A stretch of 64,000 nucleotides of DNA from contig NZ_FOMI01000001.1 in assembly GCF_900112595.1 (NCBI RefSeq), positions 248,001-312,000 on the forward strand, in the 5' to 3' direction. The DNA comes from Algibacter pectinivorans. GTDB taxonomy: Bacteria; Bacteroidota; Bacteroidia; Flavobacteriales; Flavobacteriaceae. The translations under genes and the position numbers were made by a program. The stretch's first letter is position 1. Every line of letters begins with the position of its first letter. Below the pieces are notes generated by a model. That model did no database searches, was not told where the DNA came from, and saw only the letters and a list, made by a program, of their open reading frames with translations. Shown piece by piece: positions 1 to 64,000 of the stretch.

Positions 1-374
1 TAATCGTACAAGCGTCTGCCTAAACGCAAACCTCTATACTCTGGTTTTATAAAAACATCAATACCATATAACACATCGCCTTCTGGATCGTGATTTTTAA
101 AAGATTCTCCTGCAATAATATCGGCGTAGGTATGGTTATCATCAATCTTATCGTAATCTACAATAAGAGATAATGCACAACCTGCAATATCGCCATCAAT
201 TTTGATAACCACTTGCCCTTCTGGGAACATGGAGGTTAATTGAATAATATGATCTTTTTTCCAATACGAATCTAGCACTCCTGCATAAGACTCTAATGTG
301 GCTTCTTTTAACTCTTGATAATCATCAACAGTTAAATACTTAAGCTCGATATTTTCTATTTTTTTTGCGTCCAT
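1..374 (-). CDS. GNAT acetyltransferase domain protein, 3' part outside window (probably GNAT-nitrilase fusion)
   Basis: Partial gene: the ATG is at 374-372 and the frame stays open to the window edge, giving about 124 residues. The visible part is the N-terminal half of a GNAT acetyltransferase fold, ending in a run like 'KPEYRGLRLGRRLYD', which is the acetyl-CoA binding motif (R/Q-x-x-G-x-G/A class; here RGLRLGR). It starts 2 bases after the stop of the deoxyhypusine-synthase-like gene, so it is the last visible member of the polyamine run. In Flavobacteriaceae a protein with an N-terminal GNAT domain joined to a carbon-nitrogen hydrolase (N-carbamoylputrescine amidase-like) domain is common at this place; the hydrolase half would lie outside the window, so that part is inference from known gene order. 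The substrate is unknown. Confidence 0.8.
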   Translation of the reverse strand, partial: MDAKKIENIELKYLTVDDYQELKEATLESYAGVLDSYWKKDHIIQLTSMFPEGQVVIKIDGDIAGCALSLIVDYDKIDDNHTYADIIAGESFKNHDPEGDVLYGIDVFIKPEYRGLRLGRRLYD

Positions 375-376
375 GA

Positions 377-1354
377 TTACTGACCCAAAAGGTAAGCAAA
401 AATTAAAGGCGCAACAATAGTAGCATCACTCTCCACAATAAATTTTGGTGTATTTATATCTAATTTACCCCAAGTAATTTTTTCGTTTGGTACAGCTCCA
501 GAATACGAACCATAACTTGTTGTAGAATCTGAAATTTGACAAAAATAGCTCCAAAACGGTGTGTCTGTGCGCTCCATATCTTGATATAACATTGGCACAA
601 CACAAATTGGAAAATCGCCAGCAATACCACCGCCAATTTGGAAAAACCCAATACCTTTTGATGAGTTGTTAGTATACCAATCTGCTAAAAACGTCATGTA
701 CTCTATACCCGATTTCATGGTACTTGCCTTTAAATCGCCTTTTAAAACATAGCTAGCAAAAATATTTCCCATAGTACTATCTTCCCAACCTGGGCATACT
801 ATTGGTAAGTTTTTTTCGGCCGCAGCATACATCCAAGAATCTTTTAAATCGATTTCGTAGTATTGCTCTAACACTCCAGACAATAACATTTTGTACATAT
901 ACTCATGTGGTAAATAGCGTTCGCCATTAGCTTCGGCATCTTTCCATATTTTATAGATATGCTCTTGTAAACGACGGAATGCTTCGTGCTCTGGAATACA
1001 GGTATCGGTTACACGGTTTAATCCTTTTTCTAACAAATCCCACTCATCTTGAGGTGTTAAATCGCGATAATTTGGTACACGTTTATAATGTGAATGCGCT
1101 ACCAAATTCATGATATCCTCTTCTAAGTTTGCTCCTGTACAAGAAATGATATGTACTTTATCCTGACGAATCATTTCGGCAAAACTTTTACCTAATTCGG
1201 CAGTACTCATGGCACCAGCAAGCGATACTAACATTTTAGCACCAGACTCCAATTGTGCTTCATAGCCTTTGGCAGCATCTACTAAAGCAGCTGCATTAAA
1301 ATGCAAATAATGCGTTTCAATAAATTGAGAAATTGGTCCTTTAGTAGTTGTCAT
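377..1354 (-). CDS. Deoxyhypusine synthase-like protein, probable polyamine aminopropyl/aminobutyl transferase (homospermidine synthase type)
   Basis: 325 residues, whole-length member of the deoxyhypusine synthase family (NAD-dependent, transfers the butylamine group of spermidine or putrescine). The motif ITWGKLD puts a lysine at residue 297, matching the catalytic lysine of eukaryotic deoxyhypusine synthase (WGKI). Glycine-rich stretches such as IGGGIAGDFP (240-249) match the NAD site. Bacteria lack eIF5A, so the protein cannot make deoxyhypusine on that substrate; bacterial homologues are known or proposed to make sym-homospermidine or aminopropylagmatine, and homospermidine is a main polyamine of flavobacteria. 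Its start overlaps the 3' end of the agmatinase gene by 14 bases and both lie downstream of speA, which supports a polyamine role. The exact product cannot be decided from sequence. Confidence 0.88.
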   Translation of the reverse strand: MTTTKGPISQFIETHYLHFNAAALVDAAKGYEAQLESGAKMLVSLAGAMSTAELGKSFAEMIRQDKVHIISCTGANLEEDIMNLVAHSHYKRVPNYRDLTPQDEWDLLEKGLNRVTDTCIPEHEAFRRLQEHIYKIWKDAEANGERYLPHEYMYKMLLSGVLEQYYEIDLKDSWMYAAAEKNLPIVCPGWEDSTMGNIFASYVLKGDLKASTMKSGIEYMTFLADWYTNNSSKGIGFFQIGGGIAGDFPICVVPMLYQDMERTDTPFWSYFCQISDSTTSYGSYSGAVPNEKITWGKLDINTPKFIVESDATIVAPLIFAYLLGQ

Positions 1355-2279
1355 CGTCAGTAAATTTTAAAGTATTCGTTTTTTGTTTTGGGTTTTCGTA
1401 ATTGTTATCGTATTCGGCTTCTACAGCTTCATTTACAAACTTATAGCTTAACATTTTATAGTAAAGTTTAGCAGCTAAAAAGTCTGATGATTTTTCTTTT
1501 TTATTCGGGCATAATTCAACAATATCAAATCCTACCACGTTTTTCTCTTCAAAAACTTGTTTTAAGAATTCTAGGGTTTCATACCATAATAATCCACCTG
1601 GTTCTGGAGTTCCTGTACTTGGTAAAATTGAAGGATCGAAAGCATCTAAATCGAAAGTAACAAACACATTTTCTGTCATTTGATCGATAGCCGAATCCAT
1701 CCAAGTATCATCTATTGCCATATCATGTGCAAAATAGGTTTTCTCCTCGTCCATTACCGTTTTTTCGATAACATCCATAGAGCGAATTCCTACCTGAATA
1801 AGGTTTGTATTCTGGCTCGCTTCGTAAACCGCACAAGCATGATTGCAAGTAGAACCATCGTACTCCTTTCTTAAATCGGCATGCGCATCAATATGCAATA
1901 CGGTTAAACTAGGATACATCTCATTAAAGGCACGAATAGTACCAATAGAAATTGAGTGCTCGCCTCCAAAAATAGTAACGAATTTATTTTTTTTAATATA
2001 CTTTTTAGTCGCTTGATGCACCGCCTCAACCATGGCTTCTGGCGAAGCATCTTCTGTAACCGCATCAGCTAAAAACACACCTTGTTTATAAACTTCTGTT
2101 CCGGTTTCAATATCATAAAGCTCCATGTTTTCCGAAGCATCTAAAAAAGCCTTTGGGCCTTTATCGGCACCTTTTTGCCATGTACTTGTACCATCGTAAG
2201 GCACAGGAATTAAAACAATTTTTGCTTGCTCTAATTTTGCTAATTCTTCAGGAATTCCTGCGTATGTATTTATATTCAT
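1341..2279 (-). CDS. speB: Agmatinase / ureohydrolase family
   Basis: 312 residues, ureohydrolase family. All manganese ligands are visible: H108 in FGGEHS, D131-H133-D135 in HIDAHAD, and D210-D212 in FDLDAFDPS. Agmatinase splits agmatine to putrescine and urea. The gene sits between the arginine decarboxylase that makes agmatine and the deoxyhypusine-synthase-like gene that would use putrescine, so agmatinase is a better call than arginase, although the family also holds arginase, guanidinobutyrase and formiminoglutamase. A 298-base gap separates it from speA and holds a candidate promoter element, so it may be transcribed alone as well as with speA. The last 14 bases overlap the next gene. 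Confidence 0.88.
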   Translation of the reverse strand: MNINTYAGIPEELAKLEQAKIVLIPVPYDGTSTWQKGADKGPKAFLDASENMELYDIETGTEVYKQGVFLADAVTEDASPEAMVEAVHQATKKYIKKNKFVTIFGGEHSISIGTIRAFNEMYPSLTVLHIDAHADLRKEYDGSTCNHACAVYEASQNTNLIQVGIRSMDVIEKTVMDEEKTYFAHDMAIDDTWMDSAIDQMTENVFVTFDLDAFDPSILPSTGTPEPGGLLWYETLEFLKQVFEEKNVVGFDIVELCPNKKEKSSDFLAAKLYYKMLSYKFVNEAVEAEYDNNYENPKQKTNTLKFTDDDNY

Positions 2280-2396
2280 GATTTGTATAAAATCTATATT
2301 TTTTAAATTAAATCATCATTTTTTTCTTGATAAAAAAACGAAGCAAAAAAATCAAAACTGAAAATTATTTTACTAAAAATTTCTTCCACTTCGGCA

Positions 2397-2404
2397 CAAA
2401 AATA
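2397..2404 (-). promoter_or_regulatory. Candidate Bacteroidota -7 promoter element upstream of speB
   Basis: On the minus strand this reads TATTTTTG, an exact match to the Bacteroidota -7 consensus TAnnTTTG, about 118 bases ahead of the agmatinase ATG. No good TTTG -33 partner is visible at 19-21 bases, so the call is tentative. The rest of the 2280-2577 gap is AT-rich and shows no gene. Confidence 0.35.
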
Positions 2405-2577
2405 AAGTTGCTTTTTTCATAGGAATAATCTTTTTTCGCAATTAAAATTCATCTATCAAGTAACATTAGTAATGCGACGATTTTTGCTTAACCCTACGTT
2501 TCAATTCATTTTTTACGTAAAATAATTTATAGGTTGACAAAGCATTACGCTTTCAATAATACTTTTTTAAACCCCAG

Positions 2578-4026
2578 TTACGTTACATTTTCTGAAAGCG
2601 AAGCGGTCTTGGTTCTAGTGTCTTTTTTCTCTATACCGTAACCTAGTATATTTAGTAAGTCTTCACTTTTTTGTTGTTCTGCAAATAACTCGGTAGTAAG
2701 ATTTCCATCGGCATCTCTATCAATTAAAATATGCTTTGGCGACGGAATTAAACAGTGCTGCAAACCGCCAAAACCACCTATAGTTTCTTGGTAAGCACCT
2801 GTGTTAAAAAACCCGATATACAATGGCTTATCTTTATTATATTTTGGCATATAAATGGCATTCATGTGCTGCTCGCTATTGTAATAATCGTCGCTATCGC
2901 AAGTTAAACCACCTAGTAAAACACGCTCGTAACTATCTTGCCAACGGTTTACTGCTAATAATATAAAACGTTTGTTAATAGCCCAAGTATCTGGTAATGT
3001 TGTAATAAAAGATGAGTTTATCATGTTCCATTTTTCGCGATCGTTTTGTTGTTTTTGGTACAACACCTCGTAAATAGCACCACCACTTTCGCCTACTGTA
3101 AAGCTTCCAAACTCTGTAAAAATGTTTGGTACATCTACGCCTTCTTCCTCACAAGTTAATTTGATTTGATTAATAATCTCATCAACCATATACTCGTAAT
3201 CAAAATCGAAAGCTAAGGAGCTTTTAATAGGGAAACCGCCACCAATATTTAAACTATCCAATGTTGGGCAAATCTTTTTCAAGCTAGTATAAACCTTTAA
3301 ACATTTTAAAAGTTCGTTCCAGTAATACGCATTATCACGAATTCCTGTATTAATAAAAAAGTGTAACATTTTAAGCTCTACTTTTTTATTATTAGCAATC
3401 TGGCTTTTATAAAAAGGCACAATATTTTTATATCCAATACCTAAACGCGAGGTATAAAACTCAAATTTAGGCTCCTCTTCTGATGCGATACGGATACCAA
3501 CATTAAATTTACCATCAATTTCTTGCGATAGTAAATCGATTTCCTCGTAATTATCAATAATAGGAATGGCGTTTTTATGCCCACTATTAATTAAACGCGC
3601 AATGTTAGTAACATACTGCGCACGTTTAAACCCGTTACTTATAACAAAAGTATCGTTGGTAATTTTACCTTCCTCTTTTAAGCGCTCAACAATATCAATA
3701 TCAAAAGCCGACGAGGTTTCAATATGGATTTCATTTTTTAAAGCTTCGTTTAAAATATGCTTAAAATGGCTACTTTTAGTACAATAACAATAATTGTATT
3801 TGCCTTTATAGTCGTGTTTCTCTATGGCATCTGCAAACCACTTTTTAGCACGCATAATATTGTTAGATATTTGCGGTAAATACGTGAATTTTAGCGGTGC
3901 GCCATACTGTTTTGTTAATTGCATTAAGTCAATATCATGAAAATGCAACTGTCCTTTATCAACTTTAAATTCGTCCTGAGGAAAATCAAAAGTCTGATTG
4001 ATTAAATCAATATATTTTGTATTCAA
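2578..4026 (-). CDS. speA: Arginine decarboxylase, PLP-dependent, short flavobacterial form
   Basis: 482 residues, fold III PLP decarboxylase (alanine racemase-like barrel then beta domain). K84 in YCTKSS is the expected Schiff-base lysine; GGGFP (262-266) is the phosphate-binding glycine loop; LTCDSDD (C376) is the substrate/catalytic cysteine-aspartate motif of the C-terminal domain. It is shorter than the roughly 630-residue enterobacterial biosynthetic SpeA, as is normal for flavobacteria. It converts arginine to agmatine, first step of the putrescine route whose next enzyme (agmatinase) is the next gene downstream. Upstream lies a leader with a hairpin and a small ORF, suggesting translational or attenuation control. 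Ornithine or diaminopimelate decarboxylase are less likely because of the agmatinase neighbour. Confidence 0.9.
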   Translation of the reverse strand: MNTKYIDLINQTFDFPQDEFKVDKGQLHFHDIDLMQLTKQYGAPLKFTYLPQISNNIMRAKKWFADAIEKHDYKGKYNYCYCTKSSHFKHILNEALKNEIHIETSSAFDIDIVERLKEEGKITNDTFVISNGFKRAQYVTNIARLINSGHKNAIPIIDNYEEIDLLSQEIDGKFNVGIRIASEEEPKFEFYTSRLGIGYKNIVPFYKSQIANNKKVELKMLHFFINTGIRDNAYYWNELLKCLKVYTSLKKICPTLDSLNIGGGFPIKSSLAFDFDYEYMVDEIINQIKLTCEEEGVDVPNIFTEFGSFTVGESGGAIYEVLYQKQQNDREKWNMINSSFITTLPDTWAINKRFILLAVNRWQDSYERVLLGGLTCDSDDYYNSEQHMNAIYMPKYNKDKPLYIGFFNTGAYQETIGGFGGLQHCLIPSPKHILIDRDADGNLTTELFAEQQKSEDLLNILGYGIEKKDTRTKTASLSENVT

Positions 4027-4076
4027 TGTTTTGTTTTAATAAATGTTAAAGATGTGATTGGTGTATTAACTACACG

Positions 4077-4160
4077 TTAAGCCAATAAAAAATTAACAAT
4101 ATCAAATACGAAATTCCTTTTGGGTTGTAGGCACAAAAGCATATTCATGCTGTATAGCAT
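4077..4160 (-). CDS. Candidate leader peptide (uORF) ahead of speA
   Basis: A 27-codon ORF, ATG at 4160-4158 and TAA at 4079-4077, ending 50 bases before the speA start. The peptide is hydrophobic with a basic centre: residues 11-17 read LQPKRNF and the end reads VNFLLA. Two further in-frame ATGs (codons 5 and 7) make the start uncertain. It lies directly behind a strong hairpin at 4174-4232. Small size means chance cannot be excluded; no homologue is recalled with certainty. Confidence 0.4.
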   Translation of the reverse strand: MLYSMNMLLCLQPKRNFVFDIVNFLLA

Positions 4161-4173
4161 GTATAGGAGAAAC

Positions 4174-4232
4174 GGAAGTTAGCTTTAAAATTCGGTCGCT
4201 TAATCTGTAAGCTGCTTTTGAGTATGACTTCC
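4174..4232 (-). promoter_or_regulatory. Hairpin in the speA leader
   Basis: Nested inverted repeat: GGAAGT (4174-4179) pairs with ACTTCC (4227-4232), and AGCTT (4181-4185) with AAGCT (4209-4213). It is 14 bases ahead of the candidate leader ORF and inside the untranslated leader of speA. No U-tract follows it, so it is not a plain terminator. A regulatory role (polyamine-responsive leader) is inference. Confidence 0.4.
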
Positions 4233-4392
4233 TAATTTTCAAAAGCCCGAACATAGAAACAGGTTTCAAAGTGTTCAGCTACTTTTTAAGTTTTAGTGCT
4301 TAAAAAACAGGGCAAATGTAATTTATTTTTTAATACGCCAAACTTTTTTTTACTTTTTTTATTATTTTTTTAATGCGCACTATACCTTTCAT

Positions 4393-4556
4393 TGTTAGGG
4401 CGTTACCACGCTCATTCCTGCAAGGTTTAGATACCAAAATAAATTTGGTACTGCGCCTTACAGGTTCGCTTAGGTCGGGCTATACGTTTCAAGTCCTCGA
4501 AAACCCTATTATAAAATAGGGTTTCCTGTGGGCTTTACACTACTGTCCCTAACGCA
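4393..4556. repeat. REP-like extragenic repeat, copy 1 (diverged)
   Basis: Begins with GTTAGGGCG and ends with CCCTAACGC, a terminal inverted repeat. It holds two internal hairpins (TACCAAA/TTTGGTA around 4431-4450 and AAACCCTAT/ATAGGGTTT around 4500-4523) and the shared words GTCGGGCTAT and AAGTCCTCG. The same words, on one strand or the other, occur at 5603-5711 and 53151-53222, so the three form one family. No coding potential. Confidence 0.6.
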
Positions 4557-4612
4557 AAACACGTATACTAATTATAATACTAACTAGGTTTTATGGTGGT
4601 TAACTATTAAAC

Positions 4613-4650
4613 AAAAAAAAGTCCCTTTAGGTTTTACAACTTAAAGAGAC
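4613..4650 (-). terminator. Rho-independent terminator of the RluB-like gene
   Basis: On the minus strand GTCTCTTTAAGT, an 8-base loop and CCTAAAGGGAC form a stem (4621-4650) followed by eight T (4620-4613). It lies 35 bases past the stop of the pseudouridine-synthase-like gene and ends that transcription unit before the speA leader. Confidence 0.75.
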
Positions 4651-4684
4651 TATTATATTTAAATTAAACACTAAAGTTATGCTT

Positions 4685-5527
4685 TTAAAGCATTTTTAAG
4701 GTATTCAACTCTTGTTCGGTTAAATGTTTCCAGTGCCCACGCGGAATATCCTTTTTGGTTAAATGACCAATAGCCACACAATCTAAACTAATAATATTGT
4801 ATTGTAAATAATCAAAAATGGTACGTATTATGGTGTTTCCTGTATTTTTAATTTTTAAACCAATTTCTTTTTTCGATGCGCCGTCTATATAACTAATTTC
4901 TTCTACTTCAATTAGTTTTCCTTCTACCTTAAATCCGGCTTGAATCTTTTTTAAATCTTCTAATTTTAGATTTTTATCTAACTCGATATGAAATAAACGT
5001 GGCACACCATTTTTAGAGTTGGTAAATTTACTAGCCACAGTATCATCGTTAGTAAACAATATTAAACCTTTAGAGTTGCGTCCTAAGCGCCCAATAGGTT
5101 TAATACGCGATGATGTTGCGTTTGCCACTAAATCCATTACCGTGCGGCCTTTACCTTCGCTTGTAGTTGTAGCGAAGCCCTTTGGCTTGTTAAGAAGCAC
5201 ATAGGCTTTCTTTTCTGGCCTTATGCTTGCACCATCGTAACGTACCTCGTCTGTTAGTTTTACTTTATATCCCATTTCGGTAATAACTTTACCGTTTACA
5301 GTTACCAAACCAATAGCAATATGCTCGTCGGCTTCACGACGCGAACAAATACCAGAATTGGCTATAAATTTATTTAGCCTAATCTCGTCTGGGTTACTCG
5401 CCTTTTTAGGTGCTGTGTTTGTTTTCTTTATAGGAGCATTTCCTCTTGCATAACTTGTAGAGCGTGTGTTTCCACTACCGCGTCCTGATGGTTTTCCTTT
5501 TCCTTTACTACCTTGTTGTCTTTTCAT
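4685..5527 (-). CDS. RsuA/RluB-family pseudouridine synthase-like protein, catalytic Asp missing
   Basis: 280 residues. Order: a basic, glycine/serine-rich N-terminal tail (1-47), an S4 RNA-binding domain (about 49-100; LNKFIANSGICSRREAD), then the RsuA-type synthase domain. In active enzymes the motif is GRLD, the Asp being the catalytic nucleophile; here residues 146-149 read GRLG, and the codon at 5083-5081 is GGA. A second family motif, normally EGRNRQVRRMF, is degraded to NTGNTIIRTIF. The reading frame is otherwise full-length and well kept, so this looks like a maintained, catalytically inactive paralogue that may only bind rRNA, rather than a decaying gene. It is last in the mevalonate/UbiA run and followed by a strong terminator. 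Family membership is sure; lack of activity is inference. Confidence 0.85.
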   Translation of the reverse strand: MKRQQGSKGKGKPSGRGSGNTRSTSYARGNAPIKKTNTAPKKASNPDEIRLNKFIANSGICSRREADEHIAIGLVTVNGKVITEMGYKVKLTDEVRYDGASIRPEKKAYVLLNKPKGFATTTSEGKGRTVMDLVANATSSRIKPIGRLGRNSKGLILFTNDDTVASKFTNSKNGVPRLFHIELDKNLKLEDLKKIQAGFKVEGKLIEVEEISYIDGASKKEIGLKIKNTGNTIIRTIFDYLQYNIISLDCVAIGHLTKKDIPRGHWKHLTEQELNTLKML

Positions 5528-5599
5528 GACTTATTATTTTGTGCAAAGATATATCTAATAATTTACGATTAACGGTTTTTAATTAACGAATTGTTGCTA

Positions 5600-5711
5600 A
5601 AGCGTTAAGGATTGAAGCGGATAGCCCACAGCCCGACGACAGGAGGTGCGAGGACTTGCAGCGAAAAGCCTGACCCTTGTGGTAACCTGCCTGCCGGCAG
5701 GCAGGCCCCCA
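5600..5711. repeat. REP-like extragenic repeat, copy 2, with 20-bp perfect palindrome
   Basis: Starts GCGTTAAGGATTGAAG and carries AGCCCGACGACAGGAGG and GAAAAGCCTGACCC, words shared with the copy at 53151-53222 in reverse complement. It ends in the perfect palindrome CCTGCCTGCCGGCAGGCAGG at 5686-5705; a one-mismatch copy of that palindrome is at 59115-59134. It fills most of the gap between the UbiA-like and RluB-like genes. Confidence 0.65.
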
Positions 5712-5717
5712 AATAAT

Positions 5718-6620
5718 TTAAATACGATTTAATATAACACTTACATCGATTAACAGGATACTAAATACGCCTGCCAAAATTATGAATTTTAATATATTAT
5801 GCAATATCAAATACTGTATTTTGGTTCTAGATTTCCATAGCATAAATAAAAATATAAGCAGTAGTATAAAGCTTAAATAAAAGAAATAATACATATGGCC
5901 TACCTTGAAGCGGTATAATAGTAAATAGGTTGGCACTAGGGTTAGGGTTGCTAAGATAGTTAGTAGTGTTTTAGAGGTTTTCTCGCCGTATGCTACTGGA
6001 ATGGTTACATATCCTTGAGCTATATCGCCTGTTATGTTTTCTAAATCTTTAGTGAGTTCGCGCATAGAAATCATTAAAAACAAGAAAATAGCGTGCACAA
6101 AAATTACGGTTTCGAAATTTTTGTAATACATAAAAATGGCGAAAAAAGGCGTAATAGTTAATACTGCCGAGGTTAAATTACCTATAAATGGCATTTTTTT
6201 AAGCTTGTGCGAATAAAACCAAATACCAAAAATGTAAATTGAGAAAAACATTACGGCTTTAAACGATACGTAACTTGCCATGATTACCGCAATAAAATTT
6301 AGCACAAAATAAAATGAGAGTTTGGTATTTTGACTTACCAACCTATCCAACCTAGATTTTATGGGGCGGTTTATTAAATCTTTCTCGGAGTCGTAAAAAC
6401 TGTTAATAATGTAACCTCCAGCAACAGTTGCTGCCGATGCCAATACTAACACGAGTAAATTTAAATCTAGCACAACCTGCTTAACCGGAATATCGTGAGC
6501 CAAAATATAAACGGCGGTTAGGTATTGAGCAATTACAACAATAAGAATATTGTAGCCGCGAACCACAGAAAACAAACTGAAAAATTTAACGAGTATATGT
6601 TTCTGTCTTCTTGATAGCAT
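5718..6620 (-). CDS. UbiA-family prenyltransferase, geranylgeranylglycerol-phosphate geranylgeranyltransferase-like
   Basis: 300 residues with about eight hydrophobic membrane helices. The two UbiA aspartate motifs are present: NSFYDSEKD followed by INRP (73-86, the NDxxDxxxD type) and a second one, DLENITGDIAQG with following TIP (about 192-206). These bind the polyprenyl diphosphate through magnesium. Within Bacteroidota this subgroup is usually called geranylgeranylglycerol-phosphate geranylgeranyltransferase, but the true acceptor is not known and a lipid or quinone precursor is equally possible. It lies 58 bases past mevalonate kinase and mvaD, so its isoprenoid donor comes from the same gene run. 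Confidence 0.82.
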   Translation of the reverse strand: MLSRRQKHILVKFFSLFSVVRGYNILIVVIAQYLTAVYILAHDIPVKQVVLDLNLLVLVLASAATVAGGYIINSFYDSEKDLINRPIKSRLDRLVSQNTKLSFYFVLNFIAVIMASYVSFKAVMFFSIYIFGIWFYSHKLKKMPFIGNLTSAVLTITPFFAIFMYYKNFETVIFVHAIFLFLMISMRELTKDLENITGDIAQGYVTIPVAYGEKTSKTLLTILATLTLVPTYLLLYRFKVGHMYYFFYLSFILLLIFLFMLWKSRTKIQYLILHNILKFIILAGVFSILLIDVSVILNRI

Positions 6621-6678
6621 ATTAAAACGTAAATGAAAACATCCTGATAAACAAACTCAGGATAACAATTTAAATTGC

Positions 6679-7608
6679 CTAGAAGTTATAAACGACTTCC
6701 AATTTATAGTCTGACAGGGCTTGTTTTGCCTTTTGAAAATCTTCGGTAAAACCTAAGATGTAGCCGCCACCACCAGAACCACATAGTTTTAAGTAATAGT
6801 CGTTAGTTTCCAATCCTTTTTTCCATAACTCATGAAATTGCTTTGGAATCATTGGTTTAAAATGACTTAAAACTACTTTTGATAATTGCTTAGTGTTAGA
6901 AAATAAGGATTTTACATCGCCCTTTAAGAAGTCTTCTACGCAGGCATCGGTATGTTTTATAAACTGATTTTTAAGCATTTTTCTGAACCCTTCTTGTTTC
7001 ATGCTTTCCATAAACAAGCTTACCATTGGTGCCGTTTCTCCTATTATTCCGCTGTCTATTAAAAACACAGCGCCTTTACCAGAACTTTGTTGTGCTGGAA
7101 TGCCTGTAGCTTCAATATTATCTTTAGAATTGATAAGAATTGGAATGCTTAAATAGCTATTTAAAGGATCTAAACCAGAAGATTTTCCGTGGAAAAAAGA
7201 TTCCATAGAAGCAAAAATGGTTTTTAACTTTAAGAGTTTCTCTCTAGTTAAATTTTCTAGAACTGTAATTTTATCGAATGCATATTGGTCGTAAAGCGCA
7301 GCAACTAAAGCACCACTACTACCAACGCCGTAACCCTGCGGAATTGAAGAGTCGAAATACATACCCGAATTTACATCGGCTTGTAAACGCTCGTTATCAA
7401 AACGTACAATACTAGTATCTATACCTTGTAGGTGAGCCGCAAAACGTTTTAAACTTTCGTTTGATTTGATAGCTGTTTCAGAAGGATTTTCATCTTTCTT
7501 TAAAGCACCATTATAGAAGCTATATGGAATAGATAAACCTTTGGAATCCTTAATAATCCCGTACTCTCCGAAGAGTAAAATTTTTGAATAAAATAGAGGT
7601 CCTTTCAT
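6679..7608 (-). CDS. Mevalonate kinase-like GHMP kinase
   Basis: 309 residues, GHMP kinase fold. The ATP-binding glycine loop is GYGVGSSGALVAA (92-104) and the C-terminal GHMP motif is CGSGGGGYILGF (about 275-286). The N-terminus YSKILLFGEYGII is typical of mevalonate/phosphomevalonate kinases (KxxLFGEY). It phosphorylates mevalonate (or phosphomevalonate) in the isoprenoid pathway. It follows mvaD by 70 bases in the same direction. Galactokinase and homoserine kinase are excluded by motif details and context; mevalonate versus phosphomevalonate kinase cannot be settled here. Confidence 0.85.
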   Translation of the reverse strand: MKGPLFYSKILLFGEYGIIKDSKGLSIPYSFYNGALKKDENPSETAIKSNESLKRFAAHLQGIDTSIVRFDNERLQADVNSGMYFDSSIPQGYGVGSSGALVAALYDQYAFDKITVLENLTREKLLKLKTIFASMESFFHGKSSGLDPLNSYLSIPILINSKDNIEATGIPAQQSSGKGAVFLIDSGIIGETAPMVSLFMESMKQEGFRKMLKNQFIKHTDACVEDFLKGDVKSLFSNTKQLSKVVLSHFKPMIPKQFHELWKKGLETNDYYLKLCGSGGGGYILGFTEDFQKAKQALSDYKLEVVYNF

Positions 7609-7678
7609 AAAAGATACTTTGCTTGGGTAACGCGTTTAACAAATATACGTTTTTTTTAAACAAAAAAATTTTTACATT

Positions 7679-8758
7679 TTATACTTTACTAGCCCCCAAA
7701 CCAATAACGTCGCAAATATACTGTCCATTTTGACAATATGCAACTAATTCATTCTGAATGAATTCTAACACCGAAGTAGCCTCATTCTCTGGGTACAGCA
7801 CATGTACATTTGCTCCAGCATCTAAAGTAAAACATATTTTTGATCCTGTGCTCTTTCTATATTCCCAAATTTTATTAATAATTTCTAAGGTATTGGGTTT
7901 CATCAAAATAAAGTACGGCATACTTGTCATCATCATAGCATGAAGCGTTAATGCTTCGCTTTCTACAAGCGCTATAAATGCATCTAGATCGCCTTCCTTT
8001 AAAATAGAAATCATATACGAAAGGTTAGTATGAGCCTGTTTAAAACGCTCTTGAGCAAACGGGTGACCATGCATTAAATTATGACCAATAGTACTGCTTA
8101 CCTGCTTTTCGCCTTTATCGACCAACAAAATAGTGTCTTGATAGTTTTTAAATTTTGAATGGACTTGATACGGATATTTTACACCATATAGATTTGAACT
8201 TCCTGTAATAGCATCATGCTTTCCCCAAACAACCAAATCGCCTTCCAAACTTCTGCATGCGCTTCCTGAACCTAAACGTGCTAAAAACGATGCTTTTTTA
8301 GTAAAATCTTCTTTTGAAATATCTAGACTTAATTCCTCTTCAATACTCATTAAACACAAGGCCAAAGCGCTCATGCCCGATGCCGAAGACGCTATACCAG
8401 AACTATGCGGAAACGTATTTGTGGTTTCTATTTTAAAATGATAATCTTTTAAAAATGGTAAATAAACGTCTATACGTTTAAAAAAGGTTTCAATTTTTGG
8501 TTTAAAATCGTCCTTTTTCTCATTATCTAAAAACACATCAAACGAAAAACCACTAGCATCCTCTTTTTTAGAAAAGCTAACTTTTGTTGTGGTTTTACAA
8601 TGGTTTAGGGTAAAACTTATAGAAGGGTTTTCTGGAATTTGATGTTCCTTTTTACCCCAGTATTTAACTAACGCGATATTACTTGGTGACGACCAGGTAA
8701 AACTTCCGTTGTCAATTGAATTTGTATATTTTTTTGGAATGAAATGTTCTTCTACCAT
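7679..8758 (-). CDS. mvaD: Diphosphomevalonate decarboxylase
   Basis: 359 residues. The start region PSNIALVKYWGKK (25-37) followed by NPSISFTL is the signature of this GHMP-family enzyme, and SSGIASSASGMSALA (about 118-132) is the phosphate-binding loop. It decarboxylates mevalonate diphosphate to isopentenyl diphosphate. It is 3 bases downstream of the DUF1697 gene and 70 bases upstream of mevalonate kinase, showing that this organism uses the mevalonate rather than the MEP route, as marine flavobacteria do. Confidence 0.93.
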   Translation of the reverse strand: MVEEHFIPKKYTNSIDNGSFTWSSPSNIALVKYWGKKEHQIPENPSISFTLNHCKTTTKVSFSKKEDASGFSFDVFLDNEKKDDFKPKIETFFKRIDVYLPFLKDYHFKIETTNTFPHSSGIASSASGMSALALCLMSIEEELSLDISKEDFTKKASFLARLGSGSACRSLEGDLVVWGKHDAITGSSNLYGVKYPYQVHSKFKNYQDTILLVDKGEKQVSSTIGHNLMHGHPFAQERFKQAHTNLSYMISILKEGDLDAFIALVESEALTLHAMMMTSMPYFILMKPNTLEIINKIWEYRKSTGSKICFTLDAGANVHVLYPENEATSVLEFIQNELVAYCQNGQYICDVIGLGASKV

Positions 8759-8761
8759 AAA

Positions 8762-9298
8762 TTAATTATCAGCTGACAAAGATAATAACTTTACCATAGT
8801 TTTATAATTTCTTGCTGTAGCTGTAATTTTTAATTTTCGTTCGAAAAAATTATTACTGCATTTAGCCTTCCCATAACCCACAGAACTGTACAAATAGACA
8901 ACCTTATTAATTATATAAAAAGTTTCATTTGGAAACGATAATTTTGAAACATCCTCTACTAGTTTTGCATCGGGCTTACTATACAGCAACATGAAATAAC
9001 TTTTTTCTTTCTGCTCTTCTAAAAACGGGCAACTATCAAAAACGTATTGCAATTCTTTTGGAGTTAGCACTAAAATCGGCACTTCAAACCCAAAATGAGA
9101 TTTAATAGCATTATAAATTGTGGTTTCTAAACTTGCTTCTTCTCCTTCTGAAGATTGAAAAATCACATTGCCAGTTTGTATATAAGTTTGCACATTTACC
9201 AAGCCTTCTTTTAGCAGTAAACCTCTTAGTTCTGCCATTGGGATTTTATGCTTCCCACTAACGTTTATACCTCTTAAAAGCGCGATGTATGTATTCAT
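8762..9298 (-). CDS. DUF1697 family protein
   Basis: 178 residues. The N-terminus MNTYIALLRGINVSGKHKI with following PMAELR and TGNVIFQS is the diagnostic pattern of DUF1697. No function is established for the family. The protein is soluble, without signal peptide. It is packed between the FAD oxidoreductase (36 bases) and mvaD (3 bases), so it is co-transcribed, but that says little about its job. Confidence 0.85.
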   Translation of the reverse strand: MNTYIALLRGINVSGKHKIPMAELRGLLLKEGLVNVQTYIQTGNVIFQSSEGEEASLETTIYNAIKSHFGFEVPILVLTPKELQYVFDSCPFLEEQKEKSYFMLLYSKPDAKLVEDVSKLSFPNETFYIINKVVYLYSSVGYGKAKCSNNFFERKLKITATARNYKTMVKLLSLSADN

Positions 9299-9334
9299 TA
9301 TTTTGGTTTAATAAGAATAGTGAAACTAGAACAC

Positions 9335-10546
9335 CTATTGTGCAATACTTTTTGCAGCAATGTAAGCACCTGTCCATGCATTTTGAAAATTAAAACCGCC
9401 AGTAATAGCGTCTACATTTATAACCTCGCCTGCAAAATATAAGTTTTTAACACGTTTGCTTTCAAAGGTTTTAAAATCAATTTCTTTAAGATTAACACCT
9501 CCTGCGGTAACAAACTCTTCTTTAAAAGTGCTTTTTCCATCTACCATAAAAACAGCTTGGGTTAACTGACCTGCTAAATTCTCTAATTTTGCTTTATTTA
9601 AATCGGCCCAACGGGTTTCTATGTCCATACCCGAAGCCAATACCAACTTATGCCATAGTCGCTTAGGAATATCAAATTGTGTAGACTTAAACACCGTTTT
9701 TTTTGCTAAATCTTGCTTAAGCGTTTTTAAAACCTCTAAACAGTCATTAAACGTTTGCCTTATAAAATTAATTTCTATTTGAAATTTATAATCTCGTTTT
9801 GCTAATTCTAAAGCTCCAAATGCCGATAGTTTTAAAATAGAAGGCGCGCTCATACCCCAATGCGTAATTAACAAAGGGCCTTCGCTCCACAAATTAGTAT
9901 CTAAAACCTTTACCTCAACATCTTGAGCCACCACACCCGGAATATCCTGTATACGCTCATCCTTTATATTAAATGTAAATAATGAAGGTACTGGTTGCGA
10001 AATGGTATGCCCTAAAGACTCTAAAAGATTCCAAATTTTAGGATTACTACCAGTAGCTATTAACACCATATTGGTTATAAAATCGCCTTGAGAGGTTTGA
10101 ATTTTAAATTGTTGGTCTTGCGGATTAATAGCTTTTACAATATGACTGTATAATACCTCAACCCGATGCTTTTCGGCTTCATGTAAAAAACAATCGATAA
10201 TGGTTTGCGATGAATTGGATACCGGAAACATTCTACCATCATCCTCTATTTTAAGTTCGACACCACGTTTTTCAAACCACTCGATAGTATCGCCCGTCAT
10301 AAACTGGTGAAACGGCCCTAAAAGTTCTTTTTCGCCTCGCGGATAGTTTTGAGTTAATTCTTTAGGAATAAATTCGGCATGTGTTACATTACAGCGTCCA
10401 CCACCAGAAACTTTAACTTTTGCTAAACCCTCTTTACTACGCTCTAAAATGGCAACTTTTAAATTTGGATTTTGTTCTGCAATATTAATGGCTGCAAAAA
10501 AACCTGCAGCGCCACCACCTACTACAATAACGTCTTTAAACGTCAT
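9335..10546 (-). CDS. NAD(P)/FAD-dependent oxidoreductase, HI0933/YhiN family
   Basis: 403 residues. VVGGGAAGFFAA (8-19) is the FAD Rossmann loop; SGGGRCNVTH (about 47-56) is the signature of the HI0933/YhiN (BaiN-like) flavoproteins, and the C-terminal GGFNFQNAWTGAYIAA completes the FAD site. The TAGGVNLKEID stretch before it is also family-typical. Some members are annotated as aminoacetone oxidases; the substrate is unclear. Its ATG overlaps the GDPD stop by 4 bases, which implies translational coupling. Confidence 0.87.
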   Translation of the reverse strand: MTFKDVIVVGGGAAGFFAAINIAEQNPNLKVAILERSKEGLAKVKVSGGGRCNVTHAEFIPKELTQNYPRGEKELLGPFHQFMTGDTIEWFEKRGVELKIEDDGRMFPVSNSSQTIIDCFLHEAEKHRVEVLYSHIVKAINPQDQQFKIQTSQGDFITNMVLIATGSNPKIWNLLESLGHTISQPVPSLFTFNIKDERIQDIPGVVAQDVEVKVLDTNLWSEGPLLITHWGMSAPSILKLSAFGALELAKRDYKFQIEINFIRQTFNDCLEVLKTLKQDLAKKTVFKSTQFDIPKRLWHKLVLASGMDIETRWADLNKAKLENLAGQLTQAVFMVDGKSTFKEEFVTAGGVNLKEIDFKTFESKRVKNLYFAGEVINVDAITGGFNFQNAWTGAYIAAKSIAQ

Positions 10547-11229
10547 ATTCTATCTGGATAATCAGAAATTATACCATCAACCCCATAAGATTTTATACGC
10601 TCTAAAGGTTTTAAGTTATTTACCGTAAACGCAAATACTTTAAATTCTTCTTTTAATTCTGCAACAATCTCTTCTGTTAACATAGTATAATCGGCATGAA
10701 TACTAACTGCCTTTATGGTTTTAGCAAAAGTAACAGCTCTATTTAGGTTTCTATCTGTAAGCACACCTAAAGGAATTTTATCGTTTATATCGTAAACCTC
10801 TTTTAGTAAATCTTCTTGAAAACTAGACACTAAAATATTACTATAATCCCAACCTTTTTTATCTACATAAAAGGTAATAATTCTGGCCGCTTCCTTGGCT
10901 GTATCTTGACCTTTAAGCTCTATATTTAACAAGCACTTATTATCTACAAACGCTAAAACTTCTGCTAAAGATGGAATTTGATAAGTCCCCTTAGTTTTAA
11001 GTTTTTTTAAAGCGTTAAGCGAATGTTTAGCGACCTCTCCCGTACCATCGGTAATTCTATCGACAGTAAAATCATGAAAAACAACCAACTGTCCGGAAGC
11101 ACAACGATGTACATCTATTTCAATGCCATCAACCTTTAAGCTTAAGCCTTTTTTAATAGATTCTAAAGTGTTTTCGGTTAAATGCCCTTTGGCCCCTCTA
11201 TGTCCGATTTTTAAAATATTACTTGTCAT
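10543..11229 (-). CDS. Glycerophosphodiester phosphodiesterase
   Basis: 228 residues, GDPD TIM barrel. GHRGAKGHLTENT (9-21) holds the catalytic His10 and Arg11 and metal ligand Glu; DGIEIDVH gives the second metal site and VVFHDFTVDR the second catalytic histidine. There is no signal peptide, so it acts in the cytoplasm on glycerophosphodiesters, giving glycerol-3-phosphate, which could feed the glpD product encoded 20 kb away. It overlaps the thioesterase gene by 11 bases and the FAD gene by 4. Confidence 0.9.
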   Translation of the reverse strand: MTSNILKIGHRGAKGHLTENTLESIKKGLSLKVDGIEIDVHRCASGQLVVFHDFTVDRITDGTGEVAKHSLNALKKLKTKGTYQIPSLAEVLAFVDNKCLLNIELKGQDTAKEAARIITFYVDKKGWDYSNILVSSFQEDLLKEVYDINDKIPLGVLTDRNLNRAVTFAKTIKAVSIHADYTMLTEEIVAELKEEFKVFAFTVNNLKPLERIKSYGVDGIISDYPDRI

Positions 11230-12091
11230 TTTTAATAGGTCTTATTAATCCTTCTTGAGCCACTGTGGCTATTAATTTACCATCTCTAGTAAAAATATTT
11301 CCTCTTGCAAATCCCCTTGCGCTCGAGGCACTTGGAGATTCCATAGTATAAAGCATCCAGTCTGAAAAATCGAATTCTCTAAAAAACCACATGGAGTGAT
11401 CTAAGCTGGCAGTTATTGTATTACCCCAATGCGCTTTACTAGCATGCGGGTTTAATGTTGCTGTTAAAATATTGTAATCTGATATATACGTTAAAATTTG
11501 CTGTTTTGTTGCCAAATCAAGCCCCTTAACATCTCCTTTTAATTTAAACCACACATCGTAATTTGGTGGTAAATCCTTTTGATCTAATGGGTTTACAAAG
11601 GTCGTTGGTTTAAATTCAATAGGGCGTTTAATTGACAAAAAAGATTGTATGCCTTTAGGTAAATTTTCGCCATATTTCTCATACATATCCGTCCAACTTA
11701 ATAACTCTTCTGGTTGTTTTATGTTGGGTTTTAATTCAATTTGATGATTATACCCTGCCTCTTTTTTATGAAAAGATGCCGATAAAATAAAAATAGTTGT
11801 ATCCTTTTGATGTGCCGTTACACGTCTTACCGAAAAACTTCCGCCGTCTCTAACAATACTTACATTATAGGTTATTGGGAGTTCTAAATCGCCTGCCTCT
11901 AAAAAATAAGCATGCATAGAATGTAAAACTCTTTGATTTGTAATAGTACGACTTGCCGCATTTATAGCTTGAGCCAAAACCTGCCCACCAAATACAATTG
12001 GACTTCCAATAGTTTTGCTAACCCCGTTAAATTCGTTATCGCCTATTTTCTCTAATACTAAAAGTTTTAATAAGTCGTTAACTGTGGTCAT
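11219..12091 (-). CDS. tesB: Acyl-CoA thioesterase II (TesB-like)
   Basis: 290 residues, double hot-dog fold. The pattern GGQVLAQAINAA (36-47), HSMHAYFLEAGD and LDHSMWFFREFD near the end are typical of TesB; the C-terminal SSARGFARGNIFTRDGKL with VAQEG is also family-typical. It hydrolyses medium/long acyl-CoA to free acid and CoA in the cytoplasm. First gene of the overlapping run that leads into the mevalonate genes. Confidence 0.9.
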   Translation of the reverse strand: MTTVNDLLKLLVLEKIGDNEFNGVSKTIGSPIVFGGQVLAQAINAASRTITNQRVLHSMHAYFLEAGDLELPITYNVSIVRDGGSFSVRRVTAHQKDTTIFILSASFHKKEAGYNHQIELKPNIKQPEELLSWTDMYEKYGENLPKGIQSFLSIKRPIEFKPTTFVNPLDQKDLPPNYDVWFKLKGDVKGLDLATKQQILTYISDYNILTATLNPHASKAHWGNTITASLDHSMWFFREFDFSDWMLYTMESPSASSARGFARGNIFTRDGKLIATVAQEGLIRPIKNDK

Positions 12092-12172
12092 ATCTTACTT
12101 TAAATTAATCAATACCTTATAATATCAAAAATATGTGTGTAAATTTACCACTATAAATTTTGACTACCTAAA

Positions 12173-13015
12173 ATGAATAAACTTCTAATTCTATTTTTCC
12201 TGATTATTTCTAGCTGTGATACCGGTAAACTAAATATTATCACAGATCTTCCTAAAACCCTAAACGAGGTTTCCGGAACCGAAACTACCCAACAGACCAA
12301 TTTAATCTGGATGTTAAATGATAGTGGCAACAAAGCTAGAATTTACGGCATAAATAAAAAAGGAAAAATTGAAAAAGAATTAAAAATTAATGCTAAAAAC
12401 CACGATTGGGAAGATTTAGCATCAGATCATGTAGGAAACATTTACATTGGAGATTTTGGAAATAATCAAAACAAAAGAACAAATCTTACAATATTGAAAG
12501 TTAATGGCGAAGATTTAGATAAGGACGGTAAAATTGATATAGAACGCATATCGTTTAAATACCCAAAACAAGATAAATTCCCGCCCAAAAAGAAACAGAT
12601 GTTTTTTGATTGCGAATCGTTTTTTTACTACAACAACAGCTTATACCTGTTTACCAAGAGCAGGGTTCGTGGTAATTTTGGAAAAACAGATTTATACAAA
12701 ATACCAGCAACTCCAGGACACCATGTTGCAGAATACATCAATTCATTTAACTCTTGCGACGATTCTGGTTGTTGGATTACCTCGGCAGATATTAGTGATG
12801 ATGGTAAACACGTGGTGCTACTTTCTCCAATGGCGGCTATTGTTTTTTCTAATTTTACCTCAGATGATTTTTTTACAGGAGACGTTAAGCGCTATGATTT
12901 TACTTTCGACTCGCAAAAGGAAGGTGTTTGTTTTACCGACAACAATACGCTTTTAATAACCGATGAAAAAGCCCATGGTGCCGGCGGAAACTTATATAGC
13001 TTTAGCTTAAATTAA
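12173..13015 (+). CDS. Putative lipoprotein, beta-propeller-like
   Basis: 280 residues. The N-terminus is a lipoprotein signal ending in the lipobox ISSC (Cys15), followed by Asp, so it is exported and lipidated. The mature part is rich in Trp/Asp repeats such as WMLNDSGN, WEDLASD and IYIGDFGNN, which recall SdiA-regulated or NHL/propeller-type surface proteins, but no named family is recognised with certainty. It is the only plus-strand gene in this stretch, lying between the divergent tesB-like gene and the convergent thioredoxin gene (14 bases). Confidence 0.75.
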   Translation: MNKLLILFFLIISSCDTGKLNIITDLPKTLNEVSGTETTQQTNLIWMLNDSGNKARIYGINKKGKIEKELKINAKNHDWEDLASDHVGNIYIGDFGNNQNKRTNLTILKVNGEDLDKDGKIDIERISFKYPKQDKFPPKKKQMFFDCESFFYYNNSLYLFTKSRVRGNFGKTDLYKIPATPGHHVAEYINSFNSCDDSGCWITSADISDDGKHVVLLSPMAAIVFSNFTSDDFFTGDVKRYDFTFDSQKEGVCFTDNNTLLITDEKAHGAGGNLYSFSLN

Positions 13016-13029
13016 GCTTAAAAGTTTAA

Positions 13030-13329
13030 TTAGCTATGGGTCTCTATTACATTTACAATGTCACTTTTTTGTAACACACCAGATTGCCTCCATTTAGGAA
13101 CACCACCTTTAAACAAAATCATGGTTGGTACGCTACGCACTTGGTATTTTGTAGCCAATTCTTGATTTTTATCAATATCCACTTTTACTATTTTTACAGC
13201 GTCGCCTAACTGCGCCTTAACATCTTTTAAAATAGGCATAAGCGCTTGACAAGGCCCACACCATGTTCCAAAAAAATCTACTAAAACAACGTCTTCCGAA
13301 GTTATTATATCTTTAAAACTACTTTTCAT
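13030..13329 (-). CDS. trxA: Thioredoxin
   Basis: 99 residues, close to the family's usual 105. WCGPCQ gives the active cysteines C24 and C27, and SVPTMILF holds the cis-proline. No signal peptide, so a cytosolic disulfide reductant. It is well placed to serve the two MsrA, MsrB and other thiol enzymes encoded in the next 9 kb, which need thioredoxin for recycling; that link is inference. Confidence 0.93.
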   Translation of the reverse strand: MKSSFKDIITSEDVVLVDFFGTWCGPCQALMPILKDVKAQLGDAVKIVKVDIDKNQELATKYQVRSVPTMILFKGGVPKWRQSGVLQKSDIVNVIETHS

Positions 13330-13390
13330 AAATTACAATTTCTTGATATTTTAGTCGAAATTATCCTTATAAAATTACACCATTTTCAGC

Positions 13391-16300
13391 TTAAAAACCA
13401 AAACCAACTTTAAACGCAAAACGTAAACCATCATCGCTATTAAAAGCAGATAAGTTAAATGTAACTACATCGGCGGCATTTGCAAAAACCCCACCACCTA
13501 TTGAGGTATTCCATCTGTTTGCGTTAAACGTATTATTAAAAACAAGATTGTTATCTACCCAAACTCTACCATAATCAAAACCCGTATACACACCAACATT
13601 TAAAGGCAGTAATCCTGTTTTAAACTTTTTTAAATTTAAACGTAAATCTGTACTTTGATAAAATGATCTTTTACCAGAAAAACGTTCGTTTCTAAAACCA
13701 CGAAGTCCATTATTGGCTCCTAAACTAGCCGCTTGATAAAACTCGAAATTATCCCCAAAAATTAAATGGGCTTTTGCCAACGTTGCCAATACTAAGTGAC
13801 CACTAGCAGATATTTTATAATCGAATCCTAGCTCTGGAATTAAATACGTAAAACCTTTTGAATCTTCTAAATTAGTGGTGTACCCTAATTGTAGTTGGGT
13901 TTGAATACCCGAAGTAGGAAATGCTTCGCTATCTTTATTTCGGAAACTATATGTCGCATCAACACCAACAAAATCCTTTTGGTTTTCTTCACCGTTTGCA
14001 ACGTAAAAATCATTAATAAATCTATTGTTAGTTTCTTCTACCTCTATAGATTCGTAACTAACACCTAACTTAATATGGGCTCCAAATTTTCCACGCCAGT
14101 TTAAACTAGGCGCAAATTTTATTGTACTTAACTTTACACGATTGTAATCTAAATTAAAATTATCCTCGTCGTCTACATTTAAATTAGGTGTACTATTACC
14201 ATAACCAAAGAAATTTATGGCGTAGTTAGGGCTCGTAAATTTAGCATTTAAGCCTAAATTCCATTGCCCTACTATATTGGCAAATTCGCCATTATACTCA
14301 AAATCAAATCCACTAGTAGCAAAATAATAAGCACCCGAAAAGCTATGTTGCGAGCTAAAAGGATTACGCTCAAAACCATAATTAGTTAGCACGTTTAAAA
14401 AACCGAGTTTAAAACCATCATCCGGATTTGCTCCTAATACCGGTGTAAATTGATTGGTACTAAACTTAGCGGTGGTGTAATTATAAACATTAGTATCATA
14501 ATCATCTACTAAACGTTTGCTTCCTTTATTGGTTGTAAATTGATTTTTCTTTGATTTAAAATCGTACATCATAACTTTTTTACCATTTTCGATGGTATAC
14601 GTATCGTTATTTTGATTTCCAACTAGTCTTAACTTAATAAGCTTATCGCCTTTACCGGAAACTCTAAACACATCGTCATCATCCAAACCATACAGCCAAA
14701 TCTCCTTTGTATGCGTTTTGTTATACGTTTGCTCATGTATTACAATTCCCTTTTCGCCATCCTTAATACGGCTTACGGTTACTTTGGTATTTCCGTTTGG
14801 AAAGCGTTCAATTTCAAAAAAATCATCTTTATCGGTTCCTCGTATTAAAGGTATTTTAATTAACGCATTGTAATAGGCATCTGCAGATTCTGGAAGGTTT
14901 TCAAGTCGTGCTTTTATAACCTCTTTTATGTTATCCACTGTTTCGTCTTGAACCTCTTTAGGAAAGGCTTTAAACGCGTTATCCAAAACATTGTCCGTTA
15001 AACTTTTTTGCAAATAGGCTACCTGCTCTTCCCAATCTTTTCGTGTGGTTTCATTTAGCAACATCATATCTAAAGAAAAAGGACTGGAGTTAAAGCCTTT
15101 TACATTTCTAATATCATAGTTAAACCCTTCCATTAACTTTAAAGTTGGGATAATTCTGGTGGCTACATTCATTAAAGCGCCATCGCCCATTACAGAAAAG
15201 GCTTGATCTCTATCTCTAGGAATGGGTCTATAAACCACTTTATCATCTTCCTCAAACTCTGCCCATCTCCATTGATCGACATGTCTATCCCAATCGCCAA
15301 TAACCATATCGAATAAACGGGCTCTTAAAAACATCGTTTGATCTACGACGTATTTCTCATCCTTTCTTAGGTTTTTAATTAGATCGTCGGTACTCTCAAT
15401 CTTATTAGCATTTCCAAAGCTTTTAATATCGCCATGTCCATCGGAAACATGTTCTTCTATCATATATAATTCGTCTCCAAAATCTTCATTAAAACCCTCT
15501 AAAGCTTTTTGTTTTGGCACATAGTATAACACAGGATTAGTATGATAAAGATTAACAGCATCAGACAAACCTCCTGTTACAAATGGTGCGTAAGGATGGG
15601 AACCTGTATAAAAATCTAATAATAAATCTTCGGTAATTGTACCTTCAAACTGCCCTTCAATATATTGATCCTTAAACGCCATAGCTTGTAAATATACCGT
15701 GGCACTTTTTCTTATGGCACGCATAACATAGCGCTTGTCTTCTTTATTTATTAATTGCAATGATTTTGATTGATGTCCACCACCTTTTCTATAAGGCTCT
15801 AAACCACCAAATATAGTATCTAGATTTACAGTTGGCACTTTTACTTTTGTACCATAATACGACCTGTAACGATCGCCCCAAATGTATTTATGAAAACCTG
15901 TTTTAGCGACCTCCTCTTCAGAATACACAGATGCTACCATCTCGTTAGGAAAAGGCTTAAAATCATGATTATATTCTTTTTTATCTTCTGAAAATACTTT
16001 AGTTTGAAAAAGAACCTTGTCGCTTTTAGCTGAGTAAAATCTAACAGCTGATGACCCATCGGTAAAAACATCAAAACGTGCATAACCGGGATCGCTTGAA
16101 GAAAACGCATCAACTACATTTCGAGTTGCTGTAGATTTAGATCCTGCACCACTAATAATTTGAGGTAAATTATCGTGTACTAAATATTGTAAACTATGCT
16201 CGTGCCCAGACACAAAAACGGTTTTATCGTTTTCTTGCGCAAGGGTTACAATACGTTTTTTAAAGGCATTATAATTTTTATATTGCACATCGGCCGGAGA

Positions 16301-17095
16301 TAACCCACTCGTTTTTCGTATTAAATTTTTAAGCGACCCTAAAATAGGAAAAGGTTTTAAATGCGAATTAAAATCGTACTTACCACCATGCGGTCCATTT
16401 GTAAACATAGGGTGATGCATGGCGATAATTGTGGTTTTACCTCGTGCTTTTTTAACTAGGCTTTCAAACTCTTCAAAAAACTTAAATCGCGATTTAATTT
16501 CGCAGTCATCATTTATAGTTGGGTGTTTATCCCAATTGGTTAAATACCATTCGGTATCAACAATAATCATAACAATATCTTCAGAGATTTCAACTTTTTC
16601 TAAAGGGCAACCATCTTCGGGTAAAAATGTGTTTTTTCCTAAAGCGTCTTCAATATATTTTTCTTGTCGTTTTAACCCTATAAGACCTTGGCTATACCAA
16701 TCGTGATTACCAGGTATAAAAATAGTTTCGCCTTTAAAATCTTTTACAGCCTCGGTTTGAACTTTTAATTGATATTCTGCAAATGCGCGTCTCTTATCCT
16801 TTTCGTCTGGAAGCCCTTTAGGATAGATATTATCACCTAAAAAAATAGCTGTACTATTTTTATGTGCTTTGTCCAATTCGGCTTTAAAGGCCTGCACACC
16901 TTGAGATACAGAACCAATTGGCGAATTACCACCATCGCCAATTAAATAAAAGGAATGCGCTATTTCCTTGTCCGGAAAACTAAAACTAGTATCCAAATTG
17001 TTATACTGGGTTTTATAAGTAGCACACGCATTTAAAAAGGTAATGATAACAAATAGTAAAGCTATTTTTGAAAATTTCATTTTAGTTAAATTCAT
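13391..17095 (-). CDS. Metallophosphoesterase / kinase-like / BamA-type barrel fusion, outer-membrane
   Basis: 1234 residues. The start has a lipoprotein-type signal ending LNAC (Cys24). Next comes a calcineurin-like phosphoesterase domain (about 50-330) with all metal motifs: IGDGG, LGDNIY, PGNHDW, MHHPMF and SGHEHS. The middle (about 520-720) contains IGDWDRHVDQW and PIPRDRDQAF, which resemble the catalytic DRH/DRDQ patterns of secreted atypical kinases, though this is only motif likeness. The last 350 residues are beta-rich, with GLRGFRNERFSGKRSF near the end (a surface-antigen/BamA-like L6 motif variant) and a final aromatic residue, so it should form an outer-membrane barrel. Related large proteins occur in flavobacteria; the substrate is unknown. 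It lies 13 bases past the aldo-keto reductase gene. Confidence 0.82.
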   Translation of the reverse strand: MNLTKMKFSKIALLFVIITFLNACATYKTQYNNLDTSFSFPDKEIAHSFYLIGDGGNSPIGSVSQGVQAFKAELDKAHKNSTAIFLGDNIYPKGLPDEKDKRRAFAEYQLKVQTEAVKDFKGETIFIPGNHDWYSQGLIGLKRQEKYIEDALGKNTFLPEDGCPLEKVEISEDIVMIIVDTEWYLTNWDKHPTINDDCEIKSRFKFFEEFESLVKKARGKTTIIAMHHPMFTNGPHGGKYDFNSHLKPFPILGSLKNLIRKTSGLSPADVQYKNYNAFKKRIVTLAQENDKTVFVSGHEHSLQYLVHDNLPQIISGAGSKSTATRNVVDAFSSSDPGYARFDVFTDGSSAVRFYSAKSDKVLFQTKVFSEDKKEYNHDFKPFPNEMVASVYSEEEVAKTGFHKYIWGDRYRSYYGTKVKVPTVNLDTIFGGLEPYRKGGGHQSKSLQLINKEDKRYVMRAIRKSATVYLQAMAFKDQYIEGQFEGTITEDLLLDFYTGSHPYAPFVTGGLSDAVNLYHTNPVLYYVPKQKALEGFNEDFGDELYMIEEHVSDGHGDIKSFGNANKIESTDDLIKNLRKDEKYVVDQTMFLRARLFDMVIGDWDRHVDQWRWAEFEEDDKVVYRPIPRDRDQAFSVMGDGALMNVATRIIPTLKLMEGFNYDIRNVKGFNSSPFSLDMMLLNETTRKDWEEQVAYLQKSLTDNVLDNAFKAFPKEVQDETVDNIKEVIKARLENLPESADAYYNALIKIPLIRGTDKDDFFEIERFPNGNTKVTVSRIKDGEKGIVIHEQTYNKTHTKEIWLYGLDDDDVFRVSGKGDKLIKLRLVGNQNNDTYTIENGKKVMMYDFKSKKNQFTTNKGSKRLVDDYDTNVYNYTTAKFSTNQFTPVLGANPDDGFKLGFLNVLTNYGFERNPFSSQHSFSGAYYFATSGFDFEYNGEFANIVGQWNLGLNAKFTSPNYAINFFGYGNSTPNLNVDDEDNFNLDYNRVKLSTIKFAPSLNWRGKFGAHIKLGVSYESIEVEETNNRFINDFYVANGEENQKDFVGVDATYSFRNKDSEAFPTSGIQTQLQLGYTTNLEDSKGFTYLIPELGFDYKISASGHLVLATLAKAHLIFGDNFEFYQAASLGANNGLRGFRNERFSGKRSFYQSTDLRLNLKKFKTGLLPLNVGVYTGFDYGRVWVDNNLVFNNTFNANRWNTSIGGGVFANAADVVTFNLSAFNSDDGLRFAFKVGFGF

Positions 17096-17108
17096 TTAAT
17101 AATTTTAT

Positions 17109-18074
17109 TTAGTTCCAAAGCAATGCACTTCGTTCGTCCCAATAGTTGTTAGAAGATCCTGTTAAACCTTGAAGTTCTTGCAATTCTGCTTTAGTAAAAC
17201 TAAAATCTAAAGCTTTTAAATTTTGTGTTAGCTGCGTTTTATTAGAGGCACCACTTAACACATAAGTAGGTTGTAAATTATCCATAACAAAACGCAATGC
17301 AATAGCATCAACCCCTACGTTATATTTTAAAGATAAGGCTTCTAAAATAGTATAGGCGGTTGTATAATGCTGAAATGCTTCATTCTTAAAAACCCGTCCA
17401 TTTGCTAAAGCCTCCTTTATAATAACCGTTTTATCTAAATTTAAAACCGTTTTTAAAACTGAAAACGTAGACTGCTCAAACACATTATAAGTAACTTGAA
17501 AACTATCAAACAAACAATTATCGTTAATCTTAACTTTTAAAGCCGCCTCAATAACCTCTTTTTGGTTTGCGCCACTGGTTGTTATGCCTATTTTTAAGCC
17601 TGTTTCCTTTTGTATTTGATGTAACTTATTTAAAACAGCTTGATTTTCTAGAACGCCACTATCAAACGTTGCCGAATGTATTTGATAGTATTTTAAATTA
17701 GGCATCATGTGTTTTGAAACTTGCCATTGCTCCACTAATTTTTCTAGCGAGTGTTCTTTAATTTCATGCTTACCATTGTAACCAAGTTCCCAATTAGCCA
17801 CATAAGTATATCCCCATTTTGTTCCTAAAATAGCATCCGGGTACTTTTTATTAGCGTCCCATTCCTTTAAAAAAGCTTCGCCGTTGCCATAAGAAGGTGC
17901 CGTATCAAAATAACGCACACCTAAATGATACGCTTCATCTAAAACCGAAAGGGCATTATTTTTAAAGGTTTCTTGTGTTTTATCGTTTAAACGTGTTGGC
18001 CTAATATTAATATACTCGGGTCTGCCCAACGCTGCTAAACCTAAACCTATTTTTGTTTTTAAACTGTGTTCCAT
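17109..18074 (-). CDS. Aldo/keto reductase
   Basis: 321 residues, AKR TIM barrel. RYFDTAPSYGNGE (54-66) carries the catalytic Asp and Tyr; a lysine in LGTKWGY follows as the third catalytic residue. The C-terminal YVLSGASNKTQL is the NADPH phosphate site. Likely reduces a sugar or aldehyde in the cytoplasm; the D-threo-aldose 1-dehydrogenase group is closest by the pattern GLGLAALGRPEY. It starts at the base where the hydrolase-OsmC gene stops, so they are coupled. Confidence 0.88.
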   Translation of the reverse strand: MEHSLKTKIGLGLAALGRPEYINIRPTRLNDKTQETFKNNALSVLDEAYHLGVRYFDTAPSYGNGEAFLKEWDANKKYPDAILGTKWGYTYVANWELGYNGKHEIKEHSLEKLVEQWQVSKHMMPNLKYYQIHSATFDSGVLENQAVLNKLHQIQKETGLKIGITTSGANQKEVIEAALKVKINDNCLFDSFQVTYNVFEQSTFSVLKTVLNLDKTVIIKEALANGRVFKNEAFQHYTTAYTILEALSLKYNVGVDAIALRFVMDNLQPTYVLSGASNKTQLTQNLKALDFSFTKAELQELQGLTGSSNNYWDERSALLWN

Positions 18075-19294
18075 TACGCTATAACTTCGGTTTCAATCAC
18101 GGTATCGCTAGTTAATGTTTTATGAACAGGACATTTTGCCGCTATTTCTTTTAAACGTGCCTTTTGTTTTTCGTCTAAATTACCAACAAATTTTAATCTT
18201 TTTTGTAAATGATCTATTTGTTTTGGCTTATCTAGGTCCAGCATTAAATCGTCGCTATGTTTTTTAGAATAAGTAATATACACATACACCTCCTGCAAAT
18301 CCCATTTTTTACGCTGCGCATACATTTTTAGCGTCATTACGGTACAGGCTGCTAATCCTGCACTTAAAAACTCGTAAGGCGATGGTCCAAAATCGTCACC
18401 ACCAACATGCTCGGGCTCATCGGCAATAAAACTATGCTTTTTAGTTTGTATAGACGTTGTAAAGTTATCCTCAACTAGGTTTAAATGCGCCACTAATTGC
18501 TCGCCTTTGGTATCTAACATACTATGATCTTCTTGCACAAAATAGCGTTGCACCCAGGTACCAATTATGTTACCTACATACCTACTATCCTTAGCGTTGG
18601 ATAATAAATGATCTGCGCCATCTAAACTCACAAAACTTTTTGGATGGTGGGCATCATGATATAATTTATGTGCATTATCAATCCCCACAATACTATCAAA
18701 TGGAGCATGCATGATTAATATTGGTTTACGCAAGTTTTTTGTTATTTCGGGTAAATCAATTTTACTAAAATCGTTTACAAAGGCTTCGTTAATTTTAAAT
18801 GGTCGTCCTCCAATATTTACCTCAACTTCTCCCTTTTCTTTTACCTCATCAATATCATGAGAAAACAAATGGGTAACATGGCTAGCCGTTGCTGGCGCAC
18901 CAACAGTTGCTACCGCTTTTATATTGTCTAGTTTTGAAGCCGCCACTATTACTGCTGCACCTCCTAAAGAATGCCCAACTAAAAGACTTGGCGCTTGGTA
19001 GTTTGTTTTTAAATACGCGTTAACCGCTAATAAGTCGTCTACATTTGCAGAAAAATGACTCTCGGCAAATTCGCCTTCACTTCTGCCTAATCCGGTAAAA
19101 TCGAAACGCAATACACCAAAACCATGACCGGTTAACGACCTACTTATATTCCTAACCGCACTTAGTGTACTGCTACATGTAAAACAATGTGCAAAAATAG
19201 CGTAATGCTGCGGCTTTTGGTTGGCAGGTAACTCTAAAAATGCCTGTAACTTATACCCTTTTTTATTTGTTATATTCAGCTTTTTACTACTCAT
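18074..19294 (-). CDS. Alpha/beta hydrolase fused to OsmC-like peroxiredoxin domain
   Basis: 406 residues. Residues 1-250 are a serine hydrolase: GHSLGGAA is the nucleophile elbow, the acid is in HAPFDSIVG and the histidine in DGADHLL. Residues 260-406 are an OsmC/Ohr-like domain: [21 protein letters not shown] has the first reactive cysteine and [10 protein letters not shown] the second, the pair that reduces hydroperoxides. The fusion suggests an esterase coupled to removal of acyl peroxides. It sits among msrA, SelO and msrB genes, consistent with oxidant defence. The start overlaps the msrA-like stop by 8 bases. Confidence 0.9.
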
Positions 19295-19805
19295 TTTTTA
19301 TATGTTTTAATCGTTCTTGATTTGTGTATTTTGAAAACTTACTTAAAAGCATTTTTAACTTCGGATTAATAAAGGTTTCACAAAATGGCTTTTCTGGATT
19401 ACTGTAATAGTAGTTTAGAATTTGCGCTCTTGATGCTTTAAACGATGCAAAAGGTAAAACCTCCGTTATTAATTGATTTTCAAATTGACTTTGAAACCCT
19501 TTTATTATTAGTTTCGACGCTTCTTTTTGTTCTTCTGAAAACACATAAATTGCCGAACGGTATTTATTTCGCATTGAGTGACTAGAGGTACTTTTGTGCG
19601 TATGCAAATGAATTTCAATTAAACTTTTAAGCGGAATTATTTCCGGATTAAAATGAACGATTACAGCTTCGGAAAACGTATTATTGTTTCCTGTTGAAGC
19701 CACAAAACCTTGTTCTACTTTTAACACACCACTTAACGACTGAAACACCGCCTCGGTACACCAATGGCATCCGCCTCCTAAAGCTATTTGTTGTAAGGTT
19801 TCCAA
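19287..19805 (-). CDS. Divergent peptide-methionine (S)-S-oxide reductase MsrA paralogue
   Basis: 172 residues. [12 protein letters not shown] (10-21) keeps the catalytic Cys13 of the family GCFW motif, with Phe changed to His and an extra Cys16. Downstream the family's TGHAE and EYHQDY patterns are reduced to NTFSEAV and AQILNYYY, and the C-terminal recycling cysteine region is different. The fold is the same, but substrate or reductant may differ from true MsrA, which is encoded 34 bases upstream. It overlaps the hydrolase-OsmC gene by 8 bases. Confidence 0.8.
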
Positions 19806-19839
19806 ACTAATAATTTATACCGCAGGCCTACTAAATTGG

Positions 19840-20334
19840 TTATATAAAAGACTCCTGAAACCTTTCAAAATGACAGGTATAGCCATTTGGTATTCTAACC
19901 AAATAATCTTGATGTTCTGGTTCTGCTTGCCAAAAGGTTGAATACGGCTCTAAAGTTGTAACCACATCATCTTCCCATTTACCAGACGCATTAACAATGC
20001 TTATCATCTCTTCGGCTTCCTTTTTTTCCTCTTCATTTTGAAAAAAGATGGCCGACCTGTAACTAGATCCTTTATCATTTCCTTGTCTGTCGATAGTTGT
20101 AGGATTGTGAATTCTAAAAAAATAATCTAAAATTGCTTTAAAAGAGGTTTCGTTAGGATTGTAAGTTAACTCAATACCTTCGGCATGACCCGGATGGTAT
20201 TTATAGGTAGGATTATCATTTTCTCCACCAATATATCCAACTTCGGTATCTTTTATTCCTGGGCGTGTTCTAAATAAATCTTCCATTCCCCAAAAACAGC
20301 CACCTGCTATGTATGCTTTTTTATAACTACTCAT
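19840..20334 (-). CDS. msrA: Peptide-methionine (S)-S-oxide reductase
   Basis: 164 residues. [12 protein letters not shown] (10-21) holds the catalytic Cys13, GHAEGIEL (about 50) the conserved glutamate, and [10 protein letters not shown] the substrate loop. It repairs methionine-S-sulfoxide in proteins, using thioredoxin. It is cytoplasmic (no signal). It forms a unit with msrB upstream and the divergent MsrA downstream. Confidence 0.93.
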
Positions 20335-20358
20335 TACTTTTTATTTTATTTTAATGTA

Positions 20359-21921
20359 TTATGAACTACAAGATAACATGGAACAGCCTACTTTATGTCG
20401 TGCCCATTCCGGACGTTTAGCAAACCATTGTTGATATTCTGGCTGCTCACTATAGGGCTCTTTTAGCATATTAAACAATTGATCTATTAATGTATAATCG
20501 CCCTTATCGGCATCATCAATAGCTAACTGCGCCATATAATTTCTTAAAACGTATTTTGGGTTAACGTTGTTCATTTTTTTACTTCTGTCTTCGTCGGAAA
20601 ACGTTTCTAGACCTAACCGTTTTGCATAACTTTCAAACCATTTAAGCCATCGGCTTTTTAAATCGCCTTCAATCGCTTCAGGCTTATAAAATGCTTCGGT
20701 AATAACTTGAATACCTTCCAAAGGATTTTCCTTTTTAAAATTACTTAAATTTCTGAAGAAAATCGTCATATCGGTTTCTGTTTGATGCAAGATATCTTCC
20801 AATTCCAAAATTAATTTTTGGTCGTTTTCATCTTCTTTTTGCAGACCTAATTTAGTGCGCATCATATTAAGCAGCTTCACTTCAAAATCTATTTTGTACT
20901 GATTTAAAATAGCTTCTAAAGGTTCGGCTTCATCAATTAAAGGATATATAGCGTTTGCCAGCTGAATTAAATTCCACAAACCAATATTAGCTTGATTACC
21001 AAAACGATAACGCTTATGTTGCCTATCGGTAGTGTTGGGTGTCCAACCATAATCATAACCTTCTAACCAGCCATATGGTCCGTAATCGATGGTTAAACCA
21101 AGTATAGACATATTATCGGTATTCATAACACCATGAACAAAACCAACGCGTTGCCAATGAATAATCATATCTAAAGTGCGCTCTGAAACTTCTTGAAAAA
21201 AGGCTAAATAGGTGTCTTTTGATGGTGTACCTAAATGTGAAAAATGCTGTTTTACAGTATAATCTACCAAGGTTTTAAGCGTCTTGTTGTCTTGTCTAGC
21301 TGCAAAAATTTGATAGCTTCCAAAACGCAAAAAAGTTTCTGCTGTTCTGCAAACAATGGCGCCTTTCTCGTAGGCCGAATTACCATTATACAACACGTCG
21401 CGTAATACTTGATCGCCAGATAAGGACAAGGACAAGGCTCGAGTTGTTGGCACGCCTAAATGGAACATAGCTTCACTACATAAATACTCTCTAACCGAAG
21501 AGCGTAACACAGCTAAACCATCGGCTGTTCTAGAATATGGTGTTTCACCGGCACCTTTTAATTGGACTTGCCAATTTTGGTTATTATGTTGTACTTCAAA
21601 TAAATTTATAGCACGACCATCGCCTAATTGTCCTGCCCAATTACCAAATTGATAGCCGCCATAACACATGGCATAAGGTTTAGTATTTGGCAACACTTTA
21701 TTTCCGGTAAAAACCTTTAAAAAGGCTTCACCTTTAGAATCGGCTTCAGACAACCCTAAATTTTTAAGCATTTCTGGAGATGCGTGCAACAATTCTGGTG
21801 CTGCAGTTTGTTTTGGCGTTACATAAGAAAAACACGCTTTAGTTACCTGCCTCCTTGTATTTTCCAGCACAGGATCCCCAGGTAATTTTGTATTGAATGT
21901 ATCTTTTATATTCAGCTTCAT
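20359..21921 (-). CDS. selO: Protein adenylyltransferase SelO (YdiU family)
   Basis: 520 residues, full-length pseudokinase-fold AMPylator. GGYQFGNWAGQLGDGRA marks the flipped nucleotide-binding region, and HGVMNTDNMSILGLTIDYGPYGW the catalytic and magnesium motifs that are diagnostic of SelO. The C-terminus ends GCSMLSCSS; in some organisms the penultimate position here is selenocysteine, in this one it is ordinary cysteine. SelO AMPylates redox proteins in oxidative stress, which fits the msr neighbours. The glutaredoxin-like gene lies 10 bases upstream. Confidence 0.93.
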   Translation of the reverse strand: MKLNIKDTFNTKLPGDPVLENTRRQVTKACFSYVTPKQTAAPELLHASPEMLKNLGLSEADSKGEAFLKVFTGNKVLPNTKPYAMCYGGYQFGNWAGQLGDGRAINLFEVQHNNQNWQVQLKGAGETPYSRTADGLAVLRSSVREYLCSEAMFHLGVPTTRALSLSLSGDQVLRDVLYNGNSAYEKGAIVCRTAETFLRFGSYQIFAARQDNKTLKTLVDYTVKQHFSHLGTPSKDTYLAFFQEVSERTLDMIIHWQRVGFVHGVMNTDNMSILGLTIDYGPYGWLEGYDYGWTPNTTDRQHKRYRFGNQANIGLWNLIQLANAIYPLIDEAEPLEAILNQYKIDFEVKLLNMMRTKLGLQKEDENDQKLILELEDILHQTETDMTIFFRNLSNFKKENPLEGIQVITEAFYKPEAIEGDLKSRWLKWFESYAKRLGLETFSDEDRSKKMNNVNPKYVLRNYMAQLAIDDADKGDYTLIDQLFNMLKEPYSEQPEYQQWFAKRPEWARHKVGCSMLSCSS

Positions 21922-21931
21922 TTATTATGAT

Positions 21932-22174
21932 TTACAACTTATTTATCCCCTTTTTTAATTCAGTATCAGATGTTTTTTTTAACCTTTTTTGTCCAATACC
22001 TAATGTTGGAAAATTAAGCTTTCTGTTTGTATACAGGGCTAGTAATTCTTCCGCGAAAGCGTTATTTAACTCCACATCCAAAAACGAATAGTTTACATTT
22101 AAGCCCTTTAAATACCTTTTGTAATATTGCGTTTTATGGCATCTATTAGCGCCATATAGTTTAATCTCTGGCAT
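21932..22174 (-). CDS. Small glutaredoxin-like protein
   Basis: 80 residues with the beta-alpha-beta start IKLYGANRCHKTQYYKRYL, i.e. a glutaredoxin fold with a monothiol-like CHKT in place of CPYC, and TNRKLNFPTLGIG giving the cis-proline. Likely binds or transfers glutathione-type thiols or acts as a reductant for its neighbours; flavobacteria generally lack classical glutathione, so the partner is open. Placed between msrB and selO in the same direction. Confidence 0.75.
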   Translation of the reverse strand: MPEIKLYGANRCHKTQYYKRYLKGLNVNYSFLDVELNNAFAEELLALYTNRKLNFPTLGIGQKRLKKTSDTELKKGINKL

Positions 22175-22236
22175 AATAACTAATTAGGCTAAGCCGTAAA
22201 AAGCGCATTAAAGCAATATCAAGCTTAAATTGTTGG

Positions 22237-22686
22237 CTACAATACCTTTTCTAATTGCATCGATTCTGAGTTTATACAATAGCGCAAACCGCTAGGTTCT
22301 GGACCATCTGGAAACACGTGTCCTAAATGGGCATCGCAGGTATTACACATAACCTCTACGCGCACCATCCCAAATGCCGTATCGCGCTCGTACTTAATGG
22401 CGTTTTCTGTAATGGGCTGTGTAAAACTTGGCCATCCTGTACCAGACTCAAATTTAATTGTAGAATCGAATAATGGTGTATTGCAACACACGCAGTTGTA
22501 TTTACCTGCTTCATGAATGCTACAAAGGGCACCACTATGCGGACGCTCCGTACCTTTTAATCTAGTAATTCTAAATTGTTCTGGTGTTAGTTGTGCCTTC
22601 CATTCGGCCACTGTTTTTTCTACACGTTTATCGGGTATGGGGTTTCCTTTTATAGAGAAATTGATGATTTTTTTCCAAGTTAACAT
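22237..22686 (-). CDS. msrB: Peptide-methionine (R)-S-oxide reductase
   Basis: 149 residues. Two CxxC-type zinc pairs are visible (NCVCCN and [11 protein letters not shown]) and the catalytic cysteine is in [21 protein letters not shown] is the substrate signature. Reduces methionine-R-sulfoxide, the complement to MsrA. First gene of the msrB-grx-selO-msrA-msrA' run, with no promoter recognised with confidence in the 185 bases between it and the divergent HD-Pycsar effector gene. Confidence 0.93.
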
Positions 22687-22871
22687 AATACAATCTTTCT
22701 TTTTTGCAAATAATATGTTTTTTATAGGTAAAGATAATTTAAAGTAATTGGATAACCGTAAAATTTATAGTTTTTGAAAACTATTTAAAAATAATACGAC
22801 CAAATAAAACGTTACTGTACTTTCCCTTAAAGTTTAGTATTTTTACTTGATAAACATTTATATCCTCCAAT

Positions 22872-24068
22872 ATGCTAATAACAGCAACTGAAAAATTTGT
22901 AATTAACCTTTTAAACGAAAAGTTAGCTACTTCTTTTACTTACCATAATATTACACATACACAACGCGTTGTTGAGGATGTTAAAACACTAGCCGAACTT
23001 TGCAATGTTGATGAGGATAATACAAACCTGCTCTTAATTGCTGCTTGGTTACATGATACGGGTTACATAAAAGGCGTTACCAACCATGAAGACGAGAGCA
23101 TTAAAATTGCTAGAGCGTTTTTAGAAGGCGAAAAATGCCCAGAAAAAGACATAACAGTTATTTGCGATTTAATATTGGCTACTAAAATGACTGTGGCGCC
23201 CAATAATGTTTTAGAAGGCATATTAAGAGATGCCGATTGCTCTCACGTTGGAAGCAAAAGCTACATGGATATTTCTGAATTACTTAGAAAAGAATGGGAA
23301 TTATTATTCAACAAGACCTTTGACGATATTAAATGGCTAGATGAAAACATTGATTTTCTATCTACCAAACACCGTTTTCACTCGCCCGAAGCGGCAAGCA
23401 TTTGGGATAAGCGAAAAGGGAAAAACCTAGCAAAACTAATAAATACAAGAAAAAAATTAGTAAACGAGGAAAAGAAACTAACACAGAAAAAAAAGGAATT
23501 AAAGTTTAAAAAAAATAAAATTGAATTGCCAGAACGTGGTATTGAAACCATGTTTAGAGTAACACTAAAAAACCATATTACTTTAAGTAACATTGCCGAT
23601 ACTAAGGCTAATATTTTACTGTCTGTAAATGCCATTATTATATCGATGGTATTGTCGAATCTAGTTTCTAAACTGGATAACATTTCCAACCATTACCTAA
23701 TTATCCCCACAGTAATCTTTGTATTTTTTACTGTTATCTCTATGGTTTTATCCATTTTAGCAACACGCCCAAACGTAACGCGAGGCCAATTCACAAAAGA
23801 GGATGTCGCTAATAAAAAAGTAAACCTTTTATTTTTTGGGAACTTTCATAAAATGTCTTTACAAGATTTTGAATGGGCCATGGGAGAAATGATGGAAGAT
23901 CGCGATTACCTCTACTCTTCAATGAAAAAAGATTTATATTTTTTAGGCTTAGTTTTAGATAAAAAATACAAAATACTTAGACTTACTTATACCGTTTTTA
24001 TGATTGGAATTATAGTAAGTGTCCTTGCATTTGCTATAGCATTTAAGTACTCGGGAGTTGTTTTGTAA
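22872..24068 (+). CDS. HD phosphohydrolase fused to Pycsar-type transmembrane effector domain
   Basis: 398 residues. N-terminal HD domain (about 20-190): His29, the pair WLHDTGY (H61-D62), NHEDES (H72, D74) and RDADCSHVG (second-metal aspartate) are all present, so it should be an active metal phosphohydrolase. A basic coiled linker (about 195-225) leads to the C-terminal domain: NHITLSNIADTKANILLSVNA followed by two helices and ATRPNVT, then a last helix at about 365-390. That is the pattern of the two-to-three-helix 'Pycsar system effector' (PycTM, DUF5706) family. No nucleotide cyclase is in the neighbourhood, so this may be a stand-alone nucleotide-sensing membrane protein, not a classical Pycsar operon. 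Divergent from msrB. Confidence 0.85.
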   Translation: MLITATEKFVINLLNEKLATSFTYHNITHTQRVVEDVKTLAELCNVDEDNTNLLLIAAWLHDTGYIKGVTNHEDESIKIARAFLEGEKCPEKDITVICDLILATKMTVAPNNVLEGILRDADCSHVGSKSYMDISELLRKEWELLFNKTFDDIKWLDENIDFLSTKHRFHSPEAASIWDKRKGKNLAKLINTRKKLVNEEKKLTQKKKELKFKKNKIELPERGIETMFRVTLKNHITLSNIADTKANILLSVNAIIISMVLSNLVSKLDNISNHYLIIPTVIFVFFTVISMVLSILATRPNVTRGQFTKEDVANKKVNLLFFGNFHKMSLQDFEWAMGEMMEDRDYLYSSMKKDLYFLGLVLDKKYKILRLTYTVFMIGIIVSVLAFAIAFKYSGVVL

Positions 24069-24104
24069 AGCTTGTTTTACTTTAAAACTTCTGTTTAAAT
24101 TAGG

Positions 24105-24131
24105 AAAGCTTAGTTTTAAAAACTAAGCTTT
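24105..24131. terminator. Shared convergent terminator
   Basis: Perfect 13-bp inverted repeat AAAGCTTAGTTTT / AAAACTAAGCTTT between two convergent genes. It includes the TAG stop of the minus-strand GAF gene (24125-24123), so the stop codon is part of the hairpin. T-rich flanks make it usable in both directions. Confidence 0.7.
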
Positions 24132-26519
24132 AATTTCTTTCATTAAATCATCATAGGAATAAAATGATTTATCGGCTTCATTTTTATGATAAAGCACACT
24201 AACTCGAATGGCTTTTAAGCCTGTTACAGCTTGCAAATCTTCAAGTTCTACTATTTCAATATCCGTATCTAAATAATGCTTAGACTGGAGGAATTTTATA
24301 TATCTTAAATATTCTATTTCATCTTGTTTTTGAGAATACACAATGCTTATTTTTCCCTTTTGAGTAACACGCTCTGTGGTTCCTTTTATATACGCCTTAT
24401 CAACGCGCTTTTTTACAATTTCGTATCGTGCATTATAGGTACCATCTACATCAAACTGTTTTTCATCCATTCTAAAACTTATAGATAATGGTTGATTAAA
24501 TACCAAAATCATTGATGCTACATCTAAAGCTACAGGAAATTTAGATTGCATTTGGTAGTAGGCATTTTCCATTTCGCACATAACCTGTAATTGCCATAAA
24601 CGCAAATTGTAAAGGTATATATGATTGAATGAATCCTCTTTAGTAATAGACTCGCCTATATACATGTTATGCTCTACACCATCCGTTTTAAAACGCTCAA
24701 AATAGTGCGGATACATAAGTTGTGCTTCTACTTGTTTTTTATCTAATAACGAGGCCATTTCTTTATTAATTTTAGAAATGGTTTTATCGTAATCTTTTCT
24801 ATGTTTATACAACACGTTTACCTTGTCGTCAATGCTATTAAAGTACGCATCTATCTCGTCCTTAAAGTCATCATTAGTGTAAATATGTTTTAACAAGGGC
24901 TCTATATCTTGTTTAAAAAACTCGGAGATTTGTTGTTCGCTATCTACCTGAAAATGTGTTTCTAAACCCTTTAAATACTCATCTATCTGAAAAATAAATT
25001 GCTGGTAAATGGGTAATAGTTGCGTTTTGTAAATTCTTACAAAAATATTTTTAACCGCATTTAACTGAAGCGATAAATCTAGACTAGTAGCAGTATTTCT
25101 AGCTTCCGAAGATCCTTTTATATCGATTTGACCATAAAGCGGATACACATTAGTAAATGCTATTTTTTTAAAACTAGCTTCTTCTCCCTTTAATTCGGCA
25201 TTTATAAAGTTTTTTGCTTCTTTTTTAAATCGCCAATGCACACTAGAGTGAATTGAAGTACATTCTTTTTGAATAATGGCTTCTATTAAATTTTCTTCTT
25301 CGTTTTGTGTACGCTCTACGGCGGTTATAATAAAAGGCATAACATCTGCTAACTTATTAGCATTTATACTATTTAAAACCTCTGGTTTAAAAGACACTAT
25401 TTCAATAATACCTAATAGGCCATTTTTATTTGCTATGGGTGCAAAAATAGCACTCTTTATACCTTGTTCATGTAAATTTAAAATATGAGGAACATGTCCT
25501 TTTTCTTTTTCGAACATTTTATCAACGTTCGATATGGAGAAAAACTTATTTTCAAGTAACAATCTATTGTAAGATCTACTACATAGAGCATCTATACATT
25601 TTTCGTTATCTCTATCACCTAATAAGTAACTTTTTACTCCAGCACCATAAACGCGCTCAAAAACTTGATCTTCTTTATTATAAGTAGAAAAACCAACCTT
25701 TATATCCTTTAATCTTAAAAGTGATCTAAAAATTTCATGAAAACCCTCCATAAAACTTTCATTCTTTCTCTTTTCGTCACCTATTAAATTGGACTTTATA
25801 TTGGATATAGACTGATCGTCTGTAACATCAAAAATATTAGATACTACAAAACCTTTAAAACTATAACTATTTACAGGAAACTTTTCTTTCCAAAGGTCTA
25901 TATTTTCAAAATTGTCTAATAGTTCTTTATAATCTGCCTCGGTAATAAGTTTGGTATGCTTCTTTGGAATAATTTCACAAAAATCTGCATTATAAAGTAT
26001 TTTATAATAATGTAAAATACCTTGAGCATCTGGTATTTCGTAATAAAAAGGTCTTTTAAAGTTTAAGTTATAGCCATAACAAAAATTTAAAATTATAGTA
26101 CAGGCCAAAATATAGGTATCGTTTTCTGGTATATTTTTTATTTGAAGGGTAAAATCTTTTCCAGCTGTTTCTATAATTTTTTGAAACCGCTCTGAAGAAT
26201 TAAATATTAAATTATGAAACGGTACTGAAGCCGTTTTAATTTCATTGTTTGTTAATAATGGACTAAAAGCATCTTGTAGAATTAATTGTATTTCTTTTGC
26301 TCTAGTTTTTAAAATAGAAGTGTCACTAAAACCTTCTTTTAATTCTGGGTAACGTGATGCCACCTTTAAAATTTGGTTTGCTTTAGTTACAACCAACTCA
26401 TTGTTACTTTTAGCTAATGCTTCGTAATGCTTCAAATATTTATTAAAACTTACTTGAAGGTATAAAGGTGATTCGATATTATCGTTAATATCCATATTGT
26501 TAATATACTTAATTTGCAA
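24123..26519 (-). CDS. Large GAF domain-containing protein
   Basis: 798 residues, no signal peptide or membrane helix. A GAF-type segment is visible at about 290-420, with SAIFAPIANKNGLLGIIEI followed by a helix rich in ERTQNEEEN. The rest is mostly helical, with coiled-coil-like parts (about 480-600), and no kinase, cyclase or output domain is recognised. Flavobacteria keep a homologue of similar length; its function is unknown. A ligand-sensing or scaffold role is inference from the GAF domain. The start could also be MDINDNIES (codon 9), since MQIKYINN is weakly supported. Confidence 0.7.
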   Translation of the reverse strand: MQIKYINNMDINDNIESPLYLQVSFNKYLKHYEALAKSNNELVVTKANQILKVASRYPELKEGFSDTSILKTRAKEIQLILQDAFSPLLTNNEIKTASVPFHNLIFNSSERFQKIIETAGKDFTLQIKNIPENDTYILACTIILNFCYGYNLNFKRPFYYEIPDAQGILHYYKILYNADFCEIIPKKHTKLITEADYKELLDNFENIDLWKEKFPVNSYSFKGFVVSNIFDVTDDQSISNIKSNLIGDEKRKNESFMEGFHEIFRSLLRLKDIKVGFSTYNKEDQVFERVYGAGVKSYLLGDRDNEKCIDALCSRSYNRLLLENKFFSISNVDKMFEKEKGHVPHILNLHEQGIKSAIFAPIANKNGLLGIIEIVSFKPEVLNSINANKLADVMPFIITAVERTQNEEENLIEAIIQKECTSIHSSVHWRFKKEAKNFINAELKGEEASFKKIAFTNVYPLYGQIDIKGSSEARNTATSLDLSLQLNAVKNIFVRIYKTQLLPIYQQFIFQIDEYLKGLETHFQVDSEQQISEFFKQDIEPLLKHIYTNDDFKDEIDAYFNSIDDKVNVLYKHRKDYDKTISKINKEMASLLDKKQVEAQLMYPHYFERFKTDGVEHNMYIGESITKEDSFNHIYLYNLRLWQLQVMCEMENAYYQMQSKFPVALDVASMILVFNQPLSISFRMDEKQFDVDGTYNARYEIVKKRVDKAYIKGTTERVTQKGKISIVYSQKQDEIEYLRYIKFLQSKHYLDTDIEIVELEDLQAVTGLKAIRVSVLYHKNEADKSFYSYDDLMKEIKA

Positions 26520-26583
26520 AGTTACAAATATTGAGTTTAGTCGCTAACTTTAGCTCTACCTAACTTTCTTAGTTATTATTAAA

Positions 26584-28428
26584 TTACAATTTTGTACTAA
26601 AAATAAAACAACCTTTTTCTTGTAAAGTGATATTATCGCCCCAAAAAAACGTGTAACTTGTAATAATATTTTTAACTGCTCTTCCTTGTAATCCTATTTC
26701 ATTAAACTTAGCCAAGTACAATTTAGTTTCTCCCTGATTTTTATTCATAATATGAATAACAGTTTCATTATCTAAAATTCTAAACAGTACGTAAACACCA
26801 TTTTCTGGAACAAAATGGACTGTTTTTCCATAATGTATGGCCTTACTATGTTTTCTAAAGTTTAGTAGTTTCTTTACAAAACCTTGCATGTTTACTTGGT
26901 TTTCATTTAATCCTTTCCCTGTAAAAGCATTTACTTGATCCCCCTTCCAACCTCCTGGAAAATCTGAACGTACTAAGCCATGGTCTCCAGGGTTTTCAAA
27001 ATCTTGCATTAAAATTTCCGTGCCATAAAATATTTGTAAAACTCGAGGTATGAGAGCCAAAAAGCTAACTGCCATTTTAGTAAAAGCTATATCTCCGTTA
27101 AGCCTAGTAAAAATCCTACTCATATCATGATTGTCTGGAAAAACCATAATATCACTAGGTTTTGTATAAGCAAAATCGTTAGCCAAGGCCTCATACAGCT
27201 CTATTAATCCCGAATCGTATCCTTCTTGATTATTTAAGCTGTTTACAACAGTTTCTTGCATAGCAAAATCCATTGGCGATTTTAAATTAGAAAGATAGCC
27301 ATCCTTATTAGGGTTTCCGTGCTGCCAATATGCTATTAACAAAGGGTTATTAGTCCACTCTTCGCCAACTATACTAAAGTTGGGGTACTCATTCATTATA
27401 GCACCAGCCCATAAACTCATAAAACCTTTATCTGGATAGGAATATGTATCTTGCCGAATACCTCTTAAATTGGCTGTTTCGATCCACCAAATACTATTTT
27501 GTATAGTATACTTTGCCATAAATGGGTTACGATGATTTAAATCTGGCATTACAGATACAAACCAACCTTCGCTCATTCCTTTTTTATCGAAATTTGAGGC
27601 GTAGTCATCTTGGTTTGTAGTTCGTCTATGTGTTGTAGTTATACTCTTAGTTTCATTCCAATTGGTTCTATTTCGGACATAGTTGTCTTGATGATTTATC
27701 CAGTTTTTAAAAGGAAAATCTTTTAACCACCAGTGCTCTAAACCACAATGATTAGCTACTTGATCCATAATAAGTTTCATTCCTCTTTTTGTAGTTTCTA
27801 TTGACAACATTAAGTAGTCATTAAGGGTACCAAACCTAGGATCGATTTGATAAAAATCTGTTATAGCGTACCCATGATAAGATCCATGGTACATATTATT
27901 TGTTAGTAACGGCGTAAGCCAAATTGCCGTAAACCCCAAATTATTAATATAATCTAATTGATTAATTATACCTTTAATATCGCCACCATGTCTAGCGTAA
28001 TTATCATTGCGATCTACATTTTTTTCATTAAGCGCTTCGTTAATATCAATACTAGGATTGCCGTTAGAAAATCTATCAGGAGTTATTAAATAAATGGCAT
28101 CAGTACTATTGAAACCAATATAGTCTTTGGAATGTGTTATCCTTGATTTTAATGTGTAATTAAAAACTAAATCTGGTGTATGTTCTTTTTTAAAAACAAG
28201 ATTAAAGTGACCTGCTTTAGTCGATTTTGAAATGTGCAAATCTATAAACAAATAGTTAGGACTATCTGCATAATGAATATTTTTAATAGTAACTCCTGGA
28301 TAAAAGACATCTAGTTTTCGTTCTGAAATATCTTGATAGTGCACTAAGAGCTGCAACGAAGTTTCTTTAAAACCAACCCACCAGTTTGGTGGTTCTACAC
28401 GTAAAACATCTAATTTTTTCATATACAA
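26584..28428 (-). CDS. GH13 alpha-amylase family, cyclomaltodextrinase/neopullulanase-like
   Basis: 614 residues. N-terminal carbohydrate-binding beta domain (about 5-120; VEPPNWWVGF is the usual start of Bacteroidota SusA-type enzymes), then the GH13 barrel with the nucleophile in GIRQDTYSYPD, the acid/base in IVGEEW, and the third aspartate in FPDNHDMSR. DQVANHCG is the first conserved region. It cleaves alpha-1,4 bonds in cyclodextrins, pullulan or maltodextrin. Unlike most relatives it starts directly with MYMKKLDVLRVEPPNWW and shows no signal peptide, so it seems cytoplasmic. Gene neighbours are transaldolase and transketolase, not susCD. Confidence 0.87.
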   Translation of the reverse strand: MYMKKLDVLRVEPPNWWVGFKETSLQLLVHYQDISERKLDVFYPGVTIKNIHYADSPNYLFIDLHISKSTKAGHFNLVFKKEHTPDLVFNYTLKSRITHSKDYIGFNSTDAIYLITPDRFSNGNPSIDINEALNEKNVDRNDNYARHGGDIKGIINQLDYINNLGFTAIWLTPLLTNNMYHGSYHGYAITDFYQIDPRFGTLNDYLMLSIETTKRGMKLIMDQVANHCGLEHWWLKDFPFKNWINHQDNYVRNRTNWNETKSITTTHRRTTNQDDYASNFDKKGMSEGWFVSVMPDLNHRNPFMAKYTIQNSIWWIETANLRGIRQDTYSYPDKGFMSLWAGAIMNEYPNFSIVGEEWTNNPLLIAYWQHGNPNKDGYLSNLKSPMDFAMQETVVNSLNNQEGYDSGLIELYEALANDFAYTKPSDIMVFPDNHDMSRIFTRLNGDIAFTKMAVSFLALIPRVLQIFYGTEILMQDFENPGDHGLVRSDFPGGWKGDQVNAFTGKGLNENQVNMQGFVKKLLNFRKHSKAIHYGKTVHFVPENGVYVLFRILDNETVIHIMNKNQGETKLYLAKFNEIGLQGRAVKNIITSYTFFWGDNITLQEKGCFIFSTKL

Positions 28429-28479
28429 ATTATTTAATTTTGTTTTACCACATTACAAGATACGCTTGTTTTAATAAAA

Positions 28480-28517
28480 AAAGCTTCTCCATTCCGTTAA
28501 GAACATGAGAAGCTTTA
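28480..28517 (-). terminator. Terminator after the tal-tkt unit
   Basis: On the minus strand AAAGCTTCTC, a loop of about 18 bases and GAGAAGCTTT, followed by a T-run (28482-28476). It lies 26 bases past the transaldolase stop and before the GH13 gene. Confidence 0.75.
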
Positions 28518-28542
28518 TATTAATTTTACAAACTAGTAATTT

Positions 28543-29199
28543 CTAGCTATTTCCTTTTTTATAGTCTTCTAAAAATTTAGCTAAACCAATATCTGTTAAA
28601 GGGTGTTTTAATAAACCTTTAATAGAAGATAGTGGCCCCGTCATTACATCACTTCCTAATTTAGCACAATCAATAACGTGCATTGTGTGACGCACAGATG
28701 CTGCTAAGATTTGAGTTTCGAAACCGTAGTTATCATAAATTTGTCTAATTTCTGCAATAAGGTTTAAACCATCTGTAGAAATATCATCTAATCTACCAAT
28801 AAAAGGAGACACATAAGTTGCTCCCGCTTTAGCTGCTAAAAGTGCTTGACCCGCAGAAAACACCAAAGTTACATTAGTTTTAATACCTTTATCAGAAAAG
28901 TATTTACAAGCTTTAATGCCATCAGCAATTAAAGGTAATTTAACTACGATTTGAGGGTTTAAAGCCGCTAGAGCTTCGCCTTCTTTAACCATGCCTTCAA
29001 AATCTGTTGAGATCACTTCGGCACTTACATCACCTTCAACGATATCACATATTTTTTTGTAATGTCCTATAATATTATCGGCACCTGTAATACCTTCTTT
29101 GGCCATTAAAGATGGGTTGGTTGTAACACCATCTAACACACCTAATGCTTGTGCTTCTGCAATGTCATCTAGGTTTGCTGTATCTATAAAAAATTTCAT
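28543..29199 (-). CDS. tal: Small-type transaldolase (TalC/FSA family)
   Basis: 218 residues. K87 in VVKLPL is the Schiff-base lysine. The position that is Tyr131 in fructose-6-phosphate aldolase and Phe in true transaldolase is Phe133 here ([12 protein letters not shown]), so transaldolase activity is the better call even though such genes are often labelled fsa. It moves the dihydroxyacetone unit between sedoheptulose-7-phosphate and glyceraldehyde-3-phosphate in the pentose-phosphate pathway. It follows transketolase by 10 bases, the partner enzyme, in one unit. Confidence 0.9.
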
Positions 29200-29209
29200 A
29201 TTATTTAGT

Positions 29210-31258
29210 TTATTTTGTTAAAACTGTTTCGTTTAAATAGTCTAATACTTGTTTGCTTACTTTCTCGCCTGTAAACCCAAACTTATCGTCTAGAACGGTT
29301 GCTGGTGCAGAATAACCAAAGTGCGTTAAACCAAACACTTTACCGTTATCACCAACAAGACCTTCTAGATTAACAGGTAATCCCGCAGTTAATCCAAACA
29401 ACGGTGTGTTATTAGGAATCACGCTAGTTTGGTATGCTTTAGATTGATTTCTGAATACACCTTCTGAAATTATAGAAGCAATACTCACTTTTAAATTTTC
29501 TTTTTCCTCAAGAATTTGAGCCGCTTCAAATAAAGTCGCAACTTCTGATCCGTTAGCCACTAAAACCACATCCGGGTTTTCAACTTCTTTTACCAAATAA
29601 CCACCCTTTTGAGCTGCTAAAGCATCTTGATATCTTGATGCGCCTTTAGCAGGAAGATCTTTAATACCTTGTCTTGATAATATTAAACCAGATGGTGAGT
29701 CTGTGTTTTCTAAAGCCATTTTCCAGGCTACGCTAGTTTCAGCTGAATCTGCCGGACGCATCGCTAAGAAACTGTTTTTACCACTATGGTTTTTAAGCTT
29801 TTCTAATAAACGTATTTGAGCTTCTTGCTCTACTGGTTGGTGAGTTGGTCCATCTTCACCTACTCTAAAAGCATCGTGTGTCCAAACATATTTTACACCT
29901 AATTCTTGAATACCACTTAAACGGATGGCAGGTTTCATGTAGTCTGAAAACACAAAGAATGTTGCTACTACAGGAATAATTCCACCGTGTAATGCAATAC
30001 CATTTGCAATACAAGCCATAGTTAATTCGGCAACACCTGCTTGTAAAAACGACCCGCTAAAATCACCTTTTTGTAATGCTGATGATTTTTTTAAGAATCC
30101 ATCAGTTTTATCACTGTTAGATAAATCGGCAGAAGACACAATCATGTTTTCTACGTTTTCGGCTAAATACGCTAACACATTTGAAGAGGCTGCTCTAGAT
30201 GCTAAACCAGCTTTATGCTCAATAGATTCGAAATCTAATTCTGGAAGTTTCCCTGATAAGAAGAAATCTAATTTATTAGCTAAAGCATCATTATCTTTTC
30301 TCCAAGCATTTATAACAGCTTTCTTTTTGGCTGCTTGTGCTGTTTTTTCTTCAATGATATTCTTGTATAACGCACTTACGTTCTCGTATATATCAAAAGG
30401 ACTGTCAACACTAGCCCCTAAATTTAATAAGGTTTTTTCGTAATCTGCACCGGTATGACCAATTGGCTGACCGTGTAATTCACAGTGCCCTTCAAACATA
30501 CTACCATCGGCAGCCACACAACCTTTACCCATTATTGTTTTTCCAATAATTAAGGTTGGTTTTTCGGTTTCGTTGTTGGCATCGGTTAATGCCTTTCTAA
30601 TTTCGTCGTGATTATGAGCATCAATAGTAACTACTTTCCACCCCCACGCTTCATATTTAGCAGCTGTATCTTCACTAGTTACCTCGTCTGTAGATGTAGA
30701 TAATTGAATGTCGTTAGAATCGAAAAACATAATAAAATTGCTTAATCCTAAATGACCTGCAATTCTACCAGCACCTTGAGATATTTCCTCTTGAATACCT
30801 CCATCTGAAATAAAACCATATACTTTATGATTCATCCAATCTCCAAAACGGGCTTCTAAAAATTTAGCAGCAATAGCAGCTCCCACACCCATAGTATGAC
30901 CTTGCCCTAATGGACCAGATGTGTTTTCAATACCTCTTGCTACATCTACTTCTGGATGGCCTGGAGTAATAGAACCCCATTGACGGAAGTTTGCCACATC
31001 GTCTTTAGCATAATTTCCTAGTAAATAGTACTGTGCATACATTAACGTAGATAAATGACCTGCATCCATAAAGAAACGATCTCTAAATGGCCATGTCATA
31101 TCTGATGGATCATAATTAAAAAATTCTGAATAAAGGATATGCATAAAATCTGCCCCTCCCATTGGGCCACCCGGGTGACCTGAATTTGCCTTTTCTACCA
31201 TAGCTACACATAATGCTCTTATATTATCTGCTGCTTGTAAATTAATGTCTTTGTTCAT
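29210..31258 (-). CDS. tkt: Transketolase
   Basis: 682 residues, full-length. N-terminal thiamine diphosphate motif GHMGxxx is seen as [11 protein letters not shown] and the cofactor metal site as [13 protein letters not shown]; the mid-domain GEDGPTHQP with VEQEAQI is diagnostic of transketolase, and the C-terminal [17 protein letters not shown] closes it. Transfers two-carbon units in the non-oxidative pentose-phosphate pathway. Co-transcribed with transaldolase; a candidate -7 element lies 83 bases upstream. Confidence 0.96.
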
Positions 31259-31340
31259 TTTTTTAATTATGATTAATATTTAATTGCTTAAAAACAGGGC
31301 GCTTGTAAAGCTAAATAGCTACCAAAACACACGGTTATTG

Positions 31341-31348
31341 CAAATATA
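31341..31348 (-). promoter_or_regulatory. Candidate -7 element of the tkt-tal promoter
   Basis: Minus-strand TATATTTG matches TAnnTTTG exactly, 83 bases before the transketolase ATG. The -33 partner is not clear. Confidence 0.45.
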
Positions 31349-31504
31349 TAATCTTTAAATCGTTAGGGGTAAATAAATAGTAAATTTTTTTAATAACAAG
31401 TGTTAACATCTTTAAAATAGCCCATAGATAATACGAATACTTAAAAATAGCGACTGGAAAACCGTTAGTTGTTTAGGATATTAACGAATTTGTTAAAAAT
31501 CTAC

Positions 31505-33067
31505 TTATGGCATATAATAACGGGCTATATTTATAAAACTGGCTATTTGCTCTTTTTCCCAAGTTTCGTTTTTTCCTAACTCGGTAGCTAAAATTGATGC
31601 AACAAGTGGCGCAACTTCAATGGCTGCTTTAGCATCTAAAAACAATATTCTTACACGTCTTGCTAAAACATCGTCTAGAGTTCTTGCCATTTCATTTCGG
31701 ATGGCCCAAACTACTTGGGCCTTTGTAAACTCTAAACGTTCGTGTAATTTCTCGCCTAATTCTGGAGATTTTTTAATAAGCGCGATAATATGTTTTTTAT
31801 CGCTTCCGTAAACATACAAATGTTCCGATTTATCTAAAGCACCATCTGCCCCATGAATTAATAAGGTTTTAGTTATACACTTGGCGTTTGGTAATTTACC
31901 TAGTTTAATTACTTTATTTATGGTGTCCTGTGCCATACGGCGATAGGTTGTCCATTTCCCTCCCGTAATTGTAATTAAGCCAGATTTAGACTTAATAATT
32001 TTATGGCTTCTTGAAATTTCTTTAGTTTTTTCTGAATTATCTTTTGGTGCCGCCAAAGGGCGCAAGCCTGCAAATATGCTCAACACATCTTGTTTGCCAA
32101 CAGGTTTAGTTAAATATGCATTTGCTGTTTCTAGAATAAATTCAACTTCTTCGTTTAGTGCTTTTGGCTCCAAACTATGATTTTCCATAAGCGTATCTGT
32201 AGTTCCTACAACAACCCTATTGTGCCATGGTACTAAAAACAACACTCTGCCATCTTTAGTTTTAGGAATCATGATGGCATCGTTTCCGGGTAAATAGGAT
32301 TTATCGAGAACCACATGCACACCTTGGCTAGGACGAATTTTATTTTTAGTTTGGGCATTGTCCATTTTTAAAACATCGTCTGTAAAAACACCTGTAGCAT
32401 TTATTACTGCTCGACTATTTAAGGTATAAGTGGTTTTAGTTTCGGAATCTAAGGCCTGAACACCACATATTTTACCGGCATCATTTTTTAGTAAATTGGT
32501 TACTTTAAAATGATTAAGTACCGTTGCCCCATGTTCAATACAAGTTTGCGCCAAATTTATGGCAAGTCTAGAATCATCAAACTGTCCGTCGTGATAAACG
32601 ACACCGCCTTTTAACTGCTTCTGTTTTAGAGTTATTAAACGTGCTTCTGTTTCATCTTTTGAAATTCTAGATGATTTCCCAAAACTTAATTTACCAGACA
32701 AAAAATCGTACACTTTAAGGCCTATGGTGTAAAAGAAACTATCCCACCAACTATAATTAGGAATAATAAATGATTGATCGCCTACCAAATGCGGGGCATT
32801 TTTTAACATTAATCCGCGTTCGTACAGGGCTTCTTTTACCAAATCGATATTTCCTTGTGCTAAATAGCGCACACCACCATGCACTAATTTTGTACTTCGG
32901 CTAGAGGTTCCTTTAGCAAAATCTACTTGCTCTAGAAGTAAAGTTTTAAAACCACGCGAAGCACTATCTAAAGCAACACCTAAACCGGTAGCTCCGCCAC
33001 CAATAACAATTACATCCCAATCTGTATTTTCTTTTAATTGATTTACTAAAGTTTCTCTACTAAACAA
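31505..33067 (-). CDS. glpD: Glycerol-3-phosphate dehydrogenase/oxidase
   Basis: 520 residues, FAD-dependent, membrane-associated by family. DVIVIGGGATGLGVA (18-32) is the FAD loop; TSSRSTKLVHGGVRYL (about 54-69) is the diagnostic GlpD motif, and RPLAAPKDN and TITGGKWTTYRRMA follow in order. Oxidises glycerol-3-phosphate to dihydroxyacetone phosphate with electrons passed to quinone. The source of substrate could be the GDPD. Stands alone, 57 bases after the nucleoside deaminase gene. Confidence 0.93.
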   Translation of the reverse strand: MFSRETLVNQLKENTDWDVIVIGGGATGLGVALDSASRGFKTLLLEQVDFAKGTSSRSTKLVHGGVRYLAQGNIDLVKEALYERGLMLKNAPHLVGDQSFIIPNYSWWDSFFYTIGLKVYDFLSGKLSFGKSSRISKDETEARLITLKQKQLKGGVVYHDGQFDDSRLAINLAQTCIEHGATVLNHFKVTNLLKNDAGKICGVQALDSETKTTYTLNSRAVINATGVFTDDVLKMDNAQTKNKIRPSQGVHVVLDKSYLPGNDAIMIPKTKDGRVLFLVPWHNRVVVGTTDTLMENHSLEPKALNEEVEFILETANAYLTKPVGKQDVLSIFAGLRPLAAPKDNSEKTKEISRSHKIIKSKSGLITITGGKWTTYRRMAQDTINKVIKLGKLPNAKCITKTLLIHGADGALDKSEHLYVYGSDKKHIIALIKKSPELGEKLHERLEFTKAQVVWAIRNEMARTLDDVLARRVRILFLDAKAAIEVAPLVASILATELGKNETWEKEQIASFINIARYYMP

Positions 33068-33123
33068 ATTGAATGTTTTTTAATTACTAACGCCTTTAAA
33101 AATTGATTTGCAGCCTATTGTTT

Positions 33124-33603
33124 TTAATACTCTGTTTTATCCATTTTAGTTTCCCATTTCTTAAATGCTTCAATAGCAATATCTCTTCCTAGTTGTTTAA
33201 AAGGAATACTTCTTTTTTCGTAAGGCAAAGGGATTTCTTTATAAATAAAGGCATCATCAAAACCTATATTTGCAGCATCTATTTGGTTGCTACCATAGTA
33301 TACTTTATCTGGTCTTGCCCAATAAATAGCGCCTAAACACATAGGACATGGCTCGCATGAGGTATAAATCTCACAGCCTTCTAATTGAAATGAATTTAAG
33401 TTTTTACAAGCATCTCGTATTGCAGTAACCTCGGCATGTGCCGTAGGGTCGTTTGTTGATGTTACTTTATTATTACCACGACCAACTATTTTACCGTCTT
33501 TAACTACGATACAACCAAAAGGACCACCTTCGTTATTATTCATTCCAGAAATAGCTGCGTTAACAGCCTCTTGCATAAAACGTTTTTTATCTAATTCGCA
33601 CAT
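33124..33603 (-). CDS. Guanine deaminase-like nucleoside/base deaminase
   Basis: 159 residues, cytidine deaminase fold. HAEVTAIRDACK holds the zinc ligand and catalytic glutamate, and CEPCPMCLGAIYWARPDKV the two zinc cysteines. The length and 'YYGSNQIDAANIGFDDAFI' pattern fit the small bacterial guanine deaminase (GuaD/GDEase) rather than TadA. Converts guanine to xanthine in the cytoplasm. TadA, tRNA adenosine deaminase, is a weaker alternative. Confidence 0.82.
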   Translation of the reverse strand: MCELDKKRFMQEAVNAAISGMNNNEGGPFGCIVVKDGKIVGRGNNKVTSTNDPTAHAEVTAIRDACKNLNSFQLEGCEIYTSCEPCPMCLGAIYWARPDKVYYGSNQIDAANIGFDDAFIYKEIPLPYEKRSIPFKQLGRDIAIEAFKKWETKMDKTEY

Positions 33604-33721
33604 ATTACTCTACTTTTTCGTCTTTTTTTTTAAAAAGTGAATTTACATAAAAAACATGGCAACTTTAGTAGTAAATATTGTATAAATCTATCTTAAAACA
33701 TAAAATCTTAAAAAATTAAAT

Positions 33722-33759
33722 AACACGGGACTTACAATATTTTGTAAGCCTCGTGCTAT
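33722..33759 (-). terminator. Long hairpin, probable terminator
   Basis: Near-perfect inverted repeat AACACGGGACTTACAA / TTGTAAGCCTCGTGCT with two mismatches and a loop of 6 bases, between the receiver gene and the deaminase gene. The T-run is weak on both strands, so it could also be an RNA stability element. Confidence 0.5.
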
Positions 33760-33852
33760 TAAAAAAACTAATGAATATTTGAAGTTATAAAATATAATAC
33801 AGGTTGTCTACATTTCCATTACAAGAACATTTAAAACAACCTAACACTATTA

Positions 33853-34287
33853 CTAATTAGCTGTTTTTAGTGCTATTTGATAGTCCATAGAAATACTATG
33901 GAGATCCTCTAGACTTAGTGGTTTACTTATATAATCTAAGAAACAAAAGTTTGCTTTTGCCCTATTTATACCTATCAAATTAAGGGCAGAGGTAAGCATA
34001 TATATTTTTAAATCCTTAATATTTAAAAACTCCAACGCTCTTAATTTATCTAAAAACTCAAAACCATTACATTGTGGCATATCATAATCTACAATCAACA
34101 CATTGGGCCGTGTTAAATAATTAAGATTATTTTTATGCAATGAGATTTTTAAATATTCGAGCGCGGTTATTGGGCTACTAAAATCTACAACCCTAATATT
34201 TTTGTCAAACTTTTTTACAACATGCTTAGTTATAAACAAATCTCTCTGACTATCATCAACTAACACCATGTTCCTTATTGGTTTCAT
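33853..34287 (-). CDS. Single-domain response regulator
   Basis: 144 residues, receiver domain only. Acidic pocket VDDSQRD (D11-D12), phospho-acceptor D67 in LIVDYDMP, conserved Thr/Ser in MLTSAL and Lys in YISKPLS. No output domain, so it would act by protein-protein contact (CheY or Spo0F style). It is the last gene of the signalling island, 34 bases after the two-PAS protein and in the same direction. Confidence 0.88.
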   Translation of the reverse strand: MKPIRNMVLVDDSQRDLFITKHVVKKFDKNIRVVDFSSPITALEYLKISLHKNNLNYLTRPNVLIVDYDMPQCNGFEFLDKLRALEFLNIKDLKIYMLTSALNLIGINRAKANFCFLDYISKPLSLEDLHSISMDYQIALKTAN

Positions 34288-34321
34288 ACTCTATAGTATT
34301 TTAATTTATACTTGAAGTGAG

Positions 34322-35083
34322 TTATTTACTAAGCTTACTAAACTCTTGTGTAGATATAGTAGCAGAAACCACAACACCTCTAACATTTATTACAGGACCA
34401 ATTTGCGAGATAAAAACAACATCTTCACCTTCTGAATTAACACCATAAGTTTGAAATTGACCTGGCTTAGCATTATCAAAAACGTTTCTAATAATTTGCT
34501 TAACCTTATTATGAAAAATGGGGTTTATAAAACTATATAAATTACACCCCAAAACTTCCTTCTCACACAATTTCCCAAAGCCTTGGTTAGAATTTATAAT
34601 TTCGGCAAAGGCATTTATTGAAAGTACCGAGTTTGAAATACAATTATAATACGTTTTATTAGGCATTTCACTGCTTATAACTTTTAATTTAGCATCATGA
34701 TTTACCTGATCGTCAAAATGGAAAGCCACAAACTTATCTATTTTTCCCGCTTCGTTTCTTCCGGGTATTATCATGGTATCTAACCTATATAATTTACCAG
34801 AACTCGAATAATCTGTAAGTATTCCTTTCCATATTCTACCATTTTTAATCTCCGACCATATATCTTTATAAATTGGATTAGCATGTCTTCCAGATTTTAA
34901 AATTGTATTTAATTCGCCCACTATTTTATTGGGTGGAATTTCAATTAACTTCGAAAACTTATGATTGGCATACACTATTCTTCCTATAATATCTATAATA
35001 GAAATACTTGTATCATTATCTAAAAACGATTCTAAAACACTATCTGGATTATCCCGCCACACTTCTTGTTTCATTAATTTCAT
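34322..35083 (-). CDS. Two-PAS-domain sensory protein
   Basis: 253 residues. First PAS about 15-130 (ISIIDIIGRIVYANHKFSKL, with the WKGILTDYSSSG pattern of a PAS core), second about 145-250 (NSVLSINAFAEIINSN then FGKLCEKEVLG). No kinase, cyclase or methyl-accepting domain and no membrane helix. It may be a cytoplasmic sensor that passes a signal to the adjacent receiver. The start resembles MKLMKQEVWRDNPDSVL, like the sister PAS protein 150 bases upstream, suggesting a duplication. Confidence 0.8.
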   Translation of the reverse strand: MKLMKQEVWRDNPDSVLESFLDNDTSISIIDIIGRIVYANHKFSKLIEIPPNKIVGELNTILKSGRHANPIYKDIWSEIKNGRIWKGILTDYSSSGKLYRLDTMIIPGRNEAGKIDKFVAFHFDDQVNHDAKLKVISSEMPNKTYYNCISNSVLSINAFAEIINSNQGFGKLCEKEVLGCNLYSFINPIFHNKVKQIIRNVFDNAKPGQFQTYGVNSEGEDVVFISQIGPVINVRGVVVSATISTQEFSKLSK

Positions 35084-35235
35084 TACACTTTTTTTTGATT
35101 TATTAATTAATCAAAGACCAAATAATCTTGTTTAAAATTTAATTCTTGCCATTTTGCAAAACGTCAAATTAGCTTAAAACTCTCTTTTACCTAATTAGTT
35201 ATTATTTTAACTAGACATTTAATTTGCAATGTAAA

Positions 35236-35634
35236 TTACGCGTTTGGAGCTTTATTTGTAATATCTACATACATTGAGACAAAACTTTCTACATTCCCCT
35301 CATTATCCTTTGTTGGCACAATTGTAGATTCCAATTCAAACCGTTTTCCTGTTTTGGTTTTGCTGGACAAAACTCCTTTCCAAACTTGTCCATTCTCAAT
35401 AGTTTTCCATAAATTTTTATAAAAGGGATCCCTTCGGATATCAGAAACAAACAACCTATTTACTACTCCTAAAAGCTCATTTTCTTTACTTTCTGTAATA
35501 GCACAAAAACGATCGTTTGCATAAACTATTCTTCCTAGATTATCACATACCGAAACGGCTACATTACTTTTTATAAATTCAGAAATAGCAATTTCTGGAT
35601 TTGTACGCCACATATAATGTTTAATTGCTTGCAT
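35236..35634 (-). CDS. Single-PAS sensory protein
   Basis: 132 residues from MQAIKHYMWRTNPE, which is the start I prefer: the longer reading from 35685 would overlap most of the previous gene's end and the first 17 residues look non-coding. One PAS domain (about 14-128: VSVCDNLGRIVYANDRFCAI, then WKGVLSSKTKTGKRF and ESFVSMYVDITN). It shares the WRxNPE/D start and the PAS pattern with the next protein downstream. The start overlaps the end of the SpoIIAA-like gene by 14 bases, so translational coupling is likely. Confidence 0.78.
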   Translation of the reverse strand: MQAIKHYMWRTNPEIAISEFIKSNVAVSVCDNLGRIVYANDRFCAITESKENELLGVVNRLFVSDIRRDPFYKNLWKTIENGQVWKGVLSSKTKTGKRFELESTIVPTKDNEGNVESFVSMYVDITNKAPNA

Positions 35635-36046
35635 CGTATATTTGTTTAGCATTAATAGAATGAGCCAATGCCTCATCGAAATCATTAAAGATTTTATAAG
35701 GTATACGGGGCTCGTATATTCTTTTATATGAGTTAATTAATAATTTTGTTTTTAAAGAATTGACAACAAATGCCTCATAAATTCTTGCCTTTTTAAAAAT
35801 TAAACTATTTGCAAAAAATTTAGCTGCAGATGTACTTAGATTACCTTGATTATCTCTAACATCAATTATAAACGGAGCAGACCTACCTTGCAACAATTCT
35901 AAAACTGCAACTTCGTACTTTTTTAAAGTATCTTGCTCTAGAGTGAGATAGGTTTCTATGTTATAAAATTCGCAAAAAAGAATTCCTTGAGTACCTATCC
36001 AAAATTTTGCTTTGTTAAGTTTAACTTCTTTTTTAACAGGGTTCAT
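35621..36046 (-). CDS. SpoIIAA/STAS-like small protein, copy 2 (DUF7793-like)
   Basis: 141 residues. Pattern NKAKFWIGTQGILFCEFYN, then FIIDVRDNQGN and a helix SAAKFFANSL, then IYEPRIPYKIFNDFDEALAHS. This is the STAS-like alpha/beta layout of small cytosolic proteins often paired with PAS or GAF sensors in flavobacteria; the function is unknown. It is clearly a paralogue of the protein encoded just upstream (shared KAKFW, ILFC, FVV-S and IP-KI). The ATG shares the last base of the upstream stop codon (36046). Confidence 0.75.
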   Translation of the reverse strand: MNPVKKEVKLNKAKFWIGTQGILFCEFYNIETYLTLEQDTLKKYEVAVLELLQGRSAPFIIDVRDNQGNLSTSAAKFFANSLIFKKARIYEAFVVNSLKTKLLINSYKRIYEPRIPYKIFNDFDEALAHSINAKQIYDASN

Positions 36047-36459
36047 TAAGAGAGAGCATTAAAAAATTGATTAGTTTCTAAAGAATATGAAATTGCTTTG
36101 TTATAATTTTTATAAATTTTATTTGGAATTATAGGGTCGTATATTCCTCCAAGGGCAAGTAGCACAAACCTAATATAAAGAGAACGAACTACAAATGATT
36201 TACATAGTATTACCGACCTTAACTCTGAATTATTGGCTATAACTTGAATTACAGCAAAGGCTTGCTTTGCTTTTAACGCTCTAAGATCCACAAGTAAAGG
36301 AAAATAACTATCACCAGAAAGAGACGAAATAGTTTTTACATAATCTTCCGAAAATTCTTCTCTAAACTTTTTGGTACACTGTCCTTTTTTAAATTTGCAA
36401 AAAAGAATATCTTGATCTAACCAAAACTTCGCCTTGTTACATTTTTTATTATTTTCCAT
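36046..36459 (-). CDS. SpoIIAA/STAS-like small protein, copy 1 (DUF7793-like)
   Basis: 137 residues, paralogue of the next gene. KAKFWLDQDILFCKFKKG opens it, FPLLVDLRALKAKQAF gives the central strand-loop-helix of a STAS-like fold, and IYDPIIPNKIYKNYNKAISYS ends it. In place of the STAS DSSG motif there is no phosphorylatable serine at the usual site, so it is not a classical anti-sigma antagonist. Adjacent to the sigma54 activator (185 bases downstream of it). Confidence 0.75.
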   Translation of the reverse strand: MENNKKCNKAKFWLDQDILFCKFKKGQCTKKFREEFSEDYVKTISSLSGDSYFPLLVDLRALKAKQAFAVIQVIANNSELRSVILCKSFVVRSLYIRFVLLALGGIYDPIIPNKIYKNYNKAISYSLETNQFFNALS

Positions 36460-36644
36460 TAATCTCTATTCTATTAAAAATAGAATAACAATTGGCATGC
36501 CAAAGCAAGAAAAAGAGTAATAAACAAATTTTATTATGCTGATTTACAATACTTTACAAATAACATTTCAAAAAGCACACCTAAAACAAATCCCACGGTA
36601 TACCGTTATTTTAACATCGCTAAATTAAGAATAGCGGTAATCCG

Positions 36645-39600
36645 TTATTTTTTAGAAGGTTTTTTAACACCTAGTTTTTTCATTCTATCTCTTAAGGTAC
36701 TAGGTTTAATATCCAATAGTTTTGATGCACCATCATCGCCATGAATTTTCCAATCGCACTTTTCTAATGTTTTTACAATATGATTGCGCTGAACTTCATC
36801 TAGCGTTAAATTGCAATAGGTTTTAGATAGCTCTTTTAAAACTGTAGTTTCATTAACAGGCGACAACATTAAGGTTTCGGAATCTGATAAGATTACAGCG
36901 CGTTCTACTAAATTCTCTAACTCTCTTATATTACCGGGCCAGTTATGTGACATAAGATCATCCATAGCATCACTAGGTATATATTTTATATGTTTATCGT
37001 AAGCTTTATTAAATTTATCTACAAAATGCTCTACAAGTAATGGCACATCGTCTAGTCTATCTTTTAACGGAGGTACTTTAATGGGGAACACATTTAGCCT
37101 AAAATATAAATCTTCTCTAAATTGTTTTTTTTCAATTTCCTCTTTAAGGTCACGATTAGTTGCCGCAATAACCCTTACATCTAATTTTTTGGAGCCTGTA
37201 CCTCCTACAACCTCAATTTCTCCTTCTTGTAAAAATCTTAAGATTTTTGGTTGCATATCTAAAGGAAGTTCTCCTATTTCGTCTAAAAACAAAGTACCAC
37301 CATCTGCTAATTCAAATTTTCCAGTTTTATCACTAAAAGCTCCCGTAAAGGATCCTTTTTTATGACCAAACAATTCACTTTCAATAAGTTCTCTTGGTAT
37401 AGCAGAACAATTAATTTTAATTAAAGGCTTTTTATTACGTATACTTATATTATGTATTGCTCTAGCTAGCAGCTCTTTTCCTGTTCCTGATTCACCCAAT
37501 AATAACACAGAAGCACTGGTTGGCGCCACTTTTTCAACCTGTGTTAATACTTTACTAAACGCCTCGCTACCATACACCATTTCTTCATAGTTAAACACTA
37601 AAGCTAACTCATTTCTTAGATATACATTTTCCTGTTCTAATTGCTCCCTTAATTGATTTAACTCTTTGTTGGCACTAGAAAGTTCTGTATTAGCCTGTAC
37701 AAGGTTTTTTTCTGCTATTTTACGTTCTGAACTTTCTACCATTAAAGACACAATACTTGCTATGGATGTTGCAAACTCTTCTTCTTCTAGGGTCCACCTT
37801 CTTTTTTCTCCTATATGCTCGAAACAAATAACTCCATACATACCATGATTTCCCTGTATAAAAACATCTAAAATGGAAGTTATTCCTAAAGGCATCAAAT
37901 AATGCCCTGCAAATCCTTGTGTTATCTTGTTACTAAAAGCATCTTCTATATTTAATAAACTATTACCATTTAAAGCTTCAAAATAGCCCGAATTATCTTT
38001 ATAAGTTAAGTTTACCCCTTCTTGAAATGTTCCCGTTTCTAAATTGTACAATTTCTCGCAAACAAGTATTGTTTTATCTTCGTTAAACTTCCATACACCT
38101 ACACGTGCCACGTTTAATGCCCCTGCAGATAGAGAAATAATTTTTTTTAGAGAACCTGTAAAATCGGACCCCACAAGTGAAGTTAATTCCATTATTATCT
38201 TTTTCTTCTGAATAGATTTTCGGGCTACATCCTCTAATATTCTTTTGGCCTTTTCTTCCTCTGAAACGTCTTTTAAAGTTGCAAATAAAGCGATAACTTC
38301 GCCTTCATCATTTTTAATATTACCAGATAAAAATGAGACTAAATATTTTTCGCCGTTTTTTCTAACAAACTCAAGATGGAAAGACTTCGCCATACCTTTA
38401 GCAACTTCATCTTTAGTTGCTAACATCAACTCTAAATCTTCTGTTTTTGCAAATGGATATGGTAAATTTAAACCTATAAGCTCCTCTTCAGAATATCCTA
38501 AAATCTTACATAGGGCATCGTTAACCAATATGATTTGACCTTCGAGATTTACAATTAACAATCCTTCTTGCATGGACATAATAAGCTTATCTGAAAAGGC
38601 TTTGGCTGCCTTTAGCTCTAGCTCTGCCTTTTTTCTGTCTGTAATGTCCTGAATTGTACCTTGAAAGTGTGTGTAAACACCTTTGGCCGCAACAAACTCG
38701 CCTAAGCTATGAATCCATTTTACCTCTTTAGTCTTTTTTGTTATTATTCTATATTCTATATCGAGTGTTCCTCCCTTTTTTTGATATTGCAAACCCCTTT
38801 CCTTTAAAAAAGACTTATCCTCGGGGTGTACGATTGTTTTCCACAAATCTAATGCGATATTAACACCTGGCTCAACCTCAAGAATTTCATTAAATGTTTC
38901 TGAGGTTTCGGCCTTTAACTCTTGTATATTTAAATTAAAACTACCTAATTTGGCGATTTTTTGGGCTTCTAAAAGTGATTTTTTACTTTCCTTTATTTTT
39001 ATTTCTGCCTCTTTGCGCTCGTTAACATCTTGTATGGTTCCAAAAAAGTTTGTTGGCTCTCCCTGATTAAAAATGGTATCTCCAAGTATATGAAACCATC
39101 TTGTTTGTTTTTTGTTATACGTAATTATGCGATACTCAAAATCAAGCTTTTTGCCTGTTTTAATACTATTATTCATAGCCTCGGTAAACGCAAATCTATC
39201 TTCTGGGTGTAGTATTTTTGTATTCCAAAAATCTAAAGTTATTTGGCTTTTTTGACTTACCCCTATTATTTCTTTAAAAACAATTGAGGCTTCTGCTATT
39301 TCTGTTTTTAAGTCTAGATTAAAACTACCAATTTTAGCCGTTTTTTGCGCTTCTAATAATGATTTTTCACTTTCTTGAATTTTCAACTCCGTTTCCTTAC
39401 GCTTGGTAACATCTTGCATGGTACCAATCATTTTAATAGGATTTCCATCGCTATCCAAAATAACCTCACCTACGCCATGTGTCCAAATTTCTTTTTTATT
39501 GTTTAACTTACAAATGCGATATTCTCTGTTAAATTTTTTGTTGTTTTTTATACAATCTTCAAAATAACTTAACACTCCTTCTTTTTCGTCTGGGTATATT

Positions 39601-41906
39601 AGGTCTACCCATGAATCAATCGTTTTAACAAATGATTTTTTTACACCCAACATTTTATCTAGTACCTCAGAGCTTTTCCAGGTATTATTGGTAAGGTCTA
39701 CAGCAAAGGTTCCTATATCACCAACTATTTGCGATTGGCGCAAATTATATTCACTTTCTAAAAGCATTGCTTCTGCCGCCTTGCGCTCGGTAATATCTTG
39801 ATTAGTACCAATAACCTTTATAGGGTTACCATCCTTATCGCGAATAAGCTCGCCTCTTACATGAATCCAAATTGTTTTTTTATTATCGTGTTTTACAAAC
39901 CTATGCTCAATAGTAAACTTTTCTTCTTTTAAAACTACGTCTTGGAAATAGGAGATAATTTTCTCTCTATCGTCTGGATGGATTAATTGATTCCAGCTCT
40001 CAATAGTTTTCTCGTAAGATTTACTTATACCTAGAATGTCATTTAAAATTTCAGAGCTTTCCCAGGTTTGGGTTTTTAGATCTAAAGCATAAGTACCAAT
40101 ATTTGCTACTTTTTGAGATAATCTTAAATTATACTCACTTTCTAAAATTTTTACTTCGGCTTTTTTACGCTCTGTAATATCCTGTATGGTACCAATCATT
40201 TTTAAGGGACTACCATCATCACCAAAAACCAACTCACCAAATCCGTGCACCCACACTTCTTCTTTACTATCTCCCTTTATAAGCCTATATTCTCTATTAA
40301 ATTTCTTATGGTTTTTAATAACATCGGTTTCTAAATGATTCTGCATACCTGCTCTATCATCTGGATGAATTAAATCTAACCAGTTTTCTACATTTCTTAC
40401 AAATGATTCATTTATACCAAAAATATTATCTAAAACTAATGAGCTTTTCCATATCCCAGAGTTTATATCTAAAGAATAGGACCCTATGTTTGCTACTATT
40501 TGCGACTGCCTTAAATTGTATTCGCTTTCCTGCAGTTTTAATTCTGCCTTTTTACGCTCGGTAATATCTCGGGCAATTGCAAGTATTTTACCATCTTCTT
40601 GCAATTTTGTAGAAATCTCAGCGTCTATAAAATCGCCATTTTTAGATATAAATTGTTTATCAAAAATGGCAGACTCGCCGTTTAGTATTTGATTATACTT
40701 TTCTGGATTTTCAATTATTTCGCCAACCAAAATATCTTGGAGTTTTAACTTTGAAAATTCGCTTTTGGTATACCCTAAAATATTATGTGTGGCTTTATTA
40801 AAATCATATATTGTACCATCAAATGAAAATGTAAGTATAGCATCACTAGCTTGATTAATTAGTAACTTATACGAGGCATCTCTTTTTTTAACTTCTTCTA
40901 ATATATTATATTTTACAATGGCTATTTTTGCTAAATTAACAGCAGAGTTTAATTCTATAATATCGTCTAAAGAGGGTGTTTTTATGGCATTACTATAAAT
41001 TGCAAACGTTCCTAACACCGTTTTGTTTTCAGAAAGTATTGGAATGGACCAACACGATTTTAAACTATGTTTTAAAGCTATGTCTCTATAATCTTCCCAA
41101 AGTTTATTTGTACTTATATCTGAAACAATTACAGGTTTTTTGGTAAAAGCAGCTGTACCACAAGACCCTACCTTATTACCAATAGCTACCCACCTAATAG
41201 CATTATTGTATTCTTGAGGAATTTTTGGCGACGAAATAAGTTTTAAATGAATACCGTCTTCATCCAACATGCTAATAGAAACAAAAAATCCTGGATGCAG
41301 TAATTCGTAATTACCTATTATATGATTAAACACCTCTTTAATAGGGATATTATTAGCTATTAAATCTAGTACTGCATTTTCATTGATTAATTTTTGCTCA
41401 ATTTTTTGGCGCTGAAGTATTTCTTTTTCTAAGGTTGAATTTTTCTGTTCTAACTTACTAATTAAACGTTTACTATAAAGTTTTAAAACTTCTTGATCGG
41501 TATACTGTTCTTTTTTTTCGGGCTGTTTTTGACTGCTGTCTTTTGAAAGAATATCGTGAACCAATTGAAGTATTTTTTCAGAATCTGTTGGTTTTCTTAA
41601 AAAATAGTCTGCCCCTAATTTTAATGCAAAATCTTCATCACGTTTTTTAGTATACGTTGAGGTGTAAAAAACAAAAGGAATATGCTTATAATACTCATCT
41701 GTTTTACAAGCTTGACAAAACATATAGCCATCCATAACAGGCATAAAAATATCTGATATAATTAGGTGTACAGTTTGTTCTGGTAGTTTTTCTAACGCTT
41801 CTTTACCGTCATTGGCCTCAACAATATGATAACCTGCTCCTTCTAATATCACTCTTAACAAGTAAAGGTTTTCATAAATATCATCTACTATCAATATCGT
41901 TTTCAT
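36645..41906 (-). CDS. Giant REC-GAF-PAS(7)-GAF-sigma54 activator-Fis regulator
   Basis: 1753 residues. Order: receiver (1-120; phospho-acceptor D52 in IISDIFMP, Lys in FLRKPTD), a coiled part, GAF (about 185-335), seven PAS domains (about 340-1180) of which five share a NLRQSQ/SLLEAQ-x-x-x-x-IG start and a DITERKKAE end, a second GAF (about 1220-1370), a short coiled coil, AAA+ sigma54 domain (about 1425-1660; Walker A GESGTGKE, the loop GSFTGAF in place of GAFTGA, Walker B LFLDEIGEL) and a Fis-type HTH (about 1700-1750; GASKLLDIKPSTLRDRMKKLG). It should switch on sigma54 promoters in response to several stimuli plus phosphorylation. Five bases upstream is a receiver gene, then a histidine kinase, its likely partners. 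A sigma54 regulator with so many sensors is unusually large. Confidence 0.92.
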   Translation of the reverse strand: MKTILIVDDIYENLYLLRVILEGAGYHIVEANDGKEALEKLPEQTVHLIISDIFMPVMDGYMFCQACKTDEYYKHIPFVFYTSTYTKKRDEDFALKLGADYFLRKPTDSEKILQLVHDILSKDSSQKQPEKKEQYTDQEVLKLYSKRLISKLEQKNSTLEKEILQRQKIEQKLINENAVLDLIANNIPIKEVFNHIIGNYELLHPGFFVSISMLDEDGIHLKLISSPKIPQEYNNAIRWVAIGNKVGSCGTAAFTKKPVIVSDISTNKLWEDYRDIALKHSLKSCWSIPILSENKTVLGTFAIYSNAIKTPSLDDIIELNSAVNLAKIAIVKYNILEEVKKRDASYKLLINQASDAILTFSFDGTIYDFNKATHNILGYTKSEFSKLKLQDILVGEIIENPEKYNQILNGESAIFDKQFISKNGDFIDAEISTKLQEDGKILAIARDITERKKAELKLQESEYNLRQSQIVANIGSYSLDINSGIWKSSLVLDNIFGINESFVRNVENWLDLIHPDDRAGMQNHLETDVIKNHKKFNREYRLIKGDSKEEVWVHGFGELVFGDDGSPLKMIGTIQDITERKKAEVKILESEYNLRLSQKVANIGTYALDLKTQTWESSEILNDILGISKSYEKTIESWNQLIHPDDREKIISYFQDVVLKEEKFTIEHRFVKHDNKKTIWIHVRGELIRDKDGNPIKVIGTNQDITERKAAEAMLLESEYNLRQSQIVGDIGTFAVDLTNNTWKSSEVLDKMLGVKKSFVKTIDSWVDLIYPDEKEGVLSYFEDCIKNNKKFNREYRICKLNNKKEIWTHGVGEVILDSDGNPIKMIGTMQDVTKRKETELKIQESEKSLLEAQKTAKIGSFNLDLKTEIAEASIVFKEIIGVSQKSQITLDFWNTKILHPEDRFAFTEAMNNSIKTGKKLDFEYRIITYNKKQTRWFHILGDTIFNQGEPTNFFGTIQDVNERKEAEIKIKESKKSLLEAQKIAKLGSFNLNIQELKAETSETFNEILEVEPGVNIALDLWKTIVHPEDKSFLKERGLQYQKKGGTLDIEYRIITKKTKEVKWIHSLGEFVAAKGVYTHFQGTIQDITDRKKAELELKAAKAFSDKLIMSMQEGLLIVNLEGQIILVNDALCKILGYSEEELIGLNLPYPFAKTEDLELMLATKDEVAKGMAKSFHLEFVRKNGEKYLVSFLSGNIKNDEGEVIALFATLKDVSEEEKAKRILEDVARKSIQKKKIIMELTSLVGSDFTGSLKKIISLSAGALNVARVGVWKFNEDKTILVCEKLYNLETGTFQEGVNLTYKDNSGYFEALNGNSLLNIEDAFSNKITQGFAGHYLMPLGITSILDVFIQGNHGMYGVICFEHIGEKRRWTLEEEEFATSIASIVSLMVESSERKIAEKNLVQANTELSSANKELNQLREQLEQENVYLRNELALVFNYEEMVYGSEAFSKVLTQVEKVAPTSASVLLLGESGTGKELLARAIHNISIRNKKPLIKINCSAIPRELIESELFGHKKGSFTGAFSDKTGKFELADGGTLFLDEIGELPLDMQPKILRFLQEGEIEVVGGTGSKKLDVRVIAATNRDLKEEIEKKQFREDLYFRLNVFPIKVPPLKDRLDDVPLLVEHFVDKFNKAYDKHIKYIPSDAMDDLMSHNWPGNIRELENLVERAVILSDSETLMLSPVNETTVLKELSKTYCNLTLDEVQRNHIVKTLEKCDWKIHGDDGASKLLDIKPSTLRDRMKKLGVKKPSKK

Positions 41907-41911
41907 ACTTA

Positions 41912-42289
41912 TTAACTTTGGTTTTTTGCATTATAGATACTATTCATTTGCGTAACAAAAGTATCTGGGTTAATAGGCTTTTCTATGTAGGCATCAACTC
42001 CAACCTCAATAGCTTTTTCTTTATCTGCATCCATGGCATAAGACGACACAGCTATTATGGTTGTGTGTGTTGGCAAGCCGGTATTCCTTAATTTAACACA
42101 AATTTCGTAACCATCCATATCCGGTAATTGAATATCTATTAAAATAATATCTGGTTGATTATTATAAGCTAATTTTAAACCCGTTACACCATCATATGCT
42201 TTAACAACTTTATAACCACTGTTTTCTAGCAAATATGCTAACATATACATATTTTGCTCGTTATCTTCTATTATTAAAACAGTAACCAT
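41912..42289 (-). CDS. Single-domain response regulator
   Basis: 125 residues, receiver only. LIIEDNEQNMYM is the acidic pocket, D52 in LIDIQLPDMDG the phosphoacceptor, VSSYAM gives the serine and YIEKPIN the lysine. This is the DivK-like class that follows hybrid-lacking kinases. It is between the kinase gene (29 bases) and the sigma54 activator (5 bases), so the phosphorylation chain would be kinase, this receiver and the REC of the activator. Confidence 0.9.
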   Translation of the reverse strand: MVTVLIIEDNEQNMYMLAYLLENSGYKVVKAYDGVTGLKLAYNNQPDIILIDIQLPDMDGYEICVKLRNTGLPTHTTIIAVSSYAMDADKEKAIEVGVDAYIEKPINPDTFVTQMNSIYNAKNQS

Positions 42290-42318
42290 ATTTTACGGTA
42301 TGCTTAAAGTTAATATTA

Positions 42319-44988
42319 TTATTCGGCATCTCTATTATTTAAAGGTAACTTAAAAGTAAAGTTACTGCCTTTTCCTATTTCGCTTTGCACTTGAATGGTA
42401 CCTCCTAGCATTTCAATTAAGCTTTTACTAATGGATAGGCCTAAACCAGTACCTTCATGATTTCTACTTAAATCATCTTTTAGTTGCGTAAAAGGTATAA
42501 ACAATTTTAAAACATCCTTTTCGCCTATTCCAACTCCTTGATCTATAACCTGGGTAACCACATGATCACCAATAACATCAACCTTTATTTCTATGGTTCC
42601 TTTTTCTGAAAATTTAATAGCGTTAGAAAATAAATTTAACAATATTTGCTCTACTCGTCCTTGGTCGCTAACAAGGGTTATTTCCATTTCGGTTATCTCG
42701 GTTATTATTTTAAGACCTTTAGCAGAAACTTGTGGCGATACAAACTCGATGGTACTCTCTAGAATGTTTAAATAATCGAAAGGAGAAAAAGACACATTTA
42801 GCTTACCGGCTTCTATTTTTGAAATGTCGAGTACATCATTAATTAAACCTAACAAATGCTCGCCACTATTTTTAACCATTTTTAACTGCTTAATTTGCTC
42901 GGGGTTTAATGGTCCCGCTATTTGTTTTAATAAAATACCTGTAAATCCTATAATGGAGTTCATGGGTGTACGCAACTCGTGCGACATGGTTGCTAAAAAT
43001 GCAGATTTCATTAAATCTGCAGATTGGGCTTTTATTTTTTCTTTCTCTAATTCTGAAGTTCTTGAAGCTACTAATTCTTCTAAATTATTCTTGTGCCTAT
43101 TTAACTCGGCCTCTGCCTTTTTTCGAACTGTAATATTAGATGCTACTATACCTAAAGCTATTGGCTTAGAGTTCCTATCTTTAATTATAAAACCAGACAT
43201 TTCAATGGGTATTAACTTGCCTGTTTTAAAATTTACAAATTCAGATTCACCTTTCCACTTATCTGTTTTATAAACACTTACCATGTGCTCATTTTTAATA
43301 GCATCGTGTAAATGCTCTGGATAAAAATCTGTAATATGCCTTGGCAAGGCTTCATTGGCACCCAATTGCACCATTTGCCTTCCCATTTTATTTAAGTATA
43401 TAGGAACACCTTGTAAAGTCGCTAATCCAATAAACTCATCGCTAGTTTCTACTAAAGTAAGTAACATTTTATTGTTTTCTTCTGCTATTTTACTTGCGGT
43501 TATATCACGTATGGTTCCTATTAAAAACTTCTTTCCATTACCATCTATATATCTAGTTTTTTTAGTAGATATGACTTGTTTTTCCCTTCCGTTTATGGTA
43601 AAACTTTCTTCGGTTATATTTTCCTCTCCAGATTCAACAACTTTTCTATCAATACTTAAAAAGCTTTCACTCTCGCTAGGTGTTAAATCTTCGGCCATTG
43701 TTTTACCAAGCACCTCATTTCTAGACACATTAAACATTTTACAAAAGGCATCATTTACAATAAGCATTCGGCTTTGCTCATCTTTAACAAATAACGGGTC
43801 GCCAATATTATTTATAATATTATCTAGATTACGCTCGCTTTCTTCTAATAACTCTTCAGATTTCTTACGTTCTGTAATATCTGTAAAGTAAACAGTAATA
43901 CCTTCTTGTGAAGGATAAACTTTGCTCTCAAACCACTTATCTAACGGTTCATAATAGTCTTGAAATATTTGCGCTTGTTGCGTTTCTACTGCTTTATTAT
44001 AGGCTTTATAAAAAGGTAAACCATCTCCACCCGGGAACTCTGTCCAAATATGCTTCCCTAATAAATCACTTGGGTTTCTAGACAAAAGTTCTCCTGCTTT
44101 TTTATTAACATACGTATAACACCAATTTGTATTAATAGAAATAAAACCATCTGAAATACTATTTAAAGTCACCTCTAATTGAGACGACAACTCTTGCTCT
44201 ACCTTTTGTTTTTCTAGAATAAGATCTTTGTATTTTTTCCTGTAATTAATTATCTCAAAGATATCTCGTTCTTGATGAGCTATAAAGGAAGCCTTCCCCG
44301 CTTCTTTATCAATAAACTCTAAATAAGTATACAGCAATATTGAAAATACTACTGCCGATATAGCCTTACCAATTAAATGACATACCAACGAAGGCTTAAA
44401 CAAGACTGTACCATAATGCATAGCTAAGTTATAAACTATAGCATCGAACATTAAAATTAAAAATAGTGCACTAAAAAGCGTAAAAAAGTAGGGCAGTTTT
44501 TTAAATCTTGAAATTAAGAACTGATATAGAATTATAAGTAAAATAAAATCTAAAAACATTATAGTTGTTCCCCTAGAAAAATACTTAAAATCTATAATAA
44601 AAACAGAATTAGGATTTACAGACCCATTGTTTATCTGGCTACCTAGTAATTGTTGCACATAAGTAATTTGAAACACAAAAGCCATGATAATATTGGAAAC
44701 GATAATCCCGAAAATAAGCGCTCTTGTACTTGCAACCCCTTCTTTTATATAAATTAATAAAACAGAAAATAACAACAGACTAAAAAGGATTATAGAACCG
44801 GGATATATTACATAACCTTCAAATAAATTTAAACTAAATGAAGTTCCTGCGTCCGCCTGTAAATATTGGACAGCTCCTAAAAGCAGATATAATGGCGCCA
44901 AACCAATTCTGGATCTAAGCTTAAATAACAAAAGAACACTTGACGATATAAGAAAAAACTCAACAAGTATTGTTACAAAAATATTCAT
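42319..44988 (-). CDS. Membrane histidine kinase, 7TM-like input, PAS(3), HisKA-HATPase
   Basis: 889 residues. Residues 1-230 hold about seven hydrophobic helices of a membrane input domain with a LYLLLGAVQYLQ motif that recalls the VUT/queuosine-transporter fold; then three PAS domains (about 270-380, 385-500, 510-625), a linker LASRTSELEKEKI, HisKA with SHELRTP (histidine near 669) and HATPase_c with N, DQGVGIG and GTGLGLSISK boxes. No receiver is fused at the C-terminus; the receivers are encoded next door. The signal is unknown. The 578-base upstream gap probably carries its promoter. Confidence 0.9.
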   Translation of the reverse strand: MNIFVTILVEFFLISSSVLLLFKLRSRIGLAPLYLLLGAVQYLQADAGTSFSLNLFEGYVIYPGSIILFSLLLFSVLLIYIKEGVASTRALIFGIIVSNIIMAFVFQITYVQQLLGSQINNGSVNPNSVFIIDFKYFSRGTTIMFLDFILLIILYQFLISRFKKLPYFFTLFSALFLILMFDAIVYNLAMHYGTVLFKPSLVCHLIGKAISAVVFSILLYTYLEFIDKEAGKASFIAHQERDIFEIINYRKKYKDLILEKQKVEQELSSQLEVTLNSISDGFISINTNWCYTYVNKKAGELLSRNPSDLLGKHIWTEFPGGDGLPFYKAYNKAVETQQAQIFQDYYEPLDKWFESKVYPSQEGITVYFTDITERKKSEELLEESERNLDNIINNIGDPLFVKDEQSRMLIVNDAFCKMFNVSRNEVLGKTMAEDLTPSESESFLSIDRKVVESGEENITEESFTINGREKQVISTKKTRYIDGNGKKFLIGTIRDITASKIAEENNKMLLTLVETSDEFIGLATLQGVPIYLNKMGRQMVQLGANEALPRHITDFYPEHLHDAIKNEHMVSVYKTDKWKGESEFVNFKTGKLIPIEMSGFIIKDRNSKPIALGIVASNITVRKKAEAELNRHKNNLEELVASRTSELEKEKIKAQSADLMKSAFLATMSHELRTPMNSIIGFTGILLKQIAGPLNPEQIKQLKMVKNSGEHLLGLINDVLDISKIEAGKLNVSFSPFDYLNILESTIEFVSPQVSAKGLKIITEITEMEITLVSDQGRVEQILLNLFSNAIKFSEKGTIEIKVDVIGDHVVTQVIDQGVGIGEKDVLKLFIPFTQLKDDLSRNHEGTGLGLSISKSLIEMLGGTIQVQSEIGKGSNFTFKLPLNNRDAE

Positions 44989-45566
44989 GCTATTTTATTT
45001 TAGAAGATATAAACAAAACCTCCTTACTATTAATAAAAATAGTAATTAACTTACATATATTACTAAATATTTATGTTTTAATAGTTTTTAAATTTGGTTA
45101 GATAAAAAAAAATAAACAAACTAAAAAGAAAGCAGCCGATAAAACAAACAAAAACAATACTTTATTTTAATTAGCAATAAGCAATAATATTTTAGCTTAA
45201 CCAGGCAAACAACTATGACCAACCTATGTTAGAGATATCTGGTATAGAACTGCAAGCATCAACACTAAAAACTACGTTTACAATTAAGACACTATGAGCT
45301 AAAACTTTAAACTTTGTCTCTATTCTACTCATTTAATAGGTTACATTACAGGTTTAGCATCGTGGCTATTTATCTTGCAAACATTTTTAAAACCTATTTA
45401 TCTGTTTACGTAATATAAAAGTAAAACCAATAAAGTAGTATTATCACTTGCACAACTAAGGTATCTTATATCGGCCACCAACACCATTGCTATCCACATT
45501 ATTATTGGTTTAATTTATAAAGCCTTACTTTTACTTTTACCAACAATACGTACTATAGCATTAATA
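44989..45566. other. Gene-free divergent region
   Basis: 578 bases between the divergent histidine kinase and LacI genes. AT-rich, no tRNA, no strong hairpin and no exact TAnnTTTG pair seen. The LacI frame stays open upstream of its ATG for about 50 codons and reads as hydrophobic residues, but has no start codon, so I treat it as chance or a remnant. Confidence 0.6.
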
Positions 45567-46598
45567 ATGGGTAAAAAAACCACTATCTACGACATAGCAA
45601 AAAGGCTAAATACTACAGCCTCTACAGTTTCAAGAGCGCTAAACAACAGTCCGAAGATTAGTAAAAAAACAAAAGACCTTGTTTTAGAAACGGCTAACAA
45701 AATGAATTATCAACAAAACAAGTTAGCTTTAGCACTTAAAAGTGGTAAAAGTAATAACGTAGGGGTTATAGTGCCACGTATAGACAGCAACTTTTTCGCT
45801 TCTATAATTAAAGGAATTGAAGAAAACTTGTATGCTCATGGATATCGAGTTATAATTTGTCAAACCCAAAATAACCAGAATATTGAAGTAGAAATTATTA
45901 ACACGCTATTAAAAGCTCAAGTAGACGGTATTCTAATGTCTATATCTAGTATAAATTTAGATACTAAAAACAGTTTTAATAGAATTTTACAAAAGCAAAT
46001 TCCATTAATATTTTTTGACAGAAAAGCTAACATTAAAGATGTTAGCTCTGTAACCATTAATGATTTTGAAGCGGGCTACATGGCAACAAAACACTTAATA
46101 AACCAAGGGTGTAAAAAAATTGCTCATTTATCTGGTAATATTCTATTAGACATTTTTAACAATCGCTTTTTAGGCTATAAAAAAGCCTTAGAGGAAGAAG
46201 GTATTGAGTTTAATAAAGCATACGTTTTAAAAATTAGAAGCACGGTTAAAGATGGTCAAAATGCAGCTAAACAACTATTAAAATTACGAAACCCTCCTAA
46301 CGGCATTTTCTCATCTAGTGACTACGCTGCTTTAGGCGCTATCCAAGAAATTAAAGCGAACGGCATAAAAATCCCTGGTGATATTAAAGTGGTTGGGTTT
46401 GCCAACGAACCTTTTACAAAATTTATGGAGCTTTCCATTTCTACAATCGATCAGTCTCCTGTTGAAATGGGAAAAATAGCTGCAAACGTATTTTTACAGC
46501 AATCAAATAATTCGGAAAACACTAAAATTGAGAAAAATGTTGTTTTAGCTCCTAAACTAATAATAAGAAAGTCGTCCTTAAAGCATCCTAATGAGTAA
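45567..46598 (+). CDS. LacI/GalR-family transcription regulator, probable hexuronate regulator
   Basis: 343 residues. HTH at 4-50: TIYDIAKRLNTTASTVSRALNN is the classic LacI helix-turn-helix, with the hinge helix LALALKSGKSNNVG. The rest is a periplasmic-binding-protein-like sugar sensor (GVIVPRIDSNFFASIIKG). It stands next to and convergent with uxaA, and a palindromic site of LacI type lies over the uxaC start, so it likely represses uxaCBA in the absence of a hexuronate or its breakdown product. The exact ligand is inference. Confidence 0.88.
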   Translation: MGKKTTIYDIAKRLNTTASTVSRALNNSPKISKKTKDLVLETANKMNYQQNKLALALKSGKSNNVGVIVPRIDSNFFASIIKGIEENLYAHGYRVIICQTQNNQNIEVEIINTLLKAQVDGILMSISSINLDTKNSFNRILQKQIPLIFFDRKANIKDVSSVTINDFEAGYMATKHLINQGCKKIAHLSGNILLDIFNNRFLGYKKALEEEGIEFNKAYVLKIRSTVKDGQNAAKQLLKLRNPPNGIFSSSDYAALGAIQEIKANGIKIPGDIKVVGFANEPFTKFMELSISTIDQSPVEMGKIAANVFLQQSNNSENTKIEKNVVLAPKLIIRKSSLKHPNE

Positions 46599-46640
46599 TA
46601 AAAAACACCAAGATTACGCTTTAAGCATTTTAGTAAAATA

Positions 46641-48248
46641 CTAAAGTGATACGCCTCGGCGCCAAGGAATAAAATCGTTTTGATTGAGTAATTTTGCTTT
46701 TGTTTGAACCTTACCACTAGCAACTTTAATAATAAATTCTAGCATATCATGAGCCATTTCATCAATGGTTTTTTCACCTCGAATTACAGCACCTGTTTCA
46801 ATATCTATTATATCTGGCATTTTAACTGCCATTTCTGTATTGGAAGACACTTTTATAACGGGAGTAATAGGGTTACCTGTAGGTGTTCCTAAACCCGTTG
46901 TAAACAACACTATGTTTGCACCAGAACCAACTAAACCTGTTGTACTTTCAACATCATTACCAGGCGTACAAAGTAAGTTTAATCCTGGTTTTGAGATATA
47001 CTCTCCATAATCTAAAACATCTTGTATTGGAGAGGTTCCACCTTTTTTTGCTGCCCCAGCAGACTTCATAGCATCTGTAATTAAACCATCTTTTATATTA
47101 CCTGGAGATGGGTTCATGTCAAACCCTGAACCAGCGTCTATTACCGATTTTTCAAAAGCTTTCATTAAGGCTAAAAACTTTTTTCCGTTCTTATCATCAA
47201 CACACCTGTTAACCAATTCCTGTTCTACTCCACATAGTTCAGGGAATTCTGATAATATAGCAGAACCTTTTAAGGCCACTATTAAATCTGAAACCACACC
47301 TAAAGTTGGATTTGCAGTAATACCTGAAAAGCCATCTGAACCACCACACTCTAAACCTATAGTTAATTTAGATAACGGTGCTGGTTTACGCTCTAAATTG
47401 TTAGCTTTTTTAATAGATTCAAACGAATCTTTAATTATGGCAGACAACATATTATCAACAGTTCCCATTTGTTGCTGTTCGTAAATTAAAACAGGTTTAT
47501 TTAAATTAGGATTAACAGCATGTAGAGCATCTTTAAAAAGACTTATTTGAAGGTTTTGGCAACCTAAACTTAGTACCGTGGCGCCAGCTACATTAGGGTT
47601 ATTTACATAACCAGCCAATAATTTTGCTAAACTTTCAGAATCTTGCCTTATTCCTCCACAACCTCCTGAATGCGTTACAAACTTAACATCAATATTACTA
47701 AATACATTGCTCGAATTATTGGCAACTTCGGTTTCTTCTACGCCTCTAACCAATGATCTTAACAGTATTTGGTGCGGGTTCTGCTTTTGCTTTAAAAGTT
47801 CCTTTTCAAAAACCTCTTTTAGGGTTTCAATATTTCTATTTTCACAAAACACCAAAGGAAAAAACAACCAAATATTTTCTGTTCCTACTTGCCCATCTTC
47901 TCTATGGTAACCTAAAAAAGTTCGATCTTTCCATTTTTTAATATTTGGCGCAGACCATAAGTAAGAATCTGTTTTACCAAAAACTTTTTCGCTTTGATGC
48001 TTAACATTTTCTGTAGTTAAAACATCTCCTTTATGTATTGTACTTTGTGCTACCCCCACAAGAACACCGTACATAATAATTCTATCTCCAGTCTCAAATT
48101 GCTGTAAAGCTATCTTATGTTTTAATTTTGTATTAGATACAATTTTTATGTCTTGCCCTTCAAATAAAACAACCTCGCCTGCTTTTAAGTTTACTAACGC
48201 CACGGCGACATTATCGGTTCTATTTACTTTTATAATTCTCTTTTGCAT
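46641..48248 (-). CDS. uxaA: Altronate dehydratase
   Basis: 535 residues. N-terminal SAF domain (1-85; VNLKAGEVVLFEG, then a 'GDVLTTENV' turn) followed by the UxaA/GarD iron-sulfur dehydratase domain: FLGYHREDGQVGTENIWL, HSGGCGG, GLECGGSDGFSGITANP and SGANIVLFTTGLGTPTGNPI. It converts D-altronate to 2-keto-3-deoxygluconate, last step of the galacturonate branch. Fused UxaA (N plus C domains) is the usual Bacteroidota form. Ends 42 bases from the convergent lacI gene. Confidence 0.93.
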   Translation of the reverse strand: MQKRIIKVNRTDNVAVALVNLKAGEVVLFEGQDIKIVSNTKLKHKIALQQFETGDRIIMYGVLVGVAQSTIHKGDVLTTENVKHQSEKVFGKTDSYLWSAPNIKKWKDRTFLGYHREDGQVGTENIWLFFPLVFCENRNIETLKEVFEKELLKQKQNPHQILLRSLVRGVEETEVANNSSNVFSNIDVKFVTHSGGCGGIRQDSESLAKLLAGYVNNPNVAGATVLSLGCQNLQISLFKDALHAVNPNLNKPVLIYEQQQMGTVDNMLSAIIKDSFESIKKANNLERKPAPLSKLTIGLECGGSDGFSGITANPTLGVVSDLIVALKGSAILSEFPELCGVEQELVNRCVDDKNGKKFLALMKAFEKSVIDAGSGFDMNPSPGNIKDGLITDAMKSAGAAKKGGTSPIQDVLDYGEYISKPGLNLLCTPGNDVESTTGLVGSGANIVLFTTGLGTPTGNPITPVIKVSSNTEMAVKMPDIIDIETGAVIRGEKTIDEMAHDMLEFIIKVASGKVQTKAKLLNQNDFIPWRRGVSL

Positions 48249-48267
48249 AATAACTCTTCCTTACGTT

Positions 48268-49755
48268 TTAGTAGTTTTTACTATAATTTTTAAAACCTAT
48301 CTCAACGCCATTACTTTCAATTTCTTTTAAAGCTAAAGCTATAGCTTTTGTAAGATTATCGACTTTAGTTAAATCTTGACCCCAATATGCTTCTATACTT
48401 AGTACCCTATATGCCACCTCATAAAAATCTTTAGATTTCCATATTTTTGCAAGAGTACTAACAATTTGCTCACTATCTTGTACAGGTAATGTTTTACCCT
48501 TAAACGAGCCTTTATAAAACCTAATTAAACAAGCAAAAGCAAAAGTTAAATTTGTAGGAACTTTGTTTTGAAGTTTAACATATTCTAGTAAACTTGGTAG
48601 TACTCTTACCGTAAATTTAGAAATAGAATTTAAAGCTATACTAGATAAATTGTGTATTATAAATGGGTTTTTAAATCTATCAAAAACTTGGTTAGCAAAA
48701 CTATTTAACTCCTGCTTGTCCATATTTAGTGTCTCTATAATTTCGTTAAAAACAGTATTTTTTATAAAACTACCTGTAAACGAATTATCTACAGATTCTT
48801 TAACAGTATTATTACCAAATAAAATAGAAAATGGCACCATTGCTGTATGTGCACCATTTAATATACGTACTTTACGAGTACGATATGGTTGCATATTATT
48901 AACAATCTTTACGTCTAGATTTGTTTTATCAAACGGCAGTTTAGCTTTTAAATGGTTATCTCCTTCAATTACCCAAAGAAAAAACGCTTCAGATGTAACA
49001 ATTAAGTTATCTATATATGCTAGTTGCGAATTGTAGGTTTCTATTTCTACTTTTGGATATCCTGGAACAATTCTATCCACTAATGTATTATGGAACGTAC
49101 TATTTTGTAGTAACCAAGTTTTAAAATCATCTCCTAAATTCCACTTAGAAATATATTTTAAAATAATGTCTTTTAAACTATCAGAATTATAATTTATAAG
49201 TTCACAAGGTATTATTGTTAATCCTTTAGTTGTGTCACCTTTAAAAAACCTATAGCGCTCATATAAAAAAACGGTTAGTTTAGCAGGAAAAGAATTTGGT
49301 GGCTGCATATTTGCTGTATCAGTTTCAACATAAGCAATACCTGCCTCGGTAGTATTGGATATTACAAACTCCAAACTTTCCTCTTGCGCTAAACTTAAGT
49401 ATTCACTAAAATTAGCATATGGGTCTACGCCCTTCACAATATTTGAAATAAGCTCAATGTCTTGAATTTCTTTACCTTTATTAACACCTTTCATAAAAAG
49501 TGTATACAACCCATCTTGATTATTTAGCATTTTCACTAACCCATTATTTATAGGTTGCACTACTGCTATTCCTGCTTTAAAGCCTACAACTTTATTTAAT
49601 TCTTGAAATGCATAGCCAACAAAAGCCCTAAGAAAATTGCCCTCTCCGAACTGAACAATTTTAATTGGGTCTCGATAATTAAAATCTAAAACTTCTCTAT
49701 TTAGTATCTTTTTATTTTCTTTTAAATTTGGCATACTCTTTAAATTATAAGTCAA
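48268..49755 (-). CDS. uxaB: Tagaturonate reductase
   Basis: 495 residues, long-chain mannitol dehydrogenase family. IKIVQFGEGNFLRAFVGYAF (about 31-50) is the NAD Rossmann motif, and KVRILNGAHTAMVPF the catalytic helix with the conserved lysine/asparagine/histidine set. Tagaturonate-specific UxaB is preferred over mannonate oxidoreductase (UxuB) because the gene lies between uxaC and uxaA. It reduces D-tagaturonate to D-altronate with NADH. Confidence 0.9.
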   Translation of the reverse strand: MTYNLKSMPNLKENKKILNREVLDFNYRDPIKIVQFGEGNFLRAFVGYAFQELNKVVGFKAGIAVVQPINNGLVKMLNNQDGLYTLFMKGVNKGKEIQDIELISNIVKGVDPYANFSEYLSLAQEESLEFVISNTTEAGIAYVETDTANMQPPNSFPAKLTVFLYERYRFFKGDTTKGLTIIPCELINYNSDSLKDIILKYISKWNLGDDFKTWLLQNSTFHNTLVDRIVPGYPKVEIETYNSQLAYIDNLIVTSEAFFLWVIEGDNHLKAKLPFDKTNLDVKIVNNMQPYRTRKVRILNGAHTAMVPFSILFGNNTVKESVDNSFTGSFIKNTVFNEIIETLNMDKQELNSFANQVFDRFKNPFIIHNLSSIALNSISKFTVRVLPSLLEYVKLQNKVPTNLTFAFACLIRFYKGSFKGKTLPVQDSEQIVSTLAKIWKSKDFYEVAYRVLSIEAYWGQDLTKVDNLTKAIALALKEIESNGVEIGFKNYSKNY

Positions 49756-49863
49756 ACAATTTATTTAACCAACGGCTATACTATGCTGTCGAGAATATTG
49801 CAATTAGCAATTTCATTGTACCTTGTACTCTTTTATAAACTAGGTAGTTTTTTGGCTTTTATC

Positions 49864-51264
49864 TTAAAAATTAAAATACTCTTTTGCGTTATTATAACTT
49901 ATATCGGCTACCATTTTCCCTATCCATTCCATATCGTTTGGTAGCTCACCTCTTTTAATTTCATCTCCTAAAAGGTTACAGAGTATGCGCCTAAAATACT
50001 CATGTCTAGGAAAAGACAAAAAGCTACGCGAATCTGTTAACATACCTATAAAACAACTTATTAATCCCATATTGGAAATCGCATTTAACTGCTTTGTCAT
50101 GCCATCTTTTTGATCAAGAAACCACCAACCTGAACCAAATTGAACCTTTCCTTTTATGCTTCCATCATTAAAATTTCCAATCATGGTTGCCATAACTTCA
50201 TTATCTGCCGGGTTTAAATTATACAAAATAGTTTTAGTCAATTTATTTTTACTATCTAGTGTATTTAGAAATGCCGATAATTTTTCGGCTTGAGAGTAAT
50301 CTCCAATAGAGTCCCAACCTGTATCCGGACCTAAAACACTAAGCATACGTGTGTTGTTATTACGCAATGCTCCTAGATGAAATTGTTGTACCCAACCAAA
50401 TTCATGGTAAGTTTCTGAGAGAAACAAAAGAATTGCCGATTCAAATTTTAAAACCTCCGCTTTTAAAAGTCGTTCTCCACGCCTTTTCTTTTTAAAAATT
50501 ACATCAATTTCGCTATCCGTAAAAGGCACAAAAGAAAGTTGATTTAAACCATGATCGCAAATTCCACAGCCATTTGCATTGAAATACTCAATTCTACTTC
50601 TTAAAGCATCTTTTAATTTTTGATAGGTACTTATGTTTATACCTGCAGATTCTCCAAGTTTATTTAAATAGTCATTATAACCATCATTAGCAATTAAAAT
50701 AACTTTATCTGGCCTAAAGGCCGTACTTACTTTTATTTCAAAATTACTTTTAGCTAATTTTTTGTGATACTCCAAACTATCTATTGGATCTTCTGTTGTA
50801 CAAACCAATTCTGTATTAACTTTACGCAATAGATTTCTACAACTATAGGTAGAATTAGTTAATTGCTCTGCAGTACTTTCATAAATCTTTTCGCCAGACT
50901 TTCTATCCAATAAATCATTGACATTAAAATAACGTGCTAATTCCAAGTGAGTCCAATGGTACAAAGGGTTACGCATAGTATAAGGTACCGTTTTAGCCCA
51001 ATGCATAAACTTTTCTTTATCTGTAGCATTACCGGTAATATATTTTTCTTTAACACCTATAGTTCGCATTGCCCTCCATTTATAGTGATCTCCGTTAATC
51101 CAGACTTGAGTTAAATTATTAAAAATTTTATCATCAAGTATAGCTTTAGGTGATAAATGATTATGGTAGTCTATAATAGGCTGTTGTTTTGAGTAATTAT
51201 GATATAGCTCTTTAGCATACTTATTTTCTAAAAGAAAATTATCGTGTATAAAATTTTTAATCAT
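49864..51264 (-). CDS. uxaC: Glucuronate/galacturonate isomerase
   Basis: 466 residues, amidohydrolase-like UxaC family. IDYHNHLSPKAI near the start (metal-binding HxH pattern), WLNGDHYKWRAMR-like INGDHYKWRAMRTIG, and later QFHLGALRNNNTRML with GPDTGWDSIGD are diagnostic. It interconverts D-glucuronate/D-fructuronate and D-galacturonate/D-tagaturonate. It is the first gene of the uxaC-uxaB-uxaA unit; the promoter and operator are just upstream. Confidence 0.95.
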   Translation of the reverse strand: MIKNFIHDNFLLENKYAKELYHNYSKQQPIIDYHNHLSPKAILDDKIFNNLTQVWINGDHYKWRAMRTIGVKEKYITGNATDKEKFMHWAKTVPYTMRNPLYHWTHLELARYFNVNDLLDRKSGEKIYESTAEQLTNSTYSCRNLLRKVNTELVCTTEDPIDSLEYHKKLAKSNFEIKVSTAFRPDKVILIANDGYNDYLNKLGESAGINISTYQKLKDALRSRIEYFNANGCGICDHGLNQLSFVPFTDSEIDVIFKKKRRGERLLKAEVLKFESAILLFLSETYHEFGWVQQFHLGALRNNNTRMLSVLGPDTGWDSIGDYSQAEKLSAFLNTLDSKNKLTKTILYNLNPADNEVMATMIGNFNDGSIKGKVQFGSGWWFLDQKDGMTKQLNAISNMGLISCFIGMLTDSRSFLSFPRHEYFRRILCNLLGDEIKRGELPNDMEWIGKMVADISYNNAKEYFNF

Positions 51265-51301
51265 ATCGTAATTCTTAAAGCATTAGTAATATACGTATTT
51301 A

Positions 51302-51315
51302 TGCAATCGATTACA
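51302..51315. promoter_or_regulatory. LacI-type operator at the uxaC start site
   Basis: TGCAATCGATTACA, a 14-bp palindrome with one mismatch pair, centred on CG, is a typical LacI-family operator. It abuts the -7 element on its downstream side, so a bound regulator would cover the transcription start. Its neighbour gene encodes a LacI regulator. Confidence 0.7.
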
Positions 51316-51323
51316 CAAATATA
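51316..51323 (-). promoter_or_regulatory. -7 promoter element of uxaC
   Basis: Minus-strand TATATTTG, exact TAnnTTTG match, immediately upstream of the palindromic operator. It is 52 bases ahead of the uxaC ATG. Confidence 0.6.
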
Positions 51324-51505
51324 TGCTAAATTTAAAGAATGCATCTAAATTAACAAAAAAGTGTTTGTAAAAAGTGTATTTACTTGTATGTTTAGGTTTT
51401 AGGTGTTTGGTTAACTAAATAATACCCAAAGCATAAATACACACCTAAAATAAGATAGATAAAAAATCTGCATCAATAATAAAGGGACTGTTATAAACGA
51501 AAAAA

Positions 51506-51525
51506 GTCGAAGATAAATCTTCGAC
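51506..51525 (-). terminator. Terminator behind tRNA-Leu
   Basis: GTCGAAGATAAATCTTCGAC, a perfect 8-9 bp stem, then six T on the minus strand. It starts 5 bases past the mature 3' end of the tRNA and ends the transcript. Confidence 0.85.
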
Positions 51526-51530
51526 TTTTG

Positions 51531-51612
51531 TGCGGGCGGGGAGACTCGAACTCCCACACATTGCTGCACTAGATCCTAAGTCTAGCGTGTCTACCAATTC
51601 CACCACGCCCGC
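51531..51612 (-). tRNA. tRNA-Leu (anticodon UAG)
   Basis: Minus-strand cloverleaf of 82 bases: acceptor GCGGGCG pairs with CGCCCGC, D-arm with GGTAGACACG, anticodon stem CTAGA/TCTAG around loop CTTAGGA giving anticodon TAG, a long variable arm of leucine type, and TTCGAGTC in the T-loop. Discriminator A; CCA is not encoded. Confidence 0.95.
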
Positions 51613-51682
51613 AAAAGGACTGCAAATATAAACAACATTTTTAAATTGCAAACTTTATAGGGCCAAAAAACTTTCTTTTTTA

Positions 51683-51690
51683 TACTTTTG
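51683..51690 (+). promoter_or_regulatory. -7 promoter element of the M20 dipeptidase gene
   Basis: TACTTTTG matches TAnnTTTG, 23 bases ahead of the ATG at 51714, leaving a short untranslated leader. Confidence 0.5.
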
Positions 51691-51713
51691 ATTATATCCA
51701 CATAAAATTTTCA

Positions 51714-53102
51714 ATGAATCAAATCAAATCTTACATAGCTGAACATAAAGAAAGATTCTTAACAGAATTAATCGATATACTAAAAATTCCATCAATAAGT
51801 GCAGATAAAGCTTATAAAAAAGATGTTCTAAAAACGGCCGATACTATTAAGTATAGCCTAGAAAAAGTAGGCTGCGATACTGTCGAAATTTGCAAAACAG
51901 ACGGCTACCCTATTGTATATGCCCAAAAAATAATTGATAAAAACCTACCCACTATTTTGGTTTATGGCCATTACGATGTACAACCGCCAGATCCTATAAA
52001 TTTATGGGACTCGCCACCTTTCGAGCCCGTAATTAAAAAAACAGATAAACATCCCGATGGCGCTATTTTTGCACGTGGTGCCTGCGATGACAAAGGGCAA
52101 ATGTACATGCATGTAAAAGCTATGGAGTTCATGACGGCTACCAACCAGCTGCCTTGCAACGTTAAATTTATGATTGAGGGCGAAGAAGAAGTAGGAAGCG
52201 CCAACCTAGCAACCTTTGTAAAAAACAACACCGAAAAACTTAAAAACGACGTTATTTTAATTTCTGACACCGGAATGATTGCAAACAACGTCCCATCCAT
52301 AACAACAGGTTTACGTGGCTTAAGCTATGTCGAGGTAGAAGTAACAGGTCCAAATCGCGATTTGCACTCGGGTCTCTATGGCGGCGCAGTAGCAAATCCA
52401 ATAAATATTTTAACCAAAATGATTGCATCGCTTCACGACGAAAACAATCATATAACCATTCCTGGATTTTACGATAACGTTGAAGAATTATCACAACAAG
52501 AACGTGCAGAAATGGCTAAAGCACCATTCAATTTAGATGCTTATAAAAAAGCCTTAGATATTAACGCGGTTTACGGGGAAACCGGATACACCACCAACGA
52601 GCGCAATTCCATACGCCCAACACTAGACGTTAATGGTATTTGGGGTGGTTACACCGGCGAAGGCGCCAAAACTGTTATTGCAAGTAAAGCCTACGCCAAA
52701 ATTTCTATGCGTTTAGTCCCAAACCAAGACTGGCAAAACATAACAAAATTATTTAAAACCCATTTCGAAAACATCGCCCCACAAGGCGTAACCGTAAAAG
52801 TAACTCCGCACCACGGCGGCCAAGGCTACGTAACACCTATTGATAGTGTGGGCTACAAAGCCGCAAGTAAAGCCTACCAAGACACCTTCGGGAAAACCCC
52901 AATACCACAACGTAGCGGCGGCAGTATACCCATTGTTGCCCTATTCGAGCAAGAGTTAAAAAGTAAAACTATTTTAATGGGCTTTGGTCTAGACAGCGAC
53001 GCTATCCATTCGCCAAACGAACATTTTGGCGTCTGGAATTACTTAAAAGGCATAGAAACCATTCCGTTATTTTATAAATACTTTACCGAATTATCAAGAT
53101 AA
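51714..53102 (+). CDS. M20-family dipeptidase
   Basis: 462 residues, M20/CNDP-like zinc peptidase. Metal motifs in order: YGHYDVQPP, ARGACDDKGQ, EGEEEVGS and SDTGM; the dimerisation domain starts at RGLSYVEVEV (about 200). The last zinc ligand is the histidine in SDAIHSPNEHFG. Cytoplasmic, since no signal peptide is seen. It hydrolyses dipeptides, but carboxypeptidase or succinyl-diaminopimelate specificity cannot be excluded. Ends before a strong hairpin. Confidence 0.9.
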   Translation: MNQIKSYIAEHKERFLTELIDILKIPSISADKAYKKDVLKTADTIKYSLEKVGCDTVEICKTDGYPIVYAQKIIDKNLPTILVYGHYDVQPPDPINLWDSPPFEPVIKKTDKHPDGAIFARGACDDKGQMYMHVKAMEFMTATNQLPCNVKFMIEGEEEVGSANLATFVKNNTEKLKNDVILISDTGMIANNVPSITTGLRGLSYVEVEVTGPNRDLHSGLYGGAVANPINILTKMIASLHDENNHITIPGFYDNVEELSQQERAEMAKAPFNLDAYKKALDINAVYGETGYTTNERNSIRPTLDVNGIWGGYTGEGAKTVIASKAYAKISMRLVPNQDWQNITKLFKTHFENIAPQGVTVKVTPHHGGQGYVTPIDSVGYKAASKAYQDTFGKTPIPQRSGGSIPIVALFEQELKSKTILMGFGLDSDAIHSPNEHFGVWNYLKGIETIPLFYKYFTELSR

Positions 53103-53117
53103 GTTTCATGGCGTTAC

Positions 53118-53150
53118 TTTTTGCTTAAACCTTGTAGGTTTAAGCAAAAA
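53118..53150 (+). terminator. Terminator of the M20 dipeptidase gene
   Basis: TTTTTGCTTAAACC / GGTTTAAGCAAAAA around a 5-base loop, a perfect 14-bp stem whose outer A-T pairs give T-runs on both sides. Adjacent to REP copy 3. Confidence 0.7.
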
Positions 53151-53222
53151 GTCGGGCTTTCAGGAGTCGCTCCCTCCTACGTCGGGGAGCTCCAACAAAT
53201 CCTTCAATCCCTAACACAAGTT
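53151..53222. repeat. REP-like extragenic repeat, copy 3
   Basis: Contains GTCGGGCTTTCAGGAGTC, CTACGTCGGGGAGCTCC and ends CTTCAATCCCTAACAC; the reverse complement matches the words of copy 2 (GTTAGGGATTGAAG, CCCGACG, AGGAGG, GAAAGCCCGAC). Confidence 0.65.
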
Positions 53223-53233
53223 AGCAACACATC

Positions 53234-54091
53234 ATGAAAAACCAACATAACAATCACCTTTTATTACTCGTTATCGCCACCCTACTGGTTAGTACCTCTG
53301 GTGTTCTTGGAAAACACATAGACTTACCAACTCCCGTTATTATTTGGTGCAGAAGTGCATTAGGAGCGCTTTTCCTGTTTATCTTTTGTCGCTACAAAAA
53401 GTTAAATCTAAAGATTCAATCAAAAAAAGATGTCCCAACTATTCTTTTGGGCGCTGTATTATTAGGCATACATTGGGTAACTTATTTTTACGCATTAAAA
53501 TTATCAAACGTTGCCATAGGTATGCTAGCCATGTTTACATTCCCTGTAATTACAGCTTTTTTAGAACCTCTTTTTACAAAATCTAAATTAAACACAGTAC
53601 ATATTTTAATGGGACTCATGGTAATAATTGGCATATTTATTCTCGCACCAGAACTTAATTTTGAAAACACGCACTTAAAAGGCATTCTAATGGGTGTTTT
53701 TTCGGCTGTGTGTTACTCAATAAGAAACTTAATTTTAAAGAAGCATGTGCACAAATATGACGGTACCGTACTCATGATGCAACAAGTTTCAATCGTAAGT
53801 ATATTGTTATTACCAATAATGTTCAAAATGGATATTAGCAATATCCAAACTCAAGTACCGTACCTGCTCATATTAGGTTTAGTTACCACAGCCATTGGAC
53901 ATTCGCTATTTATAAGTAGTCTCAAGTATTTCTCCGTGAGCACCGCCAGTATTATTGGAAGTGCTCAACCCATTTTTGGTATAATCATGGCATTTCTATT
54001 CTTAAATGAAATTCCTAACTTAAATACGTTTTTTGGAGGCGCTTTAATTATTGGTACGGTTGTAATTGAGAGTGTTAGGTCTAGGAAATAA
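53234..54091 (+). CDS. DMT-family (EamA) transporter
   Basis: 285 residues with about ten hydrophobic helices in two repeats of five, the EamA architecture: repeat one 8-135, repeat two about 145-280. GVLGKHIDLP and LLGIHWVTYFYALK are typical of the drug/metabolite exporters. Substrate unknown; inner membrane. Confidence 0.88.
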   Translation: MKNQHNNHLLLLVIATLLVSTSGVLGKHIDLPTPVIIWCRSALGALFLFIFCRYKKLNLKIQSKKDVPTILLGAVLLGIHWVTYFYALKLSNVAIGMLAMFTFPVITAFLEPLFTKSKLNTVHILMGLMVIIGIFILAPELNFENTHLKGILMGVFSAVCYSIRNLILKKHVHKYDGTVLMMQQVSIVSILLLPIMFKMDISNIQTQVPYLLILGLVTTAIGHSLFISSLKYFSVSTASIIGSAQPIFGIIMAFLFLNEIPNLNTFFGGALIIGTVVIESVRSRK

Positions 54092-54184
54092 CACTTCCAA
54101 CATCATTTTTATATCAAATTTTGTAACAAATCACCAGCTTTAACGTTCTAATAGACAATCATCAATCAAAAAATCAATCAAGTT

Positions 54185-55285
54185 ATGTTAAAGCAATTTT
54201 TTATTATCTGCTCTGGGGCAGACACAGATATTTTAAAAACCTGTTCGGTTGGCGAGCAAAATAAATATGCAGGCATTGGCGCTACCGTTTTATTTACTGC
54301 AATTATGGCTTTTATTGCCGGTAGTTATGCCCTTTACACGGTTTTCGACAATCCGTACACCTCCATTTTCTTCGGACTTATTTGGGGTTTACTCATTTTT
54401 AATTTAGACCGCTATATTGTTTCAACTATAAAAAAAACAGATTCTTTATTTAAGGAAATTATTCAGGCATCGCCCAGAATAGTGCTTGCCGTAATTATAG
54501 CCATTGTTATTTCTAAACCCTTAGAGCTTAAAATTTTCGAAAAAGAGATAAATCAGGTTTTACTAGAACAGAAAAACCAAATGACTTTAGCTAACAAAAG
54601 GCAACTAGCTGAGCAATTCTTGCCTACTATTACAACACTACAAAACGATATAGAAAATTTAAACAATACGGTAAGTATCAAAGAGGCAGAAGTTAACGCG
54701 CTTTACAACACCTACATTGGCGAAGCCGAAGGAACAGCAGGCACTAACCTTTTAGGAAAAGGCCCTGTTTATAAAGAAAAACGCGAAAAACACGACGCCT
54801 TATTAGCCGAATTACAACTATTAAAAGCAGAAAATAAAGCTAAAATTATAGGCATTGAAAACGACATTGCTAATCTAAAAAGCCAATACAATTTGCAAGT
54901 AGCAACATCTCAAACTATTATCGATAATTTTGATGGCTTAATGGCACGCGTTGAAGCCCTGGGAAAGTTACCACGGCTTCCATCATTTTTTATATTCTTG
55001 CTTTTTTTAGCCATAGAAACATCGCCAATACTAGCAAAGTTATTGTCTCCTAAGGGCGCATACGATCTAAAATTAGAGGACGAGGAAACCGCATTAAAAA
55101 CACATGTGTTGCAAAATAAAAACCAACGCGATGCTTTGTTAAAAACAGATTACGCCATTAACGATCGTATTTATAGCGACCTTGAAAACGAAGAGGAACT
55201 CTATACCTACAAGCGCAACAAATTGAGAGAGCTAATGCAATTGCAGGCAGATTCCTTCTATAAAAAACAGAAAAATATATTGTAA
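54185..55285 (+). CDS. DUF4407 membrane protein
   Basis: 366 residues. Two pairs of hydrophobic helices: about 33-75 and 95-115, and a last one around 265-285; between them is a long helical, coiled-coil domain (about 125-260; repeats of LEQKNQ, LAELQLLKAEN). The start ICSGADTDILKTC and NLDRYIVSTIKKTD are DUF4407 signatures. No function is known. Two bases from the convergent STAS gene. Confidence 0.85.
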   Translation: MLKQFFIICSGADTDILKTCSVGEQNKYAGIGATVLFTAIMAFIAGSYALYTVFDNPYTSIFFGLIWGLLIFNLDRYIVSTIKKTDSLFKEIIQASPRIVLAVIIAIVISKPLELKIFEKEINQVLLEQKNQMTLANKRQLAEQFLPTITTLQNDIENLNNTVSIKEAEVNALYNTYIGEAEGTAGTNLLGKGPVYKEKREKHDALLAELQLLKAENKAKIIGIENDIANLKSQYNLQVATSQTIIDNFDGLMARVEALGKLPRLPSFFIFLLFLAIETSPILAKLLSPKGAYDLKLEDEETALKTHVLQNKNQRDALLKTDYAINDRIYSDLENEEELYTYKRNKLRELMQLQADSFYKKQKNIL

Positions 55286-55564
55286 TTATGCGGCTATTTC
55301 AGATTTAAAGTGATCGTAAAGCTCTTTACATCCAAAACCAACTATAGACAGTCGTTTGTTTTTAGCCAATGCTTCTTCGTGTAATTTTGAAATAGCACCT
55401 ACACCATATCTATCCATACTTTCCACATCCTGAATGCTAATAGTGATATGATTTGCCTTTTCAAAAATGTTTTTAAAAGTAGCATTAAATACATTTAAAC
55501 TTTGTTTGTTTAACACACCTTTTACTTTAAAGAAATTGTTGCAGTTTGAAATTTTAAAATCCAT
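55286..55564 (-). CDS. STAS-domain protein
   Basis: 92 residues, STAS fold (strand FKVKGVLNKQ, helix, central strand ITISIQDVESMD). At the loop where anti-anti-sigma factors carry DSSGLG this one has DRYGVGA, so the phosphorylatable serine is replaced; a phosphorylation-switch role is doubtful. It is convergent with and directly abuts DUF4407. Function unknown. Confidence 0.72.
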   Translation of the reverse strand: MDFKISNCNNFFKVKGVLNKQSLNVFNATFKNIFEKANHITISIQDVESMDRYGVGAISKLHEEALAKNKRLSIVGFGCKELYDHFKSEIAA

Positions 55565-55863
55565 AATCTATTGATTTTTAAGGGTTAAAATAAACTTGAG
55601 GGAGAGTCTTAATTTTAATTACAGTTTAAAAGTACATAATACGACAAGTATTCTCACAATTTTTTCGACCAACCCTTTTTTACTTTAGATGAAAAAAAAC
55701 TTTCTGTAAATTTTATCGGTGAACAACCTGATTTTCATCTTGGTAAAAAAAACTAAAACCACAATTAAGATTTTATTACATTTACCAATGCTTTAAAATA
55801 TTGGTATATTTATTGAAGTACACTTAATACATAAAACGCTAATTATAAATAAAATTTAAACCC

Positions 55864-56295
55864 ATGAAAAAACTTATTGTACTGCTATGTATATTATGTT
55901 TCTGCAATAGTTACTCGCAAACCAATGATGAAGATGATGTTAAGGCAATAAACAAAGTTTTAAAAAAACAAAGAATAGCATGGTCTAACCACGATTTAGA
56001 AGGTTACATGGCAGGCTATTGGGATAGTGAGTTATTAAAGTTTTATAGTAAAAATGGTGTTACCTATGGTTGGGAAAACACTTTTGATCGTTATGAAAAA
56101 GCTTACCCAACAAAAGAGCATACCGGAAAACTTAGTTTTAAAATTAACGACGTTACCAAAATAAGCGAAGGTGCTTATTACGTTTTAGGCGAATACCACA
56201 TTAAACGAGACATGGGTAATGCCGATGGTATATTTATGCTAGTCTTTAAAAAGATTAATGGCGAATGGAAAATAATAGCCGATACCTCAACGTAA
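55864..56295 (+). CDS. Secreted NTF2-like (SnoaL/DUF4440) protein
   Basis: 143 residues with a signal peptide (MKKLIVLLCILCFCNSYSQ). The mature part is one NTF2-like cone: AINKVLKKQRIAWSNHDLEGYMAGYW, GWENTFDRY, then the closing FKKINGEWKIIADTST typical of DUF4440. Function unknown; calcium/calmodulin-kinase-association or steroid-isomerase folds share the shape. The 298 bases upstream hold no gene. Confidence 0.85.
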   Translation: MKKLIVLLCILCFCNSYSQTNDEDDVKAINKVLKKQRIAWSNHDLEGYMAGYWDSELLKFYSKNGVTYGWENTFDRYEKAYPTKEHTGKLSFKINDVTKISEGAYYVLGEYHIKRDMGNADGIFMLVFKKINGEWKIIADTST

Positions 56296-56370
56296 TAGCT
56301 CACGCTTTTTTTTGATTACAAAAAATAGTAGCGACAAATTAAAACCTAGACCGCTTTTTATATTATACTT

Positions 56371-56402
56371 TAACCCTTGTATTTGTGCAGGGGTTATTTT
56401 TT
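56371..56402 (+). terminator. Terminator of the NTF2-like gene
   Basis: TAACCCTTG, loop TATTTGTG, CAGGGGTTA, then a run of T to 56403. It ends transcription of the NTF2-like gene. Confidence 0.7.
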
Positions 56403-56430
56403 TATTTGTTCTTTTTATTGGTGTGTGAAA

Positions 56431-56463
56431 CACCTCCCTTAATCCCTCCTTTTTAGGAGGGAA
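56431..56463. repeat. Short extragenic palindromic repeat
   Basis: CACCTCCCTTAATCCCTCC and the hairpin TCCCTCC-TTTTTA-GGAGGGA. Common-looking intergenic palindrome; no gene in the 56296-56702 gap apart from this, a terminator and the left inverted repeat of the next gene. Confidence 0.5.
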
Positions 56464-56672
56464 ACTGTTATGGGCTACTGTTTGCGGGTTTCTACTTTTA
56501 TAAATACCTTAAAAAACAAAGCAGAGACGTTTAAAAAAGACTTATAGGTAGACAATTATTTAGTGCTATATTTCTCTCAAAAAGTTTATATTTACAGGAT
56601 AACGATAACAAAAAAGTTGGGATATTCTGAATTATTTACGGGGTATCGATAATAAAAGTTATGATATAACGA

Positions 56673-56681
56673 GTTGGCAGC
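56673..56681. repeat. Left inverted repeat flanking the HEPN-like gene
   Basis: GTTGGCAGC here is the exact reverse complement of GCTGCCAAC at 58040-58048, so the two bracket the HEPN-like gene. A similar pair brackets the PLD-like gene. Confidence 0.5.
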
Positions 56682-56702
56682 AACCTGAAAAAAAAAGACT
56701 GA

Positions 56703-58034
56703 ATGATAAATAAACATATTATAGATTTTAACGAAAACCTTATTGGACTTAGGGATTTTGTTGAATTAATTGACCCTTTTCTGAATGAAAAGCTTGAAGA
56801 ACATGACCAACATCTTCAGCCATTAATAATGTCTGCAATGATTAAAGAGCTTTTAAATGACGACAATGACATAGAACCTGAGGATAAGGAAAAATATACC
56901 GAATTTCAAGAAAAATTAACAAAAGACCTTGAAGCTAAATATTCTGAAATTCCTGAGGTAAAAATTGATAAAGAAGAAGATGGTGAGCATAAAAAATATG
57001 CTATAAAAATTGCAAACACAAATAGTGAAGTTTCAAAACATATGGACAATGTTGCTAAAAACAGAAGTCACATTGAGTTACTTTACACAAACTCTTTGAT
57101 ATCCTCACTAAGTTCAGTAGAATGGTTTTTCTCTCAACTACTTCATTTTTTTTACGATAAACATCCCGAATCTGCTGGTGTTCAAAAAAGAACAATGACT
57201 CTAGCTGATTTGAAAAATTTTGGTAGTATTGAAGATGCAGAAAAGTATTTAATTGATGTTAAAATCGATGAAATTTTAAGAGGAAACTTTGAAAGTTGGG
57301 TTAGTTTATTAAAGTCTGAATTATCTCTAGGACTTGGTTATCTCAATGAAATAATGGATGAATTAATTGAAGTTTACCAAAGAAGAAATTTATTTGTACA
57401 TAATGGTGGTACTGTAAATTCCATATATCTTTCAAAAGTTCATGAGACCCAAAGAAAAGGGATTTCATTGAACGACAAACTATCCGTTAACAAAGAATAC
57501 TTAGACAATGCCATTTGCAAACTTCAAAAAGCATTTATTCTAATTGGAGCAGAACTATGGAAAAAATTAAGTCCTGAAGATGAATCTAGAGGTGAAATTC
57601 TTGGCGATATCGTATATGAGAATCTACGACACTCAAGATGGGACATTTGTGAAGGATTATGTTATTTTTCACTTAAAGATGTGCAAACTCACCCAGTTGA
57701 CAAAGTAATCGCCCAAATTAACTATTGGTTGTGTAAAAAAGAAATAGGAGATTATAAATCAATCGAAAAAGAAATTAATAAAGCTGACTTTTCAGATAAA
57801 AAAGAAATCTTTCAATTAGGATTATATGCATTGCGTGGTGAAACTGATAAAATCTTAAAAATTTTGCCAATAGTACTTGAAACAAATCAGACCAATATTG
57901 AGAGAATAGAAGAATTTCCCATCTTAAGAGAATTCAGAGAGACTGAAGAGTACAAGAATTTCAAACAAGAATCAGAATTTTTTAAAGAAGATAGTAAAGA
58001 AGTTATAACACCAGAAGTAGTAGAAAAAGAATAA
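56703..58034 (+). CDS. HEPN-like protein of unknown function
   Basis: 443 residues, acidic, mostly helical, no signal peptide or membrane helix. The segment 125-250 has SSVEWFFSQLLHFFYDK and then YQRRNLFVHNGGTVNSIYL, where R228-x4-H233 preceded by R fits the Rx4-6H motif of HEPN ribonuclease domains with the usual N after R. N- and C-terminal parts show no recognised domain; the end (380-440) has weak repeats of helix pairs. Compared with the housekeeping genes it is lower in GC. It stands between short inverted repeats and beside an IS110 insertion and a PLD-like nuclease gene, which suggests transfer and a possible role in defence or toxin-type RNA cleavage. That is inference. Confidence 0.65.
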   Translation: MINKHIIDFNENLIGLRDFVELIDPFLNEKLEEHDQHLQPLIMSAMIKELLNDDNDIEPEDKEKYTEFQEKLTKDLEAKYSEIPEVKIDKEEDGEHKKYAIKIANTNSEVSKHMDNVAKNRSHIELLYTNSLISSLSSVEWFFSQLLHFFYDKHPESAGVQKRTMTLADLKNFGSIEDAEKYLIDVKIDEILRGNFESWVSLLKSELSLGLGYLNEIMDELIEVYQRRNLFVHNGGTVNSIYLSKVHETQRKGISLNDKLSVNKEYLDNAICKLQKAFILIGAELWKKLSPEDESRGEILGDIVYENLRHSRWDICEGLCYFSLKDVQTHPVDKVIAQINYWLCKKEIGDYKSIEKEINKADFSDKKEIFQLGLYALRGETDKILKILPIVLETNQTNIERIEEFPILREFRETEEYKNFKQESEFFKEDSKEVITPEVVEKE

Positions 58035-58039
58035 AGGCA

Positions 58040-58048
58040 GCTGCCAAC
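58040..58048. repeat. Right inverted repeat flanking the HEPN-like gene
   Basis: GCTGCCAAC, exact reverse complement of GTTGGCAGC at 56673-56681. The IS110 sequence begins shortly after it. Confidence 0.5.
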
Positions 58049-58076
58049 AAAGAACTGAGTTAAAAAACAAGTAACT

Positions 58077-59078
58077 TTAAGCTAATTTTGAAACAAAGTT
58101 TTCATCATAAGGCAATCCGCTTTTTGCAATGGCAAAAGCCTGTTTAAGCAACTTATTCGCTACTGCTATTAATGCTAACTTAGCACTCTTTCCTTTAGCT
58201 ACAATTCTATCAAATAAGGCTTTGCATGCTCGGTTATATTTATACGCAGAAAAGGCTGCTAAAAACACAAGATTTCTTAATTTCTTATTTCCTACTTTAC
58301 TAATTCTACTCCGCCCTCTTACACTGCTTCCAGATTCTCGAATCGTTGGTGTAATTCCAACATAACTACAAAGCTGTGCTGCACTTTCAAACTTTTTAAA
58401 ACCATCTTTAACAACGATTAAAAACAAGGCTGTTTTTAAACCTATTCCTGGTATGGTTTGCAATAAAGTTAGTTGTTCTTGCTGGTCTTGTTTTACTAAT
58501 TCTAATAAGCGTTTCTCTAATATTAAAATCTCGTTCTTTAAATGGTTTAAGTCTCGTTTTAAAGAGCGATAAACCGTTTTTGATGGGATTCCTAAGGTGT
58601 CTTCTCCATGAAGTTTGTTTTTTGTAGCTGTACTCTTTTTTACGTAACTATCCAATAACCTAAAGAGCTGTAAGCATTCTGCCTGTACATCTGTTAGAGC
58701 ATTATATAATGGAACATCATTAAAAAGACCATACTCACAAATAGATTTAGCATCACTCTTATCGGTCTTTACTTTTGCTAGTTTCATTTGAATAAAACGC
58801 TTTACTGACAATGGATTTACAACAGATACTAATACGCCATTTTTATATAAAAACTGCGCTAATCTGTAATGATAATACCCTGTAGCTTCCATGACTACCA
58901 AAGCATCTTTTGATAGACTTTTTAGTAGTTTTTTAAAACCCTGTTCATCATTCTTTAATTGATCATGTCCTGTGTCTTGATTATAAATATCAAACACAGA
59001 TTTACTAATGTCAATACCATAAATTTTTCTATCTTTAGTCATAACAACTTGAAATTTGGAAAGAACAACGCTACTCAT
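58077..59078 (-). CDS. IS110-family transposase (recombinase)
   Basis: 333 residues, intact. N-terminal RuvC-like DEDD domain: D23 in YGIDISK, E64 in VVMEATGYY, D106 and D109 in KTDKSDAK. C-terminal Tnp domain: TIPGIGLKTALFLI and SYVGITP with ESGSSVRGRSRISKVGN, the region with the catalytic serine. The frame is whole, so the element may be active. The start may be M13 (MTKDRKIYGID, at 59042) rather than the long form. Its target choice is expected to be guided by an RNA encoded upstream. Confidence 0.93.
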   Translation of the reverse strand: MSSVVLSKFQVVMTKDRKIYGIDISKSVFDIYNQDTGHDQLKNDEQGFKKLLKSLSKDALVVMEATGYYHYRLAQFLYKNGVLVSVVNPLSVKRFIQMKLAKVKTDKSDAKSICEYGLFNDVPLYNALTDVQAECLQLFRLLDSYVKKSTATKNKLHGEDTLGIPSKTVYRSLKRDLNHLKNEILILEKRLLELVKQDQQEQLTLLQTIPGIGLKTALFLIVVKDGFKKFESAAQLCSYVGITPTIRESGSSVRGRSRISKVGNKKLRNLVFLAAFSAYKYNRACKALFDRIVAKGKSAKLALIAVANKLLKQAFAIAKSGLPYDENFVSKLA

Positions 59079-59114
59079 ATTTCAACAACTTGAAAACGAG
59101 ATCTAGGTCTCACA

Positions 59115-59134
59115 CCTACCTGCCGGCAGGCAGG
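59115..59134. repeat. Palindrome, variant of the 5686-5705 repeat
   Basis: CCTACCTGCCGGCAGGCAGG, one base off the perfect 20-bp palindrome at 5686-5705. It lies between the transposase start and the candidate bridge RNA. Confidence 0.6.
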
Positions 59135-59156
59135 GAACTGAACGAAGTTTAAGTAG

Positions 59157-59230
59157 TAAAAGAGAGAGGATTATCAATGTTGTCGAAGTCTAACGCTTCA
59201 CCGTATATAGTAACCTTAATTCTCTCTTTT
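59157..59230 (-). ncRNA. Candidate IS110 bridge RNA
   Basis: On the minus strand AAAAGAGAGAATTA (59230-59217) pairs with TAATCCTCTCTCTTTT (59172-59157), enclosing about 44 bases that hold a small GAAG/CTTC hairpin (59199-59185) and unpaired loops. IS110-group elements encode, upstream of the recombinase, a structured bridge RNA whose internal loops pair with target and donor. Position, strand and long stem fit; the true ends and the loop assignment are not established. Confidence 0.55.
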
Positions 59231-59395
59231 GTTCTTTCTGATTATTAATTAAATTTAGTGATTTACAAACTTAAGACGTATATAAAAAATAGCGATTTAA
59301 TCGCTTAATCAAAACAAAATGAATAAATTAAAGGTCAGTTATAATCCGAAAAGTTAGTGTATAAAATCCGCTACTTTTCATATACAAGACCGTTG

Positions 59396-59403
59396 GTTGT
59401 GCT
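59396..59403. repeat. Left inverted repeat flanking the PLD-like gene
   Basis: GTTGTGCT, exact reverse complement of AGCACAAC at 60980-60987 on the far side of the gene. Confidence 0.45.
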
Positions 59404-59433
59404 TCATGTCCAAAAAACCCATAAACTAAACGA

Positions 59434-60135
59434 ATGATTGCAGAATTTATAGGACAAGGATTATTTGACGATACAGAGGAAAGTATCGGAAATCACGTAT
59501 GCTCAACTTTAAATAACTTAACATTTAAACAGATAACATTTTTTAATGCTTTTTTACGTTCAAAAGGACTTAAAGAATTAAAACCTTTTATAAAAAAAGC
59601 ACAGAAAAACGGAGCTAACTTTACATTCTTTATTGGTATAGATGAAAAAATAACATCAAAAGAGGCTCTCGAAATGCTTTTAGATTTAGGAATTGATAGT
59701 TATGTCTATTCTTCCAAACAATTTATTTACCACCCTAAAGTTTATGTGTTTGAAGGAGAAATTAGAAGTCGAATTATTACTGGCTCATCAAACCTTACTA
59801 AATCAGGATTATTTTATAATATAGAATCTTCAATATTACTTGACTTTACAAATGAAGATAAAGGCGGAAATAAAGTTTTAAATCAACTTAAAGACTATTT
59901 TTCACCTTTATTAGAATTTACAAGTGATAACCTTGAAAAGGTAACCAAAGAATATATTAATTATTTAGTTGAAGAATCTCTAATTTCAATTGAGAAATAT
60001 GAATCAGATGATGACTCTTTTTTAAAAACTCATGATAACACGAAAAAACGTTTTAAAAATCCAAAAATAGGAACACTTGGAAAAATAGAAATAACTGAAA
60101 GTGCTCGTCAATCAAAAAATATAAATTTAAAATAA
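59434..60135 (+). CDS. PLD-superfamily nuclease-like domain, N-terminal part of a frameshifted gene
   Basis: 233 residues. One HKD-like motif: H100-P-K102 in FIYHPKVYVF and G117-S-S-N120 in ITGSSNLTKSG, the half-site used by dimeric PLD nucleases such as those at the N-terminus of type III Res/DEAD helicases and NgoFVII-type endonucleases. The frame ends at TAA 60133-60135, but the following ORF continues in the -1 frame with KITEEYLEKWDG before its ATG, so the two appear to be one gene of about 510 residues split at an A-run (60114-60119). Low-GC like the neighbours. Confidence 0.7.
   Translation: MIAEFIGQGLFDDTEESIGNHVCSTLNNLTFKQITFFNAFLRSKGLKELKPFIKKAQKNGANFTFFIGIDEKITSKEALEMLLDLGIDSYVYSSKQFIYHPKVYVFEGEIRSRIITGSSNLTKSGLFYNIESSILLDFTNEDKGGNKVLNQLKDYFSPLLEFTSDNLEKVTKEYINYLVEESLISIEKYESDDDSFLKTHDNTKKRFKNPKIGTLGKIEITESARQSKNINLK
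60113..60120 (+). other. A-run frameshift site between the PLD and helicase-associated parts
   Basis: TCAAAAAAT: frame 0 reads TCA AAA AAT ATA..., which reaches TAA at 60133. Adding one A, or slipping back one base on A-AAA-AAT, reads TCA AAA AAA TAT AAA TTT AAA ATA ACA GAA, which joins the next ORF without a stop. Either a one-base deletion (mutation or sequencing error) or programmed -1 slippage. Confidence 0.6.
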
Positions 60136-60164
60136 CAGAAGAATATTTAGAAAAATGGGACGGA

Positions 60165-60965
60165 ATGTTTAAACGCATGAAAGCCTACAAAGAGGAATTT
60201 GGTCGCACAACAGTAAGTAAAAATCATGCTGACCAAACATTAATAGGTTGGTATTATAAACAAAAACTGATTTATAATGACCCAGAACTTGAGATGCCAA
60301 AAGAACATTTAGAAAAGTTAGAATCAATTGATTTTCATTTTGGAGACGGAAAAGATGAAAGAACTGATTTTATAAGAAAAAGATGGCTGAAATTATTGGA
60401 AAAAGCATTGAGACAAGGAGAAGAAATTTCACAAATTCATAGCTATATTTTTGAAGGAGAAAATTTAGGAACTTGGCTTCAAGAATCTAAAAAAGATATA
60501 GAAACAAGAGCTTTAATTGAAAAAGCAGGTTTTGACTATAATAAAAAAAGTAGAAGTCCTAAAAATTCAGCCATAAGATTTCTATCAAACCTTGAAGAAG
60601 ATTTAAATCCAAAAAAATCAAAATATCAAACTTTATTTAATTCAAGAATAATTCATAGAAAAGATAAAATACCAGATTATTTAATCAATGAAATAAATAA
60701 ATTGTGGAAACAGAAATTTAAAGAAGATAGAAGTTGGATAAAAAAGTCAAGAGTTAAAGATTATACAGAAGAATGGAAAAAATTTAGAAATAATAAATCT
60801 ATTAATCCAGAAGGAAAATGGTTTAAGCCAAAACCATACATGGGAAATATTTATGAATGGGTTTGGGGTAAAAGAAAGAATAAAAGTAAAATGGATTTAG
60901 TGATTGACAAGTTTAACAAAGAAGAGTTAAAAGAATTGAAAAATGAAGGATTTCCAATTGAATAG
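60165..60965 (+). CDS. Helicase-associated-like domain, C-terminal part of the same frameshifted gene
   Basis: 266 residues from its own ATG. The beginning (WDGMFKRMKAYKEEFGRTTVSKNHADQTLIGWYYKQ, given here as key residues W, M-K-A-Y, G-W) follows the pattern of the helicase-associated (HA) domain: a Trp-start helix, GRTTV turn and LGxW-like end. The rest is basic and helical (KKSKYQTLFNSRI, LNEINKLWKQKFKED) with more HA-like Trp repeats. There is no helicase core between the PLD and HA parts, so it looks like a compact nuclease-plus-nucleic-acid-binding protein. Whether it is still expressed depends on the frameshift. Confidence 0.6.
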   Translation: MFKRMKAYKEEFGRTTVSKNHADQTLIGWYYKQKLIYNDPELEMPKEHLEKLESIDFHFGDGKDERTDFIRKRWLKLLEKALRQGEEISQIHSYIFEGENLGTWLQESKKDIETRALIEKAGFDYNKKSRSPKNSAIRFLSNLEEDLNPKKSKYQTLFNSRIIHRKDKIPDYLINEINKLWKQKFKEDRSWIKKSRVKDYTEEWKKFRNNKSINPEGKWFKPKPYMGNIYEWVWGKRKNKSKMDLVIDKFNKEELKELKNEGFPIE

Positions 60966-60979
60966 TTAAAAAACACGAA

Positions 60980-61055
60980 AGCACAACATTGTATAAGCGC
61001 AATTAAGGCAGATTCGACTACGTCCGAATCCACTCGGAATTGCTAACGACTGTGC
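60980..61055. repeat. Nested imperfect palindrome resembling a folded cassette recombination site
   Basis: AGCACA (60980-60985) pairs with TGTGCT (61050-61055), CAATT (61000-61004) with AATTG (61038-61042), and GATTCG (61011-61016) with CGAATC (61024-61029), with unpaired bases between. This is the shape of an attC site, but the RYYYAAC/GTTRRRY boxes are not exact. It lies between two accessory genes, and its outer arm repeats the AGCACAAC repeat of the PLD-like gene. Confidence 0.45.
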
Positions 61056-61127
61056 TAAACCGAAAATTAACCCATATTAACCAGTATCTAAAGATTATAC
61101 GTAACCGATGGAACTAACTAAAACCCA

Positions 61128-61700
61128 ATGAAGAACTTGCTAATTTTATTAATGTTATTCTCTTTCAACGAACTGATTTCGCAAGAAATAATCGGAATGA
61201 AAGAAGTTTATGAAGAGAATAATTTAGTGTATAAAATTAGTGATGACGGACTTTTTACTGGAATTGCTCAAGTTAAACGGAAAAACGGACATCTAGTTTA
61301 TGAAGAGGAATTTAAAAATGGCGTTATTTTATTTAGCTATTTATATTTCAACGGAAAAGAAAAAAGACTTTCGACAAAAACTATATACAACCAAAAAAAA
61401 CCGAATGTTCTTTTAAAAGAATTTATGTACGACCTTCAAAAAGAGATTTTTGAAATTCACACCTATAACGATGACGGAATAAAAATACTTCGAGAACAAT
61501 TTACAAATGGTAAAGTGTCTTATAGTTGCCAATATTTAGGGAAGAAAAAACACGGAATTGAATTGGGTTACAAAGATGGAGGAGAAAAAATGACTTTTCG
61601 TTGTGAGTATATTAATGGAAAGAAAAACGGAACCGAATATTGTCTGAAAGCCGACGGAACTGAAAGAAAAATGGAATATCGAAACGGTAAGAAAATATAA
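61128..61700 (+). CDS. Secreted MORN-repeat-like protein (YwqK-like)
   Basis: 190 residues with a signal peptide (MKNLLILLMLFSFNELISQ). The mature part is a series of 20-25-residue beta repeats of the MORN-variant type: KNGHLVYEEEFKNGV, YLGKKKHGIELGY, YINGKKNGTEY and YRNGKKI. Such proteins are called YwqK-like antitoxin but their role is unknown. It may lack a strong promoter of its own. It lies in the accessory region beyond the palindromic element. Confidence 0.75.
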   Translation: MKNLLILLMLFSFNELISQEIIGMKEVYEENNLVYKISDDGLFTGIAQVKRKNGHLVYEEEFKNGVILFSYLYFNGKEKRLSTKTIYNQKKPNVLLKEFMYDLQKEIFEIHTYNDDGIKILREQFTNGKVSYSCQYLGKKKHGIELGYKDGGEKMTFRCEYINGKKNGTEYCLKADGTERKMEYRNGKKI

Positions 61701-61742
61701 TAACTAACGCCAACAACTTATATAACATATTGCTAGTTCTAG

Positions 61743-61886
61743 CCTATAGACTATTTTGGTGCAGATAGAACTAAAAGACAAATTTTGTTATTACTTGCCG
61801 ACCATATAACACATCACCGAGGGCAAATGCTTGTTTATATGAGACTAAAGGGAATAAAACCACCAAGATATGTTTTGTATCAATAA
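61743..61886 (+). pseudogene. DinB-family protein remnant (3' end)
   Basis: The frame from 61743 to TAA 61886 reads 47 residues, including ADHITHHRGQMLVYMRLKGIKPPRY, which is the C-terminal metal-binding (HxxxHRGQ) helix of DinB/YfiT-like proteins. There is no start codon and an in-frame TAG at 61740 closes it upstream, so this is the 3' remnant of a gene whose 5' part was lost, probably by a cassette-type or transposition event. Confidence 0.7.
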
Positions 61887-61933
61887 ATCGACATTATAAG
61901 TGCATTCCTGATTAGATACAACAAAAAAATAAA

Positions 61934-61953
61934 GACCTGCGTATAAGCAGGCC
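61934..61953 (-). terminator. Terminator of the PhnA-like gene
   Basis: GACCTGC / GCAGGCC stem with a 6-base loop, 9 bases past the stop codon (minus strand), then a run of T (61932-61923). Confidence 0.7.
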
Positions 61954-61961
61954 TTCAAATA

Positions 61962-62540
61962 CTACAATTTCTTTACAAAATCTGTAATTATTACGGTAAG
62001 TGTTGGGCCTACTTTACCTTCTATATATTTTTCGTTTTCGCGATCTAAACGAATATTTCGTACGGCCGTGCCTTGTTTTGCTACCATGCTAGACCCTTTA
62101 ACTTTTAAATCTTTTATAAGCACTACCGAGTCGCCGTGTTGCAATACTACACCGTTTACATCTCTATGAACAAGCTGTTCTGGATCTGGTGCGCCCTCGC
62201 CTGTTGCTTTAGCAAACTCTAATACCTCGTCTTCCAAATACATCATATCTAGTAGGTCTTGTGGCCAACCTTCTAGTCTTAAACGCGATAACATTCTCCA
62301 TGCGGCTACTTTTACTGCTTCGTGCTCGCTCCACATACTATCGTTTAAACAACGCCAATGGTTAGCATCGGTGGTGTCTGGATTTTCAATTTGATCGACA
62401 CAGGTTTTACAGGCTACTAACGATTTGTTTAGTGCCTCGTCCTTTTGTGGTAATAATGTATGAATTTGTAAATGCTCTACGTTTCCGCACAATTCGCATT
62501 TGTTATCTGCTCTTTTATACAATGCTCTTTCTAAACTCAT
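61962..62540 (-). CDS. PhnA/YjdM-like zinc-ribbon protein
   Basis: 192 residues from MSLERALYKRAD, the start preferred over a longer one at 62561 because the extra residues (MHYKFNI) do not look coding. N-terminal double CxxC zinc site (CELCGNVEHL and CKTCVDQ) and C-terminal PhnA domain with QHGDSVVLIKDLKVKG and EGKVGPTLTVIITDFVKK. Despite the name, PhnA/YjdM has no proven phosphonate activity. An extended N-terminal half (about 100 residues) is typical of the Bacteroidota form. Confidence 0.88.
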   Translation of the reverse strand: MSLERALYKRADNKCELCGNVEHLQIHTLLPQKDEALNKSLVACKTCVDQIENPDTTDANHWRCLNDSMWSEHEAVKVAAWRMLSRLRLEGWPQDLLDMMYLEDEVLEFAKATGEGAPDPEQLVHRDVNGVVLQHGDSVVLIKDLKVKGSSMVAKQGTAVRNIRLDRENEKYIEGKVGPTLTVIITDFVKKL

Positions 62541-62652
62541 AATGTTAAATTTGTAGTGCAATAATACAGCTTAATAGTAGCTTGTACAAGTTTGAGTTTA
62601 GTACATTTTTAAAGTCCTAATATTAAGGTGGTCTTCAAATTATTATAAATAA

Positions 62653-62679
62653 AAAAAGGACACCTTAGGCGTCCTTTTT
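62653..62679 (-). terminator. Terminator after the secreted duplicated-domain gene
   Basis: AAAAAGGAC / GTCCTTTTT with inner CC/GG around a TTA loop; T-runs on both strands, so it serves at least the minus-strand gene that stops at 62708. Confidence 0.75.
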
Positions 62680-62707
62680 ATTAGGTTTAAAATGGTATAA
62701 GAAATTA

Positions 62708-63538
62708 TTATTTCGACATATCGTGTATCCAGGTATATAAATAATCGCCATGAACACCCGTAAAATAACTTTGCCACGCTTTTATTTTTGCTTTATTGTC
62801 TTCGTTATCTGGAAATGCAGCCTCCATAAGTTCATCGTCTCTATCAAACATTTTATCCAAATCGGCTAAAGAATCTAGAAAATAGGCTTCCATAAACTCG
62901 GTTTTGTCTGAGCCCCAAGCATGCACATTAGGATAATAGGCTTTTATGTATTCGTTTTTCATGGTAAGTTTTTCATGGCCTTCTTTCCTTAACTTTTCAA
63001 ACTCCTCCATAGAGCCTTCTTCAGGAAAAGCAAAATGGCTTTTTCTAACATAACACAGCATATCTTTGGTTGGTTTTTCAGTCATGTATTTAACTCCCGA
63101 AATTGGCGCATAAATTTCATCGGAATGCTCGTTAGTGTAATAAGAGCTTATTTTTTTAAAAAATGCTTTTCTTTCGTCTTCATCTGGCCATGCTTCTTTT
63201 TCTAACTCGGCACTTCGTTTTGCAAACTTCCCTATATCATTCCATGATGCAAAATTATTTACCACCACTACCTCGGTGTTATCTTCGCTCATGTTATGCA
63301 TATACACAGAATGCCCCATGATATATTCATTTTTCATGATTACCTTTTCGAAATACTCTTTTTCTAAGGCTTTCCATTCGGATATTTTAAAATCTTTTTT
63401 ATTGGGGTTCCAATGGTTCATTGTTACCGTCATGTACTCTTGTTCTTTTTCCGTATCGTCTTGCGCGGAAACTACAAGTTGACCGAGTAATAGTGTAAGA
63501 ACAATTAATGCTGAGAATAATGGGTTGGCTTTTTTCAT
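62708..63538 (-). CDS. Secreted protein with internally duplicated dimeric-barrel-like domain
   Basis: 276 residues with a signal peptide (about 1-25, ending VVSAQ). Two repeats of about 105 residues: MKNEYIMGHSVYMHNM..EVVVVNNFASWNDIGKFAKRSAELEKEAWPDED (about 68-140) and MKNEYIKAYYPNVHAW..EFMEAYFLDSLADLDKMFDRDDELMEAAFPDNE (about 193-265), each followed by a Y-x-G-x-H/E-D-Y/E-I-Y pattern. The likeness is to ferredoxin-like dimeric alpha-beta barrels (EthD/ABM type), so the two repeats may form one pseudo-dimer. The ligand is unknown. Confidence 0.75.
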   Translation of the reverse strand: MKKANPLFSALIVLTLLLGQLVVSAQDDTEKEQEYMTVTMNHWNPNKKDFKISEWKALEKEYFEKVIMKNEYIMGHSVYMHNMSEDNTEVVVVNNFASWNDIGKFAKRSAELEKEAWPDEDERKAFFKKISSYYTNEHSDEIYAPISGVKYMTEKPTKDMLCYVRKSHFAFPEEGSMEEFEKLRKEGHEKLTMKNEYIKAYYPNVHAWGSDKTEFMEAYFLDSLADLDKMFDRDDELMEAAFPDNEDNKAKIKAWQSYFTGVHGDYLYTWIHDMSK

Positions 63539-63678
63539 AATCTGTAAAAATTAAAGTTAATAATTTGTTGAAATTAAATACGCTTTAATATTCTTGGGAG
63601 TGCGATTATGCTAAAAATAAATACTTATGTAATTGAGAGATGGTAAATATATGCAAAAAACTATTGATTATCAAGAAT

Positions 63679-64000
63679 TTAACTAAGAAAAGTTTCGCGC
63701 ATTTTTTTGGTCATGCCTTTTATAACCATGGCATAGGAATGGTCTATTAACTCTAAAATAAGTTTAGGTTGCAATTCGCCTTCGTGAAGATACAGGGTGT
63801 TCCAGTGTTTTTTACTCATGTGAAACCCCGGGCGAATACTATTATAATCGGCACGTAATTCTTCCGAATATTCTGGATCTGCCTTTAAATTTATGGTGGT
63901 TTCGCCGGCCTCCCATTTTTTTAAACTTACTAAAGCAAACATTTTTCCTAACACCTTAAATACGAGTGTGTCCTCATCAAAAGGAAAATCTTCGATGGTG
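63679..64000 (-). CDS. MmcQ/YjbR-family protein, 5' end outside window
   Basis: The frame is open across the right edge: before the internal ATG (63954) the codons read IEDFPFDEDTLVFKVLGKM, which is the normal N-terminal part of MmcQ/YjbR, so the start is outside the window and at least 106 residues are visible. RPGFHMSKKHWNTLYL is the family's core. The fold is CyaY-like and binds DNA in some members; the function is unclear. Usual length is about 115-125, so only a few residues are missing. Confidence 0.85.
   Translation of the reverse strand, partial: TIEDFPFDEDTLVFKVLGKMFALVSLKKWEAGETTINLKADPEYSEELRADYNSIRPGFHMSKKHWNTLYLHEGELQPKLILELIDHSYAMVIKGMTKKMRETFLS

What the first reader, a model, noticed from the sequence alone, without database searches (positions are those of the whole stretch)
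58055..59270. Complete IS110 element with a candidate bridge RNA next to a cassette boundary
The transposase is intact (D23, E64, D106, D109) and the upstream region has a 14-bp stem enclosing loops, as expected for an IS110 bridge RNA. It landed just past an inverted cassette-like repeat; IS110 relatives of the IS1111-attC type target such sites. This may be a natural guide-RNA recombinase aimed at cassette boundaries.
Basis: partly seen in the sequence, partly recalled or inferred. Interest (0 to 1): 0.75.

Follow-up and report, generated by a model that had tools for sequence, protein, structure and literature searches.

The report
Guide-RNA transposon aimed at gene cassettes
A small jumping gene of marine flavobacteria carries a predicted guide RNA whose sequence matches the joints of integron-like gene-cassette arrays, and in related copies the guide tends to change in step with the joint it is inserted in.

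Summary
Confirmed and extended. The window holds a complete 1226-bp IS110-group element (58050-59275, minus strand) with an intact transposase and an upstream predicted bridge RNA whose helices covary (19 of 33 pairs changed on both sides somewhere). Its exact empty site is seen in an uninterrupted relative of the same cassette. Over 120 distinct insertions with 42 guide sequences, the left target guide matches its own flank at 6.7 of 8 positions; 0 of 5000 group-level shuffles reach this. Of 17 insertions with strongly different guides, 13 fit their own guide better than the usual one, 1 equally, 3 worse. The target is one end of an attC-like site: 57 of 99 insertions have the complement of their flanking 9-mer at the other cassette end (shuffled mean 2.1, maximum 8). 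The arrays look like little-described flavobacterial integrons with a Xer-like recombinase at their head. In the window copy a 20-nt palindrome splits the left donor guide, so that copy's activity is uncertain. New variant of a known kind; no bench evidence.

The parts
58050..59275 (-). complete IS110-group element, 1226 bp
   Evidence: homology ends and empty-site comparison
58077..59042 (-). IS110 transposase/recombinase (321 aa from the shared ATG; ORF open from 59078)
   Evidence: IS621 8wt6, E 2.2e-34; ISCro4 9t56, E 1.1e-33
59059..59238 (-). predicted bridge RNA core, bounded by outer helix 59231-59238 / 59059-59066
   Evidence: true RNA ends not determined
59158..59230 (-). target-binding loop with its stem (59222-59230 / 59158-59166)
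59200..59209 (-). left target guide UAUAUACGGU
   Evidence: 8 of 8 compared positions identical to the left target TATATACG; covariation
59185..59199 (-). hairpin between the two target guides
   Evidence: 4 pairs kept in all 27 sequences, 3 with compensatory changes
59175..59182 (-). right target guide CAACAUUG
   Evidence: first five nt are the complement of the right target TGTTG; variants
59071..59156 (-). donor-binding loop with its stem (CUACUU.../...GAGUAG)
   Evidence: helix 4: 4 of 5 pairs with changes on both sides; the inner helix 5 is weak, 61% of cells paired
59135..59142 (-). left donor guide UUCAGUUC (interrupted)
   Evidence: matches the element end CTCAGTTCTT; variants
59115..59134 (-). 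20-nt palindrome CCTGCCTGCCGGCAGGTAGG inserted in the left donor guide
   Evidence: not in the other copies parsed except a similar one in L055/L204 and a degenerate one in L002
59086..59096 (-). probable right donor guide UUUUCAAGUUG
   Evidence: complement of element start CTTAA with one mismatch; parallel changes in L195 and L199 read by eye
58040..58049 (-). right target flank TGTTGGCAGC (R''-like box of the cassette's attC-like site)
59276..59285 (-). left target flank TTATATACGT
56673..58049 (+). gene cassette (ORF 56703-58034) that received the element; ends GTTGGCAGC ... GCTGCCAAC are complementary
   Evidence: (row L001)
59276..59398 (+). remainder of the split attC-like site, ending in GTTGGTT
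59396..60987 (+). next cassette (GTTGTGCTT ... AAGCACAAC, read by eye), with a PLD-like ORF and an ORF with a sub-threshold helicase-associated domain

Best explanation
An autonomous IS110-group insertion sequence. The transposase, expected to be assembled with the bridge RNA made from its left end, brings the circular element to attC-like sites of flavobacterial cassette arrays. The left target guide reads ...TATAYACG on one side and the right target guide reads TGTTR on the other; the element joins between them, without duplicating or losing a base. The donor loop pairs with the element's own two ends. The insertion splits the attC-like site between its R'' box and the rest, separating a cassette from most of its recombination site. 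Shown by sequence: ends, empty site, RNA fold with covariation, guide-target covariation (strong for the left target guide; a few variants each for the other guides), cassette context. Inferred: RNA expression, catalysis, circular intermediate, effect on cassette movement.
For: protein; RNA; left guide: 120 distinct insertions, 0 of 5000 group shuffles as high; right flank TGTTR in 97 of 105; right-guide variants L121, L175 and L199/L200/L208 match their own targets; left donor guide equals the element end in the common form and in the variants ACAGTTCT, TTAGTTCT, TCAGATCT, TCAGTTCA; exact empty site; cassette arrays.
Against: The window copy's left donor guide is split by a 20-nt palindrome, so this copy may not move. 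Pairing is imperfect: 14 of 120 insertions match at 5 or fewer of 8 positions, and 3 of 17 insertions with strongly different guides (L142, L203, L211) lie at targets nearer to the usual sequence than to their own guide. Some right guides do not fit their flank (L196, L207), and LD ACAGTACT faces guide ACAGTTCT. No identical core dinucleotide is visible on both sides as in IS621. 42 of 99 insertions did not show the cassette-end 9-mer, some with over 2.3 kb of flank. The structure model was drawn on one of the aligned sequences, which favours it against the slid controls. All evidence is sequence comparison.
Confidence: 0.88

Rival explanations
1. The element recognises the folded attC-like site (a hairpin structure), with the protein reading shape, and the guide similarity reflects shared descent of linked sequences.
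For: The target is part of a large imperfect inverted repeat in the arrays printed, and related elements share both guide and host range.
Against: Guides and targets change together in unlike lineages: TTAACCG (L038), TCTACC (L034, L049), CAAACCCTT (L199, L208), TTAAGCAT with right guide AAACA facing TGTTT (L175), and, less fully (4-6 of 8), AACCGC (L193, L205, L212, L216). In L177 the element seems to sit about 10 nt from the usual point in what reads as the same kind of site, as its changed guides predict (by eye).
Confidence: 0.07
2. The element is of the kind described, but the window copy is decayed and its RNA no longer works; here it is a relic. (Compatible with the best explanation of the family.)
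For: Left donor guide split by a palindrome; a second, degenerate copy in the same genome carries an insertion at the same place.
Against: Transposase open with the conserved residues; target guides fit; the palindrome could form a hairpin that leaves both parts of the guide in place. L055/L204 has a similar insert at the same spot.
Confidence: 0.3
3. It is a member of the IS1111-attC group of integron-targeting elements.
For: Same kind of target (one end of attC sites), reported for ISKpn4 and ISPst6 (PMC11187229, passages read).
Against: The long non-coding region is upstream of tnp (197 nt to the longest ORF, 233 nt to the shared start) and the right end is 27 nt; IS1111 has the reverse (PMC11208160, passages read). 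NF033542 is a family model, so protein naming alone does not decide, and no phylogeny was made.
Confidence: 0.03

Closest known systems
IS621 / IS110 group with bridge RNA (PMC11208160)
   Same: DEDD plus C-terminal serine domain, long left end with a two-loop RNA, left and right target guides, donor guides matching the element ends
   Different: Target is an attC-like site of cassette arrays, not REP; no identical core dinucleotide seen at both junctions
IS1111-attC elements ISKpn4, ISPst6, ISPa25 with seekRNA (PMC11187229)
   Same: RNA-guided insertion at one end of integron attC sites
   Different: IS1111 group with RNA downstream of tnp; here IS110 group, RNA upstream, Flavobacteriaceae, another attC class
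ISCro4 (PDB 9t56)
   Same: transposase homologue, phmmer E 1.1e-33
   Different: its RNA and target were not compared here
Chromosomal integrons (IntI plus attC)
   Same: for the arrays: head-to-tail cassettes with complementary ends, recombinase gene at one end of the array
   Different: recombinase is Xer-like and below the IntI cut-off (173 of 265 bits); attC-like sites of another sequence class

Membership tests
IS110 group (IS110/IS621-like) | DEDD RuvC-like domain plus C-terminal Transposase_20 domain with conserved serine | tested here: met
IS110 group (IS110/IS621-like) | non-coding left end much longer than right end, with a two-loop bridge RNA | tested here: met
   LE 197-233 nt, RE 27 nt; predicted RNA
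IS110 group (IS110/IS621-like) | target and donor guides complementary to flanks and ends | tested here: met
   the right donor guide by eye only
IS110 group (IS110/IS621-like) | identical core dinucleotide at both junctions | tested here: inconclusive
   left N10 then C11 (113 of 122 distinct flanks begin CTTAAG), right T10 then T11 (107 of 109)
IS110 group (IS110/IS621-like) | circular intermediate and RNA-guided activity | not testable with these tools
   needs bench work
IS1111-attC group | non-coding RNA region downstream of tnp | tested here: not met
   right end is 27 nt
IS1111-attC group | long subterminal inverted repeats | not tested
   not searched for
IS1111-attC group | insertion at one end of attC sites | tested here: met
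   as attC-like sites:
Integron (for the arrays) | cassettes whose first bases are complementary to the R'' box of their own attC | tested here: met
   49 neighbouring pairs, mean 4.12 of 6 (22 perfect) against 2.24 shuffled, maximum 2.94; within-site control 2.52 over 63
Integron (for the arrays) | IntI integrase over the TIGR02249 cut-off | tested here: not met
   0 of 99 genomes over cut-off; recombinase beside the array 173 bits of 265

The most novel reading that the evidence does not exclude
A lineage of guide-RNA transposons has specialised on a family of integron-like cassette arrays in flavobacteria that standard integron models miss, and re-tunes its target guides as attC classes diverge between host lineages, so that guide sequences can be used to read which recombination site each lineage exploits.
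Probability: 0.6. Interest if true: 0.75.

Novelty: new variant of a known kind. Interest (0 to 1): 0.62.

Why it matters
It is a natural case of guide RNA and target changing together in an IS110-group element, with dozens of guide variants and exact targets, which is a ready set for learning the pairing rules of bridge RNAs and for finding new recombinases. The targets point to large cassette arrays in Flavobacteriaceae; the passages I saw of a standard survey name one complete integron in Bacteroidetes, Salinibacter ruber (PMC9024848; its counts of integrase-free clusters for that phylum were not in those passages). That RNA-guided insertion sequences of both the IS110 and IS1111 groups use attC-type sites may mean that cassette joints are favoured landing places.

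Tried and rejected
Rfam: no family matched the element at gathering thresholds (1 match in the window, a tRNA). Folding a truncated stretch gave no signal; the full stretch did. IS1111 membership rejected on anatomy. A core of CT at both ends was considered and rejected, because the empty sites seen lack it. A motif test for the far half of attC found 51 of 117 insertions against 54 of 1440 control windows; I replaced it by the complementary-end test, since the motif fits one attC class only. The first left-donor-guide count used a loose anchor and misread some rows; the stricter count is, which counts places, not distinct insertions. Of 157 profile hits, 149 places were kept. Dropped from these: L002, L148, L195, five more places without a parsed guide (L153, L165 twice, L178, L213) and four with under 14 nt of left flank (L050, L142 at 1, L176, L177), then repeats of one insertion; 120 remained. 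In one search only insertions with at least 1200 nt of right flank and a clear right end were used (99). One search looked for the Salinimicrobium target in four genomes and found single near matches in three. Structure prediction was not run, since the PDB match to IS621 made it unnecessary.

Full report
OBSERVATION. The element runs from 58050 to 59275 on the minus strand (1226 bp). The transposase has PF01548 and PF02371, passes NF033542 'IS110 family RNA-guided transposase' (216 bits, cut-off 140) and matches the solved IS621 and ISCro4 transposases. The right non-coding end is 27 nt and the left end 197-233 nt, as in the IS110 group and unlike IS1111 (groups as described in PMC11208160, passages read).

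COPIES. A scan of named genomes kept the best 80 of 318 confirmed loci; the titles name Winogradskyella, Maribacter, Tenacibaculum, Polaribacter, Aequorivita, Cellulophaga, Psychroflexus and others. A stricter protein search found 16 of 395 genomes of the order (E at most 1e-60). The home genome also holds fragments.

ENDS AND EMPTY SITE. Of 122 distinct left flanks, 113 are followed by CTTAAG; of 109 distinct right ends, 103 read CAGTTCTT (which kept only clear right ends). The same cassette, 78% identical, is present without the element in G107 (L243), the one strong match among 397 genomes apart from our own. There the sequence reads GCTGCCAACA-ACGTGTATAA; in the window it reads GCTGCCAACA, element, ACGTATATAA. 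So insertion is exact, with no duplication and no loss.

BRIDGE RNA. RNAalifold on 28 left ends gave 22 pairs, 13 with compensatory changes. For an explicit six-helix model on 27 sequences, 93.4% of cells pair (slid controls 44-55%), and 19 of 33 pairs have a change on both sides in at least one sequence (shuffled mean 8.1, 0 of 500 as high). The model was drawn on L010, one of the 27, which by itself favours it over the slid versions. The weakest helix (helix 5) pairs in only 61% of cells. The model is an outer helix enclosing a target loop (left guide, hairpin, right guide) and a donor loop (left donor guide, hairpin, right donor guide).

GUIDES AND TARGETS. For 120 distinct insertions with 42 left-guide 12-mers, the left guide matches its own left flank at a mean of 6.73 of 8 positions: 36 insertions at 8, 40 at 7, 30 at 6 and 14 at 5 or fewer. 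Averaged over 41 guide groups it is 6.6; shuffling guides among groups gives 5.2 (maximum 5.77), 0 of 5000 as high. Related groups are not independent, so this is not a probability. Of the 17 insertions whose guide departs from TATAYACG at three or more places, 13 fit their own guide better than TATAYACG, 1 equally (L121) and 3 worse (L142, L203, L211); own guides were allowed the best of three offsets there. The clearest cases are L038 TTAACCG, L034/L049 TCTACC, L199/L208 CAAACCCTT and L175 TTAAGCAT; L193/L205/L212/L216 fit at 4-6 of 8. The window copy matches 8 of 8. The right flank is TGTTR in 97 of 105 distinct insertions. The right guide is CAACA in most copies; where it differs the target often differs too (L121 GAACU with AGTTA; L175 AAACA with TGTTT; L199/L208 UAACA with TGTTA, joint read one base over), but L196 and L207 do not fit (by eye). 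The left donor guide equals the element end in the common form (105 places) and in the variants ACAGTTCT (7), TTAGTTCT (2), TCAGATCT (1) and TCAGTTCA (1); the other 15 places, the window copy among them, fit at 6 or 7 of 8. The probable right donor guide is the complement of the element start, with parallel changes in L195 and L199 (read by eye, not counted).

JUNCTION. Position 10 of the left flank varies, position 11 is the element's C; on the right the bases are T10 and T11. T10 is commoner in filled than in empty TATAYAC sites (46 of 69 against 25 of 72, p 2e-4), as expected if identity with the donor's T10 helps; but the empty sites come from four genomes and were not freed of repeats, so this is weak. 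I found no identical dinucleotide at both junctions, so the core is unresolved. By type, of the 113 left flanks followed by CTTAAG, 69 are TATAYACNN, 25 a form with a shorter spacer and 19 other.

WHAT THE TARGET IS. The 15-mer TTATAYACNNTGTTR occurs in 19 of 19 genomes examined, 1 to 59 times, 256 in all, against 22 for the reversed control; in G350 (1 against 4) and G215 (4 against 3) it is no commoner than the control. In the arrays held it recurs on one strand as the 3' end of an imperfect inverted repeat, at distances of about 0.5-4 kb (pairs beyond 4.5 kb were left out). The first bases of a cassette are complementary to the box at its other end: 49 neighbouring pairs average 4.12 of 6, 22 of them perfect, against 2.24 when shuffled and 2.52 for the two ends of one site. 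This is the hallmark of integron cassettes (general knowledge, not from a call). The same test on the insertions themselves: 57 of 99 have the complement of their own 9-mer downstream, against a shuffled mean of 2.1 and maximum of 8. The window cassette shows it (GTTGGCAGC 56673, GCTGCCAAC 58040). In L199, L200 and L205 the left flanks read as other attC-like classes that the changed guides fit (by eye).

ARRAY RECOMBINASE. A 368-aa tyrosine recombinase lies beside the array end on G000:C10, next to a gene that reads as secA. 15 of 16 genomes have a match at E at most 1e-40. Relatives lie 1-3 kb from the last listed site in G168, G121 and G294, within about 1-6 kb of a site or element copy in G021, G024, G060, G215 and G227, and within about 8-15 kb in G061, G108, G236 and G350 (positions); second copies in G168 and G236 lie apart, and G113 and G157 were not checked. 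From gene direction this is the head of the array where I could judge it. It scores below the IntI cut-off, and none of 99 genomes has a match over that cut-off.

PUBLISHED. RNA-guided insertion at attC is known for IS1111 elements ISKpn4 and ISPst6 (PMC11187229, passages). My searches listed nothing that I could recognise as an IS110-group element with this target, nor integron arrays of Flavobacteriaceae (open-licence papers only, listings). Integrons are listed for Bacteroidota (PMC8618304, passage), and one complete integron, Salinibacter ruber, is named (PMC9024848, passages). Tetu and Holmes 2008 and Post and Hall 2009 are known to me only as references.

CAVEAT ON THIS COPY. A 20-nt palindrome, whose 12-nt core occurs at 20 places in the genome, splits the left donor guide. 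A similar palindrome is at the same spot in L055/L204 and a degenerate one in L002.

VERDICT. The reading of the first stage is supported, with the group corrected.

Noticed in passing
L097:2166-3272 (G000:C10), L231-L238: Integron-like cassette arrays with a Xer-like recombinase of about 370 aa beside them, below all IntI cut-offs; up to 59 sites per genome (G157).
   Followed up: partly
window 59115-59134; L055, L204; L002: A short GC-rich palindrome (CCTGCCGGCAGG core at 20 places in the genome) sits at the same point of the donor guide in unlike copies, as if the guide were its target.
   Followed up: partly
L055 (right target guide): A second palindrome, ATCCCGATGCTTCGGGAT, splits the right target guide of this copy, which nevertheless sits at a normal target.
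   Followed up: no
L175, L176, L177 (Salinimicrobium terrae): Both target guides changed; in L177 the right flank TGTTTTTATACGTTGTTACC suggests insertion about 10 nt from the usual point inside the same kind of site.
   Followed up: partly
window 59434-60965: The next cassette carries a PLD-like ORF and a separate ORF with a sub-threshold helicase-associated domain (27.9 of 28.4 bits); possibly a split gene.
   Followed up: no
L007:1501-1540 (G000:C21): A 25-mer of the element's right end occurs inside a small hairpin without the rest of the element.
   Followed up: no
L243 (G107): The same cassette gene is joined to an attC-like site with a different interior in another genus, as expected if cassettes and sites recombine.
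   Followed up: partly
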